Part shown: positions 1 to 64,000 of the stretch, in pieces
Numbering within the stretch: position 1 is the first letter of the stretch
Layout: each line of letters starts with the position of its first letter
Assembly: GCA_016186995.1 (NCBI GenBank)
Contig: JACPKQ010000024.1
Span: 9,489 to 73,488 of the forward strand
DNA: 64,000 nt
Origin: Deltaproteobacteria bacterium
GTDB taxonomy: Bacteria; Bdellovibrionota; JACOXK01
Reading direction: 5' to 3'
Notes under the pieces: generated by a model
Told to the model about the DNA's origin: nothing
The model's input: only the letters and a program-made list of their open reading frames with translations
Databases searched by the model: none
Position numbers and translations under genes: made by a program

Positions 1-935
1 GTACTTTCGATAACAACTAAATCAACAATAATAGTAGCTGCTTCAGTTTCAAAAGTTGCGTTAATATCTGAATATTCTGAAATGCTTAGCTCTTGGCTTA
101 CACCTAAAATGGATTCACCGTCTTTTGTTATTTCAATGCTTGCCATAGGTGAATTAAAAACAATGTTTAAGTGAAGAGCGCCAGTTACATCATACCCTTC
201 AAGTCTTTGAGGCACTTCTACCGGCTCATTGTGAAGTCTAGGTTCATCAGAAGAATCTTCTTCAACGCCAGCACCCTCAGTTAAACGACACATAATTTCT
301 TCAAAGGTTGTATTGTAAGAATGTCTGTAGGTTTCAGTTTCTTTATATTCGCTTACACCTTCTGCCGCATCTATTTTTACAATTTTTTCATAATTGTAAT
401 CTAAATGATAAGAAACGCTTACAAGAGGTGGATTTGAAAAATCAAAAATCCAATAAGAATACCCACTCCATTTTTCATCTGTCTTTGTTGCTTCATCATT
501 GTGAGACTTTTCAAAATCTGAATCAAAACGAATAGAGTGATCATTAATATTACTGATACGAAAATCTTTAAAGAGAATACTATCTTCTCCTGCTTCACCT
601 TGAAGAGGCTTCACAGAAAGAATACCATCATGATAAGCCATGTTCATATCTTGACCAAATTCACTCTTTGAAAATTCTGGAAGCATACCTTGGCCGGTCA
701 CTACACCACCCATGTTTTGAAACGTAAAATGGTAAGAACCATTTTTAAAGGATTGCATAATCTGATTTGCTCTTTCTAAAAGAGCAATTTGATGTGCGTC
801 AGAAATAATACCACTATCATGAACTTCTTCTGGTAAAAATGCGACAGAGGACTTATCCACCTCTAATGAGGACTGACATCCAAACCCTAAAAAACCAAAG
901 GTGAAAACTAAAACTAAAAACTTTATATTTTTCAT
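1..935 (-). CDS. Putative lipoprotein, 3' end cut by window edge
   Basis: The frame is open from an ATG at 935 to the window start, about 311 residues, with no stop inside the window. AGGAG lies just upstream. The N-terminus is a lipoprotein signal: MKN, a hydrophobic stretch and then GFGC at about residues 16-19, so the mature protein should be lipid-anchored from that Cys. The rest is hydrophilic and acidic, with no domain I recognise; several stretches (SYHFTFQNMGG, SYWIFDFSNPP) suggest a beta-rich fold. Downstream context is outside the window. On the other side, 290 bases holding a dispersed repeat separate it from the divergent gene at 1225. The function is unknown. Confidence 0.8.
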   Translation of the reverse strand, partial: MKNIKFLVLVFTFGFLGFGCQSSLEVDKSSVAFLPEEVHDSGIISDAHQIALLERANQIMQSFKNGSYHFTFQNMGGVVTGQGMLPEFSKSEFGQDMNMAYHDGILSVKPLQGEAGEDSILFKDFRISNINDHSIRFDSDFEKSHNDEATKTDEKWSGYSYWIFDFSNPPLVSVSYHLDYNYEKIVKIDAAEGVSEYKETETYRHSYNTTFEEIMCRLTEGAGVEEDSSDEPRLHNEPVEVPQRLEGYDVTGALHLNIVFNSPMASIEITKDGESILGVSQELSISEYSDINATFETEAATIIVDLVVIES

Positions 936-971
936 ATACACTCCTTTTTTTCGAGTTATTTCAAAGTTTCC

Positions 972-1056
972 TGTCATTGCGAACGTAGTGAAGCAATCTC
1001 ATCACCAAAGGTGATGGGATAGCCACGTCGCCTTTTCAGGCTCCTCGCTATGACAA
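972..1056. repeat. Dispersed palindromic repeat (TGTCATTGCGA family)
   Basis: It begins TGTCATTGCGAACG, continues GAAGCAATCTCATC with an ATCACC/GGTGAT hairpin, and ends CTCGCTATGACA. Relatives lie at 3143-3226 (inside a gene) and 49757-49839. A trailing CGGAATGACA at about 1066 may belong to the same unit. Confidence 0.7.
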
Positions 1057-1167
1057 GCACGCGCTCGGAATGACAATTCATATGCAAAGCAATGACCGTG
1101 CCAAACAAATAAACAAGTAATTACAAATAGTTAACTAAATAATACCTATTTTAGATGCCCTAAAAAA

Positions 1168-1196
1168 TGGCATAAAGTGCCAGTTTTTGGTATAAT
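1168..1196 (+). promoter_or_regulatory. Possible promoter with overlapping dyad
   Basis: A consensus TATAAT (1191-1196) lies 29 bases before the ATG at 1225. The expected -35 position (1168-1173, TGGCAT) is a poor match but is part of a perfect dyad TGGCA-N5-TGCCA (1168-1182). This could be an activator or repressor site. The TATAAT is seen directly; regulation is inferred. Confidence 0.4.
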
Positions 1197-1224
1197 TGAG
1201 TGAGTCGTCATCATTATTAAAATC

Positions 1225-2874
1225 ATGAAATATCGAAGGCCAAGTTTTAAAAATACTCCTCTTCTGAGGCATGACGGACAAGTTGCCGTTCTTGTTATTA
1301 TTCTTTTTAGCTTTCTTTTTCTACTTTCTGCCATGGTTATTAACATTGGCATGGTCATTCATCATAAAATTAATCTTCAAAATGCAGCCGATATGGCTGC
1401 CTACTCTGGAGCAGCAGAGCAAGCCCGCATTTTAACAACCATTGGGTGGAAAAACTATGAACTTCGAAAAAATGTGAAAGAACTTGTATACCTCTACTGG
1501 GCTAAGCGTAGTGCATTTAATGCCGGCTTTCCAACACATGATAATGCTCCACTTCCGCAAGGTTGGACTCCTGTTATTTGCAATGAAGACGTTTTTAATA
1601 ATTTTGATAGTGACCCAAGTGACAAATATCAGTTTAAAAGTTTTTCAAGTATTTGCGGGTTTACACAAGTAACCATGCCACAAATTCACCGTGCAGATAT
1701 TAGAGCTCCTATTGTTGACAGAATATTTTATAAACAACTTGAAGATACAATTTTAAGATCCCGTTCAAGACAATGTCCTCAATTTGGTCAAGACAATTTT
1801 GAGAGAGCTTTCGAATATAAACAAATATTTGAGGGTAACTACAATGCTATTTTAAGCCAGATTCATGATTTGACCTATGCTCTTAACAAAGAAAGGGATG
1901 ACACTCATTTAGAGGTTTATAATCATCATGAGTTTGAAACTACACTTCCAGCTCAATGGTTGGGAGATTCGATTGATCCTGAAACTGGAAACCTCGTTAT
2001 TACTCCACCCACACTTCCTAAAGACATTGGTGTTATTGCTAAACAAACAGCACTAAAAAATTTAACTGAAAGAAATAGGCTTGGGCGTTTTGTTTTTGAA
2101 CCCCTTCATCCACAATCTTACTTAAGCCTCTCCCCTATCGAACGAAACTACTTTCTTGCTTATATGAATTTTATATCTCCCAAACTTGGAGAATGTTATC
2201 CAGAAATTAAAAGAATGTTTTTAGATAATTTTGTGGTTGGGATTAAAAAGAAAAAAGGAGAAAACACTTATTATGCCGTTCGCTTAAAATCGGAACCATG
2301 GCTTCCCTTCTTACCTGGTAAAACAAGACCTAAACTCATCGCTTATGCAGCAGCTAAACCTTTTGGGGGTCGTATAGCCCCTGAAAGAGAAGACCCACTC
2401 TATGACTATGGTGGCGGAGGCCCTGGAGACTATAGGCTTCCTAATGTTTCTCTCTACCCAGGTGACACACAAGGTGTTGCCAATCCTCAAACACTCTACC
2501 GTCTAAGCCCTTGGGCTTTTGGTTATAAACCTGGAGCTTCGAATACAAAAAGAGACGTTCTTCAAAAAAGTGACCGCGTTGGAAGAAGTATTTTAAGAGC
2601 TCCTAGCTTGTATGACAAAGATCTTTTTACTTTTAATTTAAATAGCGAAAGTAACATGCCCAACGTTAAACTCACAGACCATCCTTATTACCTTATGAGT
2701 GAGATAGGCAATTACATGGGTTTTTATAACTACCCTATTTATAACCCAGATCAACTTAAAACAGGGTGGAATAATAGAACTGGCTACAGCGTAAAGTTTG
2801 TGCCTTTTCAAGAGCTCTTAAAATATGACAACCCTCCATCTCTTCCATCTGATGCAGAAAATATTTTGCACTAA
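1225..2874 (+). CDS. TadE/TadG-like membrane-anchored protein
   Basis: 549 residues. After a basic N-terminus, residues about 18-50 form GQVAVLVIILFSFLFLLSA followed by a hydrophobic run, then LQNAADMAAYSGAAEQAR. This is the signature of the N-terminal TadG-type pilus-assembly-associated region, with the transmembrane anchor followed by the NAADMAAY segment. The remaining ~480 residues are soluble, probably outside the inner membrane, and match nothing I recognise; a Gly/Pro-rich stretch is near 390-410. No other tad genes are in the window, so a role in Flp pili is not supported by context. The 3' end overlaps the convergent gene by four bases. The start lacks a clear Shine-Dalgarno, but a TATAAT lies 29 bases upstream. 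Confidence 0.75.
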   Translation: MKYRRPSFKNTPLLRHDGQVAVLVIILFSFLFLLSAMVINIGMVIHHKINLQNAADMAAYSGAAEQARILTTIGWKNYELRKNVKELVYLYWAKRSAFNAGFPTHDNAPLPQGWTPVICNEDVFNNFDSDPSDKYQFKSFSSICGFTQVTMPQIHRADIRAPIVDRIFYKQLEDTILRSRSRQCPQFGQDNFERAFEYKQIFEGNYNAILSQIHDLTYALNKERDDTHLEVYNHHEFETTLPAQWLGDSIDPETGNLVITPPTLPKDIGVIAKQTALKNLTERNRLGRFVFEPLHPQSYLSLSPIERNYFLAYMNFISPKLGECYPEIKRMFLDNFVVGIKKKKGENTYYAVRLKSEPWLPFLPGKTRPKLIAYAAAKPFGGRIAPEREDPLYDYGGGGPGDYRLPNVSLYPGDTQGVANPQTLYRLSPWAFGYKPGASNTKRDVLQKSDRVGRSILRAPSLYDKDLFTFNLNSESNMPNVKLTDHPYYLMSEIGNYMGFYNYPIYNPDQLKTGWNNRTGYSVKFVPFQELLKYDNPPSLPSDAENILH

Positions 2875-3410
2875 TAAAGTATTTTTGTTCTTACACTTTT
2901 TAAAAATTCTTCGATTCCCTTCCCTGCTTTCAAAAATTCTTGTATTTTTTTAAGTGAGTGCTTTCTGTAAAAACCTTGTTTTAGATTTTTATTTAACAAA
3001 ACTACTTGTGATTTAGAAAGATATCCCTTCATTTTTTTGATTTCACTTAAATCAAGTTTTTCTTCGTTTTCACACACAAAGCACCATTCATTCTGAGAAA
3101 CAAAAAGTCCTCCATGAAGAAAGTTTAAAAATCTAGGTATCTTGTCATCGCGAGGTTTTCGACAGGAAACCGTGGCGACCTCATCGCTTTGCGATGGGAT
3201 TGCTTCACATTCGTTCGCAATGACAGACGCTCGTGATGAAAAAGAAAAGAACTGAAACGGTTTTACGCATAAAGGCTTTAAATGTGAAAGCGAAACTAAA
3301 TCCTCACAAACAAGAATGATTTCATCAAAAAAATCACTTAAAAAAGCAATTTTTTCTTCTAGCCTCTGAATACTTAATTTCTCTATAACAATGATTGCAG
3401 AATATTTCAT
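2871..3410 (-). CDS. Degenerate MobA-like nucleotidyltransferase carrying an in-frame repeat
   Basis: 179 residues. The C-terminus (GFYRKHSLKKIQEFLKAGKG and the following EEFLKSVRTKILY) and the N-terminal FFDEIILVCEDL segment resemble the MobA/NTP-transferase fold (molybdenum-cofactor guanylyltransferase relatives). The nucleotide-binding LAGGxSxRMGxxK loop that should follow the first strand is absent, so catalysis is doubtful. Residues about 59-88 (SRASVIANECEAIPS and the next 15) are the translation of a dispersed repeat at 3143-3226, read through in frame. The start is back-to-back with meaB. It may be a decaying gene or a non-catalytic relative. The homology is my reading and needs a profile search. 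Confidence 0.55.
   Translation of the reverse strand: MKYSAIIVIEKLSIQRLEEKIAFLSDFFDEIILVCEDLVSLSHLKPLCVKPFQFFSFSSRASVIANECEAIPSQSDEVATVSCRKPRDDKIPRFLNFLHGGLFVSQNEWCFVCENEEKLDLSEIKKMKGYLSKSQVVLLNKNLKQGFYRKHSLKKIQEFLKAGKGIEEFLKSVRTKILY
3143..3226. repeat. Dispersed repeat inside a coding sequence
   Basis: Same family as 972-1056 and 49757-49839. It contains TGTCATCGCGAGG at one end, an ATCGCTTTGCGAT hairpin, and GATTGCTTCACATTCGTTCG followed by CAATGACA at the other end. It lies wholly inside the MobA-like frame without a stop or frameshift. Confidence 0.75.
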
Positions 3411-3434
3411 TTGTCAGTACTCTATACTTCAACT

Positions 3435-4343
3435 ATGGATCTCATACAAAAATTTTTTAAGAAAGACAGACTTGCCCTCTCCAGACTTATTTCACTTGTT
3501 GAAAACCATGACATCTCCTCCCTTGAGATTTTAAGTCAAATTCATAATAAAACAGGGCACGCCTTCATTATTGGTATTACGGGCCCTCCAGGGTCCGGAA
3601 AAAGCACTCTTATTAACGAACTTTTAAAACATATCTTAAAAGCAGGAAAATCAGCGGGGATTGTGGCAGCTGATCCCTCAAGCCCTTTCTCGGGTGGGTC
3701 TATATTGGGTGATCGTATTCGCATGCAAGATCATGTCATGAACGACAAGGTTTATGTTCGAAGTGTTTCAACTCGTGGCACCCAAGGTGGACTTTCTCGA
3801 TCTACATTTGATGCCATTCAACTTTTAGATGCCTTTGGTTTTGATTTTATTATTTTAGAAACAGTCGGTGTGGGGCAAAACGAAGTAGATATTATTAAAT
3901 ACGCTGACTCGACCCTTCTTGTTCTTGTTCCCGAGTCAGGTGACAGTATTCAAACAATGAAAGCCGGTGTTATGGAAATTGCAAATATTTTTATTATTAA
4001 TAAATCGGATAGGCCTGGTTCTCATAGTTTAAGAAAAAGCCTTATGGAAATCGGACACGAAAAAAATATTCCTGTTCTTATGACAGAGGCTTCACGCGGT
4101 GAAGGTATCGAAGAATTGTGGAACTATCTTAATCAAGAAAAAGAAAAATTTAAAAAAACAGACCCTAAAAAAATAAAAAAGCAACGCTATGAAGAAACTG
4201 CAAAAATTCTTGTCACAGAATTTGAAAAACTTATTTTAAAAAAAGCCCATAACCCCTTTAAAAAAATCTTTGAAGAAGTCGAAAATCAAAAACTGAACCC
4301 TTACGAGGCTGCACAAAAAATAATCAAAAAGTTGAGTGTTTGA
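3435..4343 (+). CDS. meaB: MeaB/ArgK-type G3E GTPase
   Basis: Cytoplasmic P-loop GTPase that chaperones adenosylcobalamin-dependent methylmalonyl-CoA mutase, gating cofactor loading and protecting the enzyme. Motifs seen: Walker A GPPGSGKSTLIN, AADPSSPFSGGSILGDRIRM (switch I region typical of MeaB), ILETVGVGQNEVDI (switch II) and NKSD for guanine recognition. At about 302 residues it is near family length. I chose the ATG at 3435 over the TTG at 3411, which abuts the neighbouring gene; neither has a strong Shine-Dalgarno. No mutase gene is in the window, so the partner must be elsewhere. A lytic transglycosylase follows 30 bases later. Confidence 0.9.
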   Translation: MDLIQKFFKKDRLALSRLISLVENHDISSLEILSQIHNKTGHAFIIGITGPPGSGKSTLINELLKHILKAGKSAGIVAADPSSPFSGGSILGDRIRMQDHVMNDKVYVRSVSTRGTQGGLSRSTFDAIQLLDAFGFDFIILETVGVGQNEVDIIKYADSTLLVLVPESGDSIQTMKAGVMEIANIFIINKSDRPGSHSLRKSLMEIGHEKNIPVLMTEASRGEGIEELWNYLNQEKEKFKKTDPKKIKKQRYEETAKILVTEFEKLILKKAHNPFKKIFEEVENQKLNPYEAAQKIIKKLSV

Positions 4344-4373
4344 CTAAAAATGTGTACATGATTAAATGAAGAG

Positions 4374-5456
4374 ATGAGGCGGACATGGTTTCTTATATTG
4401 CTTGCATTTGTTCTCTTTCTCACCCAATGTAAAACCATCGATGAACTCCAACGCGAAGATGTTTTAGAATACGAACAAATTTCTAAAAACACCATTCCTG
4501 TCGTTATAAACCACCAAGTCGAAAAATTTATTACCTTCTTTCAAACAAGACATAGAAAATACATGCAATTGTGGCTTGAACGTTCTCATCAGTATCTTCC
4601 TATGATGGTAAAGGTTTTTGAAGAAAACCACTTACCTACCGATCTTGCCTACTTAGCACTCATTGAGAGTGGTTATAACCCACATGCTTATTCAAGAGCA
4701 AAAGCAGTAGGAATATGGCAGTTTATGCAAGCAACTGGAAGACGTTATGGGCTTAAATCCAATTGGTGGATCGATGAAAGAAGAGATCCTGTCAAATCAA
4801 CAAAAGCCGCGGCCAATTATCTTAAAGACCTCTATCAAATATTTGGCTCTTGGTACTTAGCTGTAGCTGCTTACAACGCTGGAGAAGGGAAAATTCTTCG
4901 TTCTGTAAAAAAGCATAAAACAGATAATTTTTGGGAAATGGCTAAATATCGCCATCTTAAGAGGGAAACAAAAGATTATATTCCAAAATTCATTGCTGCC
5001 ATGCTTATTGCTAAAGATCCTGAAAAATATGGTTTTACCAATTTAAAATATCAAGAACCTATTTCCTATGAAGAGGTGGCACTCACAAAACCAGTAGATC
5101 TCCATGAAGTAGCAAAAAGCATTGAAATATCTTATGAAGAGCTTAAAAAATTAAACCCCGAACTCAAAGGATTTTCTACTCCCTTGGATTTGGATCACTA
5201 CACACTTAAAGTTCCAGAAAATAAAAAAGAAATTTTTCTTGTAGAGCTTGAAAGCATTCCGGCTCTTAAAAAGACAGATTTACATCAACATCAAGTAAGT
5301 TATGGAGATACCTTATGGGCTCTTTCTAGAACCTATGGGACAAGCATTCCGCAAATTAAAAAGATGAATAATCTGACTTCAAATGTGCTCAGAATAGGAC
5401 AACGCCTTGTCATCCCCATAAAACCTGGCACCCAATATAAAGCACCCGAAGCCTGA
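4374..5456 (+). CDS. MltD-like membrane-bound lytic transglycosylase with LysM
   Basis: 360 residues. The lipoprotein signal ends LTQC (Cys19), so the protein is anchored in a membrane facing the periplasm. The SLT domain spans about 75-200: the catalytic Glu is E98 in LALIESGYNPHAYSRAKAVG, followed by GIWQFMQATGRRYGL and AVAAYNAGEGKI, the usual family-1 lytic transglycosylase motifs. A degenerate LysM-like segment (about 240-290) precedes a clear C-terminal LysM (about 305-350, YGDTLWALSRTYGTS...NVLRIGQRLVIP) for peptidoglycan binding. It cleaves glycan strands to give 1,6-anhydro ends, in wall remodelling. It follows meaB closely and ends at a hairpin terminator shared with the convergent protease. 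Confidence 0.9.
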   Translation: MRRTWFLILLAFVLFLTQCKTIDELQREDVLEYEQISKNTIPVVINHQVEKFITFFQTRHRKYMQLWLERSHQYLPMMVKVFEENHLPTDLAYLALIESGYNPHAYSRAKAVGIWQFMQATGRRYGLKSNWWIDERRDPVKSTKAAANYLKDLYQIFGSWYLAVAAYNAGEGKILRSVKKHKTDNFWEMAKYRHLKRETKDYIPKFIAAMLIAKDPEKYGFTNLKYQEPISYEEVALTKPVDLHEVAKSIEISYEELKKLNPELKGFSTPLDLDHYTLKVPENKKEIFLVELESIPALKKTDLHQHQVSYGDTLWALSRTYGTSIPQIKKMNNLTSNVLRIGQRLVIPIKPGTQYKAPEA

Positions 5457-5479
5457 TTTATTTTTATCATAATACAATG

Positions 5480-5506
5480 AAAGGGGGAGCTTTTAAGCTC
5501 CCCTTT
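5480..5506. terminator. Bidirectional hairpin terminator
   Basis: AAAGGGGAGC/GCTCCCCTTT-type inverted repeat with a short AT loop between two convergent genes. The A and T runs on either side allow termination in both directions. Confidence 0.8.
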
Positions 5507-5521
5507 GTAGAAAAATGTCGG

Positions 5522-7258
5522 TTATTGTAGCGTAGTAGGATCAGGGGTAACGGTATTTTCAATAACATATTGATATTGATCAATATCAAACCCATAACGA
5601 GCTACATACTTATCTGTTTTAAGAATAATCTCGATGGTATTTCCCTCAGCTTCAAAACTCCACAACGGATCTAAAGTCCCTTCAAAAGTGTCAACCACAC
5701 CCCCCGCATCATCTTTAATGGTCACGGTATCATACCCCGCTTCTGTATCGAATTTACTGAAATGTACCCTCATACGTGTGGCACCTGGGTGTGTAATCTT
5801 CCAGTTATAAACCTTATCATTTTCATAATCGTGAGGAGAAGAAAGTTTATGTTCTTGTGTCACCCATAAAGAAGGATCTGTGGGAACAAATCGTGGTGGT
5901 TCATAACCTGTTACAGCATAATAAGCATTCACCCTTCCTGAAGTAACTTTTCTCCTCAAGGCTTTAATTTCTTCTGTAGAATTCATAAGTTTTTGTTTAA
6001 TTTCAGCCATAGTAGCATTTGGAAATTGAGCTAACAATAAAGCAACAACACCAGCCACATGAGGAGTTGCCATGGAGGTTCCGCTTAAAAAGCCATATTT
6101 ATTATCAGGAAGTGTACTGTAAATACCAACTCCAGGAGCTGATACAGGGACAGTTGTCTTCCCATGATTTGAAAAATCGGCTAAATTATCTTTATTATCT
6201 GTGGCAGCAACAGCAATCACATTTTCAAATTGATAATTTGAAGGATAATGTGGACTTTTATCATTATTACCACCATCATTTCCAGCTGCAGCTAAAAATA
6301 TAATTCCTTTTTCATTAGCAGCTTGAATCACATCGGCTAGAGCTTGAGAGAATCCACCACCACCCCAACTATTATTCATAGCGTGCACGCCCATCTTCGT
6401 TGCATAATCAATCGATTTAACAGCATCTGCTAAACTTCCACTTCCACCAGAATCCAAAAATTTAACAGCTAATAAAGAGACTTTCCACGCAACACCCACT
6501 GTTCCGACACCATTACCACCTACAGCACCAATGGTTCCGGCAACGTGAGTTCCGTGTCCATAATCATCCATAGGATTATTGGAATTTTTCACAAAATTCC
6601 AACCAATCACATCATCTATAAAACCATTCCCATCGTTATCGATACCATCTGTCTCTTTGTGTTTTAATGTACCATCTGGATCTGTATACTCACCTACTTC
6701 ACCGGTATTATGCATAATATTTGCAGCTAAATCTTCGTGTTTATAATCAATACCGGTATCAATAACAGCCACCTTCACTTCAAGGCTTCCTGTTTGTTCA
6801 ACCCATGCTTTTAAAGCATCAATATCAGACCCTATTGTTCCTTCTTGGTCATTTTTATCTTTTTGTCCTGTATTATGAAGCCCCCAGTTTTTTGGAAAAT
6901 CAGGATCTGGAACCATCCCTGAACCCGAAACAGAAAAGTCATCCGTTGTATAAATATAGTTAGGTTCTGCATAAACAACATGGGGGTGTTTTTTAAGTTC
7001 ACCAATGAGTGCCTTCACATCCATAGTTTGAGGAAATTTTAATGTATAAATGTTGCGATCACTGACAAGAGATTCAAGATTTAAAGCACCGAGAGCTTTA
7101 AAAGCTGTAATAGCTGTATTTTGTTTGAGTTTAACAACAACTTCACCGGCCACAAAATTTGGCCCATTACCGCGGTTCAACCGAGTCAGTTCTGAATGGA
7201 TAACCCCAACACTCACAAGAAATACTGCAAATACCAACAATAACGAAATTCTTTTCAT
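5522..7258 (-). CDS. Secreted subtilisin-like serine protease with CUB-like C-terminus
   Basis: 578 residues. A signal peptide (about 1-22) is followed by an I9-type propeptide (about 35-105, EVVVKLKQNTA...HPHVVYAEPNY). The S8 catalytic domain has Asp167 (VAVIDTGIDY), His235 (DYGHGTHVAGT), the oxyanion Asn327 (AAAGND) and Ser395 (SGTSMATPHVAG). A DGIDNDGNGFIDD stretch near 204-216 looks like a Ca2+ site. Residues about 470-570 (HPGATRMRVHFSKFDTEAGYD and on) resemble a CUB domain, probably for substrate or surface binding. It is exported and probably self-processed. The start has a GGGGG Shine-Dalgarno. An 8-4-8 palindrome lies 86 bases upstream. Confidence 0.93.
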   Translation of the reverse strand: MKRISLLLVFAVFLVSVGVIHSELTRLNRGNGPNFVAGEVVVKLKQNTAITAFKALGALNLESLVSDRNIYTLKFPQTMDVKALIGELKKHPHVVYAEPNYIYTTDDFSVSGSGMVPDPDFPKNWGLHNTGQKDKNDQEGTIGSDIDALKAWVEQTGSLEVKVAVIDTGIDYKHEDLAANIMHNTGEVGEYTDPDGTLKHKETDGIDNDGNGFIDDVIGWNFVKNSNNPMDDYGHGTHVAGTIGAVGGNGVGTVGVAWKVSLLAVKFLDSGGSGSLADAVKSIDYATKMGVHAMNNSWGGGGFSQALADVIQAANEKGIIFLAAAGNDGGNNDKSPHYPSNYQFENVIAVAATDNKDNLADFSNHGKTTVPVSAPGVGIYSTLPDNKYGFLSGTSMATPHVAGVVALLLAQFPNATMAEIKQKLMNSTEEIKALRRKVTSGRVNAYYAVTGYEPPRFVPTDPSLWVTQEHKLSSPHDYENDKVYNWKITHPGATRMRVHFSKFDTEAGYDTVTIKDDAGGVVDTFEGTLDPLWSFEAEGNTIEIILKTDKYVARYGFDIDQYQYVIENTVTPDPTTLQ

Positions 7259-7343
7259 AAAGATCCCCCTTTAAGCCTGGCCGGCTTCCCCTATTGTCTT
7301 TCAATACTGCTTGGAATTCTTTGTGAACTGAACTTGTTCCGCC

Positions 7344-7363
7344 TGATAATAAGCATATTATCA
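7344..7363. promoter_or_regulatory. Perfect 8-4-8 palindrome upstream of the protease gene
   Basis: TGATAATA-AGCA-TATTATCA. It keeps both TGATAAT and ATTATCA Fur half-sites but with six bases between them, whereas the classic 7-1-7 has one. It could be an operator for the protease gene (start 7258) or for the divergent gene at 7463. Confidence 0.4.
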
Positions 7364-7462
7364 AATCTTTAAAACCGTAGCAATCCTTTTATCGTGGCGC
7401 GTCAAAATGTTATGTGAAAATAAGTATTCAAAATGCCCATGGAGAGCGCTATATAAGGAAAT

Positions 7463-7879
7463 ATGTTGTCTCAATTCTTCTTTTATGGAGCTCTTTGCCA
7501 CAATGGCACATATTTCAAAACTCATTCAGGCTCTGCTTTTTCTCTACAAAAAGCCTATACCTATGGAACTCTTTATGAGGGAAAGCACGGGTATGCCTAT
7601 CTTATCCTCGACATTCACAAAACTAAAAAAGTCTATGGCGAAATATTTATGTTTCAAAATGAAGAAGTGTTTAAAAAGTTGGACTCATTAGAAGGTTTTA
7701 TTGATAGAAATAATCCGTCTAATCTTTACGAAAGAAAAAAAATAATATCCTATACAATAGATCATAATCAAAAATATGAAACTTGGGCTTATCTTTGTCC
7801 ACCTCATTTAGAAAAAAATATTATTGAAAATTGCGTACTTATTCAAAGTGGAAGATGGGAAAAGCGACCAAGGCTTTAA
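7463..7879 (+). CDS. Gamma-glutamylcyclotransferase-like (GGCT/AIG2) protein
   Basis: 138 residues, cytoplasmic. It begins with the family's FFFYGAL substrate-loop motif (usual form YGTL), followed by the expected strand GYAYLILD and VYGEIFMFQ. LDSLEGF places the conserved catalytic Glu at about 77, and NLYERKKI matches the usual NxYxR segment. Family members release 5-oxoproline from gamma-glutamyl peptides or act on related gamma-glutamylamines; the exact substrate cannot be read from sequence. AAGGAA lies just before the ATG. It stands alone between the protease and the putative small RNA. Confidence 0.75.
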   Translation: MLSQFFFYGALCHNGTYFKTHSGSAFSLQKAYTYGTLYEGKHGYAYLILDIHKTKKVYGEIFMFQNEEVFKKLDSLEGFIDRNNPSNLYERKKIISYTIDHNQKYETWAYLCPPHLEKNIIENCVLIQSGRWEKRPRL

Positions 7880-7950
7880 TTTTAGTTAATTTTTGTAAAG
7901 AATATTTACACATATCTTTCTTAAGTGTTACTCATAAGTTAAAGAGATTT

Positions 7951-7965
7951 TGATAATCATTGTCA
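7951..7965. promoter_or_regulatory. Fur-like 7-1-7 box
   Basis: TGATAATCATTGTCA matches the 7-1-7 Fur motif TGATAATnATTATCA with a single mismatch. It overlaps TTGATA, with TATACA 19 bases further on (7975-7980), so it may overlap a promoter -35. No protein gene follows directly; the next element is a candidate small RNA. Confidence 0.45.
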
Positions 7966-7986
7966 TTTTTTGTTTATACATTGAAC

Positions 7987-8215
7987 ACAAAAATAACCTT
8001 TTTTAAATGACCCTTATCTACCAAAAGGCCCCAAAGCCCTTGAAATACAAGGGTTTTATAAAGTACTTGATCTTTGGCATGGGCTTTGCTATTACCTATC
8101 GACGTAAAATCCAAACAGAAGCTTTCAAAGAACACCTTCTGTCGAATTTTACACAACACAACGATACCTTATGGAAAACAGCCTTGGCATCCCCGCCGGG
8201 GCTGTTTTCTTTTTG
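7987..8215 (+). ncRNA. Candidate small RNA between a Fur-like box and a terminator
   Basis: About 230 bases run from the putative promoter (Fur-like box at 7951, TATACA at 7975) to a strong intrinsic terminator at 8174-8215. Internal hairpins include CCTTG-AAATA-CAAGG near 8040. A 74-codon frame (8007-8231) exists, but it lacks a Shine-Dalgarno and its last codons form the terminator stem, so an RNA product is more likely than a protein. The 5' end is inferred. Confidence 0.35.
8174..8215 (+). terminator. Intrinsic terminator
   Basis: Ten-base-pair stem GAAAACAGCC (8174-8183) / GGCTGTTTTC (8200-8209), GC-rich loop, then a T run. Confidence 0.85.
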
Positions 8216-8225
8216 GGGATTTTTT

Positions 8226-8550
8226 TTGTGAATTATGTCATGCCTCAAGTGAAACGAAGGATCTATCTTTTTTCTTTGAAACTTTCTAAAAAAAATATTT
8301 TTAATATTTATCTATAAATTTATATTCATCTTATTTTTTAACTAGGAACAAATAAAAAATAATTTTTATTTCCACATAAAAAAATCTTTAATTCCCAAGT
8401 TTCAAAACCCTCTTTTCCTTTTTTTGAACTTATTCTTCTAAAAACTTTTTTACTCTCTTCAAAGTCATTTTTTCCAGAATTTTTCATACATCAGACTTCA
8501 AAATAGAAAAAAATCTTAAATATTTGAAAAAAAGGGGGATTTTTTGATTT
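8226..8550. other. Gene-free, very AT-rich stretch
   Basis: No frame with a ribosome-binding site, no strong hairpin and no repeat family member was seen. Long A and T runs suggest bent DNA upstream of the lysine-rich protein promoter. Confidence 0.5.
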
Positions 8551-8556
8551 TTTTTG

Positions 8557-8585
8557 TTGCAAGTTAGAACTTTTGTTCTTAAAAT
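8557..8585 (+). promoter_or_regulatory. Sigma70-type promoter for the lysine-rich protein
   Basis: TTGCAA (8557-8562), a 17-base spacer and TAAAAT (8580-8585). The spacer contains an inverted repeat AGAAC-TTTT-GTTCT (8566-8579), a possible operator. Confidence 0.6.
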
Positions 8586-8655
8586 AAATATTATGTCGGT
8601 TGGGGAAATAAGTTTTTTTATTATAACTAAATCTTTCTAAAAGGAGGATGTAAAA

Positions 8656-8802
8656 ATGGCTAAGAAGAAAAAGAAAGGACGTAAAAAAACAAAAGCAGCT
8701 CCAAAGAAAAAAATGAAACATAAAAAGAAAAAAGCTGCTCCTAAGAAGAAAAAAACAAAAAAAGCAAAGAAGAAAAAAGCAACTAAGAAGAAAAAGAAGT
8801 AA
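8656..8802 (+). CDS. 48-residue polylysine, histone H1-like protein
   Basis: Small but convincing: AAGGAGG at 8641-8647 sits eight bases before the ATG, a promoter lies upstream and a hairpin terminator follows the stop. By my count 31 of 48 residues are Lys, arranged as KKKK blocks separated by AAP, AT and TKKA. This composition resembles the tails of bacterial H1-like proteins and suggests binding to DNA, RNA or other polyanions. No folded domain is possible. It lies just upstream of fis, another nucleoid-associated type of protein. Similar lysine blocks form the N-terminus of this organism's RpoD (29675-31699). The function is inferred from composition only. Confidence 0.85.
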   Translation: MAKKKKKGRKKTKAAPKKKMKHKKKKAAPKKKKTKKAKKKKATKKKKK

Positions 8803-8820
8803 GTTTTTTTCATATAGAAA

Positions 8821-8851
8821 AAAGCCGCCTCATAAAGGCGGCTTTTTTTTT
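8821..8851 (+). terminator. Intrinsic terminator after the lysine-rich gene
   Basis: GCCGCC-TCATAAA-GGCGGC stem (8824-8842) followed by nine T residues. Confidence 0.92.
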
Positions 8852-8967
8852 GTCTTCATGTACCATCTCCATCCTATTAAGCCCCACCTCCTTTTTTACA
8901 TGCCGTTGACAAGCAAGATTTGGCTATGCTACGACCTAGAGCACAGTAACAAAAGGAGGCTATTTTT

Positions 8968-9237
8968 ATGACAACTACTACCCCACAAAATGTTCGAAAT
9001 GTACCACTGGAAGAGTTGGTACACACTAAACTGGAGTCCTTTTTAGACCAAACAGAAGGTGTCGCTTTAGATAGTCTCTATTCAACAATCATACAAACTG
9101 TTGAAAAGCCTCTCATTCAGCTTGTTCTTAGAAAAACACGTGGGAACCAAGTTAAGGCTTCCAGAATTTTGGGTATTAATAGAAATACTTTACGTAAAAA
9201 AATTAATACTTTAAATATTCAAGTTAAAAAGAATTAA
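8968..9237 (+). CDS. fis: Fis-family DNA-binding protein
   Basis: 89 residues, about the length of E. coli Fis. The C-terminal half holds the Fis helix-turn-helix: [20 protein letters not shown] followed by [10 protein letters not shown], matching the family's TRGNQxxAAxxxGINRxTLRKK. The N-terminal half (about 10-45) would form the beta-hairpin and dimer helices. It should act as a homodimeric nucleoid protein and regulator rather than a sigma54 activator, since no AAA+ domain is present. AAAGGAGG lies eight bases before the ATG. It is monocistronic, with a TTGACA at 8906 upstream but no good -10 partner. The 3' end almost touches the convergent 53-residue ORF. Confidence 0.85.
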
Positions 9238-9238
9238 T

Positions 9239-9400
9239 TCACTGTTCTAAAATATCTTTTAGAAGAGCTTCCGTAAAACATCGTAGTTGTGAGAGGGTTA
9301 TATTTTCTGGATCATAGCCTTGCTCAAGGAGCATTTCCTTGAGAAGAGGATGTGGTAATCCTGAAAGGCTGATAACTTCGTTAAAAAGTTCGTTCCCCAT
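9239..9400 (-). CDS. 53-residue ORF downstream of pabB
   Basis: Unrecognised small protein beginning MGNELFNEVISLSGLPHPLL, acidic and predicted helical, with one Cys. It lies 61 bases downstream of pabB on the same strand and ends two bases from the fis stop, so it fills the gap exactly. No strong Shine-Dalgarno was seen, which lowers confidence. Amphipathic helices suggest a small protein-binding or regulatory role, but nothing in the sequence tells which. Confidence 0.5.
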   Translation of the reverse strand: MGNELFNEVISLSGLPHPLLKEMLLEQGYDPENITLSQLRCFTEALLKDILEQ

Positions 9401-9461
9401 TTTGTCCCGATACTTTTTAGACTTCTTAACGAAATGCTATAACTTCTTGCCCAAAACACCC

Positions 9462-10769
9462 TTACAAATTGTCTACAATCATTTTAGCTTTGACAAGTGT
9501 TTCTTCGTACTCCTCAAAAGGATCTGAATCGATTACAATACCCCCACCCACATGAAAATAATGTTGATCTTCTTTGGTTACAAGTGTTCGTATCGCAATA
9601 TTAAGATCTAAATTTCCTCTAAAATCAAAATAACCAATACTTCCTGTGTAAATGCCCCTTGAAACAGGCTCTAACTCTTCAATAATGTGCATAGCCCTTT
9701 TTTTAGGAGCACCTGTAATAGACCCCCCTGGAAAGGTAGACATAAGAACTTCCATTATTTTTATATTTTCTTTAATCCTTCCTTTAACGGTACTTACTAA
9801 GTGATGCACTTTTTCAAAAGAATACACCTTCATAAACTCTGGAACACTTACACTTCCGGCTTGTGAAATACGTCCTAAATCATTGCGCTCAAGATCTACA
9901 ATCATGACATGCTCGGCACGGTCTTTTTCACTCTCTTCTAGCCTTTGCATCTGTCTTAAATCTTCTCTCAAAGTAACTCCTCGAGGTGTTGTCCCTTTAA
10001 TAGGTTGGGTTATAATATTTCCTTGTAAATCAAGCTTTAAGAACCTTTCTGGAGAGAAAGAAACAATTGTAAAAAGGTTGAAATTTAAAAAGGCACTATG
10101 GGGTTCATACACAAGTTGGGGCATAAGCTTGATAAGAGTACTTCGTGGAGCATTAAAAGAGAGTCGATACGCAAAATTCACCTGATAAGTCTCTCCATTA
10201 TAGAGATAATCTTTAACTTTTTGGATAGAAGAAAAGTATTTTTCTTGAGGAAGACAACTATGAAGTTTGATGGGGTGTTCTTCTACTTCAAAAAATTTTT
10301 TATCATAGGGAATTTTAAGCCAATCTAAAGACTTTTTAAGATCTTTCTTATTCTGATAAGAAATAAAAACCTTATTTGTAGCATGTTCATAAATAAAAAG
10401 AGCCTCATAAACACCTAAAGCATAAAGAGGCATGTTAAGATCATCCTTGGAACAAGAAGAAATACCATAAATATGTTTTCCAAGATCGTAACTTAAATAT
10501 CCAACTAACCCTCCTCTTAAAAGAGAATCATAGGAAGAATAAGAAAGACTTTTTTTCTCCTGTCTTATATATTCCGAAAGTATCATGTTTAAAGATTCCA
10601 AAGGTTTTTTTTCATGACATGAATCAAAGAAGTAAGATGGATTCATTCCAAAATAGGAATATCCCTCGTCTCCCTTTTTAAGATAAAAAGATTTTTCTTC
10701 GTTAAAGATTTTAAAAAGAAGTGCTTCTAAAGATATCCGATGAGGCGATTCAAAAAGATAAGAATACAT
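9462..10769 (-). CDS. pabB: Aminodeoxychorismate synthase component I (PabB)
   Basis: 435 residues, chorismate-binding family. It converts chorismate plus ammonia (from a PabA-type glutaminase) to aminodeoxychorismate for folate synthesis. Diagnostic is TQPIKGTTPRG: the Lys at about 258 in PIKGT forms the covalent intermediate in PabB, whereas anthranilate synthase TrpE has Ala there. Other motifs are DLERNDLGR (292-300), FPGGSITGAPK (346-356) and VGGGIVIDSDP near the end. No pabA or pabC is adjacent. The 53-residue ORF follows on the same strand. Confidence 0.88.
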   Translation of the reverse strand: MYSYLFESPHRISLEALLFKIFNEEKSFYLKKGDEGYSYFGMNPSYFFDSCHEKKPLESLNMILSEYIRQEKKSLSYSSYDSLLRGGLVGYLSYDLGKHIYGISSCSKDDLNMPLYALGVYEALFIYEHATNKVFISYQNKKDLKKSLDWLKIPYDKKFFEVEEHPIKLHSCLPQEKYFSSIQKVKDYLYNGETYQVNFAYRLSFNAPRSTLIKLMPQLVYEPHSAFLNFNLFTIVSFSPERFLKLDLQGNIITQPIKGTTPRGVTLREDLRQMQRLEESEKDRAEHVMIVDLERNDLGRISQAGSVSVPEFMKVYSFEKVHHLVSTVKGRIKENIKIMEVLMSTFPGGSITGAPKKRAMHIIEELEPVSRGIYTGSIGYFDFRGNLDLNIAIRTLVTKEDQHYFHVGGGIVIDSDPFEEYEETLVKAKMIVDNL

Positions 10770-10872
10770 GTCTCAAGCTCTATTGTATTAAAAGTTTTTT
10801 GTCATTCTCTCGTGATGACAGCTCATAGCTTCAGCACCATCACCCTCTCAGAACCAAGATGGTATTTAAAAT

Positions 10873-10908
10873 ACTAGATCCCTCGCGGCCCAAGCCGTGG
10901 GATGACAG
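10873..10908. repeat. Dispersed GGATCCC/GGGATGACA-type repeat
   Basis: CTAGATCCCTCGCGG...CCGTGGGATGACAG, an imperfect palindrome between pabB and the gene at 10991. The preceding GTCATTCTCTCGTGATGACA near 10802 may be part of the same composite element. The copy at 15429 is very similar on the opposite strand. Confidence 0.65.
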
Positions 10909-10990
10909 AGAGGGTCATTTCCTAACGAAAGGGTTGACAGGTTGACGCAGCGTGTTAATTTAAAACCAAGTATTAACAAAGGGGGCTAAA

Positions 10991-11326
10991 ATGTCTAAAA
11001 ATGCAATCCAAAAACTGATTACAGAACAAGTGAATGAACTCACAAAAGCTGTAAATGATCTTGAAAAACGGGCTCGCAAAGTCATTCAAGAGGGTAAAAA
11101 ATCAAAAACGGTTAAAGATCTTACAAAAAAAGTAAATGATCTTACTAAAATGGTTCAAAAAGACCCTCGTTTACAGCTTCTCGTTAAAATTAAAAATGAA
11201 GCTATGAAGGTAAATTTTTTAGATCAATATTTACCTGTTCGCAAAAAGGATCTTAAATCCTTAGAAAAGAAACTAACAACTATTAATGAAAAGCTTGATA
11301 ATTTAAATCAAAAGCCTAAAAACTAA
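10991..11326 (+). CDS. Small charged coiled-coil protein
   Basis: 111 residues, strongly basic and helical. Heptad-like patterns (LTKAVNDLEKRARKVIQEG near 18-36, LKSLEKKLTTINEKLDNL near 86-105) indicate a coiled coil, and VKDLTKKVNDLTKMV repeats a similar unit. No signal peptide or known domain was found, and it may be cytoplasmic and structural. AAAGGGGG precedes the ATG. A TTGACA at 10934 could be part of its promoter, but the -10 is weak. The following gene is convergent. Function unknown. Confidence 0.7.
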   Translation: MSKNAIQKLITEQVNELTKAVNDLEKRARKVIQEGKKSKTVKDLTKKVNDLTKMVQKDPRLQLLVKIKNEAMKVNFLDQYLPVRKKDLKSLEKKLTTINEKLDNLNQKPKN

Positions 11327-11402
11327 ATAATATTCGTTAGTTAAAGGGGAAGTCATGCTCGCAGTCGCTGCTGCAATTCAAAATAAGCTTCCTTTTGCTT
11401 TT

Positions 11403-12698
11403 TTAATAATTTTTTTTAATAAGGTCTAAAGCTTCTTCTTTTGACCGAATCTTTCCTTCAAGCTGAGCATCTTCAATAAGTGTTAAAATCTTTTTAAAAG
11501 TAGGTCCTGGTTTTAAGCCTAAATTAATCAAGTCTTGCCCTGTTACAAAAGGAGTTGGTTTCATCTTTTCTTTTCCAAACTCTTTTATTTTTTTTTCACA
11601 AAACTCATACGCTTCTAAAATATTATGGCTTGAGGAGCAATCAATTTTATGAAGATACATATGGTCTTGAAATTTATCCTGTCTTAAGAAACGTTTTAAA
11701 GTACTTTCACGCATATTTTTGACATCTTTAAATTTCATGTGTTGTTTAACAAGGCTTACCACGTGTTCCGTTGAGGCTTTAGACATTCTAAGCCGCTTAC
11801 AAATGTGAGCTGCCATGTTGGCTCCAACATTTTCATGGGCATCAAAACGAATTCTTTCAGCTACTTTAAAAGTAGGGGGTTTTCCAACATCATGTAAAAG
11901 AATCCCCAAGGCCACCTCAGGATGAATTCCCTTTTCTAACTTTTCAAGCATCATCATTGTATGAATATAAACATCCCCTTCAGGATGAAATTCAGAGGGT
12001 TGTTCCACCCCTTTCATAGCACTTATTTCAGGAAGGATTTCTTTTAAGAGCCCTACTTCGTCCAAAAGTTCAAACCCAGATCGAGCCTTTCCACTTGTTA
12101 AAATTTTAAGTACTTCATCTCGAACTCTTTCTGCTGAAACCTGAGATATGTGGGAAGCCATCTGGAATATTACTTTTTTTGTTTTTTCTTCTAAGTGAAA
12201 TCTTAAACGAGAAGCAAAACGAACAGCCCGAAGCATTCGAAGCTTATCTTCTTCAAACCTTTTGTGCGCATCCCCAATGGTTCTTATAACTTTTTTTTTA
12301 AGATCTTTTTGTCCGTCTATATAATCAATGATTTTGTGTGTAGTAGGGTCGTAAAACATCCCATTAATTGTAAAATCACGACGCAAAGCATCCTTTTCAG
12401 GGGTTGTAAAACTTACTTTATCAGGATGACGACCATCAGAATAAGCCCCCTCTTCTCGAAACGTAGCCACTTCAAACTGATACCCACCTTGATGCACTTG
12501 CACCACACCAAAAGAAGCCCCTATGGGAATGGTTTTTTCAAAAATGTTTTGGATATCTTCTGTTTTCGCATCAGTTGCAATATCAATATCTGAAATAGGA
12601 TTACCTAAAAGCTTGTCGCGTACAAAGCCCCCAGCATAGTAGGCCGTAAATCCCTTTTCATTTAACTTCTTAACAATCTTAAAAGCCTCTTTTTCCAT
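11403..12698 (-). CDS. cca: tRNA CCA-adding enzyme / poly(A) polymerase family with HD domain
   Basis: 431 residues from the ATG at 12698, preceded by AGGTG; an in-frame GTG six bases earlier is less likely. The class II nucleotidyltransferase head shows YYAGGFVRDKLLG and the metal-binding DIDIATD, then DALRRDFTINGM and the RMLRAVRFASR neck. An HD phosphohydrolase domain follows (LLHDVGKP, HENVGA). It adds or repairs the 3' CCA of tRNA. This fits the window: none of its three tRNA genes encodes CCA. Some members of this family add A residues only, and sequence alone does not fully separate them. Confidence 0.85.
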   Translation of the reverse strand: MEKEAFKIVKKLNEKGFTAYYAGGFVRDKLLGNPISDIDIATDAKTEDIQNIFEKTIPIGASFGVVQVHQGGYQFEVATFREEGAYSDGRHPDKVSFTTPEKDALRRDFTINGMFYDPTTHKIIDYIDGQKDLKKKVIRTIGDAHKRFEEDKLRMLRAVRFASRLRFHLEEKTKKVIFQMASHISQVSAERVRDEVLKILTSGKARSGFELLDEVGLLKEILPEISAMKGVEQPSEFHPEGDVYIHTMMMLEKLEKGIHPEVALGILLHDVGKPPTFKVAERIRFDAHENVGANMAAHICKRLRMSKASTEHVVSLVKQHMKFKDVKNMRESTLKRFLRQDKFQDHMYLHKIDCSSSHNILEAYEFCEKKIKEFGKEKMKPTPFVTGQDLINLGLKPGPTFKKILTLIEDAQLEGKIRSKEEALDLIKKNY

Positions 12699-12731
12699 AT
12701 TCACCTATTTACATGAACTCGAAAATAAATC

Positions 12732-12755
12732 TATAGGGCAAAAGATAGGGATAGT
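12732..12755. repeat. Partial copy of a 200-base inverted-repeat element
   Basis: TATAGGGCAAAAGATA (12732-12747) matches in inverse orientation the right end of the element at 22759-22964. The overlapping AAAAGATAGGGATAGT (12740-12755) matches its left end directly. Confidence 0.6.
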
Positions 12756-12812
12756 GCAGCTCTTTTAACTCTCTCAACTCCCTAATTTACAAATAACACC
12801 CACTTACCTATA

Positions 12813-15383
12813 ATGCAAAAGATGTTAGCAGGACTTGGTAAAAAAATCTTTGGAAGCGCTAATGAACGAGAAATAAAAAGACTCGGGCCCTTTGTAGAAA
12901 AAATAAATTCATTAGAACTTCAATTTGAAAAATTCTCTGAAAACGAATTATGCGCTAAAACAGATGAGTTTAAAAAAAGGCTTTCTGAAGGATACACTTT
13001 AGATGATCTCTTGCCCGAAGCCTTTGCCATTGTTCGGGAAGCAAGCAAAAGAACTCTCAAGATGCGTCATTATGATGTACAGCTCATTGGGGGTATCATT
13101 CTTCACCAGGGAAAAATAGCAGAAATGAAAACAGGGGAAGGAAAAACCCTTGTTGCCACTCTTCCACTTTATCTCAATGCTTTAAAAGGAAAAGGTTGCC
13201 ATCTTGTCACAGTAAACGATTATTTAGCACAAAGAGACTCTGAATGGATGAAACCTATCTATAATCTTTTAGGACTCTCTGTTGGGGTCATTGTTCACGG
13301 TCTCGATGACCGCGAACGTCAAGCAGCCTATGGCTGTGATATTACCTATGGAACTAATAATGAGTTTGGTTTTGATTATTTAAGAGATAATATGAAATAC
13401 TCTTTGAAAGACTTTGCTCAAAGAGATTTTCATTATTGTATTGTTGACGAAGTTGATAGCATTTTAATTGATGAGGCACGAACACCTCTTATTATTTCTG
13501 GTTCATCTGAAGAATCTACAGATAAATACTACAAAGTAAATTCTATTATTCCCTATCTTTCAAAAGAAAAAAATTACACCATCGATGAAAAAGCAAAAAC
13601 AGCGGTTCTCACAGAAGATGGGATTATGAAAGTAGAACAACTTCTTAAAGTTGATAACCTCTACGATCCTCGAAATATTGAACTTGTGCACCATGTAAAT
13701 CAGGCTTTGAAAGCCCATGCTCTTTTTAAACGCGATGTTGATTATGTGGTGAAAGATGGTGAAGTGCTTATTGTTGATGAATTTACAGGAAGGCTTATGC
13801 CAGGCCGTCGTTACAGCGATGGCCTTCATCAAGCCTTAGAAGCTAAAGAAGGTGTTACAATAGAAAATGAAAACCAAACTTTAGCAAGTGTTACCTTTCA
13901 AAACTTTTTTAGAATGTATGAAAAACTTGCCGGTATGACGGGAACAGCAGAAACAGAAGCTGCTGAGTTTAAAAAAATCTATGACCTTGATGTTGCCGTC
14001 ATTCCAACTAACCAACCTATTGCACGAACCGATTACTCCGACATTATTTATAAAAACAAAAGAGGAAAATACAAAGCCATTATACAAGAAATTCAAAAAC
14101 TTCATGAAGAAGGACGCCCTGTTCTTGTAGGTACCATTGCTATTGAAACCTCAGAACTTTTAAGCACACTTTTAAAACGTGAAGGGCTTTCTCATCATGT
14201 TCTTAATGCTAAACATCATGACAAAGAAGCCAAAATTATTGCTGAAGCAGGACAACCAGGTGCTGTTACCATTGCTACCAATATGGCAGGCCGAGGAACT
14301 GATATTAAACTTGGACCCGGCGTAGCTGAAAAAGGCGGGCTTCACATTTTAGGTACAGAACGACATGAAAGTAGACGCATTGATAACCAGCTTCGAGGAC
14401 GAAGTGGACGTCAAGGAGATAAAGGTTCATCCCGATTTTACCTATCCCTTGAAGATGATCTTTTAAGAATTTTTGGCGGAGAAAGAATTACAAGCATGAT
14501 GGAAAGATTTGGCTTTGATGAAGACGAGCCTATTGAACACCGAATGATTACAAAAGGTATTGAACGAGCTCAGAAAAAAGTAGAAGCTCACAATTTTGAT
14601 ATTCGTAAACATTTGCTTGAATACGACGATGTTATGAACACCCAAAGAGATGTCATCTATCATCAAAGACGAGAAATTCTTAAAGGCGAAAATGTTCATT
14701 CTCTTATTTTAGAAAATATACAAGACATTGTTGAAAACTATATTAATGATTTTGTAAATCCTTCTCAAAACCCAGAAGATTGGGATTTTAAAATACTTTC
14801 AGAAGCTTTTTTTAAAATTTTTAATATCCGATTTGAAAACCTTACAATTTCTTCATCTAAAGAAATTGAAGAATTTAAAGAAAAAGTCAAAAGACACGCT
14901 CTCGAGTTTTATGAAAATAAACTTAAACAACTTGGGGAAACCATCTCACAAGACATGGAAAAAATGTTTTACCTTCACACCATTGATATCCACTGGAAAG
15001 ATCACCTTTTGGCCATGGATCACCTTAAAGAAGGTATTGGATTACGTGGTTACGCTCAAAAAGACCCTCTTCTTGAGTATAAAAAAGAGGGTTTTCAAAT
15101 GTTTCAATCCTTGGATTTTAGAATAAAAGAAGATGTTATTGAAAGATTGTATAAAGTGGAATTAGCCAGAGAGGAAGATATAGCCGTAGTAAGACGCCGT
15201 GAGCAAGAAATGAAGCTTATCCATCAGGAAGCACAAAGTGCCATGCGTGCTGCAGAGGCTGCAGGTCGAGATAAAGCTTTACCCCAGAGTCAACCGATAA
15301 AGAGAGAGAACCCTAAAGTAGGGAGAAATGACCCCTGCCCGTGTGGCAGTGGTCAAAAATTTAAAAAGTGTCATGGCAAATAA
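12813..15383 (+). CDS. secA: Preprotein translocase ATPase SecA
   Basis: 856 residues, full length. It is the cytoplasmic motor that drives unfolded preproteins through SecYEG. Seen: [14 protein letters not shown] (Walker A), [17 protein letters not shown] (DEAD-like motif II), the preprotein-binding region, [24 protein letters not shown], and [15 protein letters not shown] (motif VI). The C-terminus is the zinc-binding SecB/phospholipid tail [14 protein letters not shown]. An ATG three codons downstream is an alternative start; neither has a strong Shine-Dalgarno. The stop overlaps the next start by 11 bases, indicating co-expression with the YbjQ-like gene. Confidence 0.97.
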
Positions 15384-16131
15384 AGAGAAAAAAAATCAAA
15401 AAAAACAAGAAAAGGTCTTTGAATCTGATGTCATCCCAGGCTTGGCCGGGGATCTAGAAGAGGTATCTTCAGAAGAAGCTCATTTTGAAAATGCAAATGA
15501 TACCCTTTCAGCCCTTGAAAAAGAGTTAACTGCGGCAAGCCCTGTTTATCCTGAATTTACACTTATTATTCAAGATATTGAAAAAGAAAAAGATAAAGAA
15601 TTCATTCGAAAACTTCTTTCAGACCCTAAGTTTGAATTAAATCTTCCTGATATTGAGGATCAACTTGCTAAAAATAAAATCGTTGTTTCAGCACTGTCTG
15701 AAGTTCAAGGTACTCTCATTGTTCAAAACATTAAAGATATCGATGCTGATATTCGCTTTGACCTTTCTCTCAAACTTCTTCCCAACTTTGAAGAAACACT
15801 TCCAGAAAACTTACCAGCTTACAGAGGTAACTTAGCTGATCTTAGAAAAAAAGTAGCCGAAAAAAAAGATCCCAATTTCATTGTCTCAACAAGTGCCCAC
15901 ATCGAGGAAAAAAAAATAGATAGATACTTAGGAATTGTTACAGCAGAAAAAATTATTTCCCAAAAACAAAAAATAGAAGATATTTCTGATGTGCTTATTA
16001 ATGAACTTATTCTTAAAGCCAAAAACAAAGGGGCTGATGCCATTTTAGGTGTTAATTTTGATGTAAAACCTTATCCGGATAATAAAAAGCTAGCTTTTAC
16101 CTCTGCCACCGCCGTTAAACTCAAAGAGTAA
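15373..16131 (+). CDS. YbjQ/UPF0145-domain protein with in-frame repeat
   Basis: 252 residues from the ATG at 15373; an earlier frame start at 15328 lies deep inside secA. The C-terminal ~90 residues ([20 protein letters not shown], then [16 protein letters not shown]) match the YbjQ/UPF0145 fold, a pentameric domain of uncertain function. The middle (about 60-150) contains two similar alpha/beta repeats, [20 protein letters not shown] and [19 protein letters not shown]. Residues about 19-29 ([11 protein letters not shown]) are the translation of a dispersed repeat at 15429-15457. Coupled to secA by overlap. No transmembrane segment was seen. Confidence 0.8.
15429..15457. repeat. Dispersed repeat in frame inside the YbjQ-like gene
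   Basis: TGTCATCCCAGGCTTGGCCG followed by GGGATCTAG. Its complement reads CTAGATCCCC...GGGATGACA, the same unit as 10873-10908. It adds no stop and keeps frame. Confidence 0.75.
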
Positions 16132-16176
16132 ATATTCCTAAATCATTTCCTCACTTTAACCGATAATACATACAGT

Positions 16177-16740
16177 ATGGGACTTTTTTCTCTTCTCAAA
16201 ATAACCGAGGCTTTCTGTGAAAAATGTCAGGTTGTTCTACCTCAAGAACAGCTCAATCAATTTGACTCCACCATTCGCGATGAAAAAGATGGTGGTGAAT
16301 ATAAATCAGTTTGTAGAAACTGTCTTATGGATGAATTCCACAATGCTCTTAAAAACTTTACTTTTAGGGCTATCATGGTTCATCCACTTAAAAAATTAGA
16401 TGGCATGGCATATCAATACTATCCCTTTCAAGAAATGCCTGAGTATGAATGGACTCAAGAACAGATTGAAGAGTTTAAAAAATTTCTTCCTCCAGAGGAT
16501 GCACATTGTGAAGAGTGCGAAAACCATGCCCAGTTTAACTGGTGTTCACCTGATATTTATTTTCATGATATTTTTTCTCAAAAAATCAATACGACAGGCG
16601 AGTTTTCACAAGAATATCTTTGTAGCGAGTGCCTTTTTAAGAAATTTAAAGAATTTATTGAAAAAGAAGATATTTATTTTAATGCTGAGTTTTTTCCACC
16701 TTATGATGGAGATGGGCTTGGCACATCATTTGAAGATTAA
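16177..16740 (+). CDS. Acidic protein with several CxxC zinc-knuckle motifs
   Basis: 187 residues, unrecognised. Paired cysteines occur as FCEKCQ (about 14-17), CRNC (about 46-49), CEEC (about 111-114) and CSEC (about 150-153), with further Cys/His between, consistent with two zinc ribbons. It has many Glu/Asp and aromatic residues, no signal peptide, and is probably cytoplasmic. It follows the YbjQ-like gene by 45 bases in the same direction. The last four bases overlap the convergent asnS. A metal-binding adaptor role is only a guess from composition. Confidence 0.7.
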
Positions 16741-18038
16741 GGTCTTAATCTTTCAAGCATACGTGGGAAAGGAATGGTTTCACGAACATGTTCGATTCCA
16801 CAAATCCAAGCAACAGCTCTTTCGATACCTAATCCAAAACCAGCACTGGGTGCAGAGCCATAACGACGAAGATCTAAATACCATTCGAAGTCTTTTTGAT
16901 CTAATTTATGTTTTTCAATTTCTTTAAGCAAAACATCAATGGATTCCTCACGACACCCACCCCCTATAACCTCTCCATAACCTTCCGGGGCTAAAAGATC
17001 ACAGCTTAAGGAAAGGGTTGCATCTTCTGGATCTTGCTTCATATAAAAAGCCTTAATAGCTTTTGGAAAGCGGTGTACAAAAAAAGGTTTATCATACTTA
17101 GAAGTTAAAAAAGTTTCTTGAGGTGCTCCAAAATCACTTCCATATTTAAAATCTGGTGAACCTTTTTCAAGCATTTTTGCTGCATCATTATAATGAAGCC
17201 TTTCAAAAGGAGCTCTATATTTTTTAAGAACATCACAATTTCTTTCTAAAGATTTAAGTTCAGGCTCTCTTGTCTCCATTATTTTTTGAATGACATATTC
17301 CACCAAATTTTCAGCTAACTCCATGTTCTCATCAAGGGTTGCAAAGGATACTTCTGGTTCAAGCATCCAAAACTCTGTTAAGTGTTTTCTTGTTTTTGAT
17401 TTTTCAGCTCGAAACGTAGGGCCAAAACAATAAACCTTTCCAAAAGCTCGTGCTGTGGCTTCGCTATAAAGCTGCCCACTTTGGGTAAGATAGGCCTTTT
17501 CTCCAAAATATCCCACTTCAAAAAGGGTTGTCGTTCCCTCACAAGCACTGGGTGTTAAAATGGGAGCATCAACACATAAAAAACCATTTTTATCAAAAAA
17601 CTCACGGCAAAGACGAATAACTTCAGCTCTCACTCTTAAAACAGCATGTTGCCTTTTCGACCGAATCCATAAGTGACGTTGATCCATTAAAAAACCTGTA
17701 CCATGCTCTTTAGGCGTAATCGGATAATCCTCTGTTTTATGAACAATTTCAAAGGAAGTAAGCCCTAACTCAAACCCCCCGAGAGCACGTTTTTCTTCAC
17801 GTACTATACCTGTCACAATCACTGAAGATTCTTGAGTGAGAAGAGAAAACTGATCTAAATATTCTTGAAGTGTTTCACCTTGAAAAAGAACACATTGAAT
17901 GTAACCTGTACCATCTCGCAAAAGTAAAAACTTAATTTTGCTACCACTCGAGCGGGTATTATAAACCCACCCTTTTAAAGTGATTTCTTGTCCCACATAA
18001 GATCCAAGATCTTGAATGTAAACCCATTTTTTCGACAT
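16737..18038 (-). CDS. asnS: Asparaginyl-tRNA synthetase
   Basis: 433 residues from the ATG at 18038; the frame extends to 18104 but the extra residues do not fit the family. The N-terminal OB-fold anticodon-binding domain (about 8-110, [14 protein letters not shown]) precedes the class II catalytic core: motif 2 [20 protein letters not shown] and motif 3 [20 protein letters not shown] and the ending IPFPR distinguish AsnRS from AspRS. It charges tRNA-Asn in the cytoplasm. The start lacks a strong Shine-Dalgarno. Convergent overlap with the preceding gene. Confidence 0.94.
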
Positions 18039-18133
18039 GATGTGAGAATTAACATAGGTTATGAGGGTGTACAAGCCTCTTGCCAAAGAAGATTCCTTTT
18101 GCAACGATGTGAAAAATACGAGGAGGTATCGTT

Positions 18134-18829
18134 ATGAGAACTTTTAAAATCATCTTTCTATCTTTCTTTCTTATTTCTTTTTTCTCAATAAATGTGGTTT
18201 CGTTTTCTAGATTCCTGCTAGTGTCCTCGGCTCATGCAGGAATGACAAATGATGTTCTTTTTGTGGATGCGGATCGTGGGGGTCATTATGAAACAGATTA
18301 CATTGAAGCCTTAAACCTTGCTAACATTCCTTTCACTTACTGGAATGTTGAAAAAAAAGGGGTTCCTACCCTTCTCGATTTTCAAAAACACCGTGTCATT
18401 CTCTGGATTACAGACACCTCTAACACTGGAATTCCTTTTGAGGGAGCTTACACTTTGGCCAAGCATCTTCAGCTCAAAGGAAAAGTGATTGTTATGGGAT
18501 ATCAAACAGGGGCTTCTTTAAGAGAGATGTGGCTTGATGAAGCTTTTTTTGGCTTTAAATATGAAGGTTCTTCAACAAGTGAAAAAGAAGTAGCCCATAA
18601 ATTCAGAGAAGATTCTTTTAATGTAAGAACCGATTTTGTTCAAGAAACAAGAGAAGGTTTTTCTGAATATGAAATCGTAGGCAACTTTCATGATGGGCTT
18701 TATGGAAAAACATGCGCCGTTAAAACCCAGCATACTTATTGGCTTGGATTTGACATTAACGATATTGAATCAAAATTTACAAGGGCTCAAATACTTTATA
18801 AAGCTGTGAATGGTTTGATGAACAAGTAG
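18134..18829 (+). CDS. Secreted protein, signal peptide built partly from a repeat
   Basis: 231 residues. A GAGGAGG Shine-Dalgarno fixes the start. Residues 1-35 form a signal peptide; its C-region SSAHA and the following GMTN are encoded by a dispersed repeat (18206-18248), so the likely signal peptidase site lies within repeat-derived sequence. The mature part begins VLFVDADRGGHYETDYIEA and contains HRVILWITD, resembling a Rossmann-like or glutamine-amidotransferase-like repeat often seen in secreted metallopeptidase accessory domains. No catalytic motif was recognised. Divergent from asnS and abutting the permease gene end to end. Confidence 0.75.
   Translation: MRTFKIIFLSFFLISFFSINVVSFSRFLLVSSAHAGMTNDVLFVDADRGGHYETDYIEALNLANIPFTYWNVEKKGVPTLLDFQKHRVILWITDTSNTGIPFEGAYTLAKHLQLKGKVIVMGYQTGASLREMWLDEAFFGFKYEGSSTSEKEVAHKFREDSFNVRTDFVQETREGFSEYEIVGNFHDGLYGKTCAVKTQHTYWLGFDINDIESKFTRAQILYKAVNGLMNK
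18206..18248. repeat. Dispersed repeat inside a signal-peptide coding region
   Basis: TCTAGATTCCTGCTAG...CATGCAGGAATGACA, an imperfect palindrome of the GGATTCC/GGAATGACA subtype, in frame. Compare 22991-23020. Confidence 0.75.
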
Positions 18830-19900
18830 TTAAGTTTTTGGGTCAAAAGCATCACGAAGACCATCACCAAAAAGATTAAACATTATCACCGCTAAAAAGA
18901 TAAAAACGCCTGGAATCAAAATCCAAGGATGGTATTTTATTTCTGAAATAGCCATGGCTTTTGTAAGCATGTTTCCCCAACTTGCATCAGGATCTGTAAT
19001 GCCTAATCCTAAAAGAGAAAGTGCACTTTCACCTAAAATATAGCTTGGAATGCTAATGGTGACAGAAACAATCACATAAGAAAGTGTGTTTGGAAGAATA
19101 TGCTTAATAATAATAATAATATTTTTAACTCCAATACAACGAGCTCCTAAAACATATTCTTTGCGTGCTTCAGATAAAACCATACCTCGAATAATTCTTG
19201 CAAGCCCAGCCCAGGCAATAAAACTCATAATAAAAACAATTCCAAAATAAATTTGAACTGAAGAAAGCTCAGGAGGTAAGGCCGCTCTTAAAGCTAAAAG
19301 TAAGTAAAACCCAGGAACCATAATTATCACCTCACAAAGCCGCATAATAAAACCATCTACAAAACCACCGTAATAGCCGGCAATGGCGCCTATAAGCATC
19401 CCCAAAATAAGAGAAATAAAAGACCCCACAAGCCCAATAGAAATACGCCCTCCAAAGAAGAGTCTTGATAAAATATCTCGCCCTTTTTCATCAGCCCCAC
19501 AAAGATAAAACCTCCCTCCATTTTTAACCCCAAAAAGATGAACATCGGTTTCAAAAAGCCCTAAAAATTTATACCGTTCGCCTCGATTCAAAAAACGTAG
19601 GTAATATTTTTGGGAAGGCTCTTCCACAAATACACGGTTAAAATATTCATCAAAAGTATATCGCATGTTATAAATGTGGGGTGCAAAACTTCCGTCATCA
19701 TCAAACCAATAAATAGTTGAGGGTGGTTGATAAGAAGTATAACGAACTTCGCTATTTAATGTATAAGGTGCTAAAAAATCTGCAAAAACAGCAGAAAGAT
19801 AAAGAAGAATCAGAACCCCTGCCGCACCTACAGCAAGTTTGTGTTTTTTAAACTTGTTCCAAACTCGTCTTTTTCCAAAAGCTTGTTTTTTTTCTGTCAT
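18830..19900 (-). CDS. Peptide-type ABC transporter permease (OppC/DppC family)
   Basis: 356 residues, inner membrane. The N-terminal OppC-type segment (KHKLAVGAAGVLILLYLSAV) is followed by an unusually long periplasmic loop (about 45-140), then five further membrane helices. The cytoplasmic EAA-type coupling loop is VLGARCIGVKNIIIIIKHIL, and the C-terminal MFNLFGDGLRDAFDP is typical of the family. The start directly follows the oppB-like stop, so the two are translated together. No ATPase genes follow; the 3' neighbour is convergent. Substrate class (oligopeptide, dipeptide, or another peptide-like solute) is not resolved. Confidence 0.9.
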   Translation of the reverse strand: MTEKKQAFGKRRVWNKFKKHKLAVGAAGVLILLYLSAVFADFLAPYTLNSEVRYTSYQPPSTIYWFDDDGSFAPHIYNMRYTFDEYFNRVFVEEPSQKYYLRFLNRGERYKFLGLFETDVHLFGVKNGGRFYLCGADEKGRDILSRLFFGGRISIGLVGSFISLILGMLIGAIAGYYGGFVDGFIMRLCEVIIMVPGFYLLLALRAALPPELSSVQIYFGIVFIMSFIAWAGLARIIRGMVLSEARKEYVLGARCIGVKNIIIIIKHILPNTLSYVIVSVTISIPSYILGESALSLLGLGITDPDASWGNMLTKAMAISEIKYHPWILIPGVFIFLAVIMFNLFGDGLRDAFDPKT

Positions 19901-20869
19901 CTACCTTACCTGAATTCGTGGATCTGCTACCACAAGTAAAATATCTGCAATGAGATTGCCTACAATCAAAAGTGCTCCGCTTATAACAATATTTGCCATA
20001 ACAAGATAAATATCTTGGCTGCGTACAGCCTCTAACATCAAAGAACCCAAACCTGGCCAGGATACAATAATCTCTGTCAAAGCAGCCCCACTTAAAAGTG
20101 CAGGCAGTTGAAACCCAAAAAGGGTAATCATAGGGTTAATTGCATTTCTTAAAGCGTGTACATAAATGACCCTTTTTTCAGACAATCCCTTGGCCCGTGC
20201 TGTCACTAAATATTGAGATCTTAAAACTTCAAGCATGTTGCCACGCATAATTCTTTGAAGTCCAGCCATCGAGGATGTTGCAATAACAATCACAGGAATA
20301 ATCATGTGTTTTCCAACATCAAGAATTTTTCCCAAAAAAGAAAGATCGTCATAGTTGTTTGAATACATTCCCCCAATAGGCAAAAGGTCAAAATAAGATC
20401 CGAAAAAATAAAGTAAAAGAAGCGCAAAGAAAAAGTTTGGGATCGAAAGCCCCATGTATGCTAAAACAGAAAATATTTTATCTCCCCATTTATACTGATA
20501 AACAGCACAGTAAATTCCAACGGGGATAGCAACTACCCAGGTAAAAAAAATACTTATTAAAGATAAAATAAATGTGTTCCACAAACGGCTTTTAATAATT
20601 TCTAAAACAGGAAGATCGTTATCGAAAGAAAAACCAAAATTAAGGGTTGCAACCCCCTTTAACCAATAAAAGTATTGGATCAACCAGGGTTGATCTAAAT
20701 GATACATGACCCTGTATTGATTCAGTGTTTTTTCTGAAATCTGTGGGTTTAAGGCAAGTTTTACAAAATAATCACCCGGGGCCAGCTGCAAAATACCAAA
20801 TGTAATAAAAGAAATAGCCAAAAGCAGAGGAATAGAGATAAGAATTCTTCTTAAAACATAGGTTTTCAC
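19901..20869 (-). CDS. Peptide-type ABC transporter permease (OppB/DppB family)
   Basis: 322 residues, six predicted membrane helices. The start is a GTG (20869) with AAGG upstream. The N-terminus (YVLRRILISIPLLLAISFIT) is the family signature, and the coupling loop is TARAKGLSEKRVIYVHALRN. It forms the translocation pore with the OppC-like partner encoded immediately downstream; the solute-binding protein gene lies 18 bases upstream. Confidence 0.92.
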   Translation of the reverse strand: MKTYVLRRILISIPLLLAISFITFGILQLAPGDYFVKLALNPQISEKTLNQYRVMYHLDQPWLIQYFYWLKGVATLNFGFSFDNDLPVLEIIKSRLWNTFILSLISIFFTWVVAIPVGIYCAVYQYKWGDKIFSVLAYMGLSIPNFFFALLLLYFFGSYFDLLPIGGMYSNNYDDLSFLGKILDVGKHMIIPVIVIATSSMAGLQRIMRGNMLEVLRSQYLVTARAKGLSEKRVIYVHALRNAINPMITLFGFQLPALLSGAALTEIIVSWPGLGSLMLEAVRSQDIYLVMANIVISGALLIVGNLIADILLVVADPRIQVR

Positions 20870-20887
20870 TTCAAAACCTTCTTTTTT

Positions 20888-22660
20888 TTACTTCTTAAAT
20901 ATTTTATCTACATTATGCAGTGCTGACCATTGCCCGGTAGAAGCAATGGGTGTTGGGTGCACATTTCCAAACTCATTTTTAAAAGCAATAATCCGTGCCC
21001 CTTGTACGGTGTAAATATAAGGAACATTATCAGAAACAATTTTTTGCCAACGATCATAAATCATTTTCCTCTTATCCGGATCTAACTCTTGAACACCTTT
21101 TGAGAAAAGCTCATCAATTTCTTTTTCCCATACTGTAGCTGGCTTTTCTTGCTTTGGATACCACATGTGAAGAGAACCACTACTATTCCAAATATTAGCC
21201 CCAAAATGAGGTTCTGTACCACCGGTAAGGGCAATAACAATAGCATCCCAATCAAAAGTGTCAGAAAGTTTTGGAATAAGAGTATTAAACTCAAGAAGTG
21301 TTAAATGAATCTTAACCCCTATATCTTCAAAATCTTTTCGAATCAATTCACAAATATCTTTTCGAACAGTGTTTCCAGTGTTTGTAAAAAGATTAAACTC
21401 AACTGCATTCCCTTCTTTATCTTCCAAAACTCCATCACCATTTCTATCTTCAAAGCCTTCAGCTTTTAAAATCTCTTTAGCTTTTTCTGGATTGAAAGGA
21501 TACTCTGTCACCTTGGGGTTGTAGAAAAACCCAGAAGACTCACTCATAGGACCCCACTGGTAAAACCCCAAACCATTCATGACAATGTTAATAATAGAAT
21601 CACGATCAATGGCATAAGAAAGTGCTTTTCTAAAGTTTGTATTTGTAAACCACTTTAATTTATGGGGTGCTAGAAAAGGTTTTCCTTCTTTTGATTTACC
21701 AGGGTTTTGATTCAGCACTAAAAAGCCGCTTCCCGTTGCAGGTCCTACATTATAAACAGTGTAGTTTCCTTCTTTTTCATTGGGTTTTAAAATAGGATAA
21801 TCTTGACCTCTTAAACCATACACATCAACTTCACCCTTTTGAAATTTAAGAAGTTCGACATCTGTGTTTTGAACAATAGTAAACTCAATACCATCTAAAT
21901 AAGGAACTTGATTTCCGGCTTCGTCCTTATCCCAATAAAGTGGATTTCTTTTAAGAATAATTTTTTGCCCTTGAACATACTTCTCAAGCATGAAAGGCCC
22001 AGTTCCAATGATTTCGTTGGGTGGGGTACTGACAGAAAGAGCTGATGCAAAGGTGTTATCTTTGACATATTTTTCTAAAGAATGCTTTGGGTAAATACTT
22101 GTACCCATCGCTTCTAAAAATGGGGCGAACTTCACCGGAAGTTTAAATTGAACCGTATACTGATCTGTTTTTTTAGCTGTGATCTCTTGATCTTCAATAG
22201 TTAAAATATCTCGAGTTGAGTTTGGAATTTCCTTATTAAAAATAAGTTTTTCAAAAGTAAAAATGACATCATCTGCTGTAAAGGGTTTTCCATCAAACCA
22301 TTTCACATCTTTTCGAAGATGAAACGTCCATGTAAGCCCGTCTTTGGAGTATTCCCAAGAATGGGCTAAAGCAGGTTTGATCTTACCTGTAAGTCCATCT
22401 TGACTTGTAAGTCCTTCATAAAGAAAAGAGGTAATGGCTGTTGTACTTGTTTCTTGGGCTACAAAATTATTAAAGCTTTTAGGGGCAGAAGTGGTTGTCA
22501 TTCTTATAACACCACCATATTTACCCACTTGAGGTTTGTATTCACCCAACTCTGTAATCGCAATAGGCTTTGAAGTAGTTTTTTGAGATATTTTTTTAGA
22601 AGTACAAGCAATCAACGATATAAAAATAAGTCCTAAAACAAAAAAACTGAGTTTTTTCAT
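20888..22660 (-). CDS. Solute-binding lipoprotein, family 5 (OppA/DppA-like)
   Basis: 590 residues. The lipobox LIAC (Cys19) marks a lipoprotein held at the periplasmic face of a membrane. The sequence follows the SBP_bac_5 pattern: LAHSWEYSKDGLTWTFHLRK with the signature DVKWFDGKPFTADDVIFTFE, NTNFRKALSYAIDRDSI, and the C-terminal lobe with a DxNGDGVLED-like stretch. It delivers its ligand to the two permeases encoded downstream. First gene of the operon, with the repeat-rich 22.66-23.2 kb region upstream. The ligand cannot be read from sequence. Confidence 0.92.
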   Translation of the reverse strand: MKKLSFFVLGLIFISLIACTSKKISQKTTSKPIAITELGEYKPQVGKYGGVIRMTTTSAPKSFNNFVAQETSTTAITSFLYEGLTSQDGLTGKIKPALAHSWEYSKDGLTWTFHLRKDVKWFDGKPFTADDVIFTFEKLIFNKEIPNSTRDILTIEDQEITAKKTDQYTVQFKLPVKFAPFLEAMGTSIYPKHSLEKYVKDNTFASALSVSTPPNEIIGTGPFMLEKYVQGQKIILKRNPLYWDKDEAGNQVPYLDGIEFTIVQNTDVELLKFQKGEVDVYGLRGQDYPILKPNEKEGNYTVYNVGPATGSGFLVLNQNPGKSKEGKPFLAPHKLKWFTNTNFRKALSYAIDRDSIINIVMNGLGFYQWGPMSESSGFFYNPKVTEYPFNPEKAKEILKAEGFEDRNGDGVLEDKEGNAVEFNLFTNTGNTVRKDICELIRKDFEDIGVKIHLTLLEFNTLIPKLSDTFDWDAIVIALTGGTEPHFGANIWNSSGSLHMWYPKQEKPATVWEKEIDELFSKGVQELDPDKRKMIYDRWQKIVSDNVPYIYTVQGARIIAFKNEFGNVHPTPIASTGQWSALHNVDKIFKK

Positions 22661-22758
22661 TGGTTTCTCCTTTTAAATTTCCTATTTTAGCTAACACACA
22701 TCTACGCCGCTTACAACTAAAGACAAGGTATATAGCTTCAAGTTCTTGAAATGGCCAC

Positions 22759-22964
22759 AAAAGATAGGGATAGTACTTCCCTCGATATATTACATCGGTG
22801 GGGCTGTATTTCTCAAAAACACGCTATCAAAATTCCCTGCGAGAATTTTGCGCTCTCTCTCGGCCGACGCTCTTTTTTACTTCGTAAAAAATCCATGCCC
22901 GCTTTGGCCTGCGAGAAGGTTTTTTTGAAACACAGTCCCACCTCTTTATATCTTTTGCCCTATA
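22759..22964. repeat. MITE-like imperfect inverted-repeat element
   Basis: About 206 bases. The left end AAAAGATAGGG...CATCGG is complementary with mismatches to the right end ACCTCTTTATATCTTTT. Next inward, GGGGCTGTATTTC pairs with GAAACACAGTCCC. Two further hairpins lie in the centre (AAAATTC...GAATTTT; TTTTTTAC-TTC-GTAAAAAA). No ORF was found that could be a transposase. End sequences recur at 12732-12755. Confidence 0.55.
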
Positions 22965-22990
22965 CTCTCAGAACCAAAGTTGAATAAATC

Positions 22991-23020
22991 CTGGATTCCA
23001 GGCCGCAGTACGGAATGACA
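22991..23020. repeat. Dispersed GGATTCC/GGAATGACA repeat
   Basis: CTGGATTCCAGGCCGC...CGGAATGACA, intergenic copy of the subtype found inside the gene at 18134. Confidence 0.65.
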
Positions 23021-23026
23021 AAGAAT

Positions 23027-23070
23027 TCGAGTTTATGTGAAGATGGCCTGGAGGTTTTGAAGGGGATGAT
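23027..23070 (+). repeat. 44-base repeat, copy 1
   Basis: Matches 45981-46024 at 41 of 44 positions (my alignment), including the core GATGGCCTGGAGGTTTTGAA. This copy lacks the complementary arm present at the other site. Confidence 0.75.
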
Positions 23071-23147
23071 ATGAGTGAGTTTATTGAATAACATACTGAT
23101 ATTATTAAATTTTTTTAATTTCTGGAGTATTTAAATAGACTCAAGAA

Positions 23148-23176
23148 TTGTAAAGCTGCCACCCATCAGGTATAAT
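23148..23176 (+). promoter_or_regulatory. Sigma70-type promoter
   Basis: TTGTAA, 17-base spacer, TATAAT. Transcription would start at about 23183, too close to the GTG at 23185 for a leader, which supports the downstream TTG start with its GGGGGAG Shine-Dalgarno. Confidence 0.7.
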
Positions 23177-23229
23177 TATAGGCAGTGGTACGTTTGTGGG
23201 GTGTATTTCCTTCCGGGGGAGTTTCTACT

Positions 23230-23826
23230 TTGGAAAAAAAACGCAAAGAAATTCTAAGAACGCAGTATCTTATTGATAAACCCTTTCAGCTTAAATACAG
23301 CTTAGGGTTTGTTGCGACTGTTCTTGTTTTAAGTGTGGCTTTTTCCATAGCAACTTATAGTTACATTCAAGATGCCCTTTTTGCTTCCGTTACAACAGGT
23401 ATTTCTCAATCTCAAGTTGCTTCTTCACTCGCACAAGAACAAGTAACACTTTTAAATAATAATATTCTTCTTTTCTTTGGTTTTTTTACTTTGTGTCTCA
23501 TTATCTTAGCTATTTATATGACTCATCGTGTTGCAGGACCCATGTTCTCTCTTAAAAGAAGAATGAGAGAGATTTCTCAGGGAATTGTTCACTTGAAACC
23601 TCTTCAATTTAGGAAAACGGACGAGTTTCAAGATGTAGCAGAGGTTTTTAACCAAATGATAAAAAGTCTTGAAGAAAAAAGAAAAAATGAACTTATTAAT
23701 ATTCAAAATGAACTTCAGATGATTTTGAATGAATTAGAAGGAATGAATTTACCACTCGAACAACTTGATAAAATGAAAAACACTATTGAGAAAATTGAAG
23801 AAGAGTCTAAGCATGAGGCTGCCTAA
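23230..23826 (+). CDS. HAMP-domain membrane protein
   Basis: 198 residues from a TTG at 23230: GGGGGAG sits at 23215-23221, and the promoter leaves no leader for the upstream GTG. Two membrane helices (about 20-45 and 78-100) flank a short periplasmic loop. HAMP-like sequence follows (THRVAGPMFSLKRRMREISQ, then RKTDEFQDVAEVFNQMIKSL), then a C-terminal coiled coil to the end. There is no kinase, cyclase or methyl-accepting domain, so it would pass a signal to a partner through the coiled coil or act as a scaffold. First gene of a three-gene operon with no spacing to the next. Confidence 0.8.
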   Translation: MEKKRKEILRTQYLIDKPFQLKYSLGFVATVLVLSVAFSIATYSYIQDALFASVTTGISQSQVASSLAQEQVTLLNNNILLFFGFFTLCLIILAIYMTHRVAGPMFSLKRRMREISQGIVHLKPLQFRKTDEFQDVAEVFNQMIKSLEEKRKNELINIQNELQMILNELEGMNLPLEQLDKMKNTIEKIEEESKHEAA

Positions 23827-25137
23827 ATGAGATATTATAAATCAATCTTTATTACTATTATTCTTTTTTTTAGTGCATTGATTTATGCTGCTGTTAAAAC
23901 AAATCAATTACTACAGCAAAAATATCTCTATCAATCTTCGCTTAGGGAAACACTGATAACCCTTGATGATATGAGTTTTCACGACAAAGATCTTTTTCAT
24001 AGAGCCTCTCTCATTGCGGCGAGAAGTATTTTTAAAGAAAAAGATCTTATAAGTTCAAAAAAAATAATTGAAAGTTTTATGATGACATTAGACAATAAAG
24101 TTTTTTATACCCATGGTAAAGACCTCATTGAGTACAGTTTTAACACTAAGAAAGAAAAAGCATTTGAAATAACGTTACCTCATGATGAAAAACTTATAGC
24201 ATTATCTCCGCACCCTTATGATAAAAAATCATTTTTAGGAGTAAGCTCACACAATCATCTTTATAACTTCAACACTCTTGAAACAAAAATAAGCCCTACA
24301 TTACTCGAAAAAAGTATATTCCCAGACAATGTTACTGTAAAAAATTTGTGGCTCAATCCTATTAATAAAAATGTTACTTTCCTCACAAACATTGAAAATA
24401 ACAGCATTCTGAGTGAAAGATCTTCAGTGAACTGGCTTAAAAATATTAGAGAAATAACTTTTAGAAACATTCACTATAGAGGAGGGCTTGATTTAAGCCT
24501 TTATTATAAAGCCCTTATCTCTCAAAGTGGTGTGCTTCATGTTTTAAACTGGGAAGAAGGCGAGATTATGCATGTTTACAAACATAATAAAAAAGCATTG
24601 CTATCACAAAAAGAGGAACATTATTCTTTAAGTTTTGAAAATAATCGTTTTCTTCTTCTCTCAAGAAATTCTCACGATTCTCATATATCTCATTTAAAAT
24701 GGAAGAAGAGAAACGACCTTATTGTTATGAATCAAGCACTTAAAGTGAGTGCTGAAAATCAACTCAAACTTGAATGGAAGTTTTTCTCACAATATTACGG
24801 AGAACCCCGATTTTTTATAGATTTAGAACTCAAAAAAGATGTTCACCATGCCACTTCTATTTTAGGAATAGGACCTCTGCATACCTCAACACTTGAAATA
24901 CCTATGCAAAAACCTATGCGTGAAATGAAAGAAGCACATGTCAATCCTTTGGTTCAAAATACAAGTCTTCATTCACTTTTAAGCCAGGATAAAAAGCTTG
25001 TTTTAAAAATTGCGGCTCTCGACAAAAAGGGTAAAGGAATTGGGAGTGTTCAAAACTTTAAAATTGAACCTCACAATATTATCGAGGAAAGATCAAGAAT
25101 GCCTGCTTTTATTCAAAAAATATTTATAGAGGAATAA
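23827..25137 (+). CDS. Exported protein of unknown function
   Basis: 436 residues. An N-terminal hydrophobic segment (about 6-22) is a signal peptide or anchor. The rest is beta-rich, and repeated short strands (EKLIALSPHPYDKKSFLGVS, NLWLNPINKNVTFLTNIEN) resemble propeller blades, though I cannot assign a family. The C-terminal ~130 residues (LELKKDVHHATSILGIGPLH onward) look like a separate beta-sandwich. The start codon immediately follows the stop of the HAMP gene, and the J-domain gene begins one base after its stop, so the three are co-translated. Confidence 0.65.
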   Translation: MRYYKSIFITIILFFSALIYAAVKTNQLLQQKYLYQSSLRETLITLDDMSFHDKDLFHRASLIAARSIFKEKDLISSKKIIESFMMTLDNKVFYTHGKDLIEYSFNTKKEKAFEITLPHDEKLIALSPHPYDKKSFLGVSSHNHLYNFNTLETKISPTLLEKSIFPDNVTVKNLWLNPINKNVTFLTNIENNSILSERSSVNWLKNIREITFRNIHYRGGLDLSLYYKALISQSGVLHVLNWEEGEIMHVYKHNKKALLSQKEEHYSLSFENNRFLLLSRNSHDSHISHLKWKKRNDLIVMNQALKVSAENQLKLEWKFFSQYYGEPRFFIDLELKKDVHHATSILGIGPLHTSTLEIPMQKPMREMKEAHVNPLVQNTSLHSLLSQDKKLVLKIAALDKKGKGIGSVQNFKIEPHNIIEERSRMPAFIQKIFIEE

Positions 25138-25138
25138 T

Positions 25139-25525
25139 ATGGAATTTCATCCTTTTATGTTTATTATTATTTATGGGGTACTTACTTTAAGTGTCATTGC
25201 CTATCTTGTTTATTTTTTGGCAACACGAAAAAAAGATTATTTTAATCATGGAATACCTCATAATAAAAAACCAATACCAAAAATAAAAGAAGATATGGGT
25301 TACAGAGAAAAAATGATTGATGAAAATGACCCTTTTCAAGTTCTTGGAGTACCCCACAAAGCCACTAAAAATGAGGTACTCAAAGCCTATAAAAAAAAGT
25401 TAAAAATGTATCATCCCGATATTGTTTCTCATCGAGGTGAGGAATTTAAAAAGATTGCACAAGAAAAAACAATTCTTTTGCAAGAAGCCAAAGAAAAAAT
25501 ATTGAAAAATTTAAAAGCAGCTTAA
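25139..25525 (+). CDS. Membrane-anchored DnaJ-domain protein
   Basis: 128 residues. One N-terminal membrane helix (about 7-28), a basic linker, then a compact J domain (about 63-125): DPFQVLGVPHKATKNEVLKA and the essential HPD at 92-94 (KMYHPDIV). No Gly/Phe region, zinc finger or substrate-binding domain is present, so it would recruit and stimulate a DnaK-type Hsp70 at the inner membrane, as small anchored J proteins do. Last gene of the 23230-25525 operon; its clients may be the two upstream proteins. A dispersed repeat follows. Confidence 0.85.
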   Translation: MEFHPFMFIIIYGVLTLSVIAYLVYFLATRKKDYFNHGIPHNKKPIPKIKEDMGYREKMIDENDPFQVLGVPHKATKNEVLKAYKKKLKMYHPDIVSHRGEEFKKIAQEKTILLQEAKEKILKNLKAA

Positions 25526-25532
25526 TAAAAAT

Positions 25533-25562
25533 TCTGGATCCCAACCTTTGTTGGGATGACGG
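25533..25562. repeat. Dispersed GGATCCC/GGGATGAC repeat
   Basis: TCTGGATCCCAACCTTTGTT followed by GGGATGACGG, a clear hairpin between two genes that might also act as a transcript end. Confidence 0.7.
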
Positions 25563-25581
25563 ATATTAAAAGGAGGCACGT

Positions 25582-25971
25582 ATGAACAAGAAGAACTTCT
25601 GGGACAATGCAAAATCAACAGCTAAAAAAGCCGGTAGTTTTGCAACTGAGCTTTCCAAAATTGCTGGAACGCGAGTTGTAGAATTCGAACAACTTACTCC
25701 GTTACTTGCAAAACGATTTAACGTTAATCGTAATATGCATAAACAGTATGAGCAACTTGGGGAAATGACTTATGAACTTTCAAAAATGAAAAGCTCTGCC
25801 AATATTGGGGAAAACTCTGATGTTAAAGATATCATGTCAGAGATTCGAGCACTTGAAAGTAATTTAAGTCACATTGAAAGTGAAATTGAAAGAGTTAAAT
25901 CAGAATACAACAGAAAAGTTGTCAATCTTAAAAACAACAACTCATCTTCAAAAAAAGCTCAAGGAAAGTGA
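25582..25971 (+). CDS. Small helical protein with C-terminal coiled coil
   Basis: 129 residues. AAAAGGAGG precedes the ATG. The basic N-terminus (MNKKNFWDNAKSTAKKAGSF) is amphipathic. From about 78 onward heptads (IRALESNLSHIESEIERVKS) form a coiled coil, and the tail is Asn/Ser/Lys-rich and disordered. No family recognised; the general build resembles phasin-like or structural proteins. Flanked by a dispersed repeat upstream and a strong hairpin downstream, so probably monocistronic. Confidence 0.75.
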   Translation: MNKKNFWDNAKSTAKKAGSFATELSKIAGTRVVEFEQLTPLLAKRFNVNRNMHKQYEQLGEMTYELSKMKSSANIGENSDVKDIMSEIRALESNLSHIESEIERVKSEYNRKVVNLKNNNSSSKKAQGK

Positions 25972-25988
25972 ATTGAATAATGATCGTT

Positions 25989-26028
25989 ACACTTAATCAC
26001 AAGCTTTTTAAAAACCGTGATTAAGTGT
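25989..26028. terminator. Hairpin between convergent transcripts
   Basis: Perfect 12-base stem ACACTTAATCAC / GTGATTAAGTGT around a 16-base loop. It lies between the coiled-coil gene (+) and the 3' end of RNase P RNA (-) and could end both. No long T run follows. Confidence 0.6.
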
Positions 26029-26037
26029 AGACGATTT

Positions 26038-26437
26038 AAAAGCTACCTCGTAAGCCGGTTTCTGTTCACCTTTATGGTGGGCAATCATCTATCTGGGATT
26101 GTCATTACTGAACAACCTCAAGCGGATAACCCGAAGACTTAGAAGCGAGCAACTCCTCAAGTTTAAAACTTGGTCTTCCTTTAATCCTTGCTCCAGGTGG
26201 GGTTTACCGAGCCAAATAAGTCACCCTATCTGCTGGTGAGCTCTTACCTCACCGTTTCACCTTTACCGCTTTGTTTAAAAACGGAAGTCTATTCTCTGTG
26301 GCACTTTCCTTCAGATTACCCTGACTGGCCATTAACCAGCACCCTGCTCTATGGAGCCCGGACTTTCCTCTTTTAACCTTGTCATCCCGGCAAGAGCAGG
26401 GAGCCAGTGTTAAAAGCGACTACCTCCAGTAGCTTTT
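26038..26437 (-). ncRNA. rnpB: RNase P RNA, bacterial type A
   Basis: About 400 bases. The ends pair (AAAAGCTAC with GTAGCTTTT) as helix P1. Conserved core read 5' to 3' on the - strand: GAGGAAAGTCCGGGCTCCAT then AGAGCAGGGTG (P4 5' side), GTGAAACGGTGAGGTAAGAG, CGGTAAACCCC, and the 3' ACAGAAACCGGCTTA. It is the catalytic RNA that trims tRNA 5' leaders. The tip of P3 (26380-26406) reads like a dispersed repeat unit. The 5' end abuts the rnhA stop, so it is made from rnhA-internal or read-through transcription. Confidence 0.96.
26380..26406. repeat. Dispersed-repeat-like sequence in the P3 arm of rnpB
   Basis: On the - strand CTGGCTCCCTGCTCTTGCCG followed by GGATGACA caps the P3 stem formed by CTTTTAAC/GTTAAAAG. 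The GGGATGACA end and the pairing TCCC/GGGA match the intergenic copy at 25533. Confidence 0.55.
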
Positions 26438-26837
26438 ATCTTTCATCAAGTGCCTCGTTTGCTAAACGATCTGCTTCCTTATTTTCTTTTCGAGGCACAT
26501 GTTCAACTTTCAAAGATCGAAATTGAAGTATAAGCTTTTTAGCTTCTAAAAAAAGAGAAAGCAAGCCTTCGTTCTTAACTTTATATTCACCCTTGAGCTG
26601 TCTTACAATAAGCTCACTATCCATTTTTACTGTTAAGTCTTGAATTTCTAGTTTTTTGGCTTTTTTAAGCCCTATGATAAAAGCCTTATATTCAGCTTGA
26701 TTGTTTGTACCTCTCCCAAGATACTCTGTAATCTCACAAAGAACTTCTCCGTGAGAATCATAGAGGATGACACCTGCCCCCGATTCACCTGGGTTTCCTC
26801 GACTTGCTCCATCTGTATAAAGAATTGCTTTTTTCAT
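26436..26837 (-). CDS. rnhA: Ribonuclease HI-family protein
   Basis: 133 residues. It hydrolyses RNA in RNA-DNA hybrids; the four metal-binding acidic residues are visible: D9 (TDGASRGNPG), E49 (NNQAEY), D73 (MDSELIVRQL) and D123 (NKEADRLAN). The short form without the basic protrusion of E. coli RNase HI resembles the RnhA-like/YpdQ-type branch, which may prefer hybrids with single ribonucleotides or have lower activity. Its start abuts the stop of the NIF3-like gene, and its stop overlaps the first base pairs of rnpB. Confidence 0.88.
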   Translation of the reverse strand: MKKAILYTDGASRGNPGESGAGVILYDSHGEVLCEITEYLGRGTNNQAEYKAFIIGLKKAKKLEIQDLTVKMDSELIVRQLKGEYKVKNEGLLSLFLEAKKLILQFRSLKVEHVPRKENKEADRLANEALDER

Positions 26838-27935
26838 TTAATTGATAACCTGGAAAGGGTTCTCGGCTTGATTGTATTCATAAACTTGTATTTTTGAAAT
26901 TTGTTTAAGTTTTTGGGCTAAGTAAGAAACATACTCTTTCTCAAAAGTAAAATGGTCAATCTCTATAAAATTGAGCCCCCACAAACTTCCATCAAGGGCC
27001 TCATGATATTTTAAATCACCTGTAATATAAACATCGGCTTGAGATGCCAAGGCTTCTTTCCAGAGTGATCCTCCACTCCCGGGACAAAGAGCAACCCTTT
27101 CAACCGAAGATTTTGATTTAACAACTCGTAAAGATTTAAGCCTCCACAGTTTTTTAATGTCTTTAGCAAAATCCAAAAAAGAAACTTTCTTTTTTAAATC
27201 TCCAATTCTCCCTATTCCTGTGGTTTCAGAAAGTTTTCTTAAAGGGTAGATGTCATAAGCCACTTCTTCATAAGGATGGGCTTTACGAACTTGTGAAAGA
27301 ACTTCTTTTTCTAAATAACAAGGTATTCGTACCTCTATCCTTACTTCTTGAGTTTTTTCGAGTGTTCTTTTGTGCCCTATATAAGGTTTGGATTCTTCTC
27401 CACCCTTAAAAGTACCCGTCCCCTCTATATTAAAGGAACAATTTTCATAATTTCCAATAACACCACCCCCTACAGAAAAAAGTGCATTTCTTACTTTTTC
27501 GACGTGAGAGAGTGGCACAAAAACAACAAATTTTGAGTAATGATCTTTCTCTAAAATAAGAGGTTTAATATTATGAAGCCCTATTCTTTTTGCAATATCA
27601 TCACTTAAAGATTCAAAAGTTTTATCAAGATTAGTATGAAGACTGACAAGAGAAATATTTTTTTGAAGGGCTAATTTTAAAACTTCATATTTTGGATCGT
27701 TTTTATTTAAATTGTGAAGAGGATGAAAAAAAAGAGGGTGGTGTGAAAAAACAACATCCACTTTTTTTAAGACTGCTTCTTTAAGAACGTTGGGCGTTAT
27801 ATCTAAACACACAAGTGCTTTTTTGACATTGTGCTCAAGGTCTCCTATTTGCAAGCCTACTTTATCCCAACTTTCAGCCAAAGAAAGCGGAGCCACCTTT
27901 AAAGAAACTAATGATACCAAGTCGTTAAGCTTCAT
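26838..27935 (-). CDS. NIF3-family dinuclear metal protein with inserted middle domain
   Basis: 365 residues from the ATG at 27935 (GGGGCG upstream; the GTG four codons earlier is less likely). The NIF3/GTP cyclohydrolase 1 type 2-like halves are at each end: DKVGLQIGD, VVFSHHPLFFH (metal-binding His pair), SLHTNLD, then C-terminal ADVYITGDLKYHEALDGS and EIDHFTFE. Between them (about 130-235) sits a PII/CutA-like insert (YSKFVVFVPLSHVEKVRNAL ... RKAHPYEEVAYDIYPL), as in the longer YqfO-type members. The biochemical role of the family is not settled. Co-transcribed with rnhA. Confidence 0.85.
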   Translation of the reverse strand: MKLNDLVSLVSLKVAPLSLAESWDKVGLQIGDLEHNVKKALVCLDITPNVLKEAVLKKVDVVFSHHPLFFHPLHNLNKNDPKYEVLKLALQKNISLVSLHTNLDKTFESLSDDIAKRIGLHNIKPLILEKDHYSKFVVFVPLSHVEKVRNALFSVGGGVIGNYENCSFNIEGTGTFKGGEESKPYIGHKRTLEKTQEVRIEVRIPCYLEKEVLSQVRKAHPYEEVAYDIYPLRKLSETTGIGRIGDLKKKVSFLDFAKDIKKLWRLKSLRVVKSKSSVERVALCPGSGGSLWKEALASQADVYITGDLKYHEALDGSLWGLNFIEIDHFTFEKEYVSYLAQKLKQISKIQVYEYNQAENPFQVIN

Positions 27936-28031
27936 AATGCGCCCCACTATAACACTCTAAAGGTTCATTGACAAAACACTCTCCATTTCTTTTACTAGTG
28001 TAAGCCCCTACTCAGAACTTAAGTCTGTTTT

Positions 28032-28757
28032 ATGGATAGTTCAGTTATCATTCCTATTTATAACGAAGAAGAAAATATCTCTTTATTGTGGGAGAAAACT
28101 TTTGGGGCATTTCAAGATTTAAACGTTCAGTATGAAATTATTTTCATTAATGATGGAAGTACAGATCGTTCACTCGAAATACTTTTAAAACTAAAACAAC
28201 AGTATCCTAACATCATTAAAATTATCACACTTTCAAAAAATGCAGGACAATCAGCGGCTTTAGTTGCAGGTTTTAATAATGCTAGAGGACACACTCTTAT
28301 AACCTTAGATAGCGATCTCCAAAATGATCCCTCTGACATTCCACTTCTTTTAAAAGAAATGGATCATAACGATGTTGTGTGTGGAATAAGAAAAAAAAGG
28401 CAAGATTCATGGGTCAGAAAAATATCTTCTCGAATCGCAAACAAAACGAGAAACCGATTTACAAATGAAGATATTAAAGATGTCGGGTGTTCACTTCGTG
28501 CCTTTAAAAAAGATCTTTTAAAAAATATTCATTATTTTAACGGCTTTCACAGGTTCTTTCCCACGCTTTTAAAACTTTATAATAGCAATCCTGCACCTTT
28601 AAAAATTAAAGAAATTTATGTAAATCATCACCCTCGAAAATTTGGAAAATCAAAATACAATATTAGAAATAGATTGTTTAAGAGCCTTCACGATCTTGTA
28701 GGTGTCCGATGGCTTCAACAGAAACAAATCAGCTACGACATTAAAGAAATTAAATAA
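28032..28757 (+). CDS. Family 2 glycosyltransferase, dolichyl-phosphate mannose synthase-like
   Basis: 241 residues. A GT-A fold: SVIIPIYNEEENI, FINDGSTDRS (nucleotide-sugar binding), GQSAALVAGFNNARG, and the metal-binding DSDLQNDP. DVGCSLRAFKKDLL and the ending GKSKYNIRNRLFKSLHDLVG match DPM1/GtrB/ArnC relatives that move a sugar to a polyprenyl phosphate at the cytoplasmic face of the membrane. The usual C-terminal membrane helices are missing, as in the soluble DPM1 form. There is no Shine-Dalgarno and no adjacent glycan genes, so acceptor and sugar are unknown. Confidence 0.87.
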   Translation: MDSSVIIPIYNEEENISLLWEKTFGAFQDLNVQYEIIFINDGSTDRSLEILLKLKQQYPNIIKIITLSKNAGQSAALVAGFNNARGHTLITLDSDLQNDPSDIPLLLKEMDHNDVVCGIRKKRQDSWVRKISSRIANKTRNRFTNEDIKDVGCSLRAFKKDLLKNIHYFNGFHRFFPTLLKLYNSNPAPLKIKEIYVNHHPRKFGKSKYNIRNRLFKSLHDLVGVRWLQQKQISYDIKEIK

Positions 28758-28758
28758 T

Positions 28759-29331
28759 TTAACACCCTAAGATGGATTTTTTCTCAGAACTCCAGGTTGA
28801 AGCAGTCTTTTTATAAAGAGTACACTGACCTTTTACATAATTCTCTGGGCTCATTTCATAAATATTCCAAAAAGTGGGTGAACAAAGTACTACTCCCATG
28901 TTAGGAGCTCTTTTTTTTAAATCAAATGGATATTCTTTCCCATCTTGAAATGTAATCCCTTCTTGATCAAGCCAATAAGCTAAACGAACTTCTTCTCTCA
29001 TAAGAAGCCACATCTTATCTAAAAAAGTTTTTTCTTTCTCGTAAGTTGAATCTACTAAAACAGCCTTTCCCTCCCAACGAAATTGAGCATATCTTTTTAA
29101 ATCAACATAACAGCCAGAGTGGTATGGATTTGACTTAAGTTCGGCCCATTTTGAGGAACTTGTATGACAATTAAAAACTAAGGCCTTTTTTTCTGCCATC
29201 CAATGAAAATGAACAGTTCTTACTTGAGGAAATTTATTTAATCCATTTGTTGCTAACTGTCCATAAGCCCCTAGCTCTTCATCCGTAAAAGCGCTTATAA
29301 TAAGATTTTGAACTCCAAAGGGTAACATCAT
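28759..29331 (-). CDS. Pyridoxamine phosphate oxidase-like flavoprotein
   Basis: 190 residues from the ATG at 29331; the frame also has a TTG at 29337 and an ATG at 29328. The split-barrel FMN-binding signature is visible: PQVRTVHFHWMAEKKALVFN followed by CHTSSSKWAELKSNP (phosphate-binding Ser/Lys), then WEGKAVLVD and an EYPFDLKKRAPNMGVVLCSP tail. Close relatives include PdxH itself and alr4036-type proteins; the conserved PdxH C-terminal RLHDR-like ending is absent, so true PNP oxidation is uncertain. Convergent with the glycosyltransferase gene. Confidence 0.72.
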   Translation of the reverse strand: MMLPFGVQNLIISAFTDEELGAYGQLATNGLNKFPQVRTVHFHWMAEKKALVFNCHTSSSKWAELKSNPYHSGCYVDLKRYAQFRWEGKAVLVDSTYEKEKTFLDKMWLLMREEVRLAYWLDQEGITFQDGKEYPFDLKKRAPNMGVVLCSPTFWNIYEMSPENYVKGQCTLYKKTASTWSSEKKSILGC

Positions 29332-29344
29332 AAACAAGAACCAA

Positions 29345-29372
29345 AAGTGTGGGCCCAGGAGGACTTGAACCT
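29345..29372 (-). repeat. Duplicated 3' end of the neighbouring tRNA gene
   Basis: These 28 bases are identical to 29581-29608: the acceptor 3' strand and most of the T arm of tRNA(CAU) with five flanking bases. The match stops abruptly within the T arm. Confidence 0.85.
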
Positions 29373-29409
29373 ACGGAGCCGTCTTCCTTTGAATCTATAT
29401 AATAGATAC

Positions 29410-29524
29410 TTGATCTTAGCAAGAATGCGAGCGAACGCAGCATTCGAGCTTAGATCAATAGGCGGAGACTCTTTTCATTTTAATGAGAACGAGCCTAAAA
29501 GGCGAAGTTCGAATTAGAAAAGAG
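29410..29524. repeat. Paired hairpins between tRNA fragment and tRNA
   Basis: Hairpin 1: TTGATCTTAGC (29410-29420) with GCTTAGATCAA (29448-29458) and inner GAATGC/GCATTC. Hairpin 2: CTCTTTTC (29469-29476) with GAAAAGAG (29517-29524). No ORF. A comparable pair lies next to tRNA-Phe. Confidence 0.6.
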
Positions 29525-29585
29525 GGTATGAGATGTCTGTTTGAATATGAGGAATAGTCGCGCTGGGCGCGGTATGAGGAAAGTG

Positions 29586-29659
29586 TGGGCCCAGGAGGAC
29601 TTGAACCTCCGACCAACCGGTTATGAGCCGGTAGCTCTAACCAACTGAGCTATGGGCCC
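29586..29659 (-). tRNA. tRNA with CAU anticodon, probably tRNA-Ile2 (lysidine type)
   Basis: 74 bases with a full cloverleaf: acceptor GGGCCCA/TGGGCCC, D arm GCTCAGTTGGTTAGAGC, anticodon stem ACCGG/CCGGT around loop CTCATAA, and T arm GGAGG-TTCAAGT-CCTCC. The TTGGTCG variable region and GGTTCAAGTCC T-loop sequence are more like tRNA-Ile(CAU) than elongator Met, but this is not certain. CCA is not encoded (the next bases are CAC). It sits just downstream of rpoD on the same strand. Confidence 0.93.
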
Positions 29660-29674
29660 TCGAAAAACCTAGAG

Positions 29675-31699
29675 TTACTCAGTATTACTGCCACCGCTAT
29701 TTTTTTCATCTTCTAAGAATGCTTTTAACTTCTTACTACGGCTTGGATGCCTTAACTTACGAAGAGCTTTAGCCTCAATCTGACGTATTCTTTCACGCGT
29801 TACATTAAAATCTTTACCAACTTCTTCCAAAGTATGGTCTGATTCTTCACCAATTCCAAAACGCATTCTTAATACCTTTTCTTCTCGAGGTGTGAGTGTT
29901 GAAAGAATTCTTCTCGTTTGTTCTGAAAGTGAGAGGTTCATCATTGCATGTGAAGGATTCACAACTTTTTTATCTTCAATGAAATCTCCAAGGTGACTGT
30001 CTTCTTCTTCTCCGATAGGGGTTTCAAGAGAAATAGGTTCTTTTGCTATTTTCAAAACATTTCTCACTTTATCAACAGGAAGATCCATTTTTTCTGAAAT
30101 CTCTTCAGGAGTTGGCTCTCGACCCAATTCTTGAACAAGAAGTCTTGATGTACGAATCAATTTATTAAGGGTTTCAATCATGTGCACAGGAATACGAATG
30201 GTTCTTGCTTGATCTGCAATAGCGCGTGTAATTGCTTGCCTGATCCACCACGTTGCATAAGTACTAAACTTATAACCACGTCTGTATTCGAACTTATCAA
30301 CCGCCTTCATAAGCCCAATGTTTCCTTCTTGAATAAGATCTAAAAACTGAAGACCTCTGTTGGTATATTTTTTAGCAATGCTCACAACAAGGCGAAGGTT
30401 AGCTTCAATCAGTTCGTTTTTAGCAAGATCTGCTTTTTGTTCCGCAGATTTAATACGAACATACGTGCCTTTAAGAGTATCCACAGGTAAGTTTGTCTCA
30501 TCTTCTATAACTTTAAATTGAATTTTAATATTCTTAATCGTTTTATCAAGTTGATGAAACTTTTCTTCAGTTAACTTTGTTCTTGTTAAGTGTTTGCGTA
30601 TAGCTGAGCTATCTGTATACATTTCTTTTACAAACTTCCTAAACTCAAGCTCATTTTTAAATTTTGCTTTACGTAAAGAGTTCTTAATCTCTCTTTCTCC
30701 GGCCCAAATTTGAGTAACATAATCGCGAAACTTATCAACAATCTTATTAATTGTTTTTCTATTGAGATTCAGTCTTTTAAAAACCTTAACAATCTCAGCT
30801 CTTTCAAAGCTAAGCTTTTTCCTAATTCCCTCTTGTTGTTTTTTTGTAAGCGAACGCTTCGAAAGTTTATTTTCAATTTCTTGAATTTTTCCTTTATAAG
30901 ATACAAGCTTATTAATAGCTTTGAGAGTCTTGTTAATATAAATGTCTTCATTAACAAGACTATCTTCTTCATCGATATCTCTTAAAATATCTCGAATTCT
31001 AATTTTATTATTTTTAAGTCTTTCTCCAATATGTAAAATTTCATTGATACCAATGGTAGATCCTAGAACAATATCAAGGACTTCTGTTTCTCCATCCTCT
31101 ATCTTTTTTGCAATTTCTACTTCTCCTGCACGTGTGAGAAGAGAAACAGAACCCATCTTTTTCAAATAAAGTCTGACTGGGTCATTCGCTCTTCCAAAAG
31201 AATCATCTTCAAAGGTGGGCTCTTCTGCCTCTTCTTCATCTGTATCTGTTTTTTTAAAATCTTCTTCACTCTCAACAATATCAATATCCATCTCATCAAA
31301 CATCATCATAACTTCATCAAGTTCTTCTGCTGAAGTGACATCTTCAGGAAGCGCTTTATTGACTTCTTCATAGGTAAGAAATTTTTTCTCTTTACCTAGA
31401 TCAATGAGCTTATCTAAACCTTTAACCTTAGATTTGTTTGAGGAAGTCTTAGCTTCTTTCTTACCTTCCTGAGATTTCCCCCTAAAATTTAATTCCTGTT
31501 GTTGTGCCCCTTTAGAATCTTTTTTAGTTTTAGAAGCTTCTTTTGTTTGCTTCGATTTTGTTTTTTTTGTCATATTTATTTTTTGAGTTTTTTTAACCTT
31601 CACTTTTAATTTTGTTTTCTTTGCTTTTGTTGCTTTCTTTTTTATAACCTTTTTATTTTTAGCCTTCTTTTTTATCTTTGTATTCTTCTTTCTAGGCAT
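29675..31699 (-). CDS. rpoD: Primary sigma factor (sigma70, RpoD)
   Basis: 674 residues. The N-terminal ~95 residues are a low-complexity tail with more than 30 Lys, unusual for RpoD. Region 1.1-like sequence follows ([20 protein letters not shown]), then an acidic stretch. Region 1.2-2 includes [20 protein letters not shown] and the -10-recognition block [20 protein letters not shown]. Region 4 has [20 protein letters not shown] for the -35. The non-conserved region between 1.2 and 2.1 is long. It overlaps the dnaG stop by one base (TAATG), completing the rpsU-dnaG-rpoD macromolecular-synthesis operon, with the tRNA next. Confidence 0.97.
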
Positions 31700-33444
31700 T
31701 ACGAATCTCCTCCCTTCAGCTTTTTTTGCTGAATGACTAAGTTCTGGTACTGTTCAAGCAATTTAGGGTTATCTTCTTTTTTAATCTGTTCAAGTAGGTC
31801 TTTTTGCATCATGCTCATATAGCGCATCCTGATTTTTTTGCAACAATCATCTAGGATTTTTTCATTAAAATCAAGCTCTTGGGTTTCCAAACTCAACTGA
31901 GTCATCGCAGAAGGATAACGGGTTCTTTGAATAATTTTTGAAACATCCACTTGCCCTGTTTCAGTATAAAAATCAAGAATGTGTTTTGTCATTTCTTGAA
32001 GCTCCAAATGAGTTAAAAGATCAAGAATATCAGCATGTTGTACAAATTCTATCCATTTCACTTCTGAAAGCATAGCTTGTACAATGTATTTTTGAGCCTG
32101 ATCGAACTTGAGAGGTGTCATTTCTTCTGGCTGTACATCTTGCTTTTTGGGAGTAAACCGTTTTTCTTTCCCTAAAAACTGGAAAACAAGGCTTTCATCG
32201 ACAGAAAGTCTTTCTGAAATTTCTTTAAGATATAAGCCTTTAAGCATCGGTTGTGTGATATCAGCTAAAAGAGGTTGCAACACTTCGAGTATTTTTGATT
32301 TAGCTTGAACACTTTTACCATGTTCCGAAATGAGAGAGTCTAAAAGAAAAAGAATTTGATCTTGAGATTTTTGATTTACATATTCCAAAAAATCTTCTTT
32401 CCCTACTTTTTGGACAAACTCATCAGGATCTTGTCCTTCTGGGAGAATAAGAACTCTTCCTTCTACCCCTTCGTCAAAAAAAATTTTCAAACTTCTTTTC
32501 ATCGCATTAATACCCGCACTATCTGAATCAAAAATAAGAACTATCTTATGAGTATAACGTTTGAGAACACTTACCTGATCTCTTGTAAGTGCTGTGCCTA
32601 AGGGGGCCACAACATTTTCAATTCCCTTTTCTACAAGCCCTAAAACATCAAAATATCCTTCTACTACATACACACAATCTTTGTGCGCTATCACTGATTT
32701 AGCCACATGAATACCATAAAGACTGCGACTTTTATTATAAATAACTGAATCCCTTGAGTTTAAATATTTGGGATTTGAGTCAGAATCTAAAACTCTTCCT
32801 CCAAAACCTATAATCTTAGAATCAATGTTAAATATCGGGAAAATAATCCTATTTCTAAAATAATCATAGGTTTTCTCGGAACCGGCAATAAGACTTGCCT
32901 CTGAGAGAAGCCCTATTGAAACTTTCTTTCGAAGAAGCTCTGTTTTAAGAACCTCCCAAGCATGGGGAGCAAAACCTAATTTAAATTTTTCAATTATATT
33001 TTTTGAAAGCCCTCTTTTTTTAAAATATTCTCTTGCCTTCTCTGCTTCTCTCCCTTGGAGTAAATTCTCATGATAAAACTGTGCTGCCCATTGGTTTAAT
33101 TTGTACAATAAATTTTTTTTATTTTCTTTTTGGGACTCTTCTTTTGTTTTTTCCTTTTCTTCGATAACAACACCAGCACGTTCTGCAAGTTTGTAAACAG
33201 CTTCGATAAAAGAAATATTAAGAAATTTCATAATAAATGTATAAACATTGCCACCCGCACTACATCCAAAACAATGAAAAATTTGTTTCTCCCGACTCAC
33301 AATAAAAGAAGGGGTTTTTTCTGAGTGAAAAGGACAAACACCCTTAAAATTAATACCAGCTTGTTTAAGACCTATATAATCTGAAATAATATCAACGATA
33401 TCTAAGCGTTCTTTAATGTGCTCAATATGCTCTTGAGGAATCAT
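31699..33444 (-). CDS. dnaG: DNA primase
   Basis: 581 residues. It makes RNA primers at the replication fork. The N-terminal CHC2 zinc ribbon has C37, H40, C58 and C61 ([17 protein letters not shown]). The catalytic core follows with [11 protein letters not shown] and the TOPRIM Glu in [11 protein letters not shown] and Asp in IFDSDSAG. The C-terminal ~150 residues form the helicase-interaction domain and end slightly earlier than in E. coli. Second gene of the operon; translationally coupled to rpoD. Confidence 0.96.
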
Positions 33445-33489
33445 ATTAAAATTTCGGATTGTGACAACTCAAAAATGTGAAAGAGAAAA

Positions 33490-33684
33490 CTATCTAAATC
33501 TTCTCTTTTTCTTCTGATTTCGTTTTACCGCTGCCAGAGCTTTTTTCTTTTTACGAACGCTAGGTTTATCATAATGCTCTCTTTTTCTCACTTCAGAAAG
33601 CACACCTGCTTTTTCACATTGTTTTTTAAAGCGTCTTAAAGCGCTCTCAAAAGATTCACCTTCTCTTACTTTAATACCCGGCAT
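33490..33684 (-). CDS. rpsU: Ribosomal protein bS21
   Basis: 64 residues, basic, beginning [20 protein letters not shown] and ending in an Arg/Lys tail (KKKRRFR), typical of the small-subunit protein S21 that assists initiation on Shine-Dalgarno mRNAs. GGAG precedes the start. It is the first gene of the rpsU-dnaG-rpoD operon, with a good promoter 33-60 bases upstream. Confidence 0.96.
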
Positions 33685-33716
33685 TTATTATCTCCAATTG
33701 AAAGTCCAAAGCTCTT

Positions 33717-33744
33717 TTTATACTAGAGAGGTTTTAAAAGTCAA
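33717..33744 (-). promoter_or_regulatory. Promoter of the rpsU-dnaG-rpoD operon
   Basis: On the - strand: TTGACT (33744-33739), 16-base spacer, TATAAA (33722-33717), 33 bases before the rpsU start. Confidence 0.7.
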
Positions 33745-33768
33745 TTCACGAGCACATTGACTTGGCAT

Positions 33769-35022
33769 TTAAGAAACTCTTTCAATGTGTGCTCCAAGCT
33801 GGCTTAATTTTCTCTCCAAGGCTTCGTACCCTCGATCAAGATGGTAAACACGGTGAATCTCTGTTGTACCCTCTGCTACGAGTCCAGCAATGACAAGACT
33901 TACACTTGCCCTTAAATCTGTTGCCATGACAGGAGCTCCTTTAAGATGAGAAACTCCTTTCACTTGAGCTACATTCCCATGAATATCAATCTCGGCACCC
34001 ATTCTTTGAAGCTCGCACACGTGCATAAAACGATTTTCAAAAATATGCTCAGCTATAAAACTTGTTCCCTCTGAAATACTTGCTAAAGCCATCATTTGAG
34101 CTTGCATGTCCGTTGGAAATCCAGGATAAGGTTCTGTTTTTATATTGACTGATTTAAGCTTTCCTTCACTTTTAATTTTTATTTGATTTTTTACTGATAA
34201 ATCTAAATCAACCCCCATCTGTGTTAATTTTGTTAAAATAGATTGGAGATGTTTGGCTTCTCCATTATGAAGAACAACCTCCCCCCCTGTAGCTGCAACG
34301 GCTACAAGATAGGTACCGGTTTCAATTCGATCAGGCATGATTTCATACTCAACCCCTTTAAGATCTGAAACCCCTTCAATAGTAATACGAGAAGTGCCTG
34401 TACCTTCTATTTTGGCTCCCATCTTATTAAGACACTGTGCTAAATCAATAATTTCAGGTTCTTTAGCTGCATTTTCAATAATAGTTGTTCCTTCAGCTAA
34501 AACAGCAGCCATCATAATATTTTCAGTACCTGTTACTGTTGTCGTTTCAAAACAAAGAGTCGTTCCTTTTAATTTTTTTGCTTGGGCTGTTACATATCCT
34601 TCGTTCAAAGAAATATCAGCACCCAAACTTACAAGCGCGTTGAGATGAAGATTAATAGGACGCGCTCCAATGGCACATCCTCCTGGTAAAGCAATACGAG
34701 CATAACCATGACGTGCAAGAAGAGGCCCTAAAGCCAATACAGAGGCTCTCATCGTTTTTACTAAGTCATAGGAAGCCAGAGGCTTCTCAATATTGTGTGC
34801 AAGTACATGAAGTGTGTTTTCATCTTTTTTTGTAGAAACTCCAAAGTTTTCTAGAAGCTTAACTGTTGTTGAAACATCTTTAAGGTCAGGAACATTTTTA
34901 TAAACACAATTTTCATCTGTTAAAAGAGATGCAAATAAAATAGGAAGAACAGCATTTTTTGCACCACTCATAGTGATTTCACCCTGTAGGGGAGTACCTC
35001 CTCTTATTAAAATTTTATCCAT
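33769..35022 (-). CDS. murA: UDP-N-acetylglucosamine 1-carboxyvinyltransferase
   Basis: 417 residues. It transfers enolpyruvate from PEP to UDP-GlcNAc, the first committed step of peptidoglycan synthesis, in the cytoplasm. Seen: SGAKNAVLPILFASLL near the start, the catalytic Cys116 in ALPGGCAIGARPINLH (the fosfomycin target, so Cys rather than Asp), and the C-terminal DLRASVSLVIAGLVAEG. Its start overlaps the prmC stop by eight bases, placing it last in the DUF1385-prfA-prmC-murA operon. Confidence 0.96.
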   Translation of the reverse strand: MDKILIRGGTPLQGEITMSGAKNAVLPILFASLLTDENCVYKNVPDLKDVSTTVKLLENFGVSTKKDENTLHVLAHNIEKPLASYDLVKTMRASVLALGPLLARHGYARIALPGGCAIGARPINLHLNALVSLGADISLNEGYVTAQAKKLKGTTLCFETTTVTGTENIMMAAVLAEGTTIIENAAKEPEIIDLAQCLNKMGAKIEGTGTSRITIEGVSDLKGVEYEIMPDRIETGTYLVAVAATGGEVVLHNGEAKHLQSILTKLTQMGVDLDLSVKNQIKIKSEGKLKSVNIKTEPYPGFPTDMQAQMMALASISEGTSFIAEHIFENRFMHVCELQRMGAEIDIHGNVAQVKGVSHLKGAPVMATDLRASVSLVIAGLVAEGTTEIHRVYHLDRGYEALERKLSQLGAHIERVS

Positions 35023-35866
35023 AAAGTACCCTCATAATTCGGTCTCTTCCTGAGTAATCAGGAAGCACACACACATCCCTAAAAGTTCCTTGATCTAGAA
35101 ATGCAGATTTTAGTAAGTCTCCTTGGCTTGGGTCAAGCTCTAAATAAACAAAAGCACCTGGTTTAAGATATTGTTTTACTTGATTAATAATTTCAAGATG
35201 AAATTTCACACCTTTTTTACCACCCACAAGAGCTAAATGAGGTTCAAAATTTTTAACCTCAAGTGGTAAATTTTCAAATTGTTCTTCTGAAACATAAGGA
35301 GGATTCGACACAAAAAGCTCAAATTTTTCTGAATCTTTAATAACAGAGAAACCATCACCCTCTCTTAAATCAACAGCGACCTTATGCTTTTCTATATTTT
35401 TTTTTGCATACTTATAAGCTTCTTTTGAAATTTCAGAGGCTACAAAATGAGCTTGGCTAAAATGAGAGGCAAGCGCTATTGAAACAGCACCACTCCCAGC
35501 ACCCCACTCAAAACAAGAAAAACAATTTTCTTTAGAAAAGTTTTTTTGAATATCTTCAATCACAATTTCTGTTTCTGGACGGGGAATAAGAACTCCTCTC
35601 CCAACTTCAAAATCAAGAGACCAAAATTCTCTATGCCCTGTAATATAGGCAATGGGCTCTCCCTGAGCTCTTCTTTTAACAAATTCTCTAAAACGATTCA
35701 CCACATCATCACTCAAAATATCGTTATAGCGAACATAGAGATCAACACGACGACACTCTAAAACAAGAGCCATTAAAATTTCACTTGAAGCTCTGGGTGA
35801 CGGAATATTTTTTTGTTCAAAATATTGAGTTGTTTTGTGGACAAGTTCTAAAAGAGGCCATGTCAT
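35015..35866 (-). CDS. prmC: Release factor glutamine methyltransferase
   Basis: 283 residues. It methylates the Gln of the GGQ motif in release factors using SAM. N-terminal substrate-binding helices (about 1-75) include PIAYITGHREFWSLDF, then LIPRPETE. The Rossmann-fold core has FEWGAGSGAVSIALA and the catalytic NPPY at 188-191. Directly downstream of its substrate gene prfA (gap of four bases) and overlapping murA. Confidence 0.95.
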   Translation of the reverse strand: MTWPLLELVHKTTQYFEQKNIPSPRASSEILMALVLECRRVDLYVRYNDILSDDVVNRFREFVKRRAQGEPIAYITGHREFWSLDFEVGRGVLIPRPETEIVIEDIQKNFSKENCFSCFEWGAGSGAVSIALASHFSQAHFVASEISKEAYKYAKKNIEKHKVAVDLREGDGFSVIKDSEKFELFVSNPPYVSEEQFENLPLEVKNFEPHLALVGGKKGVKFHLEIINQVKQYLKPGAFVYLELDPSQGDLLKSAFLDQGTFRDVCVLPDYSGRDRIMRVLYG

Positions 35867-35870
35867 GTTT

Positions 35871-36926
35871 TCATTCTCTTGAGCCCTGAAAATGCATTCT
35901 TAAGGCTTCGATGATTTCACCAACGTCTCCTTGAATAACCATATCAAGTTTTTTAAGCGTAAGCCCTATACGATGATCGGTCACCCTATTTTGGGGAAAA
36001 TTATAAGTTCGAATTCTTTCACTTCGATCTCCACTTCCAATCTGTTGTTTTCTTTGAGCAGCTAATTTTTCATTTCGCTCTCTTTCTTCTTTTTCTAATA
36101 ATCGTGCTCTTAAAATTTTTAAGGCTTTCGCTTTATTTTTATGTTGAGATTTTTCATCCTGACAGCTTATAACAATACCCGTAGGTATGTGTGTTACTCT
36201 CACCGCTGAATCCGTTGTATTCACACTTTGTCCTCCTGGGCCTGAAGAACGAAAAACATCAATTTTCAAATCTTGTGGATTGATATTGACTTCTACCTCG
36301 TCTGCTTCCGGAAGTACAGCAACCGTCACCGCAGAAGTATGAAGCCTTCCTTGCGATTCGGTCTGAGGAACCCTTTGAACCCTATGAACACCACTTTCAT
36401 ATTTAAGACTTCCATACACATCTTTGCCTTGTATAAAAGCAATGACCACTTTATATCCACCCAATTCAGAAACACTAGCACTTACAATTTCAACCTTCCA
36501 ACCTACTTTTTCACCATATCTGGAATACATTTTAAAAAGATCAGCTGCAAAAAGAGCGGCTTCTTGTCCACCTGTTCCCGCACGAATTTCAACAAAAGCA
36601 TTTTTTTCATCAAGTGGATCTTGAGGCACAAGAAGAAGTTTAAGTTTTTTTTCATACCCTTCTTTTTTTTCGTTAAGTATTTCAAGTTCTGCTTTAGCAA
36701 GTTCACAAAGCTCTGAATTTTTTTCTTCTTCAAGAAGTTTTTGATTGGACTCAAGCTCTTTCATTATTTTTTGATATTCTTTATAAGGTTCTACAATTTC
36801 CTTTAAATCGGAGTATTCTTTTGAAAGCTCTATGTATTTCTTCTGATCTTTCATAATAAGTGGATCAGAAAGTATATGTGAAAGCTCTTCGTAACGTTTG
36901 TAAAGTTTCTCTAATTTTTCAAACAT
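35871..36926 (-). CDS. prfA: Peptide chain release factor 1
   Basis: 351 residues. It recognises UAA and UAG. The tripeptide anticodon is PQT (187-189, [10 protein letters not shown]), a P-x-T form of RF1 rather than the SPF of RF2. The peptidyl-hydrolase motif GGQ is at 231-233 ([16 protein letters not shown]). The N-terminal helical domain is complete. Followed at once by prmC, which modifies this GGQ. Confidence 0.96.
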
Positions 36927-36936
36927 AGAAAGGGTT

Positions 36937-37839
36937 TTATATTACCCTTTTAAGTGCGGCTAAAGCAACCTCTAATTGCTCATCTGTAGGTTCCTGAGTA
37001 GTGAGTTTTTGGAGAAAAAGCCCTGGCTTGCAAAAGAGGGAAAATAAAACACTCTTTGTTCCTTGGCTTTTTTTGATAAGTTCATAAGAGATACCTGCAA
37101 TAGGAAACATGAGAAGAAGTTTTAAAATAACAAAACTAACTTGCGAGTGTAAAGGAATATGTAAAAATAGCACTAAAGGTGGGAGTACTAAAGCAAAAAC
37201 AATAAGACTTACAATTAAAATAAAAACAACAAAAGAAGTACCACATCGAGGATGAAGGGTGGAATATTTCCTTGCATTAGCAACCGTTAATTCTTCTTGA
37301 GCTTCATAGGCATAAATCGATTTGTGTTCAGCACCATGATATTGAAACAACGTTTGAATATCAGAAAGCTTTGAAATCATAAAAAGATAGAAAACAAATA
37401 AAGAAATTTTAATGACTCCATCTAAAACATGAAATGAAACAGATGTTGTACTTGGTATCAAAAACTCTGAAAGAATATGTGGCACATAAATAAAACCCAA
37501 AGTCACAAAAAAAGTAGCTACAATAAAAGAACCCGCAAAAGTATAGTTCCTGCTTTTTTCTGATTGTAACAAAGGAGTATTTTCTTTAAGGTCGTGAGTC
37601 ACTGAATATCTTAATGCACAAAGCCCATTAAAAACAGTTTCTATAAATACAATGATCCCTCTTAAAAAAGGAATTTTAAAAAAAGAAGCTTTGGCTTTTA
37701 TAAAAGATTTCCAAGGAAGATCTTGAACTACAATATGTCCTTTTACTGAACGAACAGCCACCGCCATAGAAGTAGCGCCTCGCATCATGACACCACCTAT
37801 GACAGCTTGTCCCCCAATATTAATGTTATTTTCCCCCAT
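36937..37839 (-). CDS. DUF1385 (YqhQ-like) membrane protein
   Basis: 300 residues. The start [17 protein letters not shown] is the family signature, followed by [20 protein letters not shown] and [19 protein letters not shown]. About four membrane helices (near 95-125, 135-158, 195-225, 232-255), with [14 protein letters not shown] and [11 protein letters not shown] between them, including conserved His and Cys that could bind metal. DUF1385 genes commonly sit with prfA/prmC, as here, but the molecular function is unknown to me. First gene of this four-gene operon. Confidence 0.88.
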
Positions 37840-37870
37840 AAATCATATTCGTCTTTTTTACAAAAAAGAC

Positions 37871-38809
37871 TTAATGCTGAATCAAACCGTATTTCTCAAC
37901 CTTTTGTATGAGTCCTGAGCGACTAATACCCAGCTCGCGCGATGTTTTTGATTTATTCCAGTTTGTTCGAACAAGGCTTTCTAAAATCATTGCTTTTTCA
38001 AGTTTTTCCAACGCAGCCGTTAAATCTTCCTGTGTTTTTAAAATGGAGGACATGTGTTTTGCAGATTCTCCAACAATGCGTGAAGAAACCATTTCAGTTG
38101 CCCATTTATTCATATGTCCATATTTTTTAATCAAATATCTTATTTCTTCTTTAAGTTCACCCACATTAAGTGGCCAATGGTAATCAATCAATTTTCCAAG
38201 GAGTTGGTGAGAAAAATGCACCATTCCTTTTTTGTCTTCAGAAAATTTAGCTACAAAAAAATCAATCAAGGGTAGAACATCTTCTTTTCTTTCTCTTAAA
38301 GGTGAGAGATAAAAATGAATTCTTCGAAAATGATAAAGAAGTTGATATTTAAAATGAATAAGTTTCTCTAAAGCAATAGAAGTCGCTGCGATGACCCGCG
38401 CCCCTTGCATGCTTTTCTTTTGCCATTTTAAATAAGAAACAAGTTCTTCCTGAAGAGTAGATGTTAAACGATCTATTTCTTCAATAAAAACAGTTGATCC
38501 ATTTAAAGATTTAAATTTTTCAAAAGAATCATTTTCAACATCAAAAATAAAGAAGTTTTTTGGATTGTGCACGTGACAGTGCATTTCAAGAGCAAGAGAT
38601 TTCTTTCCTGTCCCCATTTCTCCTTCAATGAGAACAGGAGTTAAACTATCACTGTGATTGTGAGCTGCTCGGAAAATACTTTGAATATATTCATTCTTAC
38701 TAAACAAGGCACCAAAATGAGTGAGTCGATCATTACAAGTATAAATTGAAAATTCTCTCTTAGTTTCTTTGAGTTTTATACTTTCTTTCACACTTTTTAA
38801 AGATTGCAT
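37871..38809 (-). CDS. Sigma54-activator-like AAA+ protein lacking the GAFTGA loop
   Basis: 312 residues. Walker A GEMGTGKKSLA (Lys-Lys where activators have Lys-Glu), Walker B TVFIEEIDRL, arginine-finger region FHFRRIHFYLSPLRERKEDV-like (seen as HFRRIHFYLSPLRERKED), and a C-terminal Fis-type helix-turn-helix (NWNKSKTSRELGISRSGLIQ). The segment that should hold GAFTGA for contacting sigma54 is missing, replaced by FFIFDVENDSFEKFKS. It therefore probably does not remodel sigma54 holoenzyme and may act as a repressor or sigma70 regulator, as TyrR-type proteins do. Its HTH closely resembles that of the regulator at 39108, suggesting shared targets. GGGGGAA Shine-Dalgarno. Confidence 0.82.
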   Translation of the reverse strand: MQSLKSVKESIKLKETKREFSIYTCNDRLTHFGALFSKNEYIQSIFRAAHNHSDSLTPVLIEGEMGTGKKSLALEMHCHVHNPKNFFIFDVENDSFEKFKSLNGSTVFIEEIDRLTSTLQEELVSYLKWQKKSMQGARVIAATSIALEKLIHFKYQLLYHFRRIHFYLSPLRERKEDVLPLIDFFVAKFSEDKKGMVHFSHQLLGKLIDYHWPLNVGELKEEIRYLIKKYGHMNKWATEMVSSRIVGESAKHMSSILKTQEDLTAALEKLEKAMILESLVRTNWNKSKTSRELGISRSGLIQKVEKYGLIQH

Positions 38810-39107
38810 CTATTCCCCCAAGAGGAGTGTTACTTAAGGGTGTCATCTTGCGTGAGGGAAAGAGCAAAAGCTATGCCATAAAAAAAACTAAACTTAACCC
38901 CTTGATATCACTTATTTATTTAAAAAAATCCAAAAAACTGAATAATGTCGCTAACGTAAAGGATTTAGTCATTAATGAGTGTTAAAAAACTACTGAAATT
39001 ACTAAGGTATTTGAAACAATGGGGTTTTTATCTCTTGTAGAAATAATGTACAAGAATGTCTAGAGACTTCAAGAAAATAAAAAGGGGTGATAAGAACCAA
39101 AAAAAAT
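38810..39107. other. Intergenic region between two regulator genes
   Basis: No ORF with a ribosome-binding site, no sigma54-type GG-N10-GC element and no strong hairpin seen. It presumably holds the promoter of the 37871-38809 gene. Confidence 0.4.
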
Positions 39108-40676
39108 TTATTGAGATTCTGCTTTTTTAAGCATTTTTCTCTTATCAAGTCCGTACTTTTCAACTTTCATAATAAGCCCAGCACGACTGATCCCGAGTTC
39201 TTTAGCTAAGCGTGATTTATTCCACCCGGTTCTTCTTAACCCTTCTCGTATCATTTCTCGTTCAAGCTCTTCTAAAGCATCTTTAAGCTTTCCCTGAACA
39301 CGAACACCTTGAATTTTACTTCTCTCACCAAAGGTGCGTATTCTTTCTGAAAGCATTTCAACAGGAACTTTTTGCTCATCACCAGAAAGAACGACAAGTC
39401 TTTCAATTTCATTTTCAAGCTCTCGAATATTACCTGGCCAATTATAATCAAAGACCTTCTCCAGAGCTCTCTTTGTTAAAACTTTTTTCTTTTCCCCTCT
39501 TTCTTTAGCAATTTTTTCAATAAAATGATCAATAAGAAGAGGAATATCTTCTTTTCTTTCCCTTAGTGCCGGAACACGAATATTAATAACATTCAGTCTA
39601 TAATAAAGATCTTCACGAAACTCACCTCTTTCTACCATTCCTTTAAGATCTTTATTGGTAGCTGCAAGAATTCTCACATCAACTTTCTTAGGAGATGTAG
39701 CACCTACAGGAATGAAAGTGCCTTCTTGTAAAACTCTTAAAAGTTTTACTTGCATCGAAGGAGAGGTATCTGCAATTTCATCGAGAAGAAAGGTTCCCCC
39801 ATCGGCTACTTCAAAAAGACCTTTTTTGTCCTTGATAGCGCCTGTAAAAGACCCTTTCACGTGACCAAAAAGTTCTGAATCAAGGAGATTTTCGTTAAAT
39901 GCAGAACAGTTTTGGGTTACAAAAATTTTATCCTTTCGAGGACTGTTGTAATGAATAGCTCGAGCGATAAGTTCTTTACCCGTACCATTATCTCCTTCAA
40001 TCATAACTGTACTTTCGCTATTTTTAATCTTATCTAAAAGACCGTAGACCTCTTGCATAGGCCTACTTTTTCCGATCATGGCATCATATTTATAACGAAC
40101 ACCTAACTCTTTATTAAGTTCACTGATTCTTGCGTCTCTTGAAGATATTTCGGTATGAAGCGTCATAATTTCTTGAGCGACAAGATCGACAAGCTCAGTA
40201 AAATGATCAATATCTTCAGATTTAACAACTTTAATTTTAGAAAGGGCTTCATCGACACTTTGTCCTGAAAAACCCATTTTTTTAAGTTTACTTTCAAGCG
40301 TTTTAAGGTTCTCTTGCATTCCTTCTTTTAAAAAACCTACTCCTAAAACTACGCCGATAAACTCATTATCAATGGTAATGGGAACAACAAGACTTGAAAT
40401 TCCTAAATCAAGATTTCTAAAAAGATATCTTTCTTCGGATTCTTTCATCTCTTGAACTGCTTTTTTTGAAAAATCTGAAAGCATATCCCAACCTGTATCT
40501 GTTTGAAGAATAAGATTACAGACGAGATTTTTGTACTCTTTTGCTTTCTCTCGTTCTATACCTCGAATATAACCTCGATCATCGGCAAAAAAGACCTCGG
40601 TATGCCACCATTTGGATAGAATTTCACGTAATTTTCTAATAACGTGAATGTGCTCAAACTCATCCCAGTTAACCAT
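39108..40676 (-). CDS. Sigma54-dependent regulator with N-terminal PocR/GAF-like sensor
   Basis: 522 residues from the ATG at 40676, chosen because GGAGGGAG lies seven bases upstream; a frame start at 40691 precedes it. The N-terminal ~170 residues (LREILSKWWHTEVFFADDRG, VCNLIL, LVVPITIDNEFIGVVLGVGF) resemble a PocR-type ligand sensor. A short coiled coil leads to the AAA+ domain: GDNGTGKELIARAIH, FGHVKGSFTGAIKD (GSFTGA form of the sigma54 loop), GGTFLLDEIAD, and REDLYYRLNVINIRVPALRE. The C-terminal Fis-type HTH (NKSRLAKELGISRAGLIMKV) follows. It should activate sigma54 promoters in response to a small molecule or redox cue. No rpoN is in the window. Confidence 0.9.
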   Translation of the reverse strand: MVNWDEFEHIHVIRKLREILSKWWHTEVFFADDRGYIRGIEREKAKEYKNLVCNLILQTDTGWDMLSDFSKKAVQEMKESEERYLFRNLDLGISSLVVPITIDNEFIGVVLGVGFLKEGMQENLKTLESKLKKMGFSGQSVDEALSKIKVVKSEDIDHFTELVDLVAQEIMTLHTEISSRDARISELNKELGVRYKYDAMIGKSRPMQEVYGLLDKIKNSESTVMIEGDNGTGKELIARAIHYNSPRKDKIFVTQNCSAFNENLLDSELFGHVKGSFTGAIKDKKGLFEVADGGTFLLDEIADTSPSMQVKLLRVLQEGTFIPVGATSPKKVDVRILAATNKDLKGMVERGEFREDLYYRLNVINIRVPALRERKEDIPLLIDHFIEKIAKERGEKKKVLTKRALEKVFDYNWPGNIRELENEIERLVVLSGDEQKVPVEMLSERIRTFGERSKIQGVRVQGKLKDALEELEREMIREGLRRTGWNKSRLAKELGISRAGLIMKVEKYGLDKRKMLKKAESQ

Positions 40677-40758
40677 AAATACTCCCTCCATCTAGGATTT
40701 TACTTACCTTATTAAAGCTTTTTTCTTTGATTTAACTAACGAAAAGAACAACCCCTCA

Positions 40759-40790
40759 CTGTATATATATTATACTGTATATATATTATA
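40759..40790. repeat. Tandem 16-base repeat upstream of the PocR-like regulator gene
   Basis: CTGTATATATATTATA occurs twice head to tail, about 85 bases before the start of the regulator gene. A related CTGTATAATATT lies near 40882. Possible operator array or simply AT-rich promoter DNA. Confidence 0.55.
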
Positions 40791-40930
40791 TAGAAAATCT
40801 TTAGACGGGTCAAATTAAATATGAACATATATTATACAATTAACTTATGTTATTGATATTATTAAGGTCTTATAAATACCAACTGTATAATATTTTGATG
40901 GACTCTGTCAGAATAATAACAAGCTAGGTT

Positions 40931-41647
40931 TTATTGATTACTATTTGTGCTAGTTAAATTCTCTAAAGTCACATCCGAAGGTGTCTGAAAACGAAAATCT
41001 TCTTTACCTACGAGAGGGTGAAGTGAAGTTTCTTTATGTTTTTCGAAAAGCTTTTGGTTGAGTTTCACGTCAGAAAAAGAAACAACAGTTGTCTTGTTTA
41101 AATCATAACGAATTCTTAATCCCATGAGTAAAAAGGTTTTAAAATCATAAATAAGCTCAATTCTATGTACATTCGGAATTTTTTTCTTGGGATAAAGAGC
41201 TAAAACCTTATCATCTTCTTTACCTAAAAACTGCACAACAAAATAATCTTCAAGCTTTCCAGAACTTTTAAGAAACAATATTGTAATTTTAGATATAAAA
41301 TCATCCTCAGACAAAAGCGAATAATAGACAATCTTTTCGCTTGGTTGGTAAAGCCATTGCTCACGATTAGAAATAACCAAGAGTTCTTCTTTGGAATCAG
41401 GATTTTTTGTATGCCATAAAAACTTTCCTGGTCTTATAGAAAAAATCTTACCTGTCGAAGTTGTTTTCTTATCGAAAAGCTCTTGAATAATAGTTTGTTC
41501 AAAGTTCATTTCAATATCATCAATTTTCGAATATTTCTGTTCTATTTTATTAAGAATATCTTTAACTGTAATAGGATTTAAAATTGGAGTACCTGGAAAA
41601 CACATCCCATGAAATAAAAACACCATTATGAAAAAAGTCTTTTTCAT
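40931..41647 (-). CDS. lolA: LolA-like outer-membrane lipoprotein carrier
   Basis: 238 residues from the ATG at 41647, which begins a clean signal peptide (MKKTFFIMVFLFHGMCFPG); the frame runs on to 41875 but that part overlaps the divergent gene. The mature protein has the LolA pattern: DILNKIEQKYSKIDDIEMNF (ring-like opening), ISIRPGKFLWHTKNPDSKEE-like strand (seen as FSIRPGKFLWHTKNP), QWLYQPSEKIVYY and a final beta-sheet. It would ferry lipoproteins across the periplasm. Adjacent to a divergent arginine decarboxylase gene with 82 bases between starts. Confidence 0.82.
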   Translation of the reverse strand: MKKTFFIMVFLFHGMCFPGTPILNPITVKDILNKIEQKYSKIDDIEMNFEQTIIQELFDKKTTSTGKIFSIRPGKFLWHTKNPDSKEELLVISNREQWLYQPSEKIVYYSLLSEDDFISKITILFLKSSGKLEDYFVVQFLGKEDDKVLALYPKKKIPNVHRIELIYDFKTFLLMGLRIRYDLNKTTVVSFSDVKLNQKLFEKHKETSLHPLVGKEDFRFQTPSDVTLENLTSTNSNQ

Positions 41648-41729
41648 AAGACAACCGTACCTTCGAAAAATCTTCTTGGAAACATATTTTTTGCTTGCAT
41701 GGCTTCCAAAAACTATATATATCGAGATT

Positions 41730-42272
41730 ATGTATATCCCAAAGGAAATGTTTCTTACAAAAGGGGTTGGAAGACACAAGGAAATGCTTGCATCCTTTGA
41801 AGAAGCTCTACGTGGTGGAGGTATTGCACATTTTAATCTTGTAACTGTTTCAAGTATTTTTCCACCACACTGCAAAATTGTCGCACCTAATGTTGGTTTA
41901 GAAAAGTTAAAACCTGGTCAAGTAGTGCACGTTGTTATGAGTCGTTGCCAAACCGATGAACACAGAAGGCTTATTGCAGCCTCTGTCGGTGTTGCTCGGC
42001 CTAAAGACCCAGATCAGTTTGGTTATCTTTCTGAACATCACAGTTATGGAGAAACAGAAAATGAAGCTGGGGATTATGCTGAAGATTTAGCAGCCTCTAT
42101 GCTTGCCACCGTTCAAGGTGTTGAGTATGACCCGGCTCTTGCATGGGATGAGAAAAAAGAAATTTTTAAAATCGATGGCAAAATTGTGGGTACAAGAAAC
42201 ATCACTCAAACTGCTCTAGGGCAAAAAGGCTTCTGGACAACAGTCATTGCCGCAGCTGTACTCATTCCTTAA
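41730..42272 (+). CDS. pdaD: Pyruvoyl-dependent arginine decarboxylase
   Basis: 180 residues from the ATG at 41730 (family proteins begin just before FLTKGVGRHKEML; the longer frame runs into lolA). The proenzyme cleaves itself between Ser41 and Ser42 in NLVTVSSIFPPHCK, giving a beta subunit and an alpha subunit that starts with the pyruvoyl group. It decarboxylates arginine to agmatine. The conserved Glu/His-rich C-terminal part (EHHSYGETENEAGDYAEDLA) is present. Four bases later comes agmatinase, completing a two-step route to putrescine. Confidence 0.92.
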   Translation: MYIPKEMFLTKGVGRHKEMLASFEEALRGGGIAHFNLVTVSSIFPPHCKIVAPNVGLEKLKPGQVVHVVMSRCQTDEHRRLIAASVGVARPKDPDQFGYLSEHHSYGETENEAGDYAEDLAASMLATVQGVEYDPALAWDEKKEIFKIDGKIVGTRNITQTALGQKGFWTTVIAAAVLIP

Positions 42273-42276
42273 TTTC

Positions 42277-43158
42277 ATGATCATGAAAAATTTTGGTGGT
42301 CTTTCAAAACAAGAGGCTCTTTTTGAAAAATCAAAATTTGTTGTTATCTCTCTTCCTTATGACCAAACAGCTTCTTATCAAAAAGGAAGTGTAAATGGCC
42401 CAGAAGCCATTCTTGATGCATCCTATCAAGTCGAACTTTATGATGAAGAACTTAAACAGGAAACTTACAAACTAGGTATTTATACTTATCCTCATTTTGA
42501 TATTTCTGGAAAACCAGAAGAAATGATTGAAAAAATCCTTCCTGTTTACAGAAAGCTTCTTAAAGAAACAGATAAAGTTCTTGTTGGATTGGGTGGAGAA
42601 CACTCTGTGAGCTATGCCCCTATCAAGGCTTATAAAGAAAAATTTCCAAATCTTTCCATTCTTCATTTTGATGCTCATGCAGATTTGAGAGATGGCTATG
42701 AAGGAGAGAGGTTTAGCCACGCTGCTGTGATGCGAAGGGTTTCAGAACTCTGCCCTATCACACAAATTGGCATTCGAAATTATTCTATTGGAGAGGTACC
42801 CCTTGTAGAAGGTGAAAATAACAATATTCACACCTATCTTTGGCATGAACACTTACCTTTAGAAAAATATCACGATGAAATTATAGAAACACTTTCAGAT
42901 ACTGTTTATATTTCTTTTGATACAGATGGTTTTGACCCAGCTGTTTTTCCTGGAACAGGAACTCCGGAACCGGGAGGGCTTACGTGGTATGATGTCACTT
43001 CACTTGTAAGAAAAGTTTCGAAGATTTCGAAAATTGTTGGGTTTGATGTTGTTGAACTCATGCCCTTACCTCACAATAAAGTCTCAGATTTTACGGCTGC
43101 TAAGCTTGTTTACCGCTTCATGGGATATGCAGCTCAAAGTCTCAAGTGGCACATTTAA
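42277..43158 (+). CDS. speB: Agmatinase (ureohydrolase family)
   Basis: 293 residues from the ATG at 42277 (or 42283). Mn2+-dependent hydrolysis of agmatine to putrescine and urea. Metal ligands are in GLGGEHSVSYAP, LHFDAHADLRD and SFDTDGFDPAVFPGTGTPEP; the family's usual SIDIDxLDP is SFDTDGFDP here. It begins five bases after the decarboxylase stop and is certainly co-transcribed. The last four bases overlap the convergent uvrA. Confidence 0.93.
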   Translation: MIMKNFGGLSKQEALFEKSKFVVISLPYDQTASYQKGSVNGPEAILDASYQVELYDEELKQETYKLGIYTYPHFDISGKPEEMIEKILPVYRKLLKETDKVLVGLGGEHSVSYAPIKAYKEKFPNLSILHFDAHADLRDGYEGERFSHAAVMRRVSELCPITQIGIRNYSIGEVPLVEGENNNIHTYLWHEHLPLEKYHDEIIETLSDTVYISFDTDGFDPAVFPGTGTPEPGGLTWYDVTSLVRKVSKISKIVGFDVVELMPLPHNKVSDFTAAKLVYRFMGYAAQSLKWHI

Positions 43159-45893
43159 GTAGACAAAACTGATTGCAAAAACTGGCCTGTATAGGATTGT
43201 TTTACATTTATGATTTCTTCAGGTTTTCCAGAAGCTATAATTTTGCCTCCACCTTTTCCACCATCTGGCCCTAAATCTACAATGTAATCAGCACATTTAA
43301 TAACATCCAAATTATGTTCAATGACAACAACTGTGTTTCCTTGATTAACAAGCCTATTTAAAACGTAGAGAAGTTTTTTAACATCTTCTAAATGTAAACC
43401 TGTTGTTGGCTCATCTAAAATATAAAGATGATTCTGATAAGACTTTAAAGAAAGTTCTTTAGCAATTTTAAGCCGTTGTGCCTCTCCTCCTGAAAGGGTG
43501 GGGGCGGATTGCCCTAATTTTAGATAATCAAGCCCAACATCTCTTAAAATAGAAAGCTTTCTCATAAGGTTTAAAGAATGCCCAAAAAAACTCATCGCCT
43601 CAGCAACAGTAAGATTTAAAACTTCATTAATATTTTTATTTTTATATTTTACTTCTAAAATTTCTTTTTTAAATTTTGCACCATTACACCTTTCACAAGT
43701 AAGCTCGATATCTTCTAAAAACTGCATATCAATAATCTGCACTCCAGAACCCTCACACCCTTCACATCTTCCTCCTGGAATATTAAAAGAAAAATGACCT
43801 GGTTTAAAACCTCTTCTTCGTGCCTCAAGTGTTTCTGAAAAAATTTCTCTCACCTCGTCATAGGCTTTCATATAAGTAATAGGATTGGATCTTACAGATC
43901 GACCGATGGGCTTTTGATTGAGGAGCTTTACCCCATGCAAACTTTGAAACCCACTCATAGATTTAAAAACGCCTATTTTTCCAGGTTCTCTATAGAAAAG
44001 TTTAGCAAGCGCTCGATATAAAGTTTCTTGGATTAAACTTGTTTTTCCACTTCCTGAAACTCCGGTAATACAAACAAAAGTACCCAGTGGAATTTTAAGC
44101 TCTACTTTTTTCAAATTATGGTGTTCTGCTCCATTAAGACAGAGAATATCTCTTGATTCCCTTCTTTCCTTAGGTATTGGAATGGCATTTTTACCCTTCA
44201 CATAATGGGCTGTTAAAGTATCTTTAAAGTCTTGGAATGCCCCCTCAAAAACAATTTTTCCACCTTGTTCCCCTGCTCCTGGCCCCAATTCAATAATATG
44301 ATCTGCTTTTTCAATCACGGCCTTTTCATGCTCAACAACAAGAACAGTATTTCCTTCATCTCTTAACTCTTCAATAATGCTCAAAAATCTTTCTATGTCT
44401 TTTGCATGAAGACCAATAGTAGGTTCATCAAGTATATAAGTTGTTTCCGTGAGTTTTGAACCTAACTGTCTTGCTAATTGAATACGCTGGTACTCCCCAC
44501 CAGAAAGGGTACGAGTCAGCCTTGAAAGAGAAAGATAATCAAGCCCCACTTCGTGAAGAAATTCAAGACGATCTCGAACTTGACGTAAAATATCAGAAGC
44601 AATAGTTTCTTCATACGCTTCAAGCTTAACACTTGAAAAATATTTTCTGCCTTCTGAAACTGTCATATCCAGCATTTGAATAATGTTTTTACCATGAACC
44701 AAAACCCAGTTTGTTTCTTCTCGAAGCCTTTTTCCTTTACAAACATTACAAGTAAAAGGATTTTTATAACGACTTAAAAAAACTCGAACACCCAGTTTGT
44801 ACTTTTTTTTATCAAGCCTCTCAAAAAAACCATTGATGCCTTTAAAAGTTTTATCCCCTTCAAAAATAAGTTTTTTCTCTTTTTTACTGAGTTTTTTATA
44901 AGGAATTTTTGTTTTTATCTTATTTTTTTTTGCAAATTCTAAAAACTTCTTTTTCCATCTTTGGTGAGAAGGTTTATTCCACGGATCAAGTGCGCCTGCC
45001 TCAAGGCTTAATTCAGGATCGGGAACAATGAGTTCTTCATCTAAAATAAGGTGGTTACCAAACCCATTACAAGAAGGACAAGCCCCGTAAGGATTATTAA
45101 AAGAAAAAAAATGGGGATTGATATCTGGAAATTTTATTTTATCTCTGGGGCATGAAAAATCGAGACTAAATTTATGAATTTTTTTACTTTCAGATTCATA
45201 AACATGAATCACCCCTTTTGAAACTTCATAACACACACCTATAGAATCAAAGAGTCTTGATTTTTTAGACTCATCAATGTGAATTCGATCAACAACAAGA
45301 GAAAGGCTGTTTGATTTAACATTTTTAAGTTCGCTCAACTTCTTTATTTCTTTTTTGAAAAGAACTCTTGAAAATCCCTTTTTTTGAAGGTCCTGTAAAA
45401 AATCCTTCCATGAAATATCTTTTGATTTTTCGAGAGGTGCTATAAGCAGAACCTCCTGATTTGGAAGATGCTTTAAGAGAAATTGAGCCACATCTGAAGC
45501 ATTTTCTTTCTGAATCTTTTTATGGCACTCAGGGCAATAAAGAACCCCAATTTTTGCAAATAAAAGCCTTAAATAATCATAGAGCTCTGTCGAAGTACCC
45601 ACGGTCGATCTTGAGTTTTTAACTGCGTTTTTTTGTTCAATCGCAATCGTAGGCGAAATGTTTTCAATGCTATCTACATCGGGTTTCTCCACGCGCTCTA
45701 AAAATTGTCTGGCATAGGTAGAAAGAGATTCTACAAACTTTCTTTTTCCCTCAGCAAAAACTGTATCAAATGCCAAAGAAGACTTTCCAGAGCCACTTGG
45801 CCCTGTTAAAACCACAAGCTTTTGGTGAGGAATCACAACATCAATATTTTTAAGATTGTTCTGACGGGCACCTTTAATATGAATGCTTCTCAT
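43155..45893 (-). CDS. uvrA: Excinuclease ABC subunit A
   Basis: 912 residues. Damage-recognition ATPase of nucleotide excision repair, acting with UvrB. Two ABC modules: first Walker A TGPSGSGKSSLAFDT and signature LSGGEYQRIQLARQL; second GVSGSGKTSLI and LSGGEAQRLKIAKEL. The second zinc module is intact (CEGCEGSG ... CERC). In the first, the usual CPxC before the FSFNNPYGACPSC part is CPRD, so that site may be lost. The protein is slightly shorter than typical (about 940). GTG is not needed: a normal ATG at 45893. Confidence 0.95.
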   Translation of the reverse strand: MRSIHIKGARQNNLKNIDVVIPHQKLVVLTGPSGSGKSSLAFDTVFAEGKRKFVESLSTYARQFLERVEKPDVDSIENISPTIAIEQKNAVKNSRSTVGTSTELYDYLRLLFAKIGVLYCPECHKKIQKENASDVAQFLLKHLPNQEVLLIAPLEKSKDISWKDFLQDLQKKGFSRVLFKKEIKKLSELKNVKSNSLSLVVDRIHIDESKKSRLFDSIGVCYEVSKGVIHVYESESKKIHKFSLDFSCPRDKIKFPDINPHFFSFNNPYGACPSCNGFGNHLILDEELIVPDPELSLEAGALDPWNKPSHQRWKKKFLEFAKKNKIKTKIPYKKLSKKEKKLIFEGDKTFKGINGFFERLDKKKYKLGVRVFLSRYKNPFTCNVCKGKRLREETNWVLVHGKNIIQMLDMTVSEGRKYFSSVKLEAYEETIASDILRQVRDRLEFLHEVGLDYLSLSRLTRTLSGGEYQRIQLARQLGSKLTETTYILDEPTIGLHAKDIERFLSIIEELRDEGNTVLVVEHEKAVIEKADHIIELGPGAGEQGGKIVFEGAFQDFKDTLTAHYVKGKNAIPIPKERRESRDILCLNGAEHHNLKKVELKIPLGTFVCITGVSGSGKTSLIQETLYRALAKLFYREPGKIGVFKSMSGFQSLHGVKLLNQKPIGRSVRSNPITYMKAYDEVREIFSETLEARRRGFKPGHFSFNIPGGRCEGCEGSGVQIIDMQFLEDIELTCERCNGAKFKKEILEVKYKNKNINEVLNLTVAEAMSFFGHSLNLMRKLSILRDVGLDYLKLGQSAPTLSGGEAQRLKIAKELSLKSYQNHLYILDEPTTGLHLEDVKKLLYVLNRLVNQGNTVVVIEHNLDVIKCADYIVDLGPDGGKGGGKIIASGKPEEIINVKQSYTGQFLQSVLST

Positions 45894-45980
45894 AAACTTA
45901 CATTTTTACTGAGAAACCTCATACATTGTCAAACATCGATTGTGTTCAAAAAGTCTGAATTTTTTCTTAACGAATTAAGT

Positions 45981-46024
45981 TCGAGTGTATGTAAAGATGG
46001 CCTGGAGGTTTTGAAGGGGAGGAT
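45981..46024 (+). repeat. 44-base repeat, copy 2
   Basis: See copy 1 at 23027-23070. Here its core forms the left arm of a perfect inverted repeat. Confidence 0.75.
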
Positions 46025-46066
46025 CCACACCGGGCGGAGGGGCCCCTGAGAGACCTCCAGGCCATC
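45996..46066. repeat. Perfect 14-base inverted repeat
   Basis: GATGGCCTGGAGGT (45996-46009) and ACCTCCAGGCCATC (46053-46066), with a GC-rich 43-base loop holding GGGGCCCC. It lies in the space between uvrA (start) and nagZ (end), both - strand, so it may be a terminator for another transcript, an RNA element or an insertion. No T run is present. Confidence 0.75.
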
Positions 46067-46113
46067 AAGAACATAAAGTTGTTAGAAAAAATTCACACTT
46101 TTTGAACACGACC

Positions 46114-47682
46114 TTATTTAGAAGCGATTTTGTTCTGTATTTCAAAATCGCCTTTGAGATAGGAGATAAAGGTGTGGATACCTTCTAAATGAGAATCATA
46201 AGCACAGAGGTAAGCTGAAACCCCTTTTAATGGGATTGAAAAATAAGGAGTTGAGAAGGAAAGTGCAATAACAGGTATTTTTACTTGTGGGGTTAAATCA
46301 TTAATAAATCTAACATGGCTTTCTTTTTCAAAACCAATAACAATAAAATCATACTTTTTTTTAGAAATTGTTTCTAAAAGAGTTTTTTGAAGTTTTGAAG
46401 TCATACCGTCTTTAAGATATTGAAATTCTGCTTGAGGAAAGCTTGCTTTAAACTCTTTAAAAAATGGATATTGAGAACTTAAAACAAGAATCTTTTTGTT
46501 TTTATCTTTAATAAGCTTGAATGAATCTTTTTGAGATATCAATGTTAGAGATTTTTCTGCAATTTTTTTTCTAAAATCAGAACTTGGTTTTCTTAAAGAA
46601 GATACTTGTGCCTCTTCTCTTTTATACTTTGTGAGAAGAATTCTTGTTAATGATTCATGGAGTCTTTTTAAAGGTATTTTTTTATCTTGAACAGCTTGAT
46701 AAAGCCCATCGAAAACAGTAAGTTGATTTTTTCTTTGACCGGCAACCATCAAAATATCATTTCCAGCTAAAAAGGCATCAACCGCCGCTTTTTTAATACC
46801 CTCTTCATCAAGAATAGCTGACATTTCTAAATCATCACTCAAAACAATACCTTTAAATCCTAATTCTTTGCGCAACAGTCCTACTAAATATTTTTGAGAA
46901 AGTGTAACTGGAAGATCATCCCCTGGAAGAGTAATGTGTGCTGTCATAAGCATATCAACACCTTGATCAATCGCTTTTTTAAAAGGAATAAGATCAAATT
47001 TTTTAAACTTTTCGAATGAGTAAGGAACTCTTGAAAGACCTTTGTGTGAGTCACCTACAGAATTACCATGCCCAGGAAAGTGTTTAGCTGCTGCACTTAA
47101 ACCTGCTTCTTGAAGACCTTTAATAAAAGCATTTCCCATAAGAGCTACTTCATCTGGAGTTCTTCCAAAAGAGCGATTCCCCATCACACTTAAATTTGCC
47201 TGAGCATTGATATCCAAAACAGGAGCTAGGTTAAGATTAAAACCAATACTTTTCATTTGATAACCTAAATGAAAGGCTGCTTCATAAGCTAAATTGGGAT
47301 CTTTTGTTGCCCCTATTGCCATGGCTGATGGGATTCGAAATTGTTTTTCACGAATTCGAATAATATCCCCACCTTCTTGATCTGTTGTAATATAAATAGG
47401 ATATTTTTGTGTGCTTTTAAGATCAGTTATCAATTTTTCAACTTGTTTTGAGTTTTCGATGTTGTAAGAAAAAAGAATAAAGTTCCCAAAGGGGTAGTTT
47501 TTGAGGAGTTTTTGAGACTCAGAAGAAAGCTTTTTACCACGCACACCTACCATCATAATGTGGCCAATCTTCTCTTTTAAAGTCATTTGGTTAATGATAT
47601 TTTCCACTTGAGATTGTGATGCGAAAAGAAAGCTAAAGTTTAAGAAAAGAGAAAAAACGAATATAGAAATAGCTTTGACCAT
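46114..47682 (-). CDS. nagZ: Beta-N-acetylhexosaminidase, glycoside hydrolase family 3
   Basis: 522 residues with a signal peptide (about 1-22), so periplasmic or secreted, unlike cytoplasmic E. coli NagZ. The catalytic motif KHFPGHGNSVGDSHKGL contains the His of the Asp-His dyad typical of NagZ, and the nucleophile Asp is in GIVLSDDLEMSA. ITTDQEGGDIIRIRE and NLAPVLDINA also fit. A C-terminal domain (about 385-515) is present, as in two-domain NagZ forms. It removes GlcNAc from muropeptides in wall turnover, which matches the lytic transglycosylase at 4374. Confidence 0.9.
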   Translation of the reverse strand: MVKAISIFVFSLFLNFSFLFASQSQVENIINQMTLKEKIGHIMMVGVRGKKLSSESQKLLKNYPFGNFILFSYNIENSKQVEKLITDLKSTQKYPIYITTDQEGGDIIRIREKQFRIPSAMAIGATKDPNLAYEAAFHLGYQMKSIGFNLNLAPVLDINAQANLSVMGNRSFGRTPDEVALMGNAFIKGLQEAGLSAAAKHFPGHGNSVGDSHKGLSRVPYSFEKFKKFDLIPFKKAIDQGVDMLMTAHITLPGDDLPVTLSQKYLVGLLRKELGFKGIVLSDDLEMSAILDEEGIKKAAVDAFLAGNDILMVAGQRKNQLTVFDGLYQAVQDKKIPLKRLHESLTRILLTKYKREEAQVSSLRKPSSDFRKKIAEKSLTLISQKDSFKLIKDKNKKILVLSSQYPFFKEFKASFPQAEFQYLKDGMTSKLQKTLLETISKKKYDFIVIGFEKESHVRFINDLTPQVKIPVIALSFSTPYFSIPLKGVSAYLCAYDSHLEGIHTFISYLKGDFEIQNKIASK

Positions 47683-47719
47683 GTCTTTATAACTTTATAT
47701 TCATTTTCATCGGTATGTC

Positions 47720-48898
47720 ATGAGTAAATTTAAAGTCCTTCTCTGGAAGTACTATCTCTACAGGGTTCTCATCCACATCCACTTTTTTAGTGGGGTTCTC
47801 GTTCCCTTTTTTACAGACTGGGGCGGCATCACATTTACCCAAGTGATGATCCTTCAATCATGGTTCATGTTCTGGATTTTTGCTCTTGAAATACCCACAG
47901 GAAGTGTTGCTGATTATTTTGGCAGAAAATACTCTATAGCTCTTGGATGTTTTGCACATGCACTGGGGTGTGTCATTTATGTTATAGCCCCTCAATTCTT
48001 GGTTTTTCTCATAGCAGAGTTTTTGATGGCACTTGGTATGTCGCTTATTTCTGGAGCCAATGAAGCTTTTATTTATGATTCACTTGTTGAAATTAAGGAA
48101 GAACATCAATCTAAAAAGATTTTTGCAAGGGCTGAAAGTTTTGGGCTTAGTGGCATCATGATCTCAGCCCCTATTGGTAGTTGGATGGCAAGTCTTTGGG
48201 GGCTTCAATCAACGATGTTTCTCACAACCTTTCCAACCCTTCTAGGTGGTTTCATTGCTTTAAGTTTTAAAGAACCTAAACTTTACACAGAACAAAAAGA
48301 AAAAAAATATTTTTCTATTCTTAAAGAAGGCACAAAATACTTTTTGCATCACAAAATACTTAAAGTTTTAGCATTCGATATGATTCTTATCCAATCTGTT
48401 GCTTATTTTATGATTTGGCTTTACCAACCCAAACTTCAAAGCATTTATTTTAACATTGTTTACTTCGGGCTTGTTCATGCCTCTTTTGTTTTAAGTCAAA
48501 CTGTGATGATGAACTATTTTGAAAAGCTTGAAAAAATTTTTCGTTCCAAAAAAAGGCTCATCTTTTTAACCTCTTTTTTAACAGGGTGTTTTTTCTTGCT
48601 CACTGGGTTTACAAACATGATTGTTCCCACACTATTAGGAATTATTCTCGGTGGAGGAATAGGTCTTTCAAGGCGTCCTATTCTCATTAGTTACATGAAC
48701 AAACACATCCCCTCTCATCAAAGAGCAACGATTCTTTCTTGCGTTTCCATGATGCGAACCTTCATGTTGGTTATTATTAACCCTTTTGTAGGCTATCTTG
48801 CCAGCCAATACCTTAACACTACCTTCATTGTTTTAGGAAGCTTTGCTCTACTCTTTTCGCTTGCTTCAAAAGTTCAAGAAGAACATCTTTTAGATTAA
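47720..48898 (+). CDS. Major facilitator superfamily transporter
   Basis: 392 residues, about eleven to twelve membrane helices. The loop between helices 2 and 3 has the MFS motif as GSVADYFGRKYSI. FLMALGMSLISGANEAFIYD and RAESFGLSGIMISAPIG resemble the tetracycline/multidrug-type MFS subgroup with an Asp in helix 4. The substrate is unknown. Divergent from nagZ with 37 bases between starts; convergent with the acyltransferase gene. Confidence 0.88.
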   Translation: MSKFKVLLWKYYLYRVLIHIHFFSGVLVPFFTDWGGITFTQVMILQSWFMFWIFALEIPTGSVADYFGRKYSIALGCFAHALGCVIYVIAPQFLVFLIAEFLMALGMSLISGANEAFIYDSLVEIKEEHQSKKIFARAESFGLSGIMISAPIGSWMASLWGLQSTMFLTTFPTLLGGFIALSFKEPKLYTEQKEKKYFSILKEGTKYFLHHKILKVLAFDMILIQSVAYFMIWLYQPKLQSIYFNIVYFGLVHASFVLSQTVMMNYFEKLEKIFRSKKRLIFLTSFLTGCFFLLTGFTNMIVPTLLGIILGGGIGLSRRPILISYMNKHIPSHQRATILSCVSMMRTFMLVIINPFVGYLASQYLNTTFIVLGSFALLFSLASKVQEEHLLD

Positions 48899-48900
48899 AA

Positions 48901-49563
48901 TTAAATAAGATGTTGAGCTTGAGTTTGTAAGTTTAAAAGCTCTTGTTCTACTTGAAGTCTGATATTTTCTATCTCTTCTTCACTAGCATCTTTTGATATA
49001 AAAAAAGGCTGTCCACCAATAAGAACACCTTTTGAAAAAGGAATGGGTAGATAACATTGATCCCAACTTGATTTAAAAATAATTTTTTTTGGAAAATAAC
49101 AACTGAGTGGAATGATGGGACTCCCTGTTAGTTTAGCTAAATACAATATCCCTTTTTTTACTTTATAAAGTGGCCCTTTAGAACCATCAACAGCAATAGC
49201 TCCATGACTTCCACTTTTAATATCTCTTACCATTTGTCTTAATGCAAAAGCTCCACCTTTTGATGCAGATCCTCTTGAAACTAAAAAGCCTAGATATCTT
49301 TGGATAGAAGCACTTAATTCACCATCACGACTTAAGCTAGACATAGTACTGATAGACCTATGATTTAAACTACCAATCATAGCTAAACAAAAATTATGTT
49401 GGTGCCAGTAGGGGTAAAGTAAACCTTTTTTGCTTTGAGATTCATATTTTTGAACAACATCATCATGAACTTTTTTAATTCGAAGCGTTCGTCCCCATAG
49501 TTTTAGGATTGTGGCCACACAAAAACAGCTAGCTTTAAATAATGTCTTGCGCATAAAAACCAT
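48901..49563 (-). CDS. DUF374 lysophospholipid acyltransferase-like protein
   Basis: 220 residues, one N-terminal membrane helix (about 10-25). LLYPYWHQHNFCLAMI contains the family His, SLSRDGELSASI the Asp-Gly, then RGSASKGGAFALRQM and AVDGSKGP. These are the DUF374 motifs, a branch of the LPLAT/HtrB-like superfamily thought to act on lipid A or phospholipids. ATG at 49563 with AGGA ten bases upstream; an ATG three codons in is an alternative. No lipid A genes are adjacent. Confidence 0.82.
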   Translation of the reverse strand: MVFMRKTLFKASCFCVATILKLWGRTLRIKKVHDDVVQKYESQSKKGLLYPYWHQHNFCLAMIGSLNHRSISTMSSLSRDGELSASIQRYLGFLVSRGSASKGGAFALRQMVRDIKSGSHGAIAVDGSKGPLYKVKKGILYLAKLTGSPIIPLSCYFPKKIIFKSSWDQCYLPIPFSKGVLIGGQPFFISKDASEEEIENIRLQVEQELLNLQTQAQHLI

Positions 49564-49689
49564 TTAACACAGTCCTTTAAAGCACTCAATCATGGTTTAA
49601 AAAAGGGAGTTGCGATGAGCACATGTGATGTTATCCACATGTTTATGCAACTTAGGTTCTTGAAATGGCAGAATAACAAGCTTGCTTCT

Positions 49690-49745
49690 GAATTGGGGGC
49701 ATATTTTTTGCTCCTAAACGTGCGCAAAAAACAGCGCCCCAATTC
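49690..49745. repeat. Long imperfect hairpin
   Basis: GAATTGGGGGC...TTTTTTGC (49690-49711) pairs with GCGCAAAAAAC...GCCCCAATTC (49722-49745). GTTCTTGAAATGGC just before it (near 49652) is also found at 22742, beside the MITE-like element. Confidence 0.6.
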
Positions 49746-49756
49746 TCTCATGGATA

Positions 49757-49839
49757 CGTGTCATTGCGAGTGTAGCGAAGCAATCCCATCGCGGTAGCGA
49801 TGAGATCACCACGGGTTCTTTCAGAACCCTCGTGATGAC
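49757..49839. repeat. Dispersed TGTCATTGCGA repeat
   Basis: TGTCATTGCGAGTGTAGCGA followed by AGCAATCCCATCGC, a GCGGTAGC loop, then GGGTTCTTTCAGAACCC and TGATGACA. The cleanest copy in the window of the family at 972 and 3143. Confidence 0.75.
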
Positions 49840-50052
49840 AGACAAGATGTGCGTGGGAGATTATAAATACAAAGTGTTTGATATAAGCGTCCCAGAGTCA
49901 CCTACAGCTCATCGCAACTTTCTAAAAATAGTTGAATGTAAAAATTATCTACGCTTTTAGCTTTAAATTTAGCCATTTTAAAAAAAGTCTTGATCAAATC
50001 ATGTAAAAAGTATATGTTTGGGCCCCTGAAAACAGAGGATTTTTAGGCTACG
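49840..50052. other. Gene-free stretch upstream of a regulator gene
   Basis: AT-rich, presumably carrying the promoter of the gene at 50053. I saw no clear -35/-10 pair and no repeat. Confidence 0.35.
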
Positions 50053-51663
50053 ATGAGGGATGATAAAAGAGCCATACAGTTAAAAATCGTTAATGAAGTT
50101 GCTGAACTCATTCTCTCAACCCTTGATCTTAAAAAACTTTACGATGAAGTCCTTCATAAAATTCAACAAAAATTTGAATACTTTCACCTTTCTTTTTGGC
50201 TTTTAGACCGAAAAACAAATAATCTTGTTTTGACAGCCCATGCTGGATATGAAGAGCCCAAAGTTCAAATTGGTTATAGACTTCCAGTCAATAATGGCAT
50301 CTTAAGTTGGGTTGTTCAAAACCAAAAATCAAGACTTGTTCCTAACACAAGTTTAGAACCCGATTTTGTTAAATTAAGTCCTGAGTCAGCAAAAATTAAA
50401 TCTGAGGTTGCCTCTCCGGTAAAGCTTCATGAACAGTTCATTGGGGTACTCGATATCGAAAGTGAAAATCTTGCTGGTTTTGATGATTTTGATGTGCTTG
50501 TTCTTGAAACTATTGCGAACCAATTTGCTATAGCTATTCACAACGCTCATCTTTATGAAGAAATAAAATCTTTCAACTCCGTACTTAACCAAAAAGTTCG
50601 AGAAAAAACAGAAGAGCTACGAGTCGCTCATCAAAAAATTTTAGAACAAAAAAGAGATCTTAAAAAAGAAAACCAAAATTTAAAAACAATTATTTCTTCT
50701 CACCAAAATTATAATGATACAGATCCTGTTGGAGAATCTAAAGCTTTGCAATCGCTTTTAAATATGGTCGATAAAATTGCTCCAACCAATGCAACAGCCC
50801 TTATCCAAGGAGAAAGCGGAACAGGAAAAGAACTCATTGCAAAAAGACTTCATGAAAGAAGTCACCGCACTAAAAAACCTTATGTCACTATTAACTGTGG
50901 TGCTCTTCAAGAAACACTTCTTGAGTCAGAACTTTTTGGACATGAAAAGGGCTCCTTTACAGGAGCCCACGTCCAGAAAATTGGATTGGCAGAAACGGCT
51001 GATGGTGGAACTCTTTTTCTAGATGAAATTGGGGAATTAGGAGCAGGAATCCAAGCAAAAATTCTTCGTTTCTTACAGGAAGGAGAAATCTACAGAGTAG
51101 GTGGTAAAAAAGCTCTCAAGATTGACGTAAGAATTATTTCTGCAACAAATAAAGATCTTGAAAAAGAAGTTAAAGAAGGCCATTTTCGAGAAGATCTTTA
51201 CTACAGAATTAATACCATTACTTTAAGAATACCTCCTTTAAGAAAAAGAAAAGAAGATATTCCCCTTCTCGTCAATTATTTCCTTAAAAATAGTAAATAT
51301 GGTGGAATGACTCACAAATCTATTTCTACAGAGGCTATGGAACTTCTTCAAGAATATGATTGGCCAGGAAATATTCGTGAACTGCAAAACGTTATTGAAA
51401 GAATTAAAATTTTAGCAGAAGGAGATATGATTGCTCCAGATGATATTCGCTATAATATTCAATTCCCAGTAAGAACCAAAGCTCATCTGCCAGACATGAC
51501 ATCTTCAACTCTGCCTTTAGAAGAGCTTGAAAGAACTCATATTTTAAGAACCTTAGATTTTTACAAAGGAAATAAAACAAAAGCAGCACATGCCTTAGGA
51601 ATTACAATTAAAACACTTTATAACAAACTTCACAAATATCATCCTGATTTGGTAGAACATTAA
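50053..51663 (+). CDS. Sigma54-dependent regulator with N-terminal GAF domain
   Basis: 536 residues. GAF sensor (about 10-170: HLSFWLLDRKTNNLVLTAHA, GVLDIESENLAGFDDFDVLV), then a coiled coil (about 175-215). AAA+ domain: GESGTGKELIAKRLHE, FGHEKGSFTGAHVQ (GSFTGA form), GGTLFLDEIGELG, REDLYYRINTITLRIPPLRK and WPGNIRELQNVIERI. Fis-type HTH at the end (GNKTKAAHALGITIKTLYNK). The layout resembles FhlA/NorR-like activators; the ligand bound by GAF is not predictable. No neighbour points to a target. The start codon has no strong Shine-Dalgarno. Confidence 0.9.
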   Translation: MRDDKRAIQLKIVNEVAELILSTLDLKKLYDEVLHKIQQKFEYFHLSFWLLDRKTNNLVLTAHAGYEEPKVQIGYRLPVNNGILSWVVQNQKSRLVPNTSLEPDFVKLSPESAKIKSEVASPVKLHEQFIGVLDIESENLAGFDDFDVLVLETIANQFAIAIHNAHLYEEIKSFNSVLNQKVREKTEELRVAHQKILEQKRDLKKENQNLKTIISSHQNYNDTDPVGESKALQSLLNMVDKIAPTNATALIQGESGTGKELIAKRLHERSHRTKKPYVTINCGALQETLLESELFGHEKGSFTGAHVQKIGLAETADGGTLFLDEIGELGAGIQAKILRFLQEGEIYRVGGKKALKIDVRIISATNKDLEKEVKEGHFREDLYYRINTITLRIPPLRKRKEDIPLLVNYFLKNSKYGGMTHKSISTEAMELLQEYDWPGNIRELQNVIERIKILAEGDMIAPDDIRYNIQFPVRTKAHLPDMTSSTLPLEELERTHILRTLDFYKGNKTKAAHALGITIKTLYNKLHKYHPDLVEH

Positions 51664-51685
51664 TCTTAAAAATAAAAAGCTCTAG

Positions 51686-51762
51686 AAAGCCAACACTGCG
51701 CTCTGCTCGTGTTGGCACTATTTGAAAATGCCCATTGCAAGACAATGGGCGATATAGGTCTC
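51686..51762 (-). repeat. 77-base direct repeat, copy 1, with tRNA-Val 3' fragment
   Basis: Identical (by eye) to 51863-51939. It contains hairpin GCCAACAC...GTGTTGGC, terminator-like GCCCATT...AATGGGC, and the last ~18 bases of tRNA-Val. After it the sequence diverges from the tRNA. Confidence 0.88.
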
Positions 51763-51812
51763 CTCTCATGTCAAAAACTGCTTCGCATTTTTTGCATTCG
51801 AGCCCGGGCCTC

Positions 51813-51844
51813 CTGAACCACCAGCATAGCTGGTACCGGTTCAG
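51813..51844. repeat. Hairpin between the two 77-base copies
   Basis: CTGAACC-N-CCAGC-ATA-GCTGG...GGTTCAG, within the 100-base spacer. Confidence 0.7.
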
Positions 51845-51862
51845 TCCGGCCTTCTCGACCTT

Positions 51863-51939
51863 AAAGCCAACACTGCGCTCTGCTCGTGTTGGCACTATTT
51901 GAAAATGCCCATTGCAAGACAATGGGCGATATAGGTCTC
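51863..51939 (-). repeat. 77-base direct repeat, copy 2, at the 3' end of tRNA-Val
   Basis: Functional context copy: continues into the intact tRNA. Its TGCCCATT-GCAAGAC-AATGGGC stem just past the tRNA 3' end could act as the tRNA terminator. Confidence 0.88.
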
Positions 51940-51994
51940 GAACCTATGACCTCTGCAATGTGAATGCAGCGCTCTACCACTGAGCTAATCGCCC
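51923..51994 (-). tRNA. tRNA-Val(CAC)
   Basis: 72 bases. Acceptor GGGCGAT/ATCGCCC with discriminator A, D arm GCTCAGTGGTAGAGC, anticodon stem CTGCA/TGCAG with loop TTCACAT (anticodon CAC, codon GUG), T arm ATAGG-TTCGAGA-CCTAT. CCA is not encoded. Confidence 0.93.
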
Positions 51995-52046
51995 AAAACT
52001 AACCTCTTCCTAATAACAAATGAGCCTTTCCCCAGTTTGAAGGGAT

Positions 52047-52128
52047 CCCGGACGTTCGGCTAAAGCCTCTTCCGGGACTCGCTCTTTTGTGCTTGGCATT
52101 GCACAAAATAGCTTCGGCTAATCGCCCA
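52047..52128. repeat. Hairpin pair plus displaced tRNA-Val 5' fragment
   Basis: TCCCGGA...TCCGGGA, then TTTTGTGC-TTGGCATT-GCACAAAA. It ends with GCTAATCGCCCA (52117-52128), identical to the tRNA-Val 5' acceptor/D-arm junction at 51984-51995. The first hairpin resembles the GGGATCCC-type dispersed repeats. Confidence 0.6.
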
Positions 52129-52150
52129 CATATTAAAATAAAGTTCTTCC

Positions 52151-53146
52151 TCATTTATTGAGCATTCCAGGAAAATCTTTTGTGACTCTTTTCTCAAACC
52201 ATCGATTAAAATCAATAAGATCTTTTTCAAGGTATGGGTTGTAATCAAAAATGTCAGTATATCTTTTGTATATCTTTGCTTTTTCTTTGACTAATTTTTC
52301 AGAGTAGTTTTGTGACTTCTCTTGTTCAATATTAAATTGATTTTCAAAGTTGGAGATAGCCTCCGAAATAGCATTGTAGTTTTTATTAAAGATTGCTAGT
52401 AATGATTTTTTTTCGTTTTTATTGAGTGCAAGCTTTTGAGCATGGTCATAGAGATAGCGTGACGCCGCTAAACCTTCGTGAAGCTTATGAAATGTGTATT
52501 TGAGATGCGATAAGAGCCCTTCCAGATAAATAAGCTCTGCCTCTTCCATCTGTGTTTGTGCCACTTTTTTATCTTTTTGAAGAATGCACTCATATTTTTT
52601 TTTTGCTTCTACATATTGATTATAAAGCATTCTGTTTGTTAAATACGTATTAGGATAAATAGCTGTCTTGTCCTCTGTATCGTAAGCCTCAACTACGTGT
52701 AAAAAGTAAGCATAAAGAACGTGAGCTTTATTGGCATCCATAAAGAATCCAATCTTTGCTGGAAGACACTTATAGTCTATCAATCCATCACTTTCATTTT
52801 TAGGTAATTTTTCATAAAGGGGGAAAATAGGGGTAGCAAAGCTCACTGGCATGTTTTCAGTATCATTCATGTATCTTTCCATATCATATGACTTAGAAGT
52901 GATATATTTTTCTGGAATAGTAATGGGATTTTCTGGATTTGATTTGAGATTGACTCTGACTACATCAAATCCTTCGCGAGTGAGTGTTTCAAGCATCTCA
53001 TGGATTGTTTTTTTTGCTTGATCAAAAAGCTTTTCATCTTCGATCATCAAGTGAAAACCAACATGAACTTCTTTTGCCGATACAACGCCAATAAATGACA
53101 CAAGAGCTAATAACGTAAGGACGAGTAAGCGAATTTTAATGATCAG
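52151..53146 (-). CDS. Exported protein of unknown function (possible CTG start)
   Basis: 331 residues if started at the CTG at 53146, which has AAAAAGGAG ideally placed (five-base gap) and begins a clean signal peptide (IIKIRLLVLTLLALVSFIGV, then VSA). The only other in-frame start I saw before the signal is a TTG at 53209, which would give a poor N-terminus. The mature protein is largely helical; residues about 180-330 have coiled-coil stretches (FENQFNIEQEKSQNYSEKLV). No domain recognised. It is encoded downstream of another exported protein (53237), so the two may work together in the envelope. Confidence 0.65.
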   Translation of the reverse strand: MIIKIRLLVLTLLALVSFIGVVSAKEVHVGFHLMIEDEKLFDQAKKTIHEMLETLTREGFDVVRVNLKSNPENPITIPEKYITSKSYDMERYMNDTENMPVSFATPIFPLYEKLPKNESDGLIDYKCLPAKIGFFMDANKAHVLYAYFLHVVEAYDTEDKTAIYPNTYLTNRMLYNQYVEAKKKYECILQKDKKVAQTQMEEAELIYLEGLLSHLKYTFHKLHEGLAASRYLYDHAQKLALNKNEKKSLLAIFNKNYNAISEAISNFENQFNIEQEKSQNYSEKLVKEKAKIYKRYTDIFDYNPYLEKDLIDFNRWFEKRVTKDFPGMLNK

Positions 53147-53236
53147 AAAATCTCCTTTTTCAAGAAGAAAAATTTTAATTTCTGTACCATGAGCACATGT
53201 GAAAAGCAAACGCTTAAGGATCTGCCCCTGGTTTGA

Positions 53237-53917
53237 CTAGTCTTTTTGGAATATATACAGGGCCTGGGAAATGTATTGTATTAGGTTTTTATTCATTTTT
53301 AATTCAGCCACAGCATTTGTCGCTTCTTGTGTTTGAATCTTTGACACATAGACAGCCGCATTATATCTCACCGAAATATCCTCATCTTCATCCTTGATCA
53401 AGGCAACAAAATCCTGAATCATTTGTGAATTTGGATGAAGGACCATGAACTCAAGACTGGATTGAGCCGCACTGGTAACATCACTCATAATATCATATGT
53501 GTAAGCATGGACAATGGCTGCAAGAATCTTTTGGGTACCAAAGTCCATTTTAGAGAGCATCTCAACGGCTTCAATCCGCTTATACATAGTCTTGGAAGCT
53601 TCAATTCGATGACGCCTGTCATCCCACTCCACAAATTGTACGGCAAATGTTTCAAAAACATTCACTCTCATAATGCTGTAATAGTGGGCCTTTAAGTTTT
53701 CTTCTTTCCCATCTTCAAGAATTTGTAAATATTCTTGTCTTTTTTTCGCAAGGATCGCACGTGCTTGGTCTCGGTCGATTTGAGATTGCTTAGGATCATC
53801 ACGCACAGTTATTAAAAACAAAATGATATCATTTGATTCAGCTCTGACTCCAATGGGGAATTGGACAGAAACCAATATAAGAAAAAAAACAATCACGATT
53901 TTTTTACTGTACTTCAT
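53237..53917 (-). CDS. Exported helical-repeat protein
   Basis: 226 residues with a signal peptide (about 1-26, ending VRA). The mature part is helical and resembles HEAT-type repeats: YKRIEAVEMLSKMDFGTQKI, SDVTSAAQSSLEFMVLHP and DISVRYNAAVYVSKIQTQEA follow a similar pattern. Such repeats usually bind other proteins. No catalytic motif. It starts a short - strand unit with 52151-53146, about 90 bases apart. A palindrome 90 bases upstream (54008-54026) may control it. Confidence 0.65.
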   Translation of the reverse strand: MKYSKKIVIVFFLILVSVQFPIGVRAESNDIILFLITVRDDPKQSQIDRDQARAILAKKRQEYLQILEDGKEENLKAHYYSIMRVNVFETFAVQFVEWDDRRHRIEASKTMYKRIEAVEMLSKMDFGTQKILAAIVHAYTYDIMSDVTSAAQSSLEFMVLHPNSQMIQDFVALIKDEDEDISVRYNAAVYVSKIQTQEATNAVAELKMNKNLIQYISQALYIFQKD

Positions 53918-54007
53918 AAAAATATAATTGAAGCAAGGAACACACCCATTTTTTTGTACAAAAAATCAAATGATGTCAAAGACATAGCAATGTGGAGAGC
54001 TGGATTG

Positions 54008-54026
54008 ACTGACAAAAATTGTCAGT
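54008..54026. promoter_or_regulatory. 8-3-8 palindrome
   Basis: ACTGACAA-AAA-TTGTCAGT, perfect, upstream of the 53237-53917 gene and downstream of tRNA-Phe. A possible repressor site. Confidence 0.4.
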
Positions 54027-54100
54027 TACATCGTAAATCGACAAATACAGTGAGCCATTCATGAGCTCTATTATATTATTGATTTTAAAAAAAAAGAGTG

Positions 54101-54173
<73 letters not shown>

Positions 54174-54252
54174 ACTTGTGTATTCAACTAACTCATCAGT
54201 GATAATTTTTCAAAACTTTCTTTTTTTCTAGCTCAGCCTTCCAGGCTTACCG

Positions 54253-54378
54253 CTTTCTGTAAAGCTCGAACAAGTTCTCGCTAACAGAAAGTCTCCAGCT
54301 GCTCATCTAAAATTCAAATGCTGAGCTCTGCTCGCATTCTCATTAAGATGAGCTACGCTTCCGTGCTACCGGGCCACT
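54253..54378. repeat. Paired hairpins plus displaced tRNA-Phe 5' fragment
   Basis: CTTTCTGT (54253-54260) with ACAGAAAG (54284-54291); GCTCATCT (54301-54308) with AGATGAGC (54346-54353) and an inner AATG/CATT pair. Ends with GCTACCGGGCCACT (54365-54378), identical to the tRNA-Phe 5' end region at 54163-54176. Confidence 0.65.
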
Positions 54379-54484
54379 AACAAAACTGATCCCACTAACA
54401 TAAGGATCTAATTAGATTTTTTTTTGCATAACTTAACTTATTTGTCATCTCTTAAAAAAATGATTATTATTTAAGCGGGATAAC

Positions 54485-54509
54485 TTTTTTGAAGAATTTC
54501 TTCAAAAAA
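54485..54509. promoter_or_regulatory. Perfect 12-1-12 palindrome
   Basis: TTTTTTGAAGAA-T-TTCTTCAAAAAA, about 60 bases upstream of the first multiheme cytochrome gene. It could be an operator or, with its A/T flanks, a weak bidirectional terminator. Confidence 0.5.
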
Positions 54510-54570
54510 CTGTTCTAGGTCATAAAAACCTTCTTTAGAAAAGTATAGCTCTACCCGATATAGTACTTAT

Positions 54571-55203
54571 ATGAGTAAAAATAGGTTTTTTACTATGAGA
54601 ATAAAAATCATAACTATCATGTGCGCTCTCTCACTGTGGAGTTGCACTAAACCTACAAAAACTATACTGCAAATAGGAACCGAAAGAGGAATCGACGAAT
54701 CTAAAGTTCAGATTTCTCACACTGATGAGTTTAGGCGTACAAATGCTCATGGACATGAATATTTCAAAAACCGAGCACTCTGTGCAGAATGTCATGGACA
54801 TAGTTTTGAAGGCGGGAAAGCTGAAGTCTCTTGTAAAGACTGTCATGATTATCCGCATCCTCACAAATGGGCACTACCCGAAAACCATGGGAAAGCTTAT
54901 TTAGAAAGTATCCCTCCATCAGGTGAAGATGAGGGAAATCCTTCACTATGTTTAAAATGCCATGGTCGGAATAGTCATCTTAAAGAAGTAAACCCAGAAG
55001 AGTTTGTTTCTTGTTCTACATGCCACGCTCCTATTCCGCACACATGGAGTCTTCATGGAAAATATGCTCGACGATACCTGGGCAAATGTACCATTTGTCA
55101 TAAAGATCAAAAACGACTCATGCCTAATTATGAAGGCAATGGGTGTTACGGTTGTCACAAACCGGGTACAACTCCAACAATGCAATTTCCTCTAGATGAA
55201 TAA
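54571..55203 (+). CDS. Hexaheme c-type cytochrome lipoprotein
   Basis: 210 residues (an ATG at 54595 is equally plausible and begins the signal peptide directly). The lipobox SLWSC anchors it to a membrane. Six CxxCH heme sites: CAECH, CKDCH, CLKCH, CSTCH, CTICH and CYGCH, most followed by a His-rich segment able to supply distal ligands (DYPHPHKW, APIPHTWSLHG). Spacing is unlike tetraheme c3 or NrfB as far as I can judge. It should transfer electrons at the periplasmic side or outer membrane. First gene of the cytochrome region; the next gene is convergent. Confidence 0.9.
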   Translation: MSKNRFFTMRIKIITIMCALSLWSCTKPTKTILQIGTERGIDESKVQISHTDEFRRTNAHGHEYFKNRALCAECHGHSFEGGKAEVSCKDCHDYPHPHKWALPENHGKAYLESIPPSGEDEGNPSLCLKCHGRNSHLKEVNPEEFVSCSTCHAPIPHTWSLHGKYARRYLGKCTICHKDQKRLMPNYEGNGCYGCHKPGTTPTMQFPLDE

Positions 55204-55204
55204 T

Positions 55205-55708
55205 TTAATTCACAACAATAATACTTGCAACGTGTTCACTTAATGAAGCCGTACCAATAAGCTTCCAAGTTGAAGGAATATTATCAATACCTTCTTTAAC
55301 AAGACCTAAAATTTCATCCATTGAGGCCCCTACTTTATAAATATTTCCAGAAAACATACGATCTGCCTCTGTTGCATTGGCTACCACAACAAAATACCAC
55401 TTATGAATGGGTCCCTCGAGTTTATAAATAACCGAAATTTGGGAAGGTGTGTTTTCACGATCTACAGCAACCATAGTTTGTTCTTTTGAAAGATAAATCT
55501 TCTGCTCTAAAAGAGGTTTATCCAGATCTATTTGAATTGAAGTAAAAACTCCACTTTCAAAAAGAAGACTCATAACCCCTGTCACAGGCCCTTTATGCAT
55601 GACTTTTGGATTTAATGCGAACGGACCCTCAAAACCTGGCGCTAACTCTGCATAAGCTAGACTCGTAACGAACAAAAACAGCGACACAACATAGGATACC
55701 CTTTTCAT
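55205..55708 (-). CDS. Small exported protein of unknown function
   Basis: 167 residues. A signal peptide (about 1-20, ending LAYA) and AAGGAGG before the start. The mature part is beta-rich (VTGVMSLLFESGVFTSIQID, SVIYKLEGPIHKWYFVVVAN) and ends in a short helical segment plus SEHVASIIVVN. No CxxCH, so not a cytochrome, yet it lies inside the cytochrome region and shares an upstream regulatory dyad (55778-55789) with the decaheme gene. Could be an assembly or accessory protein. Confidence 0.75.
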   Translation of the reverse strand: MKRVSYVVSLFLFVTSLAYAELAPGFEGPFALNPKVMHKGPVTGVMSLLFESGVFTSIQIDLDKPLLEQKIYLSKEQTMVAVDRENTPSQISVIYKLEGPIHKWYFVVVANATEADRMFSGNIYKVGASMDEILGLVKEGIDNIPSTWKLIGTASLSEHVASIIVVN

Positions 55709-55777
55709 AACCTACCTCCTTATAGTTGAAGTATGTCTTACTGTTTAAATAGTGAGATATATAAAAGAAAACATACA

Positions 55778-55789
55778 TGACATAGATCA
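55778..55789. promoter_or_regulatory. CRP/FNR-type dyad, copy 1
   Basis: TGACATAGATCA, fitting TGA-N6-TCA, between the divergent genes at 55708 and 55862. The same motif lies at 60220-60231. Confidence 0.45.
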
Positions 55790-55861
55790 GTAATTTAAAA
55801 AGAAAATATGTTAATGTGAGCTTCCATTGATAAGTATATGATACTGCTACCTTAAATATTT

Positions 55862-57064
55862 ATGAAAATTTTGAAGTTTTTTTTATTTTTATTTTGGACT
55901 CTGGGACTGGGTGAACTCTTATCAACAACTCCTCCTGCCAATACAAAAAAAATGGATTATAAAACGTGTGCAACTTCTCAATGCCATTCAGAAATTTATA
56001 ATATTCAATATCCACATAGCCCCATTAAAGCAGGCGGGTGCAACCTGTGCCATGAACCCATTCTAAAAACACACACATTTAAATTATTCTCGAATTCACG
56101 AAAAATGTGCACGGACTGTCATGATGATTTTGTAAAAGAAAATTTTGGGAAAAAAGACAATAAATACACACTCAAAACTGATACAGAACTTTTTTCTGCA
56201 CATGCCATTGATGATTTATTAAAAGATAAAAAATTCTTGAGCACAGACCTTACACTCTACAATGGCACATTTGAATGCCTTACGTGTCATGATCCCCATG
56301 GCACAAATCAAGTACGCCTCTTGAGACCTATTAAAAACAAAGGACAAGAACCTGCCCTCTGTTACACATGTCATGAAAACAAATTCACCCCCAATCTCCA
56401 CACCATGGGAAAAGATCAATGTTTTGAATGTCATGGTTTTCACAGAAACAAACTTCAAACCCCTTTAATTAAATTCGAGAAAGAAGGTGCAGACATTGTC
56501 TGCATGGAGTGTCATAAAGAGAAAAAAGCTTTACTCAAGGCAAAACATGATTCTTCTACTTGGTCTGAAGAAGTTAAAAAACATGCACAAAAATTTTTTA
56601 AACAGCCTGAGAAAATATTTACACCTTGTCAAAGTTGTCACAGTGTTCACGATAGTGCACACAAGGGCTCTCTTCTCGTTTCAAAAAAATCTTCTGAAAA
56701 ACTCTATCGAATTGATACGTTCTGCTTAGAATGCCATAAAAACTCTGAAGCAAAAAATATCACACAAATTCCACATTATTTTCAACACAGATCTATTCTC
56801 ATATCTTCTATTAAGGACCCCTCTTCTGATAAGGAAATTACACCTAGATTCTACTCTCATCTTGGTGAAAGGGTGAAGGATCCACTTGAACCTATGCATT
56901 TAAGCTGTGCAACTTGCCATAATCCTCATGAGAAATCTCAGAAATATCTCACTTCAAGTGAAAAAACACTTAAATTTTGTGCAACTTGCCATGGGCAAGA
57001 AGCATATAGACTTTATACAAAATTTCATACTTTTAAAAAGAGAGAAAAAAATGGAAAAAAATAA
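55862..57064 (+). CDS. Decaheme c-type cytochrome with an extra CX4CH site
   Basis: 400 residues. Signal peptide about 1-22. Ten CxxCH motifs: CNLCH, CTDCH, CLTCH, CYTCH, CFECH, CMECH, CQSCH, CLECH and CATCH twice. Before them CATSQCH (near residue 38) has four residues between the cysteines, a spacing known in some multiheme cytochromes that bind heme unusually. Paired modules CxxCHxPHG/CHNPHEKS recall doubled-CXXCH domains. Periplasmic electron carrier. Its stop overlaps the next start by 14 bases, so it forms an operon with the tetraheme and NrfD genes. Confidence 0.92.
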   Translation: MKILKFFLFLFWTLGLGELLSTTPPANTKKMDYKTCATSQCHSEIYNIQYPHSPIKAGGCNLCHEPILKTHTFKLFSNSRKMCTDCHDDFVKENFGKKDNKYTLKTDTELFSAHAIDDLLKDKKFLSTDLTLYNGTFECLTCHDPHGTNQVRLLRPIKNKGQEPALCYTCHENKFTPNLHTMGKDQCFECHGFHRNKLQTPLIKFEKEGADIVCMECHKEKKALLKAKHDSSTWSEEVKKHAQKFFKQPEKIFTPCQSCHSVHDSAHKGSLLVSKKSSEKLYRIDTFCLECHKNSEAKNITQIPHYFQHRSILISSIKDPSSDKEITPRFYSHLGERVKDPLEPMHLSCATCHNPHEKSQKYLTSSEKTLKFCATCHGQEAYRLYTKFHTFKKREKNGKK

Positions 57065-57563
57065 ATTTTTCTACATTTTTTCATATATAACAACCTGCTT
57101 TTTTGGTGTTACTCTTTACGCAACATCCATTCAACTCACAGAACGACCCCTCCCTAAAAGATATAATGAATGTCAACACTGCCATTTACAAAAACAAAAG
57201 CGCTTTGTTCCAGCTACGAAAAAAACTGTTCGAGAACACTCAGATAAAAAGCTGAAACATGGAAACATTGAGATGTCCTGTAACCATTGTCATGATATTG
57301 CACATCGAAACTATTTGCGTTCTACCCCTTCACACCCTGCTTCTTTTGAAAACTCTTCCCCAGTGTGTGCGCAATGTCATGAAGATCGACATAAAGATTG
57401 GAAAAATGGAATTCACGGGCATCGCATAGGCGAGTGGAACGGAAACCAAATCCAATTCCACTGTATCGACTGTCACAACCCACACAATGTTTCATTTAAA
57501 AAAATGGAGGCTCGTCCTGCACCTCACAAACCACACTGTTGTGGAAAAACAAAGGAGAAGTAA
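57051..57563 (+). CDS. Tetraheme c-type cytochrome A (paired with NrfD-type gene)
   Basis: 170 residues from the ATG at 57051; the frame extends upstream into the decaheme gene. Signal peptide about 1-24. Four heme sites: CQHCH, CNHCH, CAQCH and CIDCH. The C-terminal half (DWKNGIHGHRIGEWNGNQIQ, then CHNPHNVSFKKMEARPAPH) is clearly paralogous to the tetraheme protein encoded at 59666-60181. It probably accepts electrons from, or donates them to, the membrane protein encoded next, to which it is coupled by a TAATG overlap. Confidence 0.92.
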   Translation: MEKNKFFYIFSYITTCFFGVTLYATSIQLTERPLPKRYNECQHCHLQKQKRFVPATKKTVREHSDKKLKHGNIEMSCNHCHDIAHRNYLRSTPSHPASFENSSPVCAQCHEDRHKDWKNGIHGHRIGEWNGNQIQFHCIDCHNPHNVSFKKMEARPAPHKPHCCGKTKEK

Positions 57564-58792
57564 TGTTTACATACATACAATTTTGGTTAAAAATGATCGG
57601 TTGCGCACTTACAGGCAATCGCACTTATTATAGCTGGCTAGGCTTCCTATCTATTCTTATTCTGTTTGGTCTTGTAGCTTTTGTGAACCAACTTATGAAT
57701 GGGTTTGTTGTTACAAACTTATCCAATCATGTCAGCTGGGGAGCTTATATTGCAAACTTCACTTATCTTGTGGGTGTGGCTGCAGCAGCAGTATTGCTCG
57801 TCTTTCCTTCTTATGTCTACCATAAAGAAGAGCTCAAAGAGGTGGTTCTTTTAGGAGAGCTCTTGGCAGTCTCTGCCATGCTCATGTGTTTACTATTTAT
57901 CCTTGCAGATTTAGGTAGACCTGATCACTTTTGGCACATTCTTCCTGTCATTGGTGAGCTCAACTTTCCTATTTCTATTTTAGCTTGGGATGTTGTGGTT
58001 TTAAATGTGTATCTGATTCTCAACCTCTTCATACCGGGATACATTCTTTATCGAAGATATATTGGGAAAGCACCGGCTGGAAAACATTATTTACCCTTTG
58101 TTTATATTTCTATTGTTTGGGCCATTAGCATTCATACCGTAACAGCTTTCCTCTATGTCGGATTGGGAGGGCGCCCCTTTTGGAATGCCGCTATTTTAGC
58201 ACCTCGTTTTTTGATCAGCGCTTTTGCAGGAGGCCCAGCCATTCTTCTCATCATCTTTCATTACATAAAAAAATATACGGATATGAAAGTAAGCACTTAT
58301 GTGAGTGGTTATCTTAAAATGGTTATGGTGTATGCCCTCACAGCCAATTTATTTTTATTAGGTTGTGAAATTTATAAAGAATATTATACGCAAAGTCTCC
58401 ATGTTGCCTCAATGAATTATCTTTTTTTTGGACTTCATGGTCATCACATGCTGGTCGGTTATATCTGGTCAGCCATTGTTATGGAAATTGTGGCCCTCAT
58501 AGTACTTTACACACCCAAACTTCGAGATAACTGGAAAATACTCCGCATAGCGTGTGTGTTTGTAATACTAGGTATTTGGGTTGAAAAAGGCATGGGTCTT
58601 TTGATTCCAGGGTTTATTCCTTCTCCTTTAGGAGACATTGTAGAATACACCCCTTCCCTTAATGAATTCTTTGTTTGTCTTGGCATTTGGGCTTTTGGAG
58701 CGCTGGCTTTTACAACAATGGCAAAGGTTTCTATCTCAATAGAATTAGGAAAATTAAAGCATGAAAAGGAAATACCTCAGTCACTGACATAA
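57563..58792 (+). CDS. NrfD/PsrC-family quinone-interacting membrane protein
   Basis: 409 residues from the ATG at 57563 (AAAGGAGAAG upstream; the frame also opens at 57539). About ten membrane helices, the long form found in HybB/DsrP/HmcC/QrcD-type proteins. SNHVSWGAYIANFTYLVGVA and ADLGRPDHFWHILPV contain the family's quinone-site residues, and EKGMGLLIPGFIPSPLGDIV with YTPSLNEFFVCLGIWAFGA the C-terminal signature. It has no heme and exchanges electrons with a periplasmic ferredoxin, the gene for which lies tail to tail on the other strand, overlapping by 16 bases. Confidence 0.93.
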   Translation: MFTYIQFWLKMIGCALTGNRTYYSWLGFLSILILFGLVAFVNQLMNGFVVTNLSNHVSWGAYIANFTYLVGVAAAAVLLVFPSYVYHKEELKEVVLLGELLAVSAMLMCLLFILADLGRPDHFWHILPVIGELNFPISILAWDVVVLNVYLILNLFIPGYILYRRYIGKAPAGKHYLPFVYISIVWAISIHTVTAFLYVGLGGRPFWNAAILAPRFLISAFAGGPAILLIIFHYIKKYTDMKVSTYVSGYLKMVMVYALTANLFLLGCEIYKEYYTQSLHVASMNYLFFGLHGHHMLVGYIWSAIVMEIVALIVLYTPKLRDNWKILRIACVFVILGIWVEKGMGLLIPGFIPSPLGDIVEYTPSLNEFFVCLGIWAFGALAFTTMAKVSISIELGKLKHEKEIPQSLT

Positions 58793-59673
58793 TAAAAAAA
58801 CTGAGGAATAGTATTAAGCTCTTCTTTTAATACGAAAGTATGTTTTTCTTTTAAAATTTTATAAACATCACTTGTGGGGTCTAAAATATTTCCAAATTTC
58901 CTAGCCCCTGTTGGACAGGCTTCTAAACATGCTGGGTAACGTCCTTGTCGAGTGCGGTGTAAGCAAAACGTACACTTTTCCATAACACCTCGAGGACGAA
59001 TACGGTTACTCAAATAACTCTGATTTGGATTTATCTCATCTTGTGGAATTTTTGGATCTGCAAAATTAAAACTTCGTGCTTCATAAGGGCACGCAACCTG
59101 ACAGTAACGACAACCAATGCACCAGTCATAATCAATCACTACAATACCGTCTACTTCCTTCCAGGTTGCCTTAACCGGACACACTTTCACACAAGGGGGA
59201 TTGTCACATTGATTACATTGAACAGGCATGTAATATTTATTTTTTTTAGGAACCTCTCCCTCATAATATCTATTTCCCTTTTCTAAATTGAGTGTTCCTC
59301 GATCAATCTCTAAAACTTTAATATATTGAATTTGAGGATCTCTACTTTGATTATTTTCTTTTACACACGCTTCAACACATTTTCGATTTCCATTACACAA
59401 AGATAAATTTAAAGCATAGGCGAATTTAACCCCTGGAATGGGTTGAGGATCAGAAACAGTCGCATCCACTTTATATTCATTTTTAATTTCTCTCTTGATT
59501 CTTGAAAAAACTTTTTTCTTATCTTCCGAGGTCATTTTTTTATAATGTTTTTGAAAAAAATTCTCCCATGATAACCCACCCACAGCAAAAGCTGGAAGTG
59601 AACTCGAAGCAGTGGCCGCAGCACCCAGAGCTGTAAGACCTTTTAAAAATGTTCTTCGTTTAATATCAGTCAT
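58777..59673 (-). CDS. Tat-exported four-cluster ferredoxin (NrfC/DsrO/HmcB type)
   Basis: 298 residues from the ATG at 59673 (GGGGGAG upstream). A twin-arginine signal, RRTFLKGLTALGAAATASS, sends the folded protein to the periplasm. Sixteen Cys form four 4Fe-4S sites: CNGNRKCVEAC, CNQCDNPPCVKVCP, CIGCRYCQVACP and CTFCLHRTRQGRYPACLEAC. Such subunits bridge an NrfD-type protein and cytochromes or a catalytic subunit. It overlaps the upstream tetraheme gene by eight bases and the convergent NrfD gene by 16. Confidence 0.95.
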   Translation of the reverse strand: MTDIKRRTFLKGLTALGAAATASSSLPAFAVGGLSWENFFQKHYKKMTSEDKKKVFSRIKREIKNEYKVDATVSDPQPIPGVKFAYALNLSLCNGNRKCVEACVKENNQSRDPQIQYIKVLEIDRGTLNLEKGNRYYEGEVPKKNKYYMPVQCNQCDNPPCVKVCPVKATWKEVDGIVVIDYDWCIGCRYCQVACPYEARSFNFADPKIPQDEINPNQSYLSNRIRPRGVMEKCTFCLHRTRQGRYPACLEACPTGARKFGNILDPTSDVYKILKEKHTFVLKEELNTIPQFFYYVSD

Positions 59674-60181
59674 GGGCTCCCCCTTTTTTATGCAAAGATG
59701 GGTAATGTGGCGCTGGTCTTGATTGCATAGGTTTAAATTTTGGATTGTGTGCGTCATGGCATTGTGTACAAGCAAACTTTTTTTGTTCCATATTCCATCC
59801 TCCACTTTGAAATCCATGCATATTATCTTTCCACTTTTTGTACCTCAGTCCATGACACTGTCCACAGAGCTGAGTTGCATTATTGTAATTTTGAACAATG
59901 CCATCTAGCATCACAAGTCGATCTGGATTTTCACGATCATGACATAAAAAACAATTTGTAATCTCTGTCATATGTTTGTATGTAAACTCTGTATGTTTTT
60001 TCATTTTTTCAAAATCTGCATGTGTAAATTTTTTCTTATGACTTAATTCCTTTCGATGTTCATGACATCTTGAGCAAGGATAAAGTTCAATATATCCCTC
60101 GCGAGGAACAACCGTAATCTCTGCAAACCCCTTTAAGGAAAAAAGTACTGACACAATCATAGACAAGATAATTGTAACCAT
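59666..60181 (-). CDS. Tetraheme c-type cytochrome B (paired with ferredoxin gene)
   Basis: 171 residues with a signal peptide (about 1-20). Four heme sites: CSRCH, CFLCH, CGQCH and CTQCH. KWKDNMHGFQSGGWNMEQKK, then CHDAHNPKFKPMQSRPAPHY, align with tetraheme A (57051). It resembles the small tetraheme subunits of Cbc-type quinone oxidoreductases described in Geobacter (from memory). The stop overlaps the ferredoxin start, so the two are made together. Confidence 0.92.
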   Translation of the reverse strand: MVTIILSMIVSVLFSLKGFAEITVVPREGYIELYPCSRCHEHRKELSHKKKFTHADFEKMKKHTEFTYKHMTEITNCFLCHDRENPDRLVMLDGIVQNYNNATQLCGQCHGLRYKKWKDNMHGFQSGGWNMEQKKFACTQCHDAHNPKFKPMQSRPAPHYPSLHKKGGAHD

Positions 60182-60219
60182 TTTTATCCTTGTACTATCA
60201 TATTTATAATAAAATTAGG

Positions 60220-60231
60220 TGATATAGGTCA
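60220..60231. promoter_or_regulatory. CRP/FNR-type dyad, copy 2
   Basis: TGATATAGGTCA between the divergent genes at 60181 and 60287. A TATGTT at 60255-60260 would put a start site near 60267, with the dyad centred about 41 bases upstream, the classic activator position. Confidence 0.5.
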
Positions 60232-60286
60232 TTTTTTACAATAAGATTTCCAACTATGTTGTCTTCCAAAGAAAGCTTTTTGACCT

Positions 60287-62317
60287 ATGAAACTAAGATT
60301 TACGATATTTTTGTTTCTCATCACCATTTCAGATATTCACGCAGATGAATCTATTCAAGCAAAACTCATCTATGAAACAAATATTTCAGGTCCATCTATC
60401 GTTGAATTATGCAATAATGTCCTTTGGATTTATAGCGTTGGGGAAAAAGAGCTTTGGTCTCTCAATCCACTTACCGGAACTGCACTTACAAAAATACCCT
60501 TATTAAAGTTAAAAATAACAGGCACTCTCACGGCATTGGGATGCAAAAAAAATCTATTATTAGCAGCCTCGTACCATAAAGACACGAGACACGTTTTTTT
60601 TCATACTTTTTCTGATTCTTTCACAGCAACACAGTCAACCCTTTTAGATTCTTCTTTTGTCAAAGATATTTTTTGTAATGAATCAACATGTTATGTCATT
60701 CGAGATCAGATTTATTCAAGTCAAAACTTGCGTCAATGGGTTCAAGTTCCCATCCAACATTCTGCAGACATTCCTAAACGGCCGTCAAAAGGCAGCCATT
60801 ATTTTTCAAACTGGCAGGATCAGTTTCTTGTTGCACAAGGAAGTTATTTTAGAGGTGTTGCGATGCCCAACAATAATTTGCTTCTTCTGGATACTGTCCG
60901 TGCTGCGGTTGTAACACACTCGAGAGACCATTCAGAAAAATGGGAATCGTGGGGATTTAGAAGAGGGAACCTCCTTTTTCCAAAAGGGTTTGCCCTTTTA
61001 AAAAACGACCTACTTGCCATTTCGGACACTGGATTAAAATTAATATCATTCTTTAATAAAGAAGGGCGCTATTTCGGAAGTTTTGGAGCCAATGGTCAAA
61101 ATTTTCGATTTCGTCACCCTCTTGATATCGCAACAAGAAATAACACTCTTTATGTGATAGATTTTTTAGACAATAAACTTTTTGCATTCGACATTGAAGT
61201 AAAAATAGAAGCAAAAGAAAATTTATCCTCTTTAGATATTCATGAAAATCTATTTCGCCATCCTGATGTCATCAATCACTTCTCTGAAACACGTTGTCTT
61301 AATTGCCATGACGGATTAGAAACATATAATCTAGAACGATTTCTCAATATTAAAGGGCGCCATCACCACCCACTTCATAAAGAAGTAAAGCAAGAAACCA
61401 AACTACCTCTGTGGACTGGGAAGAAAGTGGATTGTTTCTCATGCCACCACCCACACCATCAATCAGGAAAAGGAAAAATAGTAAATCAATTTGGAAATAT
61501 CACAACTGTTGAAAAACTACCCTTTCAATTACGCACATCTATTCCAGAACTGTGTCTAGAGTGCCATAAAGAAAAAGGCCTTAAGAATGAGAATCACTTT
61601 CACATTAAAAAAGATAAACTAACAAAAATAAAAGCTGAACAAGTTATTTCTTGTACTCAATGTCATAAAATGCACCAGGCAGAAAATCACCTTTTAAAAA
61701 AGGGCGTTGTGCAACTGTGTACAACGTGCCATGGACAATCACAAATTCCACAAAGCCATCCTATTATAACTCAAAACGAAAAAGTAACGTGTATTTCATG
61801 TCACTCACCACACGGAACAAAAAAAGAATTTCATTTTGCAAGACACAGTAATAAAGACGCTCAAGTTTGTTTAAGTTGTCATAAAGAAAAAAAAGAAGCT
61901 CTGGGTATGGTGGCTCACTTGAAGGTTGACCCAAAAGTAGATATTCGAAAATGGCCAGGAGCAGAGGTTGTTTGCCTCAAATGCCACCACCCTCACGACA
62001 CAAAACCTCGCACAAGCAGCCTGTGTATTTCTTGCCATAAAGATCGTGTGACTGCACATCACGAAAAAAATGTAGCTCTTCTGTACAAACGAACTGGGCT
62101 TCCTCTACCTGAAGATATTACACTCGAAGATGGAAAAATATCTTGTGCAACTTGTCATGACCCTCACAATGTTGCCCAATTAGAAAAATATTTACGCCCA
62201 CGACGTGAGGCGGTTAAAGCAATGTGTACAACGTGCCATAGCAAAGAAAACATGGATGGGCGTTTTAACGATTATCACAAACGACAAAAAAATATTCAAA
62301 AAGGAAAAACAATATGA
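60287..62317 (+). CDS. Beta-propeller-like and undecaheme cytochrome fusion
   Basis: 676 residues. Signal peptide about 1-19. The N-terminal ~300 residues form repeated four-strand units resembling NHL/YVTN-like propellers (ALLKNDLLAISDTGLKLISF, RHPLDIATRNNTLYVIDFLD). From about 330 to the end come eleven CxxCH sites: CLNCH, CFSCH, CLECH, CTQCH, CTTCH, CISCH, CLSCH, CLKCH, CISCH, CATCH and CTTCH, many as CHxPH pairs. A propeller on a heme wire suggests docking to a partner, a surface or a substrate. ATGA overlap with the 38-residue gene that follows. Confidence 0.9.
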   Translation: MKLRFTIFLFLITISDIHADESIQAKLIYETNISGPSIVELCNNVLWIYSVGEKELWSLNPLTGTALTKIPLLKLKITGTLTALGCKKNLLLAASYHKDTRHVFFHTFSDSFTATQSTLLDSSFVKDIFCNESTCYVIRDQIYSSQNLRQWVQVPIQHSADIPKRPSKGSHYFSNWQDQFLVAQGSYFRGVAMPNNNLLLLDTVRAAVVTHSRDHSEKWESWGFRRGNLLFPKGFALLKNDLLAISDTGLKLISFFNKEGRYFGSFGANGQNFRFRHPLDIATRNNTLYVIDFLDNKLFAFDIEVKIEAKENLSSLDIHENLFRHPDVINHFSETRCLNCHDGLETYNLERFLNIKGRHHHPLHKEVKQETKLPLWTGKKVDCFSCHHPHHQSGKGKIVNQFGNITTVEKLPFQLRTSIPELCLECHKEKGLKNENHFHIKKDKLTKIKAEQVISCTQCHKMHQAENHLLKKGVVQLCTTCHGQSQIPQSHPIITQNEKVTCISCHSPHGTKKEFHFARHSNKDAQVCLSCHKEKKEALGMVAHLKVDPKVDIRKWPGAEVVCLKCHHPHDTKPRTSSLCISCHKDRVTAHHEKNVALLYKRTGLPLPEDITLEDGKISCATCHDPHNVAQLEKYLRPRREAVKAMCTTCHSKENMDGRFNDYHKRQKNIQKGKTI

Positions 62318-62430
62318 AATGGGTTCTGTTTCAAATTGTAGGTTTATGCTTAGGTATTTCTATTGGCGCCTTTCTTATCTTTCATATTTTATTTCTCTAT
62401 CGTGTTTTACCTCATGGAGGACTTTTTTAA
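62314..62430 (+). CDS. 38-residue single-helix membrane protein
   Basis: AAAGGAAAA precedes the ATG, which overlaps the cytochrome stop as ATGA. The sequence is MKWVLFQIVGLCLGISIGAF, then a hydrophobic continuation and a short RVLPHGGLF tail: one transmembrane helix of about 22 residues. Its stop is two bases before the next start. Size and position recall the small membrane subunits that stabilise respiratory complexes; the precise role is unknown. Confidence 0.8.
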   Translation: MKWVLFQIVGLCLGISIGAFLIFHILFLYRVLPHGGLF

Positions 62431-62432
62431 AT

Positions 62433-63164
62433 ATGCGCCTTCCATGGAAAAGTATAAAAAAATTTATGTGGGCACTTCTACCGGCAATGATAATAGGTAT
62501 TTTCATAGGAACCTATCCTGGATACAAAGCCTACGAATATATGTGGAAGGATGCAAAATTTTGCATGACGTGTCACCAACATGATTATGCCAATCAAAGT
62601 TGGAAATCGAGCATACACGGCAGGACAACAACATGCCATGATTGTCACCACCAACCTCTTCGACAGTATGTAGAAGAAATGTATGTTCTCATGACGCAAA
62701 AAGATGTTTTTCCAGTCACCATGAAACACCTTCCCTACGTTACGAAAGATCTGTGTGAAAGTTGTCATGTAAACCATCCACACAGTATTTCTAGTATTTC
62801 TGGCCCCTTTGAAGGAAAGAATTTAGACAAAATTCCTAAAATTGAAAAAACGCGGTTGCACGCTTTACATTTATCAAAAAAAACAGACACCCCACTTCCT
62901 AAATCTCTTCATCTTTTAAAAGATGATACTTCTCATTATGGAAAGTTCGGGCACACAGGCCCGGGGCAAACTCGTGAATCTAAAAAAAGAGGACTCGTGT
63001 GTGTCGACTGCCATGGTGGCATCTCAAATCGTGCTCATAATTTCTCAGCTACTGATGCATCTTGCATCAACTGCCATGAAAAGGTTGCAAAGCATCCCAC
63101 ACCTTTACAAAAAAAGTTCGGGTGCAGAAACTGTCACTTTATTGAGTTTCTTGTAGAAAACTAA
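62433..63164 (+). CDS. Membrane-anchored hexaheme cytochrome, NapC/NirT-like N-terminus
   Basis: 243 residues from the ATG at 62433; the longer frame (62205) runs through two upstream genes. One N-terminal helix (about 10-32, FMWALLPAMIIGIFIGTYPG), then CMTCHQHDYANQSWKSSIHG and TCHDCHHQP, the NapC/NrfH-type order of an anchor and two close hemes with W-x-S-x-H. Further sites: CESCH, CVDCH, CINCH and CRNCH (six total). Such proteins oxidise quinol at the membrane and pass electrons to periplasmic multihemes, here most likely the undecaheme fusion encoded upstream. Confidence 0.9.
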   Translation: MRLPWKSIKKFMWALLPAMIIGIFIGTYPGYKAYEYMWKDAKFCMTCHQHDYANQSWKSSIHGRTTTCHDCHHQPLRQYVEEMYVLMTQKDVFPVTMKHLPYVTKDLCESCHVNHPHSISSISGPFEGKNLDKIPKIEKTRLHALHLSKKTDTPLPKSLHLLKDDTSHYGKFGHTGPGQTRESKKRGLVCVDCHGGISNRAHNFSATDASCINCHEKVAKHPTPLQKKFGCRNCHFIEFLVEN

Positions 63165-63165
63165 A

Positions 63166-63729
63166 TTATTTTTTATCACCCCATTTATGGCAGTCAGTAC
63201 AGGTGCGTCTTAACATCACCTCAGTTTCAGTTCTTTCAACAAGCCCTTGTGGAAGCTTTTGTTCTTCTTTTTGAATTTTGAGAAAGGATGGGAGTCCTTC
63301 GATATCGTCTAAATTTGAATGTTGATGACGCAGATATTTCTTAGATGAAGTATTCTCTAATAAGGCTCGGTGGGGACGATGACAACTGAGACATTCAACC
63401 TTTCCTGTAAGCTCCACACCCTTAAGCTTAGAAAGATTTTTCCCTATGTGCTCCACAACCCCGCTGTGCGGAAATGAATTATGACATGAAGTACATCTCT
63501 GCTGCATGTAGGGCCTTAACTGAAAATCTTTTCCTTTTTTATAATGACACGCTTTACACTCGGCATGGCGATCTAGAGACATCTTTTTCAAATCATTTTT
63601 CTGTGAGCCATGAGGATTAAGTCTTTCTAATTTTAAACGAGGCAGCTCCCCTGAAGCCACTTGAGCAAACAGCAAAACAAATATAAATTTTAAATAACTC
63701 TTTTTATTAAGGTGCACCGTTAGCTCCAT
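63166..63729 (-). CDS. Tetraheme c-type cytochrome
   Basis: 187 residues from the ATG at 63729; the overlap with the upstream gene makes the exact start uncertain. Signal peptide near 10-27 (YLKFIFVLLFAQVASG). Four heme sites: CKACH, CTSCH, CLSCH and CTDCH, with NSFPHSG and RPHRALLEN around them. Not obviously paralogous to the two RPAPH-type tetrahemes. Ends two bases from the convergent hexaheme gene and is coupled to the diheme gene upstream by a 23-base overlap. Confidence 0.87.
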   Translation of the reverse strand: MELTVHLNKKSYLKFIFVLLFAQVASGELPRLKLERLNPHGSQKNDLKKMSLDRHAECKACHYKKGKDFQLRPYMQQRCTSCHNSFPHSGVVEHIGKNLSKLKGVELTGKVECLSCHRPHRALLENTSSKKYLRHQHSNLDDIEGLPSFLKIQKEEQKLPQGLVERTETEVMLRRTCTDCHKWGDKK

Positions 63730-64000
63730 GACAAAGTGAACAACTGCTGAGCCCATCAGATTCTACCAAATCTTTTGCAGTATCAAAAAGGGCATTTCCA
63801 TAACGATTCACTTGATGAATGTTAGACTTTACATGACAATAAAAACATTGCGTTTGTCTAAAACCGTGTGGGTGATTTTGTGCATTAAGTGTAATGTTAG
63901 AATTATTGTAATACTCATACTCACGATGAGCATCGCACCCAAACACTCCCCATAAAATAACCCCCAAAAGAAAAATAAAATTTATTTTTTTTAAAAATAT
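63707..64000 (-). CDS. Diheme c-type lipoprotein, 5' end beyond the window
   Basis: The frame is open from its stop at 63707 to the window end without an ATG. A TTG at 63967 is the only in-window start candidate and would cut the signal sequence; read-through gives IFLKKINFIFLLGVILWGVF then GC, a lipoprotein signal, so the true start lies past 64000. Two heme sites: CFYCH and CSLCH. The mature part is short (about 75 residues), HxxH-rich between the hemes. Coupled by overlap to the tetraheme gene. Confidence 0.78.
   Translation of the reverse strand: MFLKKINFIFLLGVILWGVFGCDAHREYEYYNNSNITLNAQNHPHGFRQTQCFYCHVKSNIHQVNRYGNALFDTAKDLVESDGLSSCSLCHGANGAP

Follow-up and report, generated by a model that had tools for sequence, protein, structure and literature searches.

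Gene content of the multiheme block

The stretch of DNA analysed, referred to here as the window, is 64 kb long and corresponds to bases 9489-73488 of contig C12 in a genome (G000) assembled to 1.68 Mb in 30 contigs and 93% complete. Exactly eight open reading frames in the whole window contain two or more CxxCH motifs, and all eight lie within 54526-64000. They carry 6, 10, 4, 4, 11, 6, 4 and 2 motifs, giving a total of 47, so that the scan reproduces the eight cytochromes and 47 sites counted in an earlier note on this DNA. Across the genome the DNA pattern for CxxCH occurs 285 times, compared with 54 occurrences of a reversed control pattern. The block is preceded by a tRNA-Phe gene and begins with HEXL (54571-55203, plus strand), a hexaheme cytochrome of lipoprotein type. 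Next to it lies the gene for a conserved secreted protein, P167 (55205-55708, minus strand), which is missing from the earlier note. P167 matches no family model, and its homologues are found beside HEXL/DECA in four loci of the class.

The following five genes form one module (module II), consisting of a decaheme cytochrome, a DsrP-like NrfD protein, a DsrO-like Fe-S protein and two paralogous tetraheme cytochromes. DECA (55862-57064, plus strand) is a periplasmic-type protein with 10 CxxCH motifs and a match to PF09699 of 110.8 bits. TETA (57051-57563, plus strand) and TETB (59666-60181, minus strand) each contain four motifs and align to one another with 77 bits; the former lies beside the NrfD gene and the latter beside FES, an arrangement in which TETB homologues are also found in relatives. 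NRFD (57563-58792, plus strand) is a predicted integral membrane quinol oxidase. It matches PF03916 with 137.6 bits and the NCBIfam DsrP model NF045798 with 395 bits, above the cut-off of 350 bits, and its identity across the class is 65-81%; among solved structures it has only remote relatives. FES (58777-59673, minus strand) is a 4Fe-4S protein with Fer4 domains and a predicted Tat export signal (PF10518, just above the cut-off), and scores 187 bits against DsrO, below the cut-off of 200. A tetraheme, a DsrO-like Fe-S protein and an NrfD protein together give the module a CbcSTU/SirCD-type make-up, as judged on composition alone.

A second module (module I) contains a fusion of an NHL propeller to an 11-heme domain, a micropeptide ending in VLPHGG, a NapC-like hexaheme and a tetraheme. 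NHL11 (60287-62317, plus strand) has 11 CxxCH motifs and Pfam matches, and its N-terminal part forms a six-bladed NHL propeller. A model of this propeller part, without the heme domain, was built from three sequences; residues 21-305 are mostly at pLDDT 60-90, with low values at 141-187, and the model matches NHL domains and the six-bladed Pizza6 designs with E about 1e-10. Homologues of NHL11 have 10-12 heme sites, with 7 in one locus (L108). The 38-residue P38 (62314-62430, plus strand) contains one hydrophobic segment, predicted to be a single transmembrane helix. The V(L/I)PHGG end is present in 12 of 12 aligned sequences, and a further copy occurs in L122. Homologues lie between NHL11 and NAPC6 every time, at the same site in every complete NHL-undecaheme locus examined. 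We infer that P38 may have a subunit or assembly role for NAPC6.

NAPC6 (62433-63164, plus strand) combines a match to the NapC/NirT family model PF03264 (30.2 bits, cut-off 24.1) with an N-terminal membrane anchor, the features that define that family. All aligned copies have six hemes and the N-terminal hydrophobic segment is conserved. A search of solved structures returned no relative, and the score against the NCBIfam NrfH model is 36.3 of the 134.2 bits needed. From these sequence features NAPC6 is likely to be a quinol dehydrogenase. The module is completed by TETC (63166-63729, minus strand), a periplasmic-type tetraheme with four sites in every copy read, which follows DI in the conduit operons described below. 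DI (63707-64000, minus strand) is a diheme lipoprotein. The NrfD-type protein, the Tat ferredoxin, the NapC-like hexaheme, the propeller-undecaheme fusion and the 38-residue peptide named in the earlier note are all borne out by these matches.

Contig end and the putative outer-membrane conduit

Contig C12 ends exactly at window base 64000, inside the DI signal sequence. In a relative, Deltaproteobacteria bacterium RIFCSPHIGHO2_02_FULL_40_11 (locus L021), the genes after the diheme encode a heptaheme and then a protein of some 404 residues without hemes. The genome of the window has a gene for a homologue of this last protein near the beginning of contig C30, and a heptaheme gene lies between it and the contig end. 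The end of C12 and the start of C30 have exactly 17 bases in common. When this overlap is used once, a complete diheme lipoprotein beginning MMNIFLKKINFIFLLGVILWGVFGCD... is obtained, with its start codon on C30 and its ATG overlapping the heptaheme stop codon. As the shared stretch is AT-rich, the overlap by itself would be moderate evidence for a join; the overlap, the synteny and the restored DI start taken together argue strongly for it. Contig C6, which encodes an MtrA/GSU2203-like cytochrome and a large barrel-like protein, was also considered across the gap, and the 17-bp overlap, the completed gene and the synteny all favour C30.

The block had been expected to continue past the window. 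A continuation does exist, but the edge of the window is also the end of the contig and the remaining genes are on C30. Since C30 adds a heptaheme, the joined locus holds nine cytochromes and 54 CxxCH motifs. It also gains, through the heptaheme and the barrel-like protein, a porin-cytochrome part that was absent from the earlier note. That note had proposed a look beyond 64 kb for porin-cytochrome or reductase genes; the former type was found. Both ends of the joined block were examined and no catalytic reductase flanks it, in agreement with the original remark that no terminal reductase was visible. The genes downstream of the barrel-like protein on C30 are of unrelated housekeeping type.

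The two added genes, HEPTA (L060:23-631) and BARREL (L060:609-1805), lie on C30, outside the window. They overlap one another there and in relatives, and are tightly linked in every locus that contains both. All heptaheme copies read contain seven sites, apart from the one in G005, which has six. BARREL is a protein of about 400 residues. Its homologues (n = 20) have signal-like N-termini and mostly aromatic C-termini, are almost free of cysteine and contain no helix-like hydrophobic stretch. Their hydropathy alternates in a strand-like manner (z = 5.0 versus shuffles), while the other families of the locus give values of -0.7 to 1.4. BARREL matches no known-family model and its single-sequence AlphaFold model is uninformative, so the barrel fold is one that we infer. 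The MtrB/PioB porin model PF11854 has no match in the eight genomes of the class. The locus has a putative barrel gene adjoining a periplasmic multiheme gene, the arrangement that characterizes Pcc conduits.

Homologues of HEXL in loci of the class and phylum contain 5-30 hemes, and many have lipobox-like N-termini. On this sequence evidence HEXL is likely to be an outer-surface cytochrome, a role that fits with a terminal cytochrome that varies while the inner parts stay constant. The extracellular PCC3 subunits vary in a like manner (PMC10734462).

Two proposed quinol-linked entry points to one putative conduit

The families were followed through two genomes of the order, eight of the class and 368 of the phylum. 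At the thresholds used, profiles matched in 28 of the phylum genomes for the barrel, 15 for NHL11 and 31 for NrfD. The barrel is present in all 15 NHL11 genomes (hypergeometric p 2e-19) and in 17 of the 31 NrfD genomes (p 5e-14), both values ignoring common descent; conversely, 26 of the 28 barrel genomes have NHL11 and/or NrfD. The 14 phylum genomes with NrfD and no barrel suggest that NrfD may serve other partners. Gene order is kept in several families, and two types of locus can be recognized. Type I loci (L099-L102, L104, L105, L108 and L109, with L103 lacking a clear TETC) have the order barrel–heptaheme–diheme–tetraheme–NHL11–P38–NAPC6, usually with HEXL. In type II loci (L112, L113, L123 and L124) barrel–heptaheme–diheme is accompanied by the decaheme, NrfD, the Fe-S protein and TETA and/or TETB. 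Across the phylum, then, both modules recur with a common putative conduit, namely barrel–heptaheme–diheme.

NHL11 and NrfD occur together in six genomes (G000, G003, G004, G063, G065 and G327). Both sets share a single locus only in the genome of the window and, in part, in G003; the contigs of G004 are too short to tell. The NHL11–P38–NAPC6 cassette takes different positions in the loci of the window genome and G003. In G002, which is 100% complete, the whole locus lies on one contig without NHL11, P38 or NAPC6, and G007 retains only NrfD, the Fe-S protein and two tetrahemes. Judged from gene content, the locus holds two predicted inner-membrane entry points where most relatives have one. 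The combination of parts had been described as one that was not recognized. It resolves into two modules that share a locus here and are each conserved in the phylum, rather than into one new complex. Searches of the open-access literature turned up no account of such a gene order.

Taken as a whole, the locus probably encodes quinol-linked extracellular electron transfer, in which two alternative quinol dehydrogenases feed one outer-membrane conduit. At the first entry NAPC6, with P38, would oxidize quinol and pass electrons to NHL11 and TETC. At the second, NRFD and FES would oxidize quinol and deliver to TETA/TETB and DECA. Both branches would converge on HEPTA, held inside BARREL in the outer membrane, and continue through the diheme lipoprotein DI alongside and HEXL as outer-surface contact to an acceptor outside the cell, for which metal oxides, humics and partner cells are candidates. 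An extracellular acceptor would explain the lack of an encoded terminal reductase. The earlier suggestion of a quinone-linked route to an extracellular acceptor gains support from the heptaheme and barrel-like protein, a porin-cytochrome arrangement. In Shewanella the NrfD-type SirCD is able to replace the NapC-type CymA for some acceptors (PMC11434368), and the pairing of NAPC6 with NRFD/FES resembles, by analogy, that of CymA with SirCD.

The two modules could instead be independent, with NAPC6/NHL11 using the barrel and the NrfD/Fe-S/tetraheme/decaheme unit serving periplasmic acceptors such as NrfA. The phylum genomes with NrfD and no barrel would fit this, as would the retention of the NrfD module alone in G007, the presence of NrfA in the same genome as the window and a partial NrfA upstream of the barrel in G005. 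However, the NrfA of the window genome is on another contig with its own NrfH-like partner, the NrfD unit occurs without an NrfA match in G002 (complete), G004 and G007, and in all four type II loci the NrfD module adjoins barrel–heptaheme–diheme; we consider independence unlikely. Somewhat less probable still is an inward conduit, through which Fe(II), a cathode or a partner cell would supply electrons to the quinone pool or the oxidase, even though the genome has genes for ACIII with a caa3-type oxidase and Uet, the nearest published system to combine an undecaheme, NHL proteins and a barrel, is found in cathode- and iron-oxidizing bacteria (PMC10734462). Genes resembling 2-oxoacid:ferredoxin oxidoreductase, seen by eye near the block in the G004, G005-type and G007 loci, stand against this direction and hint at organic electron donors. 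Membrane proteins of the NapC and NrfD/Fe-S types usually oxidize quinol, and outward flow is favoured. As the BARREL fold is a predicted one, there is some room for a system confined to the periplasm that stores electrons or serves detoxification, and in which the 400-residue protein is no electron conduit; against the barrel-like statistics of 20 homologues and the tight linkage of the heptaheme to BARREL, this seems very improbable.

If the preferred reading is right, the way in which two quinol oxidases feed one outer-membrane conduit can be tested directly. The locus would provide a natural case of a single conduit served by quinol dehydrogenases of two classes, and would extend likely porin-cytochrome export to uncultured bacteria with small genomes and to lineages scattered through the phylum. 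The conserved micropeptide and the propeller-undecaheme fusion are parts worth testing. A bolder proposal, which we put forward tentatively and would not yet back over its negation, is that barrel–heptaheme–diheme–tetraheme–NHL11–P38–NAPC6 represents an undescribed porin-cytochrome family in which P38 is a subunit of the NAPC6-type dehydrogenase, with a DsrP-type second entry joined to the same conduit in this lineage to give a two-entry export system.

Comparison with known systems

Parts of the block had been likened to Nrf, Qrc and Hmc systems. As membership this does not hold, since defining parts are missing or cut-offs are unreached. A simple Nrf operon was rejected, NrfA being on contig C14 with its own NrfH-like gene; for NrfABCD, NrfC reaches 110 of 377.6 bits and NrfB is weak. 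The Qrc models give 41.8 of 570 bits for QrcD and 151.9 of 400 for QrcC, and no QrcB-like gene is present among the open reading frames of the locus. For Hmc, the hexadecaheme HmcA scores 20.5 of 400 bits and HmcB 98.6 of 420. A flanking catalytic gene that would make this a standard Nrf- or Qrc-type operon was looked for and none was found. The likeness to DsrMKJOP extends to NRFD, which passes the DsrP cut-off, and to FES, which is just below that for DsrO; however, DsrM, DsrK and DsrJ are absent from the open reading frames of the locus and dsrA was not found in the eight genomes of the class, so the Dsr pathway was also set aside.

On the inner-membrane side, NAPC6 shares with NapC, NrfH and CymA a single N-terminal transmembrane anchor and a NapC-like heme domain, but differs in its six hemes, the accompanying P38 and a score far below the NrfH cut-off. 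CbcSTU of Geobacter and SirCD of Shewanella are quinol dehydrogenases made of a DsrO-like Fe-S protein and NrfD, with a tetraheme in CbcSTU (PMC11434368). The present locus differs in having a pair of tetraheme paralogues as well as a decaheme, and in placing them beside a putative porin conduit.

For the outer membrane, the OmbB–OmaB–OmcB Pcc of Geobacter comprises a porin-like protein, a small periplasmic multiheme and an outer-surface cytochrome encoded together (PMC4245776). The locus groups a putative set of the same kinds of protein, as compared by description, but with a heptaheme rather than an octaheme, an extra diheme lipoprotein, a separate and variable outer-surface protein, and predicted quinol dehydrogenases in the same locus. 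The Uet system of Ca. Tenderia electrophaga, also found in some Gallionella, contains an undecaheme, NHL repeat proteins, a tetraheme and a beta-barrel (PMC10734462). Compared by composition, putative counterparts of all of these are encoded here; the NHL and undecaheme parts are fused, a heptaheme takes the place of three trihemes, no peptidylprolyl isomerase was seen in the locus, and the NAPC6, P38 and NrfD modules are added. By analogy, the nearest published counterparts would be the Pcc and Uet conduits, combined with entry systems of the CymA and SirCD/CbcSTU types.

The HEXL family and the flank of the multiheme block

The number of hemes shifts widely within the single family of the lipoprotein-type hexaheme HEXL, from the 6 CxxCH motifs of the window protein to 25 and 30 in two of its homologues (L100:1407-3740 and L101:2787-5267, respectively). 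Upstream of the block (window 54100-54380), past the tRNA-Phe gene, the tRNA-end text 'ctaccgggccac' reappears near 54367, where it resembles a degenerate partial copy.

A second candidate conduit and genes adjoining conduit loci

A possible second conduit lies on contig C6 of the same genome (L015:5200-7820), where a cytochrome with seven CxxCH motifs is followed by a large barrel-like protein truncated at the contig end. The cytochrome shows a relationship to the families DmsE/MtrA and GSU2203, with scores below the cut-offs. The cytochrome and barrel-like pair is also present in three relatives (G002, G003 and G004), and in G002 it is adjoined by two NapC-like tetrahemes and by a protein that carries 11 CxxCH motifs and has a membrane part of the cytochrome b561 type (L063:10895-14379). 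ResB/CcsA-like gene pairs, assigned by eye and putatively involved in cytochrome c maturation, directly adjoin conduit loci in several genomes (L066:5036-8449, L108:1279-4820, L111:5127-8248 and L124:1655-4776). The NrfD module of relative G007 adjoins a protein of 416 residues (L073:14973-16666) that has a single CxxCH, in its N-terminal part, and no Pfam match; this protein is possibly a cytochrome-porin fusion.

Other respiratory genes of the same genome

Contig C14 carries, apart from the window locus, a paired NrfH-like tetraheme and NrfA-like nitrite reductase (L120:5790-7615). It also holds Alternative complex III genes next to those for a caa3-type oxidase (L074:4909-16026), which constitute an aerobic chain within the window's own genome.
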